Origin: a virus
Reading direction: 5' to 3' (one strand)
DNA length: 21,839 bases
Virus record (IMG/VR): IMGVR_UViG_3300025415_000133
Location: 1 to 21,839 of that record
A program made the translations under genes and the position numbers. Of this stretch, positions 1-21,839 are shown one piece after another. The first letter of the stretch is position 1. Every line of letters begins with the position of its first letter. The notes beneath the pieces are model-generated. The model did not search any database. It was not told where the DNA came from and saw nothing but the letters and a program-made list of their open reading frames with translations.

Positions 1-62
1 CAACTGCCTCCGTCTCGGAAAAGAAGTTGCCCCCTCTGCCGAAGATTCTGAAAAACCTATGA
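1..62 (+). CDS. C-terminal end of an upstream gene (partial)
   Basis: The third frame is open from the left edge and ends with TGA at 60-62, giving a 19-residue tail that finishes KLPPLPKILKNL. Its stop overlaps the next start as ATGA, the usual arrangement for translationally coupled phage genes, and this is the main reason to believe it. Nothing can be said about function from so short a piece. The second frame is also open to the left edge and is continuous with the next gene, so an alternative is that the next gene simply begins further upstream. Confidence 0.4.
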   Translation, partial: TASVSEKKLPPLPKILKNL

Positions 63-337
63 AAAAAACCTACCAACCCTTTCCTAAACCTCAGCTGCAG
101 AAGCTGCTCTATGTCTGCCGAGAGCCTGCCGCTCGTCCGATCTGTGAGATGATCCCACGCCGAAACACAGTGGCCTCCCTCGAGGCGCTCGTAAAAACCA
201 AGGGACTGACTCTCCTCAATCAATCTCCTGCCGAACTGGCCATGATGCACCGTCGTCTGCAACACGTGGCGGGTCAGTCTGCAATCTGCAAGGCCGCTGC
301 GCGTGAACTCGCCGAAATGCTGGATTTACCTCAGTGA
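59..337 (+). CDS. Small hypothetical phage protein
   Basis: This 92-residue protein is basic and Cys-containing, with predicted helices and no family I recognise. The ATG at 59 overlaps the stop of the upstream frame (ATGA), and its own stop overlaps the GTG of the following ATPase (GTGA), so it sits inside a tightly coupled run. No Shine-Dalgarno sequence precedes it. The frame stays open to the window edge, so the true start could lie outside the window. Its place just before a replication ATPase suggests a replication accessory role, but this is context only. Confidence 0.6.
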   Translation: MKKTYQPFPKPQLQKLLYVCREPAARPICEMIPRRNTVASLEALVKTKGLTLLNQSPAELAMMHRRLQHVAGQSAICKAAARELAEMLDLPQ

Positions 338-2031
338 GTGATCAAGCTGATTTAATTAATGCGGTCCTGCAGCGTGCGGGAGTGATCGATGCGCCAGTCA
401 CTCCCGATGCTATCGCGGGACAGGAGCCGGATCCGACTCTCTCGCTGCCGCCGATCCGGCTGCCTGGGCGGAATGTCTATATCTCGGAATTCGCTCGGCA
501 ACTTGGCCAGGTGTGTTCGGTCAATGGGGTCTATGTGCGCTCCGATGTGCCGATGTTCCTTGATAAGAGGCATACGCGACTCGAGCGTCTCGATGCGGAC
601 ACGATGGTAACCTATGCGGAAGGGCTGGCCTATCTGCATAAGCTGGAAAAATCGGGTGATGAATTCGTAAAAATCAAGGAGTCGATGTCGAAGGAGACGG
701 CTCGCTCGGTGCTGGCCTCGCAGCATTTTCGCATTCAGCAACGTGAAATCTGGCGCGTGAACTCGGTCCCCTCGCCTGTCCTGCGGGCGAACGGTTCCCT
801 TGAGCTGCTGACGCCTGGAACATTCGATCAAGAAACGGGCATCATGACGATGCCGAGTGAAATATCTTATCGTGTGATGCCTGCCGAGGAGGCGATCACT
901 TATTTGTCGAATCTGACCAAGGGATTTCCGATGCCTGGTCGCGATGAACGCGGTATCTCTCAAGCGCTTTCGGTATTCATCGCGGCATTCATAACTCCAT
1001 TTGTGCTGGGGATGCTGGCTCCTGAGGATCTGGTGCCGATGTTTGTCTTCTGCTCTAACCGTCAGGGTTCGGGCAAATCACTCCTTGTGAAGATCATCCT
1101 GTGGGCTTTGTATGGGAAATCGTCGGCAATTCTCTTTGGCCGTGATGAGGATGAGCTGAGAAAGCTGCTCGATACGGAGGCGCTGGCCAATGAGCCCTTT
1201 CTGTTCTTCGACAATGTGAAGCGTTCGTTGAAATCGCAGGCTTTGGATATGTGGATCACTCAGCCGTCGTGGAAAGGTCGCCGGATGGGGGGACAAACGG
1301 GATTCGAGGTGCCTAAGCAGTCGGTGATCTACATTTCATCGAACCACCCGAAGGTCGATAAAGACTCGGATCGTCGGTCGTTATTCTGCGAGCTTTTCTC
1401 AGAGCATGTCGATATCTCGTCGAGAAAATTCGATCGTGTCCTTAATGATAGCTGGTTAAAGCGTCCGGAGGTCAGAAGTGACATTCTTTCTGCGGTCTGG
1501 TCGCTTGTCGTCAATTGGGATCAAAAAGGTCGTCCTGCAGGTCCCAGATCGCTGGCTTCCTTTGAATCGTGGGCTGCTCTTGTCGGTGGTATCTGTACGG
1601 CTGCCGGTCTCCCTGATCCCATCGATCGAAGCGAGTCGGTCGTAGCCGGTGATGATGAGTCGAAAGATATGAAGGAGCTAGTGAGGCTTCTGGCTTCTGA
1701 ATTGCTGGAGAAGATTAACTCTGCTGAAAGCGATGACGAACGGCCGGTCGATGATGAGTCTGCCAATGCAGCGGAGTTCGAGTTTGATCGGGTGATCGAA
1801 CTTTGTGAAAAGTCGGATCTGTTCGTCGATAAGATCGAGCGACGCGATGATAAGCTGACCAGGGCCTCCCGTATTAGCATGGGACGTATCCTAGGCAATG
1901 AAGCTGGACAGATCTGGAGTGTCGATGGTGTTGGACAGGTTCGTTTCGGGCGACGCGGATCCAAGAACTGGCGGTCGTTCGTGGTGGAGTTGGTTGAAGC
2001 TCCCGAAGTTGCTGAGATCATTCAGGCATAG
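334..2031 (+). CDS. Primase-helicase-type P-loop ATPase
   Basis: A 565-residue protein with the layout of phage/plasmid primase-helicase C-terminal proteins. Before the ATPase, about residues 150-175 read roughly as P-LRANGSL-PGTFDQETGIM, a motif common in that group. The ATPase core shows Walker A GSGKS at 245-249, Walker B FLFFDN at 289-294, a sensor-1 Asn at N337 in YISSNHP, and a DRR arginine-finger-like motif at 346-348. The C-terminal 150 residues are acidic and then basic, with a likely winged-helix end. No primase catalytic domain or zinc ribbon is visible in the N-terminal part, so it is probably a helicase or loader rather than a full primase. It starts with GTG inside the preceding stop. 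Helicase activity is inferred from motifs; the exact family is not certain. Confidence 0.7.
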   Translation: MSDQADLINAVLQRAGVIDAPVTPDAIAGQEPDPTLSLPPIRLPGRNVYISEFARQLGQVCSVNGVYVRSDVPMFLDKRHTRLERLDADTMVTYAEGLAYLHKLEKSGDEFVKIKESMSKETARSVLASQHFRIQQREIWRVNSVPSPVLRANGSLELLTPGTFDQETGIMTMPSEISYRVMPAEEAITYLSNLTKGFPMPGRDERGISQALSVFIAAFITPFVLGMLAPEDLVPMFVFCSNRQGSGKSLLVKIILWALYGKSSAILFGRDEDELRKLLDTEALANEPFLFFDNVKRSLKSQALDMWITQPSWKGRRMGGQTGFEVPKQSVIYISSNHPKVDKDSDRRSLFCELFSEHVDISSRKFDRVLNDSWLKRPEVRSDILSAVWSLVVNWDQKGRPAGPRSLASFESWAALVGGICTAAGLPDPIDRSESVVAGDDESKDMKELVRLLASELLEKINSAESDDERPVDDESANAAEFEFDRVIELCEKSDLFVDKIERRDDKLTRASRISMGRILGNEAGQIWSVDGVGQVRFGRRGSKNWRSFVVELVEAPEVAEIIQA

Positions 2032-2033
2032 TC

Positions 2034-2099
2034 TTAGTCGTTACTAACTCGATGAGGTTCGATCCCTCACGTGCATACTCTAACTATGTGGGTTAGAGT
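2034..2099 (+). other. Three tandem perfect hairpins after the ATPase gene
   Basis: Directly after the stop codon come three perfect stem-loops: TTAGT/ACTAA (2034-2047, loop CGTT), TGAGG/CCTCA (2053-2069, loop TTCGATC) and ACTCTAAC/GTTAGAGT (2077-2099, loop TATGTGG). The middle one has the stem length and loop sequence of a tRNA T-arm. None is followed by a T tract, so they are not ordinary terminators. Possible roles are an attachment-site remnant, a recombinase or packaging site, or a transcript-stabilising 3' end. Confidence 0.5.
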
Positions 2100-2160
2100 G
2101 CCGCCGCGCAGCCGTGGCCAATGAATTTGTGGTTGTCGGGCCTCGATGCGCGCGCAGCAA

Positions 2161-2170
2161 CACGGCCGTG
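2161..2170. other. 10-base perfect palindrome CACGGCCGTG
   Basis: This is a perfect rotationally symmetric decamer in the GC-rich stretch, 24 bases upstream of the first ACTATCCCA repeat. In lambda the order is nicking site (cosN, with rotational symmetry), repeated TerS sites (cosB), then the small terminase gene. The same order would apply here. The cosN assignment is inference only. Confidence 0.3.
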
Positions 2171-2193
2171 CTCATCATCCCCGGAACGGGTGA

Positions 2194-2476
2194 GACTATC
2201 CCACTCGACTATCCCACTGAGGCCCATGATCAACCGCCTCAACTATCCCACTCAGTGAGTTACGGCCATGCTAAGGGCAGCGCAAGGGCTCTTAGGGCCT
2301 TTCGACTATCCCAGTGGTTGCGACTATCCCATAGCACTTTCCCACAGTTAAATCATTGTTATCCAATATCTTGGAGAATCACTGGGAAAGTGAAGGAAGA
2401 ATATAGGGGGGTAACTGGCTTAATAAATAAAAGCGCTTGTGATAAAAGGGAAAGAACAGCGTGACACTATCCCATT
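2194..2476 (+). repeat. Cluster of ACTATCCCA direct repeats
   Basis: Six exact copies of ACTATCCCA begin at 2195, 2208, 2242, 2305, 2323 and 2466. A one-mismatch direct copy (ACTTTCCCA) begins at 2336, and the inverted form of that variant occupies 2383-2391. Most copies fit the wider consensus RACTATCCCAYT. Spacing is irregular (13, 34, 63, 18, 13 bases and so on), unlike the regular helical phasing of classical replication iterons. All exact copies share one orientation and lie 150-430 bases upstream of the terminase small-subunit gene. They are probably protein-binding sites: TerS (cosB-like R sites), a replication initiator, or a regulator. Confidence 0.75.
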
Positions 2477-2601
2477 CATGCCGTTTTTTAGTCCCGATGC
2501 TGGCAAAAGAACAAGGAATCTCTTCCTTTGTGTCACTCCCCATGTCAGTTGGGCGCACTGGACTCATATTTTTACAAAATCGCTCAGTTTTTTTCATGTC
2601 A

Positions 2602-2610
2602 TTTTGACAC
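2602..2610 (+). promoter_or_regulatory. WTTTGACAY junction motif, copy 1
   Basis: TTTTGACAC with its TTGACA ending 13 bases before the GTG start of the small terminase gene. It forms an imperfect hairpin with the start region (TTTTG pairs with CAAAA at 2615-2619, CATGT with ACATG around 2595-2623). TTGACA resembles a -35 box, but no matching -10 follows and a transcript from it would begin inside the gene. Confidence 0.4.
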
Positions 2611-2622
2611 CGATCAAAACAT

Positions 2623-3327
2623 GTGGTCGAAAATCTACAGTTGAGCGGTGCGCCCCTGCGCCGTGGCATTCCGGCGGATAAGCTCCAAGCGTGGGCTGAT
2701 CGGTATGAATCAACGACAAGGACGATTCGCCGCTGGCTTTCTCGAGGCGAAGAAGTAGGCGAGCCATGCCCGATCGATAATCCTGCCGAATTAAAAGCGT
2801 GGTGGGCTCGTCACATGACCTGGGGAGTGCCGCAATCGATTTTAAAAGCCGCTGCTGAAAGCGGTGGTGACATTAATCAGAATGTTTCAACTCCCGCCGC
2901 TGAAGCAATCGAGCTTTCAGAATACCACCTCGATGAGGGCGAGGCGGTGAAACAATCTCGCGCGCTCGTGGCCGTCGTGTATCGCCAGCTCGAACGAGCC
3001 TATCAGTTGGGAAATGACGTGGATGCGCTTCAAAAAAAACACGAGAAAGCGCTGGAATCACTCCGCAAGGCAGAAGCTTCCGAGCGTGAAGCAGCCAAGC
3101 AACGCGGCATCTTGATTCGTCGCGATATCGTCGAGCGCGATGCGGGTACCGCCTGCCAACGCCTGAAGACCATGCGGAAAAACATGGTGAGGCGCGTGTT
3201 GGAACTCCTTCCCGATGTCGGAGAGGAAGTTCGCGCCAGCGTGGCCACCGCCATCGAAAAAGTCCGCGAACAGGAAGACGCTCTTTTCCGGAAATTCGGC
3301 AATGTTCACGACCTCGATCCTGCCTGA
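2623..3327 (+). CDS. Terminase small subunit (TerS)
   Basis: A 234-residue protein. The N-terminal 45 residues carry a helix-turn-helix-like segment (ADKLQAWADRYESTTRTIRR), followed by a linker and then long charged helices from about residue 95, including a coiled-coil stretch near 125-160 (KKHEKALESLRKAEASEREA). This matches the general plan of small terminase subunits, which recognise the packaging site and form a ring on the large subunit. The strongest evidence is position: it overlaps the start of a clear GpA-type large subunit by 26 bases. The GTG start has no Shine-Dalgarno sequence and a TTG six codons on is an alternative. The DNA it binds is probably the repeat cluster just upstream. 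Sequence similarity alone would not settle the call. Confidence 0.7.
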   Translation: MVENLQLSGAPLRRGIPADKLQAWADRYESTTRTIRRWLSRGEEVGEPCPIDNPAELKAWWARHMTWGVPQSILKAAAESGGDINQNVSTPAAEAIELSEYHLDEGEAVKQSRALVAVVYRQLERAYQLGNDVDALQKKHEKALESLRKAEASEREAAKQRGILIRRDIVERDAGTACQRLKTMRKNMVRRVLELLPDVGEEVRASVATAIEKVREQEDALFRKFGNVHDLDPA

Positions 3328-5272
3328 CGCTTTTGCTCGGGCGTTTGCTGAGCTGCCACCCGAGAGCATTTGGGAATGGGCAGACCGGAATGTTTGGCTT
3401 GTTTCCCAGTCGGCAGCCGAGCCGGGGCTCTACCGATCTGCAAAGACTCCTTGGACCCGTCGCATCCAAGAGCTGGCACGCGAGCCGGTGGTTCCCGTCT
3501 GGAGCTGGCAGCGTTTGGAATGGACTTGGACTGCGGTCGGGGAATACACGGCCATGAAATCCAGCCAAGCTGGTCTTTCCGAGGCCGCGCTAAATATCGT
3601 GCGCTGGCGTGCCAAACACGATCCCTGCAACGTCATTTACGGAATCGATACCAGGGAAGAAGCAAAGAACATTGTCGATCGGTTGATCCCGACGCTGGCA
3701 GACATTGATCCTTCGATCTTCACAGGGGATGACGATGATGTGGGCACCTACGTCGCACGGCTGCGCGACATGATCGTCTGGTTCATCGGTTCATTTTCGA
3801 CTGGTAAGTTTGCAAACAAACAAGCCCCGCTCCGCATCTTGGACGAGATCGAAGAACATGGTGCCAAGGGAACGATCCGAGAAATGGCTTCACGTGGGAA
3901 AACCGCCGATGACGGTTTGCAAATCAATCTCAGCAAGCCCAAGTATTCCGGAGGACCAATTCACAAAGCATACGAACGCGGCAACCAGGAACATTATTTT
4001 TTCAAATGCCCTGCCTGTGGTCATAATCAATGGCCTTCATTTTTTGAAACAGCGGTCGAGACCGTGATGGATTATCAGAATCTCATCGAAGTTCGTCATC
4101 CCTCCGGCACCAGAAGCGTTCTGCTTCCGACACCTTACCCCGAAGGCCAAACCCGTACCATTCGCACGTCTCAGGTCGTGTTTGATCATTGCCGGACTCC
4201 GTTGGGTGAATGGGACCGCCTTCGCATGCTCAGCGAAGCCGCAATCCAATGCGCCTCGTGCGGACACCTCATCGATGAGCAGGCCAAGCGAGCACTTCTT
4301 CAGCGTCAATGGTGGATGCCTACTGCTCACGGTACCCCGGGCAGTGTCAGCCAGCAAATCAGCGATCTCTACTCATCGGACAAAAGCTCTTCTCTGGGAC
4401 ATCTCTCAATGGAGTACCTCGATGCTAAAAAGGAAGGTGTCGACGGCATCGCCAAGTTCTACAATCACCGCCTTGGCCTCCCCTACACGCACGAGGTCAA
4501 TGTCACCCGCGAAAGCGACATCCGAGCCAATGTTGCCGGTGCCAGCGAAGGAGACGAATGCCCTCCCTACAAGCGAGGCACCGTGCCGTTCGTCCCGTCA
4601 TGTCTTTTGCTCGGAGGGGACGTCGGAGGCAATTATGCAAAATGGGCACTTGGTGCCGTTTCTCAGAATCTGAATGATGTGGCCGTCATCGATTGGGGTG
4701 AGGAACTCGATCCTAATGCCGTTGCCGAAATCATCAATACCAAGACCTGGCCTGGCGTGGATGGGAAACCTTTGCGGATCTATTTCGGATTCCTCGATGC
4801 CAAGTTCCGAAAGACCGAAGTCTATCGCGCTTGCCTTGCCGTGCCTGGTCGTCGGCTGATCCCTACGGCTGGTCTCGGTGGTGCAGCCGCACGAAGTGGA
4901 AAAGCTTGGAGTTATCACCAAGTCGCCACCTATCAAAAAACATTGAAAGAACTCACTTACAACGACCGAGATGCCAAAGACGAACTTTACGTCTCGCGCC
5001 TAAAGAAACGCCGATCGCGCGTTTGGTTCCCGATGGATGTGGTGGGTGATCAAGAATTTGTTCAGGAGATGTGCGCCGAGGAATTGGTGCGCGACGAGCA
5101 TGGCCGCACCCGCTGGAACGAACATCCCGGAGCAAACCACTACGGAGACTGCGTGAAAGACATCATTACCGGCCTTCGCTTCTTGACCCGAAAGCAACAG
5201 GTCAGCACCGGATCTGCCGCCGTGGATAGTTCCGGGCCTACGACTCCATCGGCTCAGTCGATTGACGAATAA
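3302..5272 (+). CDS. Terminase large subunit, GpA family
   Basis: A 656-residue ATPase-nuclease that drives DNA into the procapsid and cuts it. I chose the ATG at 3302 (MFTTSILPDAFARAF) because the FAELPPESIWEWADRNV segment that follows is the normal GpA N-terminus; an earlier ATG at 3215 would add 29 basic residues overlapping the TerS frame. Seen motifs: Walker A-like MKSSQAGLS at 85-93 (the GpA variant), Walker B LRILDEIEE with D181/E182, two CxxC pairs at C236/C239 and C317/C320 suggesting a zinc-bound insertion, and nuclease-domain acids D440 (GGDVGGNYAKW) and D616 (HYGDCVKDI). The length is normal for lambda gpA. GpA-family terminases often cut at cos sites, which fits a cos-like region upstream. 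Confidence 0.93.
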   Translation: MFTTSILPDAFARAFAELPPESIWEWADRNVWLVSQSAAEPGLYRSAKTPWTRRIQELAREPVVPVWSWQRLEWTWTAVGEYTAMKSSQAGLSEAALNIVRWRAKHDPCNVIYGIDTREEAKNIVDRLIPTLADIDPSIFTGDDDDVGTYVARLRDMIVWFIGSFSTGKFANKQAPLRILDEIEEHGAKGTIREMASRGKTADDGLQINLSKPKYSGGPIHKAYERGNQEHYFFKCPACGHNQWPSFFETAVETVMDYQNLIEVRHPSGTRSVLLPTPYPEGQTRTIRTSQVVFDHCRTPLGEWDRLRMLSEAAIQCASCGHLIDEQAKRALLQRQWWMPTAHGTPGSVSQQISDLYSSDKSSSLGHLSMEYLDAKKEGVDGIAKFYNHRLGLPYTHEVNVTRESDIRANVAGASEGDECPPYKRGTVPFVPSCLLLGGDVGGNYAKWALGAVSQNLNDVAVIDWGEELDPNAVAEIINTKTWPGVDGKPLRIYFGFLDAKFRKTEVYRACLAVPGRRLIPTAGLGGAAARSGKAWSYHQVATYQKTLKELTYNDRDAKDELYVSRLKKRRSRVWFPMDVVGDQEFVQEMCAEELVRDEHGRTRWNEHPGANHYGDCVKDIITGLRFLTRKQQVSTGSAAVDSSGPTTPSAQSIDE

Positions 5273-5291
5273 AAGAGGGAAAGTCTAAAAA

Positions 5292-5318
5292 AAATCGTCT
5301 GCTGGCCTCCGGCGATTT
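5292..5318 (+). other. Hairpin between TerL and gpW-like gene
   Basis: AAATCG (5292-5297) pairs with CGATTT (5313-5318), with further CTGG/CCGG pairing inside. It runs straight into GACTT, giving TTTGACTT, a one-mismatch relative of the WTTTGACAY motif 14 bases before the next ATG. There is no T tract beyond TTT, so termination is doubtful. Confidence 0.3.
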
Positions 5319-5336
5319 GACTTGAGATCGGGGGTG

Positions 5337-5666
5337 ATGGACGCCACGCAAGCCGATTTCCAACTCGCCCTAGCCCACTATCGGATGTTTTTTCCGGATC
5401 TGGCGAGCTTGGGGACCGGCACCCCGCCAGCCATTTGGAAAGCCGAGTACGACCGGATCGCCAACGAAGGGATCACCTCCACCCTGATCACCCGTCTTTC
5501 TTATGAGGGTGGATCTACCGAAGGCATCGGAAATTTCGATCAGAAGGCTCTCATGCGTGCCCTGTTGACGGTTCGTGCCGAGCTCGATGCGACGTTCGAG
5601 CCAGTGGCTTTCGACCCAGCCGCCGTGACGCCGCGTCGCCGTTTGGGGATCCGCGTCTGGGTCTAA
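5337..5666 (+). CDS. gpW-like head-tail joining protein
   Basis: A 109-residue protein from the ATG at 5337; an in-frame GTG at 5334 and TTG at 5322 are alternatives. Its C-terminal half has the gpW pattern: a Gly/Ser-rich strand, a helix (QKALMRALLTVRAELD) and a basic, aromatic end (TPRRRLGIRVWV), comparable to lambda gpW's helix followed by QRRRGP-FYV. It also sits between terminase and portal, exactly as W does between A and B in lambda. gpW plugs the filled head and receives the tail connector. The N-terminal 55 residues are longer than in gpW and unrecognised. Confidence 0.6.
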   Translation: MDATQADFQLALAHYRMFFPDLASLGTGTPPAIWKAEYDRIANEGITSTLITRLSYEGGSTEGIGNFDQKALMRALLTVRAELDATFEPVAFDPAAVTPRRRLGIRVWV

Positions 5667-5679
5667 TTTCTTTTTTGTC

Positions 5680-7332
5680 ATGCCTAACTTGTCACAGATT
5701 CTCTCGTCGTTTCGGAGGAAACCATCGCTTCCCTCAGGTTCTCCCTTGGCTGCACCATCACGATCGCATGGTGTCACCAGCAGTGACCGCCCAGCTCGTC
5801 CGAATGCCGTCTCGAGCTACCCTGGCATGTCGTGGGCTTTCGATGCGGCCAAGCAAGCGGGCTATCGCGGATGGTTTTTCTTTCCCACACTGGAAGCAGA
5901 GGAGCAGATGCCCCGTTGGACCCGCATGGAGATCAACCGCAAGGCGAACTGGCTCTACAATAACGTCGATGCAGTTCGCATGGTGATCGACGGGCTGGCG
6001 CTCGATGAGGTCGATGGAGGGATCTGGCCGAAATGGACCACCTCCAATCCCGCGTTTAATAAACTTGCAACAGACCTGTTTGATAACAGCTGTGGTGACG
6101 CCCGCTTTTTTTCCGCTTCGGCCAAAGAGAATTTTTATTCCGTTCAGTTCATGATCCGCCGAGCGGTGCGCCTCTATGGAGAGATTTTTGCACAGTTCTT
6201 GCGTCCCGTGACGTCTGTAGGTTTCCCGCTTGTCCATTTCCTTAACGCCTGGCAATGCGGCAACGCCTCCACCGAAGCGGATCAGACTTCGTGGAAAGAT
6301 GGCGTCATGACCGATCGCTTCGGTCGTGCCATCCGGTATCGATTCTTGAAAAATGCCGAAGGAAGCGATTGGGAAGACATTTCGGCAGATGATATTCTGC
6401 ATCAGCACGATCAGTTCTGGAACGGACAGGTGCGCGGCATGAGTGCCCTGGCCCCGGTCGCAAGGAAGCTCTTTTCCATGGCGGATATCGAGAAAAGTGA
6501 AATCAGCGGCACCTTGCTTCGCACGCGTCTCGCTTATGCTATTACCAAGAAAGATGACGGGGATGGATTACCGCCAATGATCCCCGGTGCTTCGATGAAC
6601 ATGCAGCTCGACGCCCCTGGTGGGGGCAAGCTCATGGTTCAGAAACTCATTTCCATGGATGACAGCGAAGTTGATGTCGCCGATCTTCCAGCCGGTCAAG
6701 ATATCAAAGTGGTCGAGAGTAACCGTTCAACGGAAACGCCGGAGTTTTTGCGTTTCCTACTTGAGGGGGTGGCCCGCGCCACGCTTTATCCACCCGAGTA
6801 TGTGTTTAACCTTGCCAATCTTGGCCAGGGCACGCTTGTTCGCATGGTTCAGAAACGCGTCCAACGGATCAAAAACAGCGTTCGCAGTTTTCAATTAAGC
6901 GATCAGTTTTGCCGTCGCTGGGTCACTTACTGGACTTGGCAGAGCATCGCAAGTGGCCGTTTCGATGAAGTCGAAGGAGGAATCCCTTCGGATTGGTGGA
7001 AAGTGAAATTCATCATGCCCGCCGATGATACCGTCGATGTCGCCCGCGAGGGAAAACTCTACGACCAGAGGCTTGAGGATGGCAACATGAGCCCGGAGGA
7101 ATACCACGGCATGCAGGGACATGACGCGGAGGATGTCGAGGATCTCGTAGTGGCCGGTGCCGTGCGGAAAGCCCGCAAAATCAAGACAGCCATCGATGCA
7201 AATCCCGACATCGCCGATCTTATCCGCTTCCAGCTTGAGAGTCGCGCGGGGGTAGTGGCTGAGGCTGATCCCCTGCCTGCCGAGCCCGAAGATGATTCCG
7301 TGACTGCAAAATCAAACCCTAAGAAAAAATAA
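5680..7332 (+). CDS. Portal protein, lambda gpB family
   Basis: A 550-residue portal, the dodecameric ring at the vertex through which DNA enters and leaves. Recognisable blocks are the N-terminal MEINRKANWLYNNVDAVRMV helix region, GVMTDRFGRAIRYRF in the middle, then ISADDILHQHDQFWNGQVRG leading into MSALAPVARKL, which correspond closely to lambda-family portals (pattern: D-hG-PhAYRh, hLHh-pGQhRGhShLAPhh). The C-terminal part contains VSPEEY-like NMSPEEYHGMQGHDAEDVED and a charged tail. The ATG follows a T-rich leader (CTAATTTCTTTTTTGTC) with no Shine-Dalgarno sequence. It is followed after 22 bases by the protease gene, as expected for a B-C arrangement. Confidence 0.92.
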   Translation: MPNLSQILSSFRRKPSLPSGSPLAAPSRSHGVTSSDRPARPNAVSSYPGMSWAFDAAKQAGYRGWFFFPTLEAEEQMPRWTRMEINRKANWLYNNVDAVRMVIDGLALDEVDGGIWPKWTTSNPAFNKLATDLFDNSCGDARFFSASAKENFYSVQFMIRRAVRLYGEIFAQFLRPVTSVGFPLVHFLNAWQCGNASTEADQTSWKDGVMTDRFGRAIRYRFLKNAEGSDWEDISADDILHQHDQFWNGQVRGMSALAPVARKLFSMADIEKSEISGTLLRTRLAYAITKKDDGDGLPPMIPGASMNMQLDAPGGGKLMVQKLISMDDSEVDVADLPAGQDIKVVESNRSTETPEFLRFLLEGVARATLYPPEYVFNLANLGQGTLVRMVQKRVQRIKNSVRSFQLSDQFCRRWVTYWTWQSIASGRFDEVEGGIPSDWWKVKFIMPADDTVDVAREGKLYDQRLEDGNMSPEEYHGMQGHDAEDVEDLVVAGAVRKARKIKTAIDANPDIADLIRFQLESRAGVVAEADPLPAEPEDDSVTAKSNPKKK

Positions 7333-7354
7333 AACCCCATTTCGTAGTTACCGC

Positions 7355-8269
7355 ATGAAACTCAATTTACCACTTCTTCACCGCGTGGTTGCTCAGCCTT
7401 GGGCAATCAAACGGGATTCGCTTCGACTTTTTACCCGCCTGATCCTCGAAGGGGGTGATTCGCTTTTGAATACTTCTCCCGTTGGCGGTGCTCGAACCGA
7501 CATGACAGCGCTCAAGACCAAGCGTCCTGCTCGCGTAAAAGCCGGTCAATACATGCCGCTAAATTTCGAGAGCGATTACGCCGAGGATAACGATTCTTTG
7601 CCCCAGCTCGATGACCCCGAAGGTGGCCTCTATGTGGTCATGCCATGGGGAGTATTAGGGAGGGCATGGAGTGTCGTGGAGAAAATGTGGCTCGATGCCG
7701 TTGATTGCGACGACATGATCAACGCCGTCGCGGCTACTCCCGAGGGATCGACGGTCGTGCTCTGGTTCCGATCTCCAGGAGGAGTCATCAGCGGGATCCC
7801 CGAAGCGGCTGCTCAATTGCGCCAGCTGGGCAAATCCCGCCGCTTGCTTGCTTTCACCGATGATATGTGCTGCTCGGCAGCCTATTGGCTCGCGGCTCAG
7901 TGTTCGGAAATCCATGCGACTCCGACGGCAGACCTCGGTTCGATCGGCGTCTATATCGCCATGTACGATTACACCGACATGATGGAGAATTCGGGGATCT
8001 CGCTGGAGCTTTTCAAAGCCGGAACCATGAAAGCCATGGGAATCGCGGGCAATCGTCTCAGCGATGAGGAATCCGTTTTCCTTCAAGGCCAAGTGGACGA
8101 GAGCTATCGCGCTTTCACCGCCGATGTCACAGCCAACCGCGCGATCTCGCCCGAAACCATGCAGGGACAATCGCTTCGGGGAAAAGACGCTCTTTCGGCA
8201 AATCTTGCCGACAAATTCTGGCCATCCTCTTCGGCATTCTTCACTGCACTTGGTAAAGGCCGAATTTAA
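7355..8269 (+). CDS. S49 head-maturation protease (gpC-like)
   Basis: A 304-residue protein of the SppA/lambda gpC type, which cleaves scaffold and portal during head maturation. The oxyanion strand FRSPGGVISGIPEAA is followed by the catalytic serine S174 in DMCCSAAYWLA and by DLGSIGVYIA. The likely general-base lysine is K226 in LFKAGTMKAMG. The Ser-Lys spacing of 52 equals that of the short SppA proteases (S147/K199 in Bacillus subtilis, from memory). The C-terminal block RGKDALSANLADKFW is typical of the family (GxxAxxxGLaD). Unlike lambda gpC, it ends about 130 residues earlier and lacks the scaffold-type C-terminal extension; scaffold is a separate gene further on. It ends 4 bases inside a convergent small gene. 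Confidence 0.9.
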   Translation: MKLNLPLLHRVVAQPWAIKRDSLRLFTRLILEGGDSLLNTSPVGGARTDMTALKTKRPARVKAGQYMPLNFESDYAEDNDSLPQLDDPEGGLYVVMPWGVLGRAWSVVEKMWLDAVDCDDMINAVAATPEGSTVVLWFRSPGGVISGIPEAAAQLRQLGKSRRLLAFTDDMCCSAAYWLAAQCSEIHATPTADLGSIGVYIAMYDYTDMMENSGISLELFKAGTMKAMGIAGNRLSDEESVFLQGQVDESYRAFTADVTANRAISPETMQGQSLRGKDALSANLADKFWPSSSAFFTALGKGRI

Positions 8270-8427
8270 ACGGTTCTAACATATTCCTCCAACCACTCCC
8301 AGACAGTCAGATCCGGAGGGGAGGATAGGGCGTCAAACATTGCCCTTTCCAACTCAGAGACAGCATCTACCAATTTACTACTAATTTGTTTACAATTAGT
8401 AGTTGGCAACGGGCGGACGGATCCCAT
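8266..8427 (-). CDS. Possible 53-residue - strand gene (moron-like)
   Basis: The reverse strand holds an open frame from ATG at 8427 to TAA at 8266, preceded in frame by TAG one codon upstream of the ATG. The protein begins MGSVRPLPTTNCKQI and its second half reads SELERAMFDALSSPPDLTVW then EWLEEYVRTV, an acidic, amphipathic sequence with two Trp residues that looks like real protein rather than chance. It converges on the protease gene, overlapping its stop by 4 bases, and is separated from the downstream late genes by a terminator that could work in both directions. Small, independently transcribed genes of this kind (morons) are known between phage structural genes. A perfect hairpin covers its N-terminal codons, so the start may be further in. 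No family was recognised. Confidence 0.4.
   Translation of the reverse strand: MGSVRPLPTTNCKQISSKLVDAVSELERAMFDALSSPPDLTVWEWLEEYVRTV
8377..8403. other. 10-base perfect inverted repeat
   Basis: ACTACTAATT (8377-8386) and AATTAGTAGT (8394-8403) flank a 7-base loop TGTTTAC. The stem is AT-rich and lies within the protease-scaffold gap, inside the beginning of the candidate - strand gene. It could be an operator for that gene or a transcript structure. Confidence 0.5.
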
Positions 8428-8462
8428 GCCCTATTTATGATCCGTTTGGCCTGATCTTTTAT

Positions 8463-8500
8463 AAAACCCTTCTCTGCACGTGCAGAGAGGGGTTTTTTTT
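8463..8500 (+). terminator. Strong, possibly bidirectional intrinsic terminator
   Basis: CTCTGCAC (8472-8479) pairs perfectly with GTGCAGAG (8480-8487), extended by CCC/GGG across a small bulge, and is followed by TTTTTTTT (8493-8500). On the opposite strand the stem is followed by TTTT (the AAAA at 8463-8466), so weaker termination is possible there too. It separates packaging/portal/protease genes from scaffold and capsid. Confidence 0.9.
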
Positions 8501-8513
8501 GGAGTTGTTTGTC

Positions 8514-8536
8514 TGCCGATCTTGCCAGATCAGGCA
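8514..8536 (+). other. Structured leader hairpin upstream of scaffold gene
   Basis: TGCCGATCT (8514-8522) pairs with AGATC-A-GGCA (8527-8536) with one bulged A and a TGCC loop. A second small hairpin, CGCGTT/AACGCG (8590-8604), stands just before the TTTTGACAC motif. Together they make the leader of the scaffold-capsid unit highly structured up to the start region. Confidence 0.4.
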
Positions 8537-8606
8537 TCCCTCGTCTGCTGACTCGGGATTTTTCGGCTGATCGCCTCAAATGAATAATCCGCGTTCCCAA
8601 CGCGCC

Positions 8607-8615
8607 TTTTGACAC
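8607..8615 (+). promoter_or_regulatory. WTTTGACAY junction motif, copy 2
   Basis: TTTTGACAC immediately after a CGCGTT/AACGCG hairpin. Its TTGACA ends exactly 13 bases before the scaffold ATG, the same spacing as copies 1 and 6. There is no -10 box at promoter distance. Confidence 0.4.
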
Positions 8616-8627
8616 GCGGGGCATGGC

Positions 8628-9140
8628 ATGTCCACGAACACCGACCCCAACGCTCAAGAATCTTCCGCTCCCAAGACTCCTTCCACTCTCAAGGAAGCCA
8701 CCGCTCTTCTCTCTGAGCGTGAGTCCGCGCTTACTGCTGCTTCCGAAAGGATCGCTTCGCTTGAGAGCGCGCATGCCGCCGATCTTGCCGTTGTGACTGG
8801 TGAGCGTGACACGCTTCGCACGCAATTCGATGAGGCGATTGTTGCTGCTACCAAGCATCAGGAAGAACTCGCCGCCGTCCGGAAGGATCTGGAAACCGAG
8901 CAATCCGCCCGTGCGGCTGCCGAAGATCAGGCGTTGAAAGCGAGTGAAAACAGCGCCCGCCTCGAAAAACTCTGCGGTGTGCATGGCATCGATCCGGCCC
9001 GCGCGATTGCAAGCGGAGATGGTGAGCCGACCGGCCAGGAAGGCACGCGCGAGGCACTCATCGCCCGGTACAACGCGCTCAAGACCCCGGGCGAGCGTGC
9101 TTCTTTCTACGGCAAGCACAAGGCCGCGCTTCTCGACTAA
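8628..9140 (+). CDS. Capsid scaffold / assembly protein
   Basis: A 170-residue, acidic, Ala/Glu-rich protein that is almost entirely predicted coiled coil from about residue 20 to 115 (ALLSERESALTAASERIASL and on), with a disordered Ser/Pro-rich N-terminus. The C-terminus (EALIARYNALKTPGERASFY then GKHKAALL) is a compact helix pair of the sort that contacts coat protein. It sits directly before the major capsid gene and after the protease, where lambda encodes Nu3 inside gene C. Scaffolds guide coat assembly and are then removed. There is no domain signature that proves this; the call rests on composition and position. It starts at ATG 8628 with an out-of-frame ATG 5 bases upstream. Confidence 0.75.
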   Translation: MSTNTDPNAQESSAPKTPSTLKEATALLSERESALTAASERIASLESAHAADLAVVTGERDTLRTQFDEAIVAATKHQEELAAVRKDLETEQSARAAAEDQALKASENSARLEKLCGVHGIDPARAIASGDGEPTGQEGTREALIARYNALKTPGERASFYGKHKAALLD

Positions 9141-9153
9141 CGCGCGCGCTCCC

Positions 9154-9162
9154 ATTTGACAC
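9154..9162 (+). promoter_or_regulatory. WTTTGACAY junction motif, copy 3
   Basis: ATTTGACAC in the scaffold-capsid gap, 57 bases before the capsid start. The bases after it (9163-9218) form a leader very poor in G with CCAACCCAACCCACACCC-type sequence, which should be unstructured. No -10 box is visible at 16-19 bases. Confidence 0.4.
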
Positions 9163-9218
9163 GCCTCACATCCTCGAAAACCAACCCAACCCACACCCGC
9201 TACTAAGCACTCACGACA

Positions 9219-10136
9219 ATGGCAAACAATCTCGGCACACTCTCCGGAGCCCTGATCCTTCAGGAAGCTCTCGACCTCACCTTCGCGCACCGTCCCGCGC
9301 TCGGCCTCGTTTCCAAGGGCTTTCGCGAGCTCGACGGCAGCGTGGATAACGCGCTCATGGGGCAGAGCGTCATCACACGCGTCAAGGGTCTCCATGCTGT
9401 CAACGCCTTCGGGACCGGCCCTGGCAATGTCACCGACACCGATGTCAGTGTGACTCTCTCGAACATGAAGGAAATTCATGTTCAGTTCACGGCCGCTCAA
9501 ATCAATTCGACCAACCGCGATCTCATCCGCGAAGTGGCCCAGCCGATCGCCGTCACCCTGGCGAACTACATCATCGACAGCGTCGCGACGCTCTGGAACA
9601 CGACCAACTTCGCCAAGAAGCAGATCAGCACGACCTATACTCGTTCCGGTCTGACTCTTCCTCTTTCCCAGCTCATGGATGGGACCACTGATGCGAATGC
9701 CATCCCTCAGGACAACCGCTTCGCGGTGCTCAACGGCACCCCGTATTACGGCTTGCTCGCCGATCCGATCATCGTTGCAGCGCTGAACAACCCTGCAAAC
9801 CTCGAGGCGATCAAGACGGGCAAATTGCCCGAAGTGGACGGCATCATGCTCGACAAGTATCCCACCCTCGGTGCTGCCAGCATCAACCGTTACGGGTTCG
9901 CTGGAACTCCCGACAGCACGGTCTATGTGGCCCGCGCTCCGAAGAATCCGACCGAGATCATCGCGAATCTCCCCTTCCCTGGCATCTTCGATTACGTCGA
10001 GGCGCAGAACGGGTTCCGTGTGGCGGTCCAGCAGTGGATTGATCCTTCCACGCTTGCCGTCAACAACCGCCTCGTGTGGCTCGACGGATACGCCGTCGGC
10101 AACCCGAACAACGGTGTCGTGCTCGTCTCTGCCTAA
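9219..10136 (+). CDS. Major capsid protein
   Basis: A 305-residue protein immediately after the scaffold gene. The pattern fits an HK97-fold coat: an N-terminal arm, a segment like VSVTLSNMKEIHVQFTAAQI, a long helix with IREVAQPIAVTLANYIIDSV (resembling the spine helix of P22-like coats), an A-domain stretch NRFAVLNGTPYYGLLADPII, and a C-terminal strand region GFRVAVQQWIDPSTLAVNNR. The P22-coat-like/other HK97-fold assignment is by eye; it does not look like a close lambda gpE relative. Gene position, the C/A-rich high-expression-type leader and a terminator just after the gene all support the call. Codon use is strongly biased to C at third positions, more than in the tail fibre genes. Confidence 0.85.
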   Translation: MANNLGTLSGALILQEALDLTFAHRPALGLVSKGFRELDGSVDNALMGQSVITRVKGLHAVNAFGTGPGNVTDTDVSVTLSNMKEIHVQFTAAQINSTNRDLIREVAQPIAVTLANYIIDSVATLWNTTNFAKKQISTTYTRSGLTLPLSQLMDGTTDANAIPQDNRFAVLNGTPYYGLLADPIIVAALNNPANLEAIKTGKLPEVDGIMLDKYPTLGAASINRYGFAGTPDSTVYVARAPKNPTEIIANLPFPGIFDYVEAQNGFRVAVQQWIDPSTLAVNNRLVWLDGYAVGNPNNGVVLVSA

Positions 10137-10158
10137 GAGCTGAACGAGTGATCTTTAG

Positions 10159-10190
10159 CCCGGTGCCCTCATTTTGAGGGTGCCGGGTTT
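10159..10190 (+). terminator. Intrinsic terminator after the capsid gene
   Basis: CCCGG-TG-CCCTC (10159-10170) pairs with GAGGG-TG-CCGGG (10176-10187), the TG/TG positions forming wobble pairs, with loop ATTTT and a short TTT tail. The stem is strong and the tail weak, so partial read-through is likely. The next gene starts 21 bases later. Confidence 0.8.
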
Positions 10191-10211
10191 CACTCTGAAT
10201 ATCTTCCTTTC

Positions 10212-10409
10212 ATGTCTTCCACCCGCAAGAGCGCCTATGAGCGCACCCGCGAAATGCACAATCAGCTTGCGAGCGGCCTGACGATCGCTCCGGCCGTGCA
10301 CATGATTCTGCTCAAAGAGTTGGCAGACGAACATCGTGCGCTTTTGGCCGAATGCCAAGAGCTTCGGGCGACGCCTGCGATGGAATCCGGTAAAAAGGCT
10401 TCCAAGTAA
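10212..10409 (+). CDS. Small helical protein between two terminators
   Basis: A 65-residue, charged, all-helical protein (MSSTRKSAYERTREMHNQLA at the N-terminus, KELADEHRALLAECQELR in the second helix, Lys-rich end). No family recognised. It is boxed in by an intrinsic terminator on each side, between the major capsid protein and the neck genes. Possible roles are a head decoration, head-completion or DNA-packaging accessory protein like lambda FI, but only the position suggests this. It starts after a T/C-rich leader without a Shine-Dalgarno sequence. Confidence 0.6.
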   Translation: MSSTRKSAYERTREMHNQLASGLTIAPAVHMILLKELADEHRALLAECQELRATPAMESGKKASK

Positions 10410-10434
10410 CCTCTTTTTTCTCATCGGCAACGTG

Positions 10435-10480
10435 GCCCCTCTTGAGGTTGTAGGATCCTCAGAGGGGCTTTTGCTTTTTT
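10435..10480 (+). terminator. Intrinsic terminator before the neck genes
   Basis: GCCCCTC (10435-10441) pairs with GAGGGGC (10462-10468), continued by TGAGG/CCTCA across one bulged base, followed by TTTTGCTTTTTT. This is a textbook terminator. The next start codon lies only 12 bases beyond the T tract, leaving no room for a promoter. Confidence 0.9.
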
Positions 10481-10492
10481 AATTTACCCCAC

Positions 10493-10816
10493 ATGAATCC
10501 CCAACAGATTGCCAGTTTCGCCGCCCGTGGAGCAGCGATGGGTATTTCCGCTCAGGGCACCTCCGTCATTTTCCGGGGAGTTACCATGAATATCCGCATC
10601 AGCACCGCTCCACCGGCGCTTGATCTGGTTAGTGGTGGATTTTCTCAAAAGCAGAATTGGCGTCTTCGATTCCCTGCGTCGATCACACCACCTCCGGCCG
10701 CGCTTGAAAAAGTCAAGGATGTGGCTTCCGGAAAAACCTTTGTGATCCGGGGGGTTGTGCCAGCCACGATCAGCCCGTTAGCTGCGGAGCACATCGCCGA
10801 AGCCGAATGGCAATAA
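10493..10816 (+). CDS. Probable head-tail adaptor (neck) protein
   Basis: A 107-residue protein. The middle and end (VIFRGVTMNIRISTAP, LRFPASITPPPAALEKVKDV, FVIRGVVPATISPLAAEHIA) suggest a small beta-barrel fold like the FII/adaptor proteins that join the head connector to the tail, which have alternating strands and a parameter like 'GKTFVIRGV' near the end. Position after the capsid gene and before the next tail-end protein agrees with a neck role. No clear catalytic or metal motif. The family match is weak and by pattern only. Confidence 0.5.
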   Translation: MNPQQIASFAARGAAMGISAQGTSVIFRGVTMNIRISTAPPALDLVSGGFSQKQNWRLRFPASITPPPAALEKVKDVASGKTFVIRGVVPATISPLAAEHIAEAEWQ

Positions 10817-10835
10817 GTGCCTCATCCATTAATTC

Positions 10836-11255
10836 ATGAATCCACTTCTTATCGAACAAGCTCTCGTTTCCGCGTTCACGGCCTCGCTGGCCGGGACATC
10901 GCTTTCCGCTGCCACCGTTTATGCAGGGACAAGTGATCAGATCCTGACACCCGAGAGCGTGAATCTCTCGGTAGGAGTTGAAACCATGACGCCGGTAGGC
11001 CCTGGACTCTATACCTCGCCGGTGCTGATCCGTCTGACGGCTCCGGCGCTCTTGGGAGATTCCATGTATGCCGACATGAGTGCCTATCTCGATGTGCTCG
11101 GTATCATCACCGCGTCGGAAAGTATTACCAGCCACTGGCCTTCCGGCAATTCGATTGGGTTTTTCGGAAGCTGGCTTCAGGAGACAACGACTGGACGTGA
11201 GGGAGATCAATGGACGGCAGAAATGCGGCTCCTGATCGGTATCGGGGCGATTTGA
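10836..11255 (+). CDS. Probable tail terminator / tail completion protein
   Basis: A 139-residue protein starting with a helix (PLLIEQALVSAFTASLAG), followed by mixed beta strands (VNLSVGVETMTPVGPGLYTS, TAEMRLLIGIGAI). This alpha-then-beta plan, and its place just before the tail-tube gene, is what tail terminator proteins (gpU and its relatives) show; they cap the tail tube and attach it to the head. Its TGA stop lies within the ATTTGACAC motif. No specific residues prove the function. Confidence 0.5.
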   Translation: MNPLLIEQALVSAFTASLAGTSLSAATVYAGTSDQILTPESVNLSVGVETMTPVGPGLYTSPVLIRLTAPALLGDSMYADMSAYLDVLGIITASESITSHWPSGNSIGFFGSWLQETTTGREGDQWTAEMRLLIGIGAI

Positions 11256-11258
11256 CAC
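11250..11258 (+). promoter_or_regulatory. WTTTGACAY junction motif, copy 4
   Basis: ATTTGACAC containing the stop codon of the preceding gene (TGA 11253-11255). It is followed by a C/A-rich, G-poor leader ending AACTCAACCCAACTACT before the tail-tube ATG, 30 bases away. Confidence 0.4.
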
Positions 11259-11287
11259 CTCGCCCTCAGTAACTCAACCCAACTACT

Positions 11288-11662
11288 ATGGCTGCAACTA
11301 TTCTTGGATCCTCTCTTCTTTCGGCAACTTTCGGCTGCACTGCTGAAACGGGAATTCTTGTTTCTTCATTTTCTGAGACATCCACGGCAGATAAAGCCGA
11401 AGTCCGCGACAACGACGGCGATGTGGTGCTTAAGGCTTTTTACAACCCCAAAACCACGTTTTCGGTTTCTGGAACAATCACCGGAACTACTGGTGTCGCT
11501 GCGGCTGCCGTAGCCGGGCTTCTGACGGTAGCAAACCTCGACACGCTTGTCGGAGGAGTTTCCGGAGGTGGATCCTATGTTGAATCGGTTGCCATTAACA
11601 AAAAGCCCGATGGCTTCAAAGAAATCACGGTCTCGGGCGAGCGCAATCCAAACATTTCCTGA
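11288..11662 (+). CDS. Major tail tube protein (probable)
   Basis: A 124-residue, beta-rich protein with the features of short tail-tube subunits: an N-terminal strand region, a segment on modified tube contacts (EVRDNDGDVVLKAFYNPKTT) followed by FSVSGTITGTTG, and a C-terminal strand with the common ending pattern (VESVAINKKPDGFKEITVSG then ERNPNIS), in which the last strand pairs into the hexameric ring. Its leader shares the CAACCCAAC sequence with the capsid leader, as expected if both are made in very large amounts. It is somewhat short for a tail tube protein. A hairpin follows the gene. Confidence 0.65.
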   Translation: MAATILGSSLLSATFGCTAETGILVSSFSETSTADKAEVRDNDGDVVLKAFYNPKTTFSVSGTITGTTGVAAAAVAGLLTVANLDTLVGGVSGGGSYVESVAINKKPDGFKEITVSGERNPNIS

Positions 11663-11678
11663 TTGAATTCACAGCCAT

Positions 11679-11701
11679 GAGCCCCGGCTTCGTAGGGGCT
11701 C
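11679..11701 (+). other. Hairpin after the tail-tube gene
   Basis: GAGCCCC (11679-11685) pairs perfectly with GGGGCTC (11695-11701) around a 9-base loop. It is not followed by a T tract, so it is more likely an mRNA-stabilising or attenuating structure than a terminator. The next ATG is 18 bases on. Confidence 0.5.
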
Positions 11702-11719
11702 GCCAATGAATATTTGAAT

Positions 11720-12136
11720 ATGTCCTCCGAAGAAGATTCCGTAAAAGGTGGATGGTTTTCCACTTCCGATCTCAAGCTCGCAGTAGCGCTCCAGGTGGCG
11801 GGTTTCCCGTTTAAGGCAAATGCAGAATGCACGCGACTGACCGATCCTCAGAACCGGGAGATTTTCACCTGGCATTTCGAGACCATGAATTCCGACGGGG
11901 AGAAAATAGTGAATTTCCTTTCAGCGTGGGAGAGCGATGGATTGTCGATGCCTCGCCCCTCGAATCTGGTTGCTTTCCTAGTGGCGCGTGAAGTGATGTT
12001 CGCGCGCACGCATATCATTGCCGAGAGTCACAAGGTTCCCAAAGCCACGCTTCGCAACCGAGGCGACAAGCGTTTGCTCGTCTCGGCACGCCTCGGGCGG
12101 GAAGAGCGCCAGAAACTTGCTCAACTCGCCTCCTAG
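11720..12136 (+). CDS. Hypothetical protein in the tail cluster (DUF5659-like?)
   Basis: A 138-residue protein from ATG 11720. Residues 11-33 (GWFSTSDLKLAVALQVAGFP) and the following strand REIFTWHFET resemble the small 'TsDlyLAayL--kG' domain found in many phage and bacterial proteins (DUF5659, from memory), with a helix (FLVAREVMFARTHIIAESHK) and a basic tail after it. It lies between the tail tube and the tail chaperone. The start context TTGAATATG is identical to that of the next gene. The function is not known; a tail-assembly accessory role is suggested only by position. Confidence 0.55.
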   Translation: MSSEEDSVKGGWFSTSDLKLAVALQVAGFPFKANAECTRLTDPQNREIFTWHFETMNSDGEKIVNFLSAWESDGLSMPRPSNLVAFLVAREVMFARTHIIAESHKVPKATLRNRGDKRLLVSARLGREERQKLAQLAS

Positions 12137-12165
12137 TTTTTTTCCACCGCTAACAACCATTGAAT

Positions 12166-12606
12166 ATGATCGACGACATGTCCCCTGACCTGAATACCGA
12201 CGAACGCAACCGCGCTCTCGACACGGAAATGCTCAAGAGCGGCGACGAAATCGCTGGGATCGAGCTTCGATCGATCACGGCGGGGGATCTGGCACTCCTC
12301 ATTGAGAATGGAGTTGGGATCGTGGTCGGTCGGACTGATTCGATAGCGTTCGATGTCGGAGCAATCCTTTACTCGCAGAGCAGGCCCCGCGAGACCGTGC
12401 GGCGGGTGGCAGGCCGGGCAAAAGGGGCTTTCCGTGACATGGTCTACGATTTCCTCGACATGTATGAGCCCGATGTCTTTCAGGAAGCGACTCCGAAGAT
12501 CGTCGAGCTTGTCGAGCGGATGAATTCCGCTCGCACCGCCATCCGTGGCGAGGCTTCCGGATCGGGTGGAGAGTCCGACCCAAAAGCTGGCGGCCAGGCT
12601 GGCTGA
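12166..12606 (+). CDS. Tail assembly chaperone, short form (gpG-like)
   Basis: A 146-residue protein from ATG 12166; the upstream TTG at 12160 is an alternative. Short helical protein with IRSITAGDLALLIENGVGI-type segments and a Gly/Ser-rich end (GEASGSGGESDPKAGGQAG), located just before the tape measure region. In lambda-like phages such a protein (gpG) is made alone and, by a -1 frameshift near its end, as a longer GT fusion; both hold the tape measure protein for tube assembly. A canonical slippery site lies 20 bases before its stop. Length is close to lambda gpG (140). Confidence 0.75.
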   Translation: MIDDMSPDLNTDERNRALDTEMLKSGDEIAGIELRSITAGDLALLIENGVGIVVGRTDSIAFDVGAILYSQSRPRETVRRVAGRAKGAFRDMVYDFLDMYEPDVFQEATPKIVELVERMNSARTAIRGEASGSGGESDPKAGGQAG

Positions 12607-12797
12607 CGAGCTACGTTGCTAGGCTGGCCGAGAAAACTTCTTGGTCATTTGATTTCATCCTCTGGGAGCTTCCTTTTACAGAAGGTCTCCGGATCCTCGA
12701 TTATCACGTCTGGCGTGATGGGAAATCGCTTCGCTGGTCCGATGATGTGGTTGACATCGATGACCTAGAGGATGGCGAAGCCGAAAATTACGATTGA
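12166..12797 (+). CDS. Tail assembly chaperone, GT frameshift fusion
   Basis: Shifting back one base at the CCCAAAA heptamer joins residues 1-140 of the short form to 70 residues read from 12585 to the TGA at 12795-12797, giving 210 residues. The added part (SWRPGWLTSYVARLAEKTSW, then SFDFILWELPFTEGLRILDY, HVWRDGKSLRW and an acidic tail) looks like a T domain: Trp-rich, with the W-hP--EGL pattern. This frame has no start codon of its own and fills the otherwise empty stretch up to the next gene, overlapping it by 26 bases. In lambda, the G domain binds the tape measure and the T domain recruits tube subunits. Ratio of forms is unknown. Confidence 0.75.
12579..12585 (+). promoter_or_regulatory. 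-1 ribosomal frameshift site CCCAAAA
   Basis: In the gpG frame the codons read GAC CCA AAA GCT, giving the X-XXY-YYZ heptamer C-CCA-AAA. Five bases after it a stem begins: CGGCCAG (12591-12597) pairs with CTGGCCG (12624-12630). A Shine-Dalgarno-like GGTGGAG (12565-12571) lies 7 bases upstream. Heptamer, spacing, stem and upstream element are the usual set for programmed -1 frameshifting. Confidence 0.8.
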
Positions 12798-13611
12798 TAA
12801 CTCGAAACTTCTCAAACGCATGAAGCGTTATGAGGAGGTCACGGGCAAGGAAGTGGCAGCTTCGCTCCGTCGTGGTGCGCGTCTCATGGCAGTCAATCTG
12901 GCGATCTCAACTCCCCCTTTTGGCAAAGATGCGACGGCTCGGAAATTAGGCGAGCGTGCCGTTCAAAACGACATCTTGAGGATCTACACACCGGCGACTC
13001 CCATCAGCACAAAGTACCCGACGACTCAATGGAGTTTTCAAGAGCAGATTCAAAAATTCCTGACGAAAAGTCCCAAGCTCCAGCAAGCAATCCTCGGAGC
13101 CGTGAAGGCTGCTGATCCTGAGCGGTTGCGAAGTATTGTTTCGGGATTGCCGACATTTTCCAAACTTACGTTTGACCATGGAGTGGATCGGAGTGTGCAT
13201 GCCCGGACTCGGAATGCATACGGACGCGTCCGCAAGGGGTGGAAAGGTCGCAACGTCGTGATGAACTCGCGGGACCTTCAGTTTTTCATCCAACGCAAAC
13301 AAGAGTTGGTCGGCCTTACCAAAGCCGCGTGGGCTGCCTGTGCCCTCGATGTGCAGGCGGATGTGAAAGATGCACTCAGTGGCATCCCTGCCTGGGTGAG
13401 GCGACATGTGGGCAAGGTGTCCCATGCAGTGGACGATCAGAGTGAGAAATCCCTCCCGCTCATTAAGCTCACCAGCAAGGTTCCCTGGGCTGATAAAGCC
13501 CTGCGGTCCAACGATCACAAAGAAGCCATCCGCCTCTCGCGGGAGAAGTTTTACAAGAGCCTCGGAATCGAAATCCGAATGGCACTCAAAAAAGCACGGG
13601 AAGAAGGATGA
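12772..13611 (+). CDS. HK97-gp10/gpZ-like tail morphogenesis protein (tentative)
   Basis: A 279-residue basic protein starting with the only clear AGAGG-type ribosome site in this part of the window (CTAGAGGATGG). The N-terminus LKRMKRYEEVTGKEVAASLR has RRGARLMAVNLAISTPP after it, the pattern of small tail/virion-morphogenesis proteins (helical start, then release of a long loop). A second part, GLTKAAWAACALDVQADV and then IPAWVRRHVGKVS, is the GKAKAxWL--A region with P-WVxRH that such proteins carry. Normally this family lies between the neck and tail-tube genes; here it follows the GT chaperone and overlaps it. Twice the usual length, with unrecognised middle sequence. Confidence 0.5.
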   Translation: MAKPKITIDNSKLLKRMKRYEEVTGKEVAASLRRGARLMAVNLAISTPPFGKDATARKLGERAVQNDILRIYTPATPISTKYPTTQWSFQEQIQKFLTKSPKLQQAILGAVKAADPERLRSIVSGLPTFSKLTFDHGVDRSVHARTRNAYGRVRKGWKGRNVVMNSRDLQFFIQRKQELVGLTKAAWAACALDVQADVKDALSGIPAWVRRHVGKVSHAVDDQSEKSLPLIKLTSKVPWADKALRSNDHKEAIRLSREKFYKSLGIEIRMALKKAREEG

Positions 13612-13619
13612 TTTGACAT
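13611..13619 (+). promoter_or_regulatory. WTTTGACAY junction motif, copy 5
   Basis: ATTTGACAT beginning on the last base of the preceding stop codon. Its TTGACA ends 15 bases before the ATG of a 14-codon open frame that leads into the tape measure start. Confidence 0.35.
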
Positions 13620-13633
13620 TCGCGCGTCGGTAA

Positions 13634-13678
13634 ATGAAGAGCGCGGCCGATGACAGGCTTCTGAGCCAATCCTACTGA
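13634..13678 (+). CDS. Possible 14-codon leader peptide before the tape measure
   Basis: ATG at 13634 opens a frame MKSAADDRLLSQSY whose TGA (13676-13678) overlaps the tape measure ATG as TGATG. This is the ideal geometry for termination-reinitiation. No Shine-Dalgarno sequence precedes either start, so coupling may help the ribosome reach the tape measure start. It could be chance in a 66-base gap. Confidence 0.35.
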   Translation: MKSAADDRLLSQSY

Positions 13679-15693
13679 TGAGTGACGTCACAGTAGCTCT
13701 CGGCGTCACCGGGAAAGACCTGATCACGGGTGCTTTCCATGACGTGGCTAAGTCTGGTGAAGAAATGAGCAAGGCGCTCATGGAACACACCAAGAAACTT
13801 GCGGAAGCCTTCATCGGTTGGGAAACCTTGAAAAAAGGTGCCGAGATTTTCATGCAAACCCTTGAAGAAGGGGGGCGGATTACAAATCTAAGTGATCAAA
13901 CGGGAATTGCTGCCGAGAAACTGACCATTCTGGAACGTGCTTTCCAGAATAGCGGCATGGAAGCCGAGACGATGGGGAGCGTCGTCAATAAGATGCAGAA
14001 GTTTTTGGTCGAGGCCGGTGATTCCACAAGCGAAGCGGCCTATCATATCGGCCAACTGGGGCTGAATTTCGGCACACTCCAGCAAATGACCCCGGATGAG
14101 CAACTGAAAGCCATCGGGCAAGCCATCGCGTCGATCCCGGATAGTTCGGAACGGGCGGCGGCGGCACTCGGGATTTTCGGCAAGAGCGGCGGGAAACTGA
14201 TGACGTTCTTCAAGGATTTCGATGAAAAAGTTGCCGAATCGAAAGAGCAGCTCGGAGAGTATTCGTCGATCATGGGAATGAATGCCGAGGAGTTCGAGAA
14301 GCTCGGCGATACCATTAAGAACGGGATCGGTCACAAACTGATCGAATTCACAGCCGGCGCGCTCAGTAATGCCACCGGTGGCCTCCAGGAGCTCTCGGAC
14401 AAGATTGCCAAATTCGATGCTGCAAAATTCGGTAAAGAGATCACCGACGGGCTAGGAAAGCCATTACTGGCCATCGCCAAGGATCTGACCTCGGGAAATT
14501 TCAAAGATGCCTTCGAGCTGGCTTATGAGCTGGTGAAATTGCAAGCCATGAAAATGGGCAATGAACTTTTTCGTGCTTTTGATGCCGCGATTGCTGGCGT
14601 GTCGGATTTTCTAGCGGGTGCGTTTTCTCCAGACAGCTATTTGCTCGCTTACATCAAGACAGCATTCACCGTTCTCGGTGATTACATTGCGTCAACTCTT
14701 CAGAAAGCCTTGATCGGCATGCTGGATGGCATTCCGATGTTTTCTAAAGAAGTTTCGATTTTAAAATATCAACTTGAGACGACGAATCGTGAAATCAGCA
14801 TGTCTCAAGAGGCTCTTGCCTCAGGGTTCGATGTGGCAGCTGGCGAACTGGGCAAAGTAGTCGCTCATGCTGCTAATGTAACGGAAGAGACTTACAAAAC
14901 AGCAGAAGCTCATTTTGACGTTCGACAACAGCAAGACAAAATTGCAAGTCTGACCAAAGAACAGCTCGAGCATCAAAAGAAGCTGACGGAGGGAAAAGAG
15001 AAAGAATCAAAGGCAACGGAGACTACGGCCAAGCATACGAAATCGACGGTCGCTGCACTCAAGGAAGGGGCCTCGGCAATGAATGCGGCCAATGCGGCAA
15101 ATGCCAATGCAACAGGGGGAGCCCGATGGACTGCCAAAGCTGCGCCTATTATTGACCCAGCCATGGTGGCGACAGGACTCTATAAGAACACTACCAATCT
15201 CGGGCTCGATATGCAGGAAAAGCTCGCGGCTTCTTCGATGGGGATTTCTTCCCAGCTTAGCAAGCAATTCGATCCTGGTATCAAAGCGGCTCAGGCTGCC
15301 GGTGACTGGCGGGGAGCGGCTTACCTGGAGCGCAAGCGTGCCGAAAAGCAACAGGAGGAGCAAGAGATCGGATTACGGAAGGCGCAGTTGGAAGACGCTG
15401 GCTGGTCTTCGGCAGCGGCTCGTGAGCAGATTGAGAAAGAACGAGCCGGAAAAGGAGCAACCTTTGATCCGATCACCAAGCGTCCAACCCCTGCCCCGCT
15501 CTACAACGACATCAATAAAGTCCCTGGCCCGATTGCTACATCCGCTGGGACTGCTGGTGATGCAGGAGCATCAGCGGCAACAAAAGACCCTATGGGGGAC
15601 ATTCTCAAGCTACTTAGCAAATACCTTCCAAGCATTGACGAGTCTGCTGACGACATCCAGACCAACACCGAAAACTTTGCAGTTCTGGCATAA
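13678..15693 (+). CDS. Tape measure protein
   Basis: A 671-residue protein with the typical tape measure look: Ala/Gly/Lys-rich helices throughout, an N-terminal IGWETLKKGAEIFMQTLEEG and SDQTGIAAEKLTILERAFQN block, SIPDSSERAAAALGIFGKSG, GEYSSIMGMNAEEFEKLGDT, a moderately hydrophobic stretch at about residues 291-355 that may contact membranes, a coiled coil near 404-455, and a low-complexity Ala/Asn segment (NAANAANANATGGARW). These proteins set tail length and pass into the host on infection. At the usual 1.5 angstrom per residue the tail would be about 100 nm, an inference. No lysozyme or peptidase domain is seen. Confidence 0.9.
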   Translation: MSDVTVALGVTGKDLITGAFHDVAKSGEEMSKALMEHTKKLAEAFIGWETLKKGAEIFMQTLEEGGRITNLSDQTGIAAEKLTILERAFQNSGMEAETMGSVVNKMQKFLVEAGDSTSEAAYHIGQLGLNFGTLQQMTPDEQLKAIGQAIASIPDSSERAAAALGIFGKSGGKLMTFFKDFDEKVAESKEQLGEYSSIMGMNAEEFEKLGDTIKNGIGHKLIEFTAGALSNATGGLQELSDKIAKFDAAKFGKEITDGLGKPLLAIAKDLTSGNFKDAFELAYELVKLQAMKMGNELFRAFDAAIAGVSDFLAGAFSPDSYLLAYIKTAFTVLGDYIASTLQKALIGMLDGIPMFSKEVSILKYQLETTNREISMSQEALASGFDVAAGELGKVVAHAANVTEETYKTAEAHFDVRQQQDKIASLTKEQLEHQKKLTEGKEKESKATETTAKHTKSTVAALKEGASAMNAANAANANATGGARWTAKAAPIIDPAMVATGLYKNTTNLGLDMQEKLAASSMGISSQLSKQFDPGIKAAQAAGDWRGAAYLERKRAEKQQEEQEIGLRKAQLEDAGWSSAAAREQIEKERAGKGATFDPITKRPTPAPLYNDINKVPGPIATSAGTAGDAGASAATKDPMGDILKLLSKYLPSIDESADDIQTNTENFAVLA

Positions 15694-15699
15694 AGGAAT

Positions 15700-18495
15700 A
15701 TGGCATTAATAACACCTACATATACGTGCACGGTTTCGATTAACGGGGCTACGCCGATTCCCGTGGCATCTCCGACAACGCCAATTTATGTTCCGGAATC
15801 CACCACGGCAAATGTAACAATTAATTTTACTTCACCTTCGGCTGGTGCTTGCACATACAATTTCAAAGCGCCGCCAACGACTCTTTTTAGTAATTCGGTC
15901 CCGATTACTGGAAAATCTTTTCCAGCTGCTATTTCTTCCACACAAAACGGTGTTACTGTTCCAATTACCGTTGCGTTCTTTATTTCTCAAGCAGCAAATG
16001 GGACGTATGCCGCGACAACAAATGTTCCATTGGTCACGCTGACAGCCGCGCCATCACCCACACTGACGCCAAATGCTCATAACGGCACGAATATCACGGC
16101 GGCGGCTGGCGCGACTTATTCGATGTCGGCAACGACGAGCCCTTCGGTTGCTCTTACTTACTCGCTGGCTCCTGGTTATCCTGCCGGGGGCAAGATTGAT
16201 CCGTCCACGGGAATTGTTACGCTTGGGGCTGGTGCTGGCACTTATTCGGGCATTGTGAATTATGGCGGGAGTGCCACGGTGGGACCACTGGTCAATGCGT
16301 CAGCCGGATCTTTCACCGCATTGGATGTACCGACGATTAAAGCGATTCCTGCACAGACTGTTGTTTATTCTTCAACCGCATCCACGGTTGCTTTATCCAA
16401 ACCGTCATCGCCTTCAAATGGCGCGTTTACTTGGTCAAAAATCTCAGGACCTGGCTCGGTTGATCCTACTACTGGCGTCGTCACATTAAATGGCACGACG
16501 GGAACGGTTTTGGTCGGAGTCACTCAAGCCGCAAATGGAGCGTATTTAGCCGTGACAACGGTTCAGCAAGTTGCGGCGATCACAGTGCTGGTTGCTCCAA
16601 GTATCACAACTGGATCGGCTCAAACAGTCACGTGGTCACCGACGCAAACGGTGGATGCTCATGTCGCGGCCAATGCGTCACCAGGGGCATATCATTATTC
16701 CATCAAGGCTCCGGCATCAGGGGCTACCGTGGACGGATCGGGCAAAGTATCGTTGGCAAATTATGTCATTCCTGTTACGGGACAAGCCGGACCGATTACG
16801 GTGCTTGTTTCTCAGGATGCGAGTGGATCGTACACGGCGATCACGAACGCCACGGCGGCGGTTATTACGGTGAATCCTGCGGTTCCGACGATTAGCCCTA
16901 GGACTCTTTCGACGGCGTATAATGCCGGATCGACATACAATTTTGCTTCCACAGCAATTTCCAATAGTTCTGGGACATTGACGTATCAAATGTCTGGAGG
17001 GCCAAATGGGAGCGTGGTTGCCAGCAATGGCGTTGTGACACTTGGAGCTGCCGTGGGGAAGATTTACATCTCGGTGACGCAAGCTGCTTCGGGGAACTAT
17101 GCCGCGATCACAAATGCCACGGCGGCGGGGTCACTGGAAATCTTGCCGATTGCCCCTGTGCTGACAGCACCCTCGGGGGCCGCCGTGCCAAAAACTGTCA
17201 CCGGCGCATTCTTGCCAAGCCAGAGCGTCGATATGTCGGTCAATTCGACATCTCCGGGGCTTCTTACATATTCCCTAGCATCTGGAGCGCCTACGGGAAC
17301 AACGATCAATCCATCGACCGGTACGGTTGGCGTCGGAGGATTGGGAACCGTTGTTGTCAAAGTCTCTCAGGAAATATCCGCCAATTATTCATCGCTTTCT
17401 GGTGTCACGGTGGGGACGATCATTTCGACAACGGGTGCCCCGACAATTACGAAGCAACCCTACCAGACGCTAAATTATTCCCCCGAACTGACGATTACTC
17501 CTCAAGCTTCATCGACGTCGCCTGGGGCTTTGACTTATGCGGTGGCATCGGGGCCGGGGGTGATGAGTGCCGACGGGCTTTCGTTAACGGTAAGTGGGAC
17601 GGGGACAATCGTTGTTTATGCGGTTCAGCAAGCATCCACGCCATTCACGGCGCTTTCAGCAAGCGACAAGATCATTGCGGGAACGTACAATATCGTCTTT
17701 GCAACAGTATCTGCAGCAGTGGCGTTCAAAAGCCCTACTTATCTTGGAAATACGCAACAACTCTACATGAGTGCCCAGGATCAATTGGTAGTGCAGCCAA
17801 GCAAATTGGCTATTCTGACTCGCACTTATTCTTGCGCTCTCTCGTATTTACCAACCGCTCGCGCCACATTATCTATAGGATCGACACCCTACACGCCTAA
17901 AAACGCAGTCGCATATCCAAACGTCTATTTATTCCGAAAACCAACAGAGAATAATGATCAGGTATTTTCGACGTTGCAATGCCAATACTATGGCGTCCGA
18001 GATGCAAATGATCTAAAACAGGTTTATACGACAACGGGATCTGAAGTTCGTACCGTGACCGGCGAATATACCCTGTACGGATCGGGAACGAGTTCGACAA
18101 ATCTCACGTTCACGGCAAAATATGTCTCTCCGGTGATCACGCAAAGTTGGGTTCAGTATTCCTCGGCCGCGATTGTTCCGGTTGTTCCACAACTTCCCTA
18201 CAATAGTGCAGGACTCTTCGATGTGGTTTTCACAAATGTCAATTTGACGGGGACAAATGTCAGTAACGCTCCGGTGCCCTTGAACTCGTTGATTTCTCAA
18301 CTAGGTAGTTTAAATCAAGCGGTTGCATCGATTCCTGGGTTAAAAAATTCAGCTAACTTTTCAATTCAAAACACATCACCAACTGTCAGTCTAATCCCCG
18401 AAGTGGTGTCGATTGATTCGACCAATTACGGAACCGTCAGTGAAGTCACGGTAAAGTATGGAGCTGCGATCAGTTCGGGATTGACGTTCTCGTAA
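15700..18495 (+). CDS. Large tail-surface protein with Ig-like repeats
   Basis: A 931-residue, Thr/Ser/Ala/Val-rich, Cys-poor protein right after the tape measure, with a good AAAGGA ribosome site, unlike its neighbours. Six Ig-like repeats of 89-96 residues start near 120, 211, 300, 396, 486 and 581, each with a 'P-I' opening, an LTYSLASG-type strand, a G-I-PSTG-V-LG turn (for example IDPSTGIVTLG) and a V-V-QAASG-Y-AIT end. The first 117 residues are a degenerate copy. The last 260 residues differ (mixed strands, aromatic-rich) and may be the binding domain. Likely a tail fibre or tip adhesin; where a distal tail protein or hub is expected, this repeat protein stands instead. No secretion signal. 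Confidence 0.65.
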   Translation: MALITPTYTCTVSINGATPIPVASPTTPIYVPESTTANVTINFTSPSAGACTYNFKAPPTTLFSNSVPITGKSFPAAISSTQNGVTVPITVAFFISQAANGTYAATTNVPLVTLTAAPSPTLTPNAHNGTNITAAAGATYSMSATTSPSVALTYSLAPGYPAGGKIDPSTGIVTLGAGAGTYSGIVNYGGSATVGPLVNASAGSFTALDVPTIKAIPAQTVVYSSTASTVALSKPSSPSNGAFTWSKISGPGSVDPTTGVVTLNGTTGTVLVGVTQAANGAYLAVTTVQQVAAITVLVAPSITTGSAQTVTWSPTQTVDAHVAANASPGAYHYSIKAPASGATVDGSGKVSLANYVIPVTGQAGPITVLVSQDASGSYTAITNATAAVITVNPAVPTISPRTLSTAYNAGSTYNFASTAISNSSGTLTYQMSGGPNGSVVASNGVVTLGAAVGKIYISVTQAASGNYAAITNATAAGSLEILPIAPVLTAPSGAAVPKTVTGAFLPSQSVDMSVNSTSPGLLTYSLASGAPTGTTINPSTGTVGVGGLGTVVVKVSQEISANYSSLSGVTVGTIISTTGAPTITKQPYQTLNYSPELTITPQASSTSPGALTYAVASGPGVMSADGLSLTVSGTGTIVVYAVQQASTPFTALSASDKIIAGTYNIVFATVSAAVAFKSPTYLGNTQQLYMSAQDQLVVQPSKLAILTRTYSCALSYLPTARATLSIGSTPYTPKNAVAYPNVYLFRKPTENNDQVFSTLQCQYYGVRDANDLKQVYTTTGSEVRTVTGEYTLYGSGTSSTNLTFTAKYVSPVITQSWVQYSSAAIVPVVPQLPYNSAGLFDVVFTNVNLTGTNVSNAPVPLNSLISQLGSLNQAVASIPGLKNSANFSIQNTSPTVSLIPEVVSIDSTNYGTVSEVTVKYGAAISSGLTFS
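16054..17710 (+). repeat. Six tandem Ig-like domain repeats
   Basis: The domain repeats are visible at DNA level in places: ACGAACGCCACGGCGGCGG (near 16844) and ACAAATGCCACGGCGGCGG (near 17110) differ at only three positions, and several repeats share the TACxTATC/ACTTAT and GGGGCTxTTAC-type strand codons. This points to fairly recent duplication or recombination between copies, so repeat number probably varies among relatives. Confidence 0.55.
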
Positions 18496-18507
18496 TTGTA
18501 ACGCGTT

Positions 18508-18750
18508 ATGGCAAATACCAGTGGATTGATTGAATTTAAAGGGTATCTCCAAAGCGGAGACAAAAGCGCTCGGGCGCATATCAAGGCATCGGATCTCGAT
18601 GATAACTTTCGGATGCTCACGCCGATCAACCCCGTGGGGAAACCAATTTTTCAAATGACCAGTGAGGGCACGACGTTTCAAACATTCACATTGACGATTT
18701 GCAACAATGGAAATCCAGCGTTCCTGACTGTTTTAGGTTATTTGCAATAA
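18508..18750 (+). CDS. Small hypothetical protein
   Basis: An 80-residue protein (MANTSGLIEFKGYLQSGDKS at the start, and a C-terminal strand region TLTICNNGNPAFLTVLGYLQ). Probably a small beta-rich structural or tail protein. It begins 12 bases after the Ig-like protein and ends one base before the next gene, so it is likely cotranscribed with both. No family recognised and no Shine-Dalgarno sequence. Confidence 0.55.
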   Translation: MANTSGLIEFKGYLQSGDKSARAHIKASDLDDNFRMLTPINPVGKPIFQMTSEGTTFQTFTLTICNNGNPAFLTVLGYLQ

Positions 18751-18751
18751 A

Positions 18752-19417
18752 ATGGCCAAGATATTGTATCCTGGCATTTTCCCGATGTGCATTCAGCCTA
18801 CGACAGATGGAAATCTTGTGGGCAAAGGAACGGCGTATCCTGTGGGAATGACTTTGGTTGACGCCATGACGTTTTTCTGGAAATCCAAAAAATTTCAAAT
18901 TACCGGAACAATTAAAACAACATTTACAAACACTCCTTCCAACACGAAAAATTCATACGCAATCAATGATTTTTATACATTCAATGCAGATAATGGCGGA
19001 TTTATACCAAATTCAGAATTAGATTATATTTGTTTAGGGTTAACCAAGCCACTTTTGTTTGATTCTGGCAATACGATTGCAAATAGTGGGGCCAATACAA
19101 TCGGGAATTCCGGACCGTGGTTTGCGTATGGAAATGTTTTAAGGATAACAAGCCCGGTTTTGGGTTATTATTACAACGGACTTTATTATATTTGCATTTG
19201 GTGGACGTTAAATACAGGTGATGGGTTGCTTCGATTTACAACCATTCAACGAGATAGCATTATTGGAAATCCATATTCCGGAAATGTAAAGATGGTCATA
19301 AATGCAAACACATATAACATCCCATTTCAAATTGCCACCGGAACATCGGGATTATTAGTATCAATCGATCAGTGTGATTTAACAATGGTAATTTCTGAAC
19401 AATGGGCTTTTGCATAA
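18752..19417 (+). CDS. Hypothetical tail-associated protein, AT-rich
   Basis: A 221-residue protein with many Asn, Tyr, Thr and Gly residues and beta-strand patterns (NDFYTFNADNGGFIP, SPVLGYYYNGLYYICIWWTL, YSGNVKMVINANTYNIPFQI). The DNA is visibly more AT-rich than its neighbours, with codons such as ATT, AAT and TTT common, suggesting separate origin. The composition resembles fibre-tip or receptor-binding domains, but no family was recognised. It begins one base after the previous stop (TAAAATGG) with no Shine-Dalgarno sequence. Confidence 0.6.
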   Translation: MAKILYPGIFPMCIQPTTDGNLVGKGTAYPVGMTLVDAMTFFWKSKKFQITGTIKTTFTNTPSNTKNSYAINDFYTFNADNGGFIPNSELDYICLGLTKPLLFDSGNTIANSGANTIGNSGPWFAYGNVLRITSPVLGYYYNGLYYICIWWTLNTGDGLLRFTTIQRDSIIGNPYSGNVKMVINANTYNIPFQIATGTSGLLVSIDQCDLTMVISEQWAFA

Positions 19418-19442
19418 TTGATTGTCGCTTTTGTTGTCGTGG

Positions 19443-19448
19443 TAAAAT
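19443..19448 (+). promoter_or_regulatory. Candidate extended -10 box TGGTAAAAT
   Basis: TAAAAT with TGG before it, in the 84-base gap after the AT-rich gene. TTGATT (19418-19423) lies 19 bases upstream as a poor -35. It is the only stretch in the right half that looks at all like a host promoter. Weak support. Confidence 0.2.
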
Positions 19449-19480
19449 ATGACCCCGATCTAAAAACAGGTAAGCCGGTC

Positions 19481-19489
19481 TTTTGACAT
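19481..19489 (+). promoter_or_regulatory. WTTTGACAY junction motif, copy 6
   Basis: TTTTGACAT with TTGACA ending exactly 13 bases before the ATG at 19502, the same as copies 1 and 2. No -10 box is seen at promoter spacing. Confidence 0.4.
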
Positions 19490-19501
19490 GGAATCTCCGG
19501 T

Positions 19502-21097
19502 ATGGCCATCGATCTTTATGTCGACACGACATCCCATACGCTTTTATCTTCGGATGCCAGTCTTTCGCCACTTCCTGCCTTGTCGTTTTATTTCGGCGAT
19601 ACCGTCAATTTAAATCTTGGGTTCTTAAAAGAAACCGGAAAAACCAATTCTCCGCTTTCTCCGGTCGATCTGACGGGCGTTCCGGTGACTGTTTCGGTCG
19701 GGACTCTGGCAACGGGAGCGGTCATTTCTTCATCGCTCTGGAATGACAATCTGCCGATCACCGCAACGATTTCCAGTGTGTCGAATGGTTCTTCGACAAC
19801 AAATTCCGTTCAAAGCATGACATTTAATGCAGTGCCTAATTCGGGCACGTTTGCATTGACGCTACCGGCAACGACGGGGACGTTCACCACTTCGGCTAAT
19901 GCCACGAGTTTCACGACTTCAACGAATCATGGTTTGGTCGTCGGACAAACCATTGCGCTTTCGTGGAGTTCGTTTTTGATTCCGGCATTTTCCACATCGG
20001 TTCCTTACAGCGGGACGTTTTATGTAAATTCCACGCCGACGCCGACCACATTCACGGTAGCAACGACGACCCCCGGTAACGATATTAGCCCAGCGGCAAC
20101 ACTGGGTATTTTTTCCAATTCTACAACCGGGCAAACGGCTACCGTTGTGGGGTTGACTGCAAACACGTTCACGACGTCGGCAGCCCATGGGTTTTCTGTA
20201 GGAGATATCATTAGCTTCCAGCAAAGCGGCATCTTTACCGGACTCACGGCTGGAACGACATATTATGTCCAGGCGGTTCCGACTTCCTTGACGTTCACTT
20301 TGGCCGCCACATCTGGGGGGGCTATGTTGACTGGAATTTCGTTTTCTTTCACGGGGAATTATTCCTGTGCCGCCCAAACGACGACCAATATCTTGGCAAC
20401 ATCGGGAGCTGCCGGAATACAATCCGCGCTCAGTGCTCTTTCCGGTATCAAATCGGGGAATGTGTTGGTGGCTGGAAATTCTCCTCAATTTTCAATCAGT
20501 TTTGTAAATGCCCTGGCGAATGTCGCCATTCCATTATTGCAAATCACCAGTTCTTTCATTTCGACGCCGTACAAATCCGGTTCTCTGTCCCTAGCGGGAA
20601 CGGCCTTGAAAACCTTGGTCAGCAATTCGAGTTCGCAGATCATTTTGGAAATATCTTCCACGATCGACGGGTCTACCCAAACGCTGGCCCAATATCCGGT
20701 GACGATTCTTCCGGCGTTGTCTCAGGGAACATCTGCCAATGCTTCGATTTTCAATACTGCAACAAATTCAACCTACCTCACGCCTCCGTTGACCTTGGGG
20801 GCTGATTATGCGTTCGGAGTGTTGCCTATTAACAAATCCGACGGAAGCTATCTCGATCTGACCGGATGCTATTTGACTGCCACGATGTATGATTCGCAGG
20901 GGGGGAATGAAGTGGAGGTACTGAGTGTTTCGATGCCCTCACAGCTTGGTTTGCCAATTATTTGCAAGCTGCCTGCTTCGCAAACGTCGCTGATCACGAT
21001 TGGCGGGCCGACAACCTGGTGGCTGAAGCTCTTGTTAACCACAGCCGATGGCAGCGTGCTGCCGATGGGCAACGGACCGGTACAGGTCATTCCGTAA
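19502..21097 (+). CDS. Virion protein with two FCCH-like repeats
   Basis: A 531-residue Thr/Ser-rich protein. Two segments share a pattern widespread in phage structural proteins (annotated as E1-enzyme FCCH-like): about residues 130-190 (FTTSTNHGLVVGQTIALSW ... TFYVNSTPTPTTFTVATTT) and 217-275 (FTTSAAHGFSVGDIISFQQS ... YYVQAVPTSLTFTLAATSGG), each with HG--VG, a YYV-like strand and a TFTVA/TLAA strand. The N-terminus (DLYVDTTSHTLL) and C-terminus (VLSVSMPSQLGLPIICKLPA) are beta-rich. Probably a baseplate, tail-tip or fibre-attachment component. The second half is unrecognised. Confidence 0.65.
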   Translation: MAIDLYVDTTSHTLLSSDASLSPLPALSFYFGDTVNLNLGFLKETGKTNSPLSPVDLTGVPVTVSVGTLATGAVISSSLWNDNLPITATISSVSNGSSTTNSVQSMTFNAVPNSGTFALTLPATTGTFTTSANATSFTTSTNHGLVVGQTIALSWSSFLIPAFSTSVPYSGTFYVNSTPTPTTFTVATTTPGNDISPAATLGIFSNSTTGQTATVVGLTANTFTTSAAHGFSVGDIISFQQSGIFTGLTAGTTYYVQAVPTSLTFTLAATSGGAMLTGISFSFTGNYSCAAQTTTNILATSGAAGIQSALSALSGIKSGNVLVAGNSPQFSISFVNALANVAIPLLQITSSFISTPYKSGSLSLAGTALKTLVSNSSSQIILEISSTIDGSTQTLAQYPVTILPALSQGTSANASIFNTATNSTYLTPPLTLGADYAFGVLPINKSDGSYLDLTGCYLTATMYDSQGGNEVEVLSVSMPSQLGLPIICKLPASQTSLITIGGPTTWWLKLLLTTADGSVLPMGNGPVQVIP

Positions 21098-21109
21098 CCG
21101 CCATTTGTT

Positions 21110-21418
21110 ATGGATACGCCGATCCTCGTGCAAATTGTTCCGGCTCAACCCGTCTTGACCGTGATGGTCGCACCGGAAACAAAAACCATTGTTTCTCAAA
21201 TTCAAACGGGTGCTCCAGGAATTACAGGCCCCGCTGGAACAAACGGAACCAATGGCTCGGATGCCAATGTGACCCAAGGAAACATTGCTTCCGCTCTCGG
21301 TTATACGCCCGTCTCACCTGCTCAACTAGCAACAGCTGTCTCAACTGCCGAAGGATTCTCGGTAGTTGTGAGCCAAGCTGCCGATGATGACGCGCTTGCA
21401 TACTCGATAGCTCTATAA
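21110..21418 (+). CDS. Short fibre protein with collagen-like segment
   Basis: A 102-residue protein with six Gly-X-Y triplets at residues 34-51 (GAPGITGPAGTNGTNGSD), which form trimeric collagen-like rods in phage fibres. It is followed by NIASALGYTPVSPAQLATA, the I--ALGYTP motif common in tail-fibre proteins. The first 30 residues form a strand-rich anchor. Likely a trimeric fibre or a linker between the tail tip and the following protein. It starts 12 bases after the previous stop. Confidence 0.65.
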   Translation: MDTPILVQIVPAQPVLTVMVAPETKTIVSQIQTGAPGITGPAGTNGTNGSDANVTQGNIASALGYTPVSPAQLATAVSTAEGFSVVVSQAADDDALAYSIAL

Positions 21419-21422
21419 AAAA

Positions 21423-21839
21423 ATGAAACAACTCCTTGATAATTATACTATTTCCGGTCGTGCAATTACGCTAACCGGGATCAACCTTCCGCAAAACCAT
21501 ATCCTTCTAATTACGGATGTGAGCAATGGCGGCATCCTCTATAGCCTCAAAAGCGGCAATGGCACCTATGTGCAAGGAACCAATAGTGTTTTGACGCTCT
21601 CGGGAACTGGTACAATCGGCCCGGTGCTGGCAATTACCTATGACGATGGGGTAACGGCCACAAATGGACCTACTGGAGTTTCATTGACGTCAGGAGTTTC
21701 GCTTGCAGGCAACCAAACGCTCACGGCAGCCCTAGCCAATGGCTCGACGCTTTCTTCCTCGATCTCAAATTTCCCGGCTATTCAGAATGTCTCGCTCGTA
21801 GGAGATAACCTCACGGCCATTCCCGCTTCCCTGACGGCA
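21423..21839 (+). CDS. Truncated tail-fibre/tail-tip protein
   Basis: ATG at 21423 opens a frame that continues to the window edge (139 codons, no stop). The N-terminus MKQLLDNYTISGRAITLTGI continues as NLPQNHILLITDVSNGGILY, a pattern of phage tail-tip/fibre proteins with an 'hTLTGh-L--hLLITdhT-G-ILY' N-terminal domain. It begins 4 bases after the previous stop following an A-rich run, with no Shine-Dalgarno sequence. The remainder lies outside the window. Confidence 0.7.
   Translation, partial: MKQLLDNYTISGRAITLTGINLPQNHILLITDVSNGGILYSLKSGNGTYVQGTNSVLTLSGTGTIGPVLAITYDDGVTATNGPTGVSLTSGVSLAGNQTLTAALANGSTLSSSISNFPAIQNVSLVGDNLTAIPASLTA

Follow-up and report, generated by a model that had tools for sequence, protein, structure and literature searches.

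The making of a short protein together with a rare longer one from a single message, by a −1 slip near the end of the gene, is well known in phages. The −1 shift between G and T is widely conserved in long-tailed phages, and in lambda, which produces gpG and gpGT, a short upstream open reading frame (ORF) carries a canonical heptamer near its 3′ end and continues into a −1 C-terminal domain, with the site placed between the tail-tube and tape-measure genes (Levin 1993; Xu 2004, 2013; reviewed in PMC5009743). Frameshifting has also been measured, at 7%, for a GeneTack-tested cluster of HK97-type tail-assembly chaperones (PMC3711429). The whole stretch of DNA analysed here (the window), the 21,839-base virus record IMGVR_UViG_3300025415_000133, is a metagenomic virus contig that resembles lambda in each of these features, its tail-tube gene being a candidate, and resembles the HK97-type cluster in its putative two-frame chaperone gene using frameshifting, the shift in the window being predicted from sequence. 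It departs from lambda in having no detectable sequence similarity, in its heptamer, C CCA AAA followed by a stem-loop, in the length of T (about 70 aa, versus a lambda T ORF annotated as 435 nt) and in an extra gene between T and the tape-measure gene; and whereas the HK97-type cluster was named by similarity to the HK97 protein, the domains in the window match no named chaperone family.

We consider it highly probable that this locus encodes a tail-assembly chaperone of the G/GT type and that its longer product arises by programmed −1 ribosomal frameshifting. An earlier note on the same DNA had proposed lambda-type G/GT frameshifting, and the heptamer, a covarying stem, selection on the −1 frame and the position upstream of the tape-measure gene all fit that proposal and support it; that slippage takes place, its level and the chaperone role of the products we infer from the sequence.

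The two reading frames and their neighbourhood

The G-like ORF (12166..12606, plus strand) encodes 146 aa from ATG 12166 to a TGA that ends at 12606, and this would be the standard translation product. TTG 12160 is an alternative start, but ATG 12166 is favoured by the relatives, in which G homologues lie upstream of T as they do in the window. The T-like domain occupies the −1 frame of the same strand (12585..12797; 70 aa; stop TGA 12795-12797; core W..DFILWELP). This frame is free of stop codons over 12468-12794, and its sole ATG, GTG or TTG, GTG 12747, lies 3′ of the conserved core, too late to serve, so that the T domain has no usable start codon in the window; the coordinates agree with the start-less, T-like frame running to 12797 that the earlier note had described, and its statement that a normal gene caller would miss T was upheld, the domain being invisible to such callers. 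The predicted GT fusion (12166..12797, plus strand) would join 140 G residues, through the AAA codon, to 70 T residues, for a total of about 210 aa.

Across 11 close sequences, the T codons 3′ of the G stop had no stops and a pN/pS of 0.226, compared with values of 1.25 and 1.90, with stops present, in the two other frames, all of these ratios being approximate because synonymous change is near saturation. These substitutions indicate purifying selection on the protein encoded by the T frame.

Both domains sit in a tail-gene setting on the plus strand, and a portal (lambda family) and a major capsid protein were also recognised in the window. G and T are flanked by a candidate gene for the major tail protein and by the gene for the tape measure. 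The former, a candidate tail-tube protein (11288..11662), is identified by its position 5′ of G alone, having homologues in relatives and no library match, and a conserved ORF of no assigned function follows it just 5′ of G (11714..12136). A conserved 279-aa ORF (12772..13611) overlaps the end of T and separates it from the gene for the tape-measure protein (13678..15693; PHROG 9483, E 1.2e-16), which is thus one gene after T. Ten close relatives share the order of tube candidate, 11714-type ORF, G, T, 12772-type ORF and tape measure. In two close relatives (L007 and L008), additional DNA of about 1.1 kb (5193-6286) that the others do not have separates T from the 12772-type gene. A possible homologue of 12772-13611 was found in the Akkermansia phage Moulinsart at 7740-8510 (E 7e-4), far upstream in the head-tail region, which argues that the place of this gene beside T is not fixed.

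Searches with the window G and T and with distant G proteins against Pfam, PHROGs and NCBIfam gave nothing significant with a named function; the best named tail-chaperone match, Phage_TAC_7 in one relative, was not significant (E 0.069), and hhalign against lambda gpG gave a probability of 0.2%, with no detectable homology. Known G/GT families have little sequence in common, so the missing match is weak evidence. The T domain matched PHROG 11996 (unknown function, 208 positions) weakly in 11 of 16 relatives, at E 0.001 for the best of them, and the window T reached a borderline E of 0.056 over profile positions 146-173. TetR-type regulators from a PDB profile search reached only E 0.03-0.04 and were taken as chance matches. 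A tblastn search of T against 50,697 phage records gave no match. The AlphaFold model of G (pLDDT 75) had no Foldseek match in the PDB at E 0.001 or better and a VIA-align Z of at most 3.2, its best BFVD match being an uncharacterised phage protein (E 0.017, probability 1.00), and that of T (pLDDT 67) consisted of short helices with no informative match. Because no sequence tie to a named family or to lambda gpG was found, its mechanism and position, and not homology, decide how the locus is classified; the sequence family of G and T appears, from these comparisons, to be undescribed in the libraries searched.

Slippery heptamer and downstream stem-loop

C CCA AAA, the slippery heptamer, occupies 12579..12585 on the plus strand, in register with G (0-frame codons CCA 12580-12582 and AAA 12583-12585), as the earlier note had read it. 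T-domain searches of IMG/VR returned 18 and then 80 loci, genomes added 2 more, and removal of duplicates left 75 distinct loci, window included. These searches used a protein profile only and the heptamer played no part in them, so that it counts as independent evidence. The earlier note had named conservation of the heptamer and of a stop-free −1 frame in relatives as a check, and 73 of the 75 loci keep both without change of register or column, their canonical X XXY YYZ heptamer standing exactly 75 nt 5′ of the [FY]ILW codon (GGGAAAC in 31, CCCAAAC in 30, CCCAAAA in 10 and AAAAAAA in 2). The two exceptions are one locus with G and T in a single open frame and one distant locus from Bacteroidetes that lacks a canonical heptamer. 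Elsewhere in the same G ORFs, an in-register XXXYYYZ occurs at 10/8484 codon positions (0.12%), which gives the level expected by chance. We caution against reading the 73 heptamers as 73 independent events, because the 75 loci are kin; however, four heptamer types in one column argue that function has been maintained. The DNA around the heptamer is invariant within the close CCCAAAA clade (C CCA AAA GCTGG), and in other loci AAAAAAA, CCCAAAC or GGGAAAC replaces CCCAAAA in the same column.

These counts bear on an alternative interpretation in which the heptamer has no role and T is a separate small protein, for which ribosomes re-initiate at a non-canonical start once they have passed the G stop. 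The T start is indeed close to the G stop, a CTG codon stands in the T frame near the beginning of the conserved part, several relatives have an in-frame start somewhere 5′ of the T core, and T of Moulinsart is annotated as its own CDS from ATG 11120. We nevertheless consider re-initiation very unlikely, since the window and many relatives have no ATG, GTG or TTG 5′ of the core in the T frame, and since it leaves unexplained both the fixed-column heptamer (73/75 loci) and two one-frame loci.

A stem-loop follows the heptamer in the window (12591..12630, plus strand). Its outer 7 bp (CGGCCAG/CTGGCCG, 12591-12597 with 12624-12630) begin 5 nt 3′ of the heptamer, as claimed in the earlier note, and sit on a longer inner stem made up of inner helices; the fold of 12579-12640 has an energy of −28.6 kcal/mol (z −3.0). 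The window and the family follow one pairing rule, base i with base 51−i counted from the first base after the heptamer. Among 55 distinct sequences, standard pairs filled 84.6% of the cells of an 11-pair stem (8-18 with 33-43), compared with at most 50.4% in slid registers, and 72 cells had changes on both sides of the stem, which is covariation; the codon constraint of T adds to the conservation of both arms. The spacer of 5-7 nt is within the reviewed range of 5-9 nt (PMC5009743). Counting pairs in the 55-sequence stem alignment supports the register, but RNAalifold returned no consensus structure for the same alignment, and some close relatives (L007/L025 and L008) have a disrupted outer stem, so that support for the stem is strong but not universal.

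The conserved stem also bears on whether the extra frame is reached through slippage of RNA polymerase on a homopolymer, and not of the ribosome. Slippage during transcription in bacteria has been discussed for runs of 9 A or T (PMC5009743), and long A runs occur at the site in some relatives (L014, L015 and L114-L117), but the window has CCC AAAA and most relatives have GGGAAAC or CCCAAAC, which are too short for known RNA polymerase slippage and yet hold the same register. Together with the tandem-slip heptamer rule, the stem points to ribosomes, and we regard polymerase slippage as extremely improbable. A sequencing error in the metagenomic virus contig, or decay of the gene, has practically no probability left as the cause of the frame change and is already refuted by the relatives, since 73 distinct loci, and the genome of an isolated phage as well, have the same frame relation, and purifying selection acts on the T frame.

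Under programmed −1 ribosomal frameshifting, most ribosomes would make the 146-aa G and terminate at 12604-12606, and a smaller share would pause at the stem-loop 5 nt ahead while their P- and A-site tRNAs are on CCA AAA (12580-12585); both tRNAs would then move back one base and re-pair on CCC AAA, and −1 reading to 12797 would give a GT of about 210 aa. If the proteins act as in lambda, G would coat the tape-measure protein, whose gene follows shortly after, while the few GT molecules would use their T part to recruit tail-tube subunits and thereby let the tube polymerise around the tape measure; the finished virion need contain neither G nor GT.

The earlier note had also listed an upstream GGTGGAG among the frameshift signals. 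This possible internal Shine-Dalgarno-like stimulator is present in the window (12565..12571, plus strand), 7 nt 5′ of the heptamer, and within the window clade the element stands at a suitable distance and beats most of the G ORF. However, against shuffles of the same bases it is no stronger in that clade than composition predicts, and it is absent from the GGGAAAC clade and not conserved outside the window clade. Its presence therefore stands, whereas conservation beyond the window clade and strength above composition do not, and it was rejected as a universal stimulator; it may aid the shift in the window but is not a defining part.

Distribution in bacterial genomes and phages

The T profile matched 15 of 387 Verrucomicrobiota genomes and 3 of 395 Bacteroidota genomes; one of these three (L122) was rejected as a homologue, having stops inside, and is not credible. 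An in-register heptamer was present in 12 of the 15 Verrucomicrobiota matches. Two others are one-frame loci, in which G and T are read without a shift (L104/L105, with L104:7605-8246 encoding 213 aa, and L112, on the reverse strand at about 1501-1671), and in the last (L119) a run of nine A lies in a different register. The window terminase had Moulinsart as its top-ranked match, at only 25% identity, and the host of the window virus is likely a member of the Verrucomicrobiota.

Moulinsart (ON453896, L123), an isolated phage, has the same layout as the window, with an in-register heptamer, a T-like −1 frame and a tape-measure gene downstream, but its sequence is very distant and three further genes precede the tape measure. 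The in-register A AAA AAC (11081-11087) stands at the 3′ end of Moulinsart gene 10632-11090, and translation of the T-like −1 frame gives LAEPDGWAGLIMIMARATGWTEYYIKHMPLKILLQYVHAW. The record annotates the region as two hypothetical proteins (WAK79076 and WAK79077); on sequence grounds, 10632-11335 likely contains an unannotated G/GT frameshift at A AAA AAC.

We hold, with moderate confidence, that these loci form an undescribed family of frameshifted tail chaperones that is widespread in Verrucomicrobiota phages and prophages, including an Akkermansia phage, with slippery site and stem-loop held in one register across at least four canonical heptamer types, and with some lineages in which the gene is one-frame and the shift has been given up. 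No frameshifting in the phylum Verrucomicrobiota was described in the literature searched. Since T is invisible to normal gene callers and G and T have no match to a named family of Pfam, PHROGs or NCBIfam, such phages appear to lack tail chaperones; the FILWELP core and the heptamer that precedes it by 75 nt form a profile with which the gene could be annotated across many uncultivated phages. Moulinsart on Akkermansia muciniphila offers an isolated system for measuring frameshifting, and the natural one-frame versions pose the question of how a phage lives without a G:GT ratio.

Three loci differ in their frame relation or slip site. In L119, around 1470-1500, G and T are offset by +1 or −2 at the nine-A run, unlike in its relatives L118 and L120, which reflects either an assembly indel or a different shift. 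In the Bacteroidota loci L103 (around 7900-8087) and L121 (reverse strand), G and T stand in a −1 relation with no canonical in-register heptamer; both have the motif KPRLS in the G frame before the stop, which suggests that another slip site may be used.
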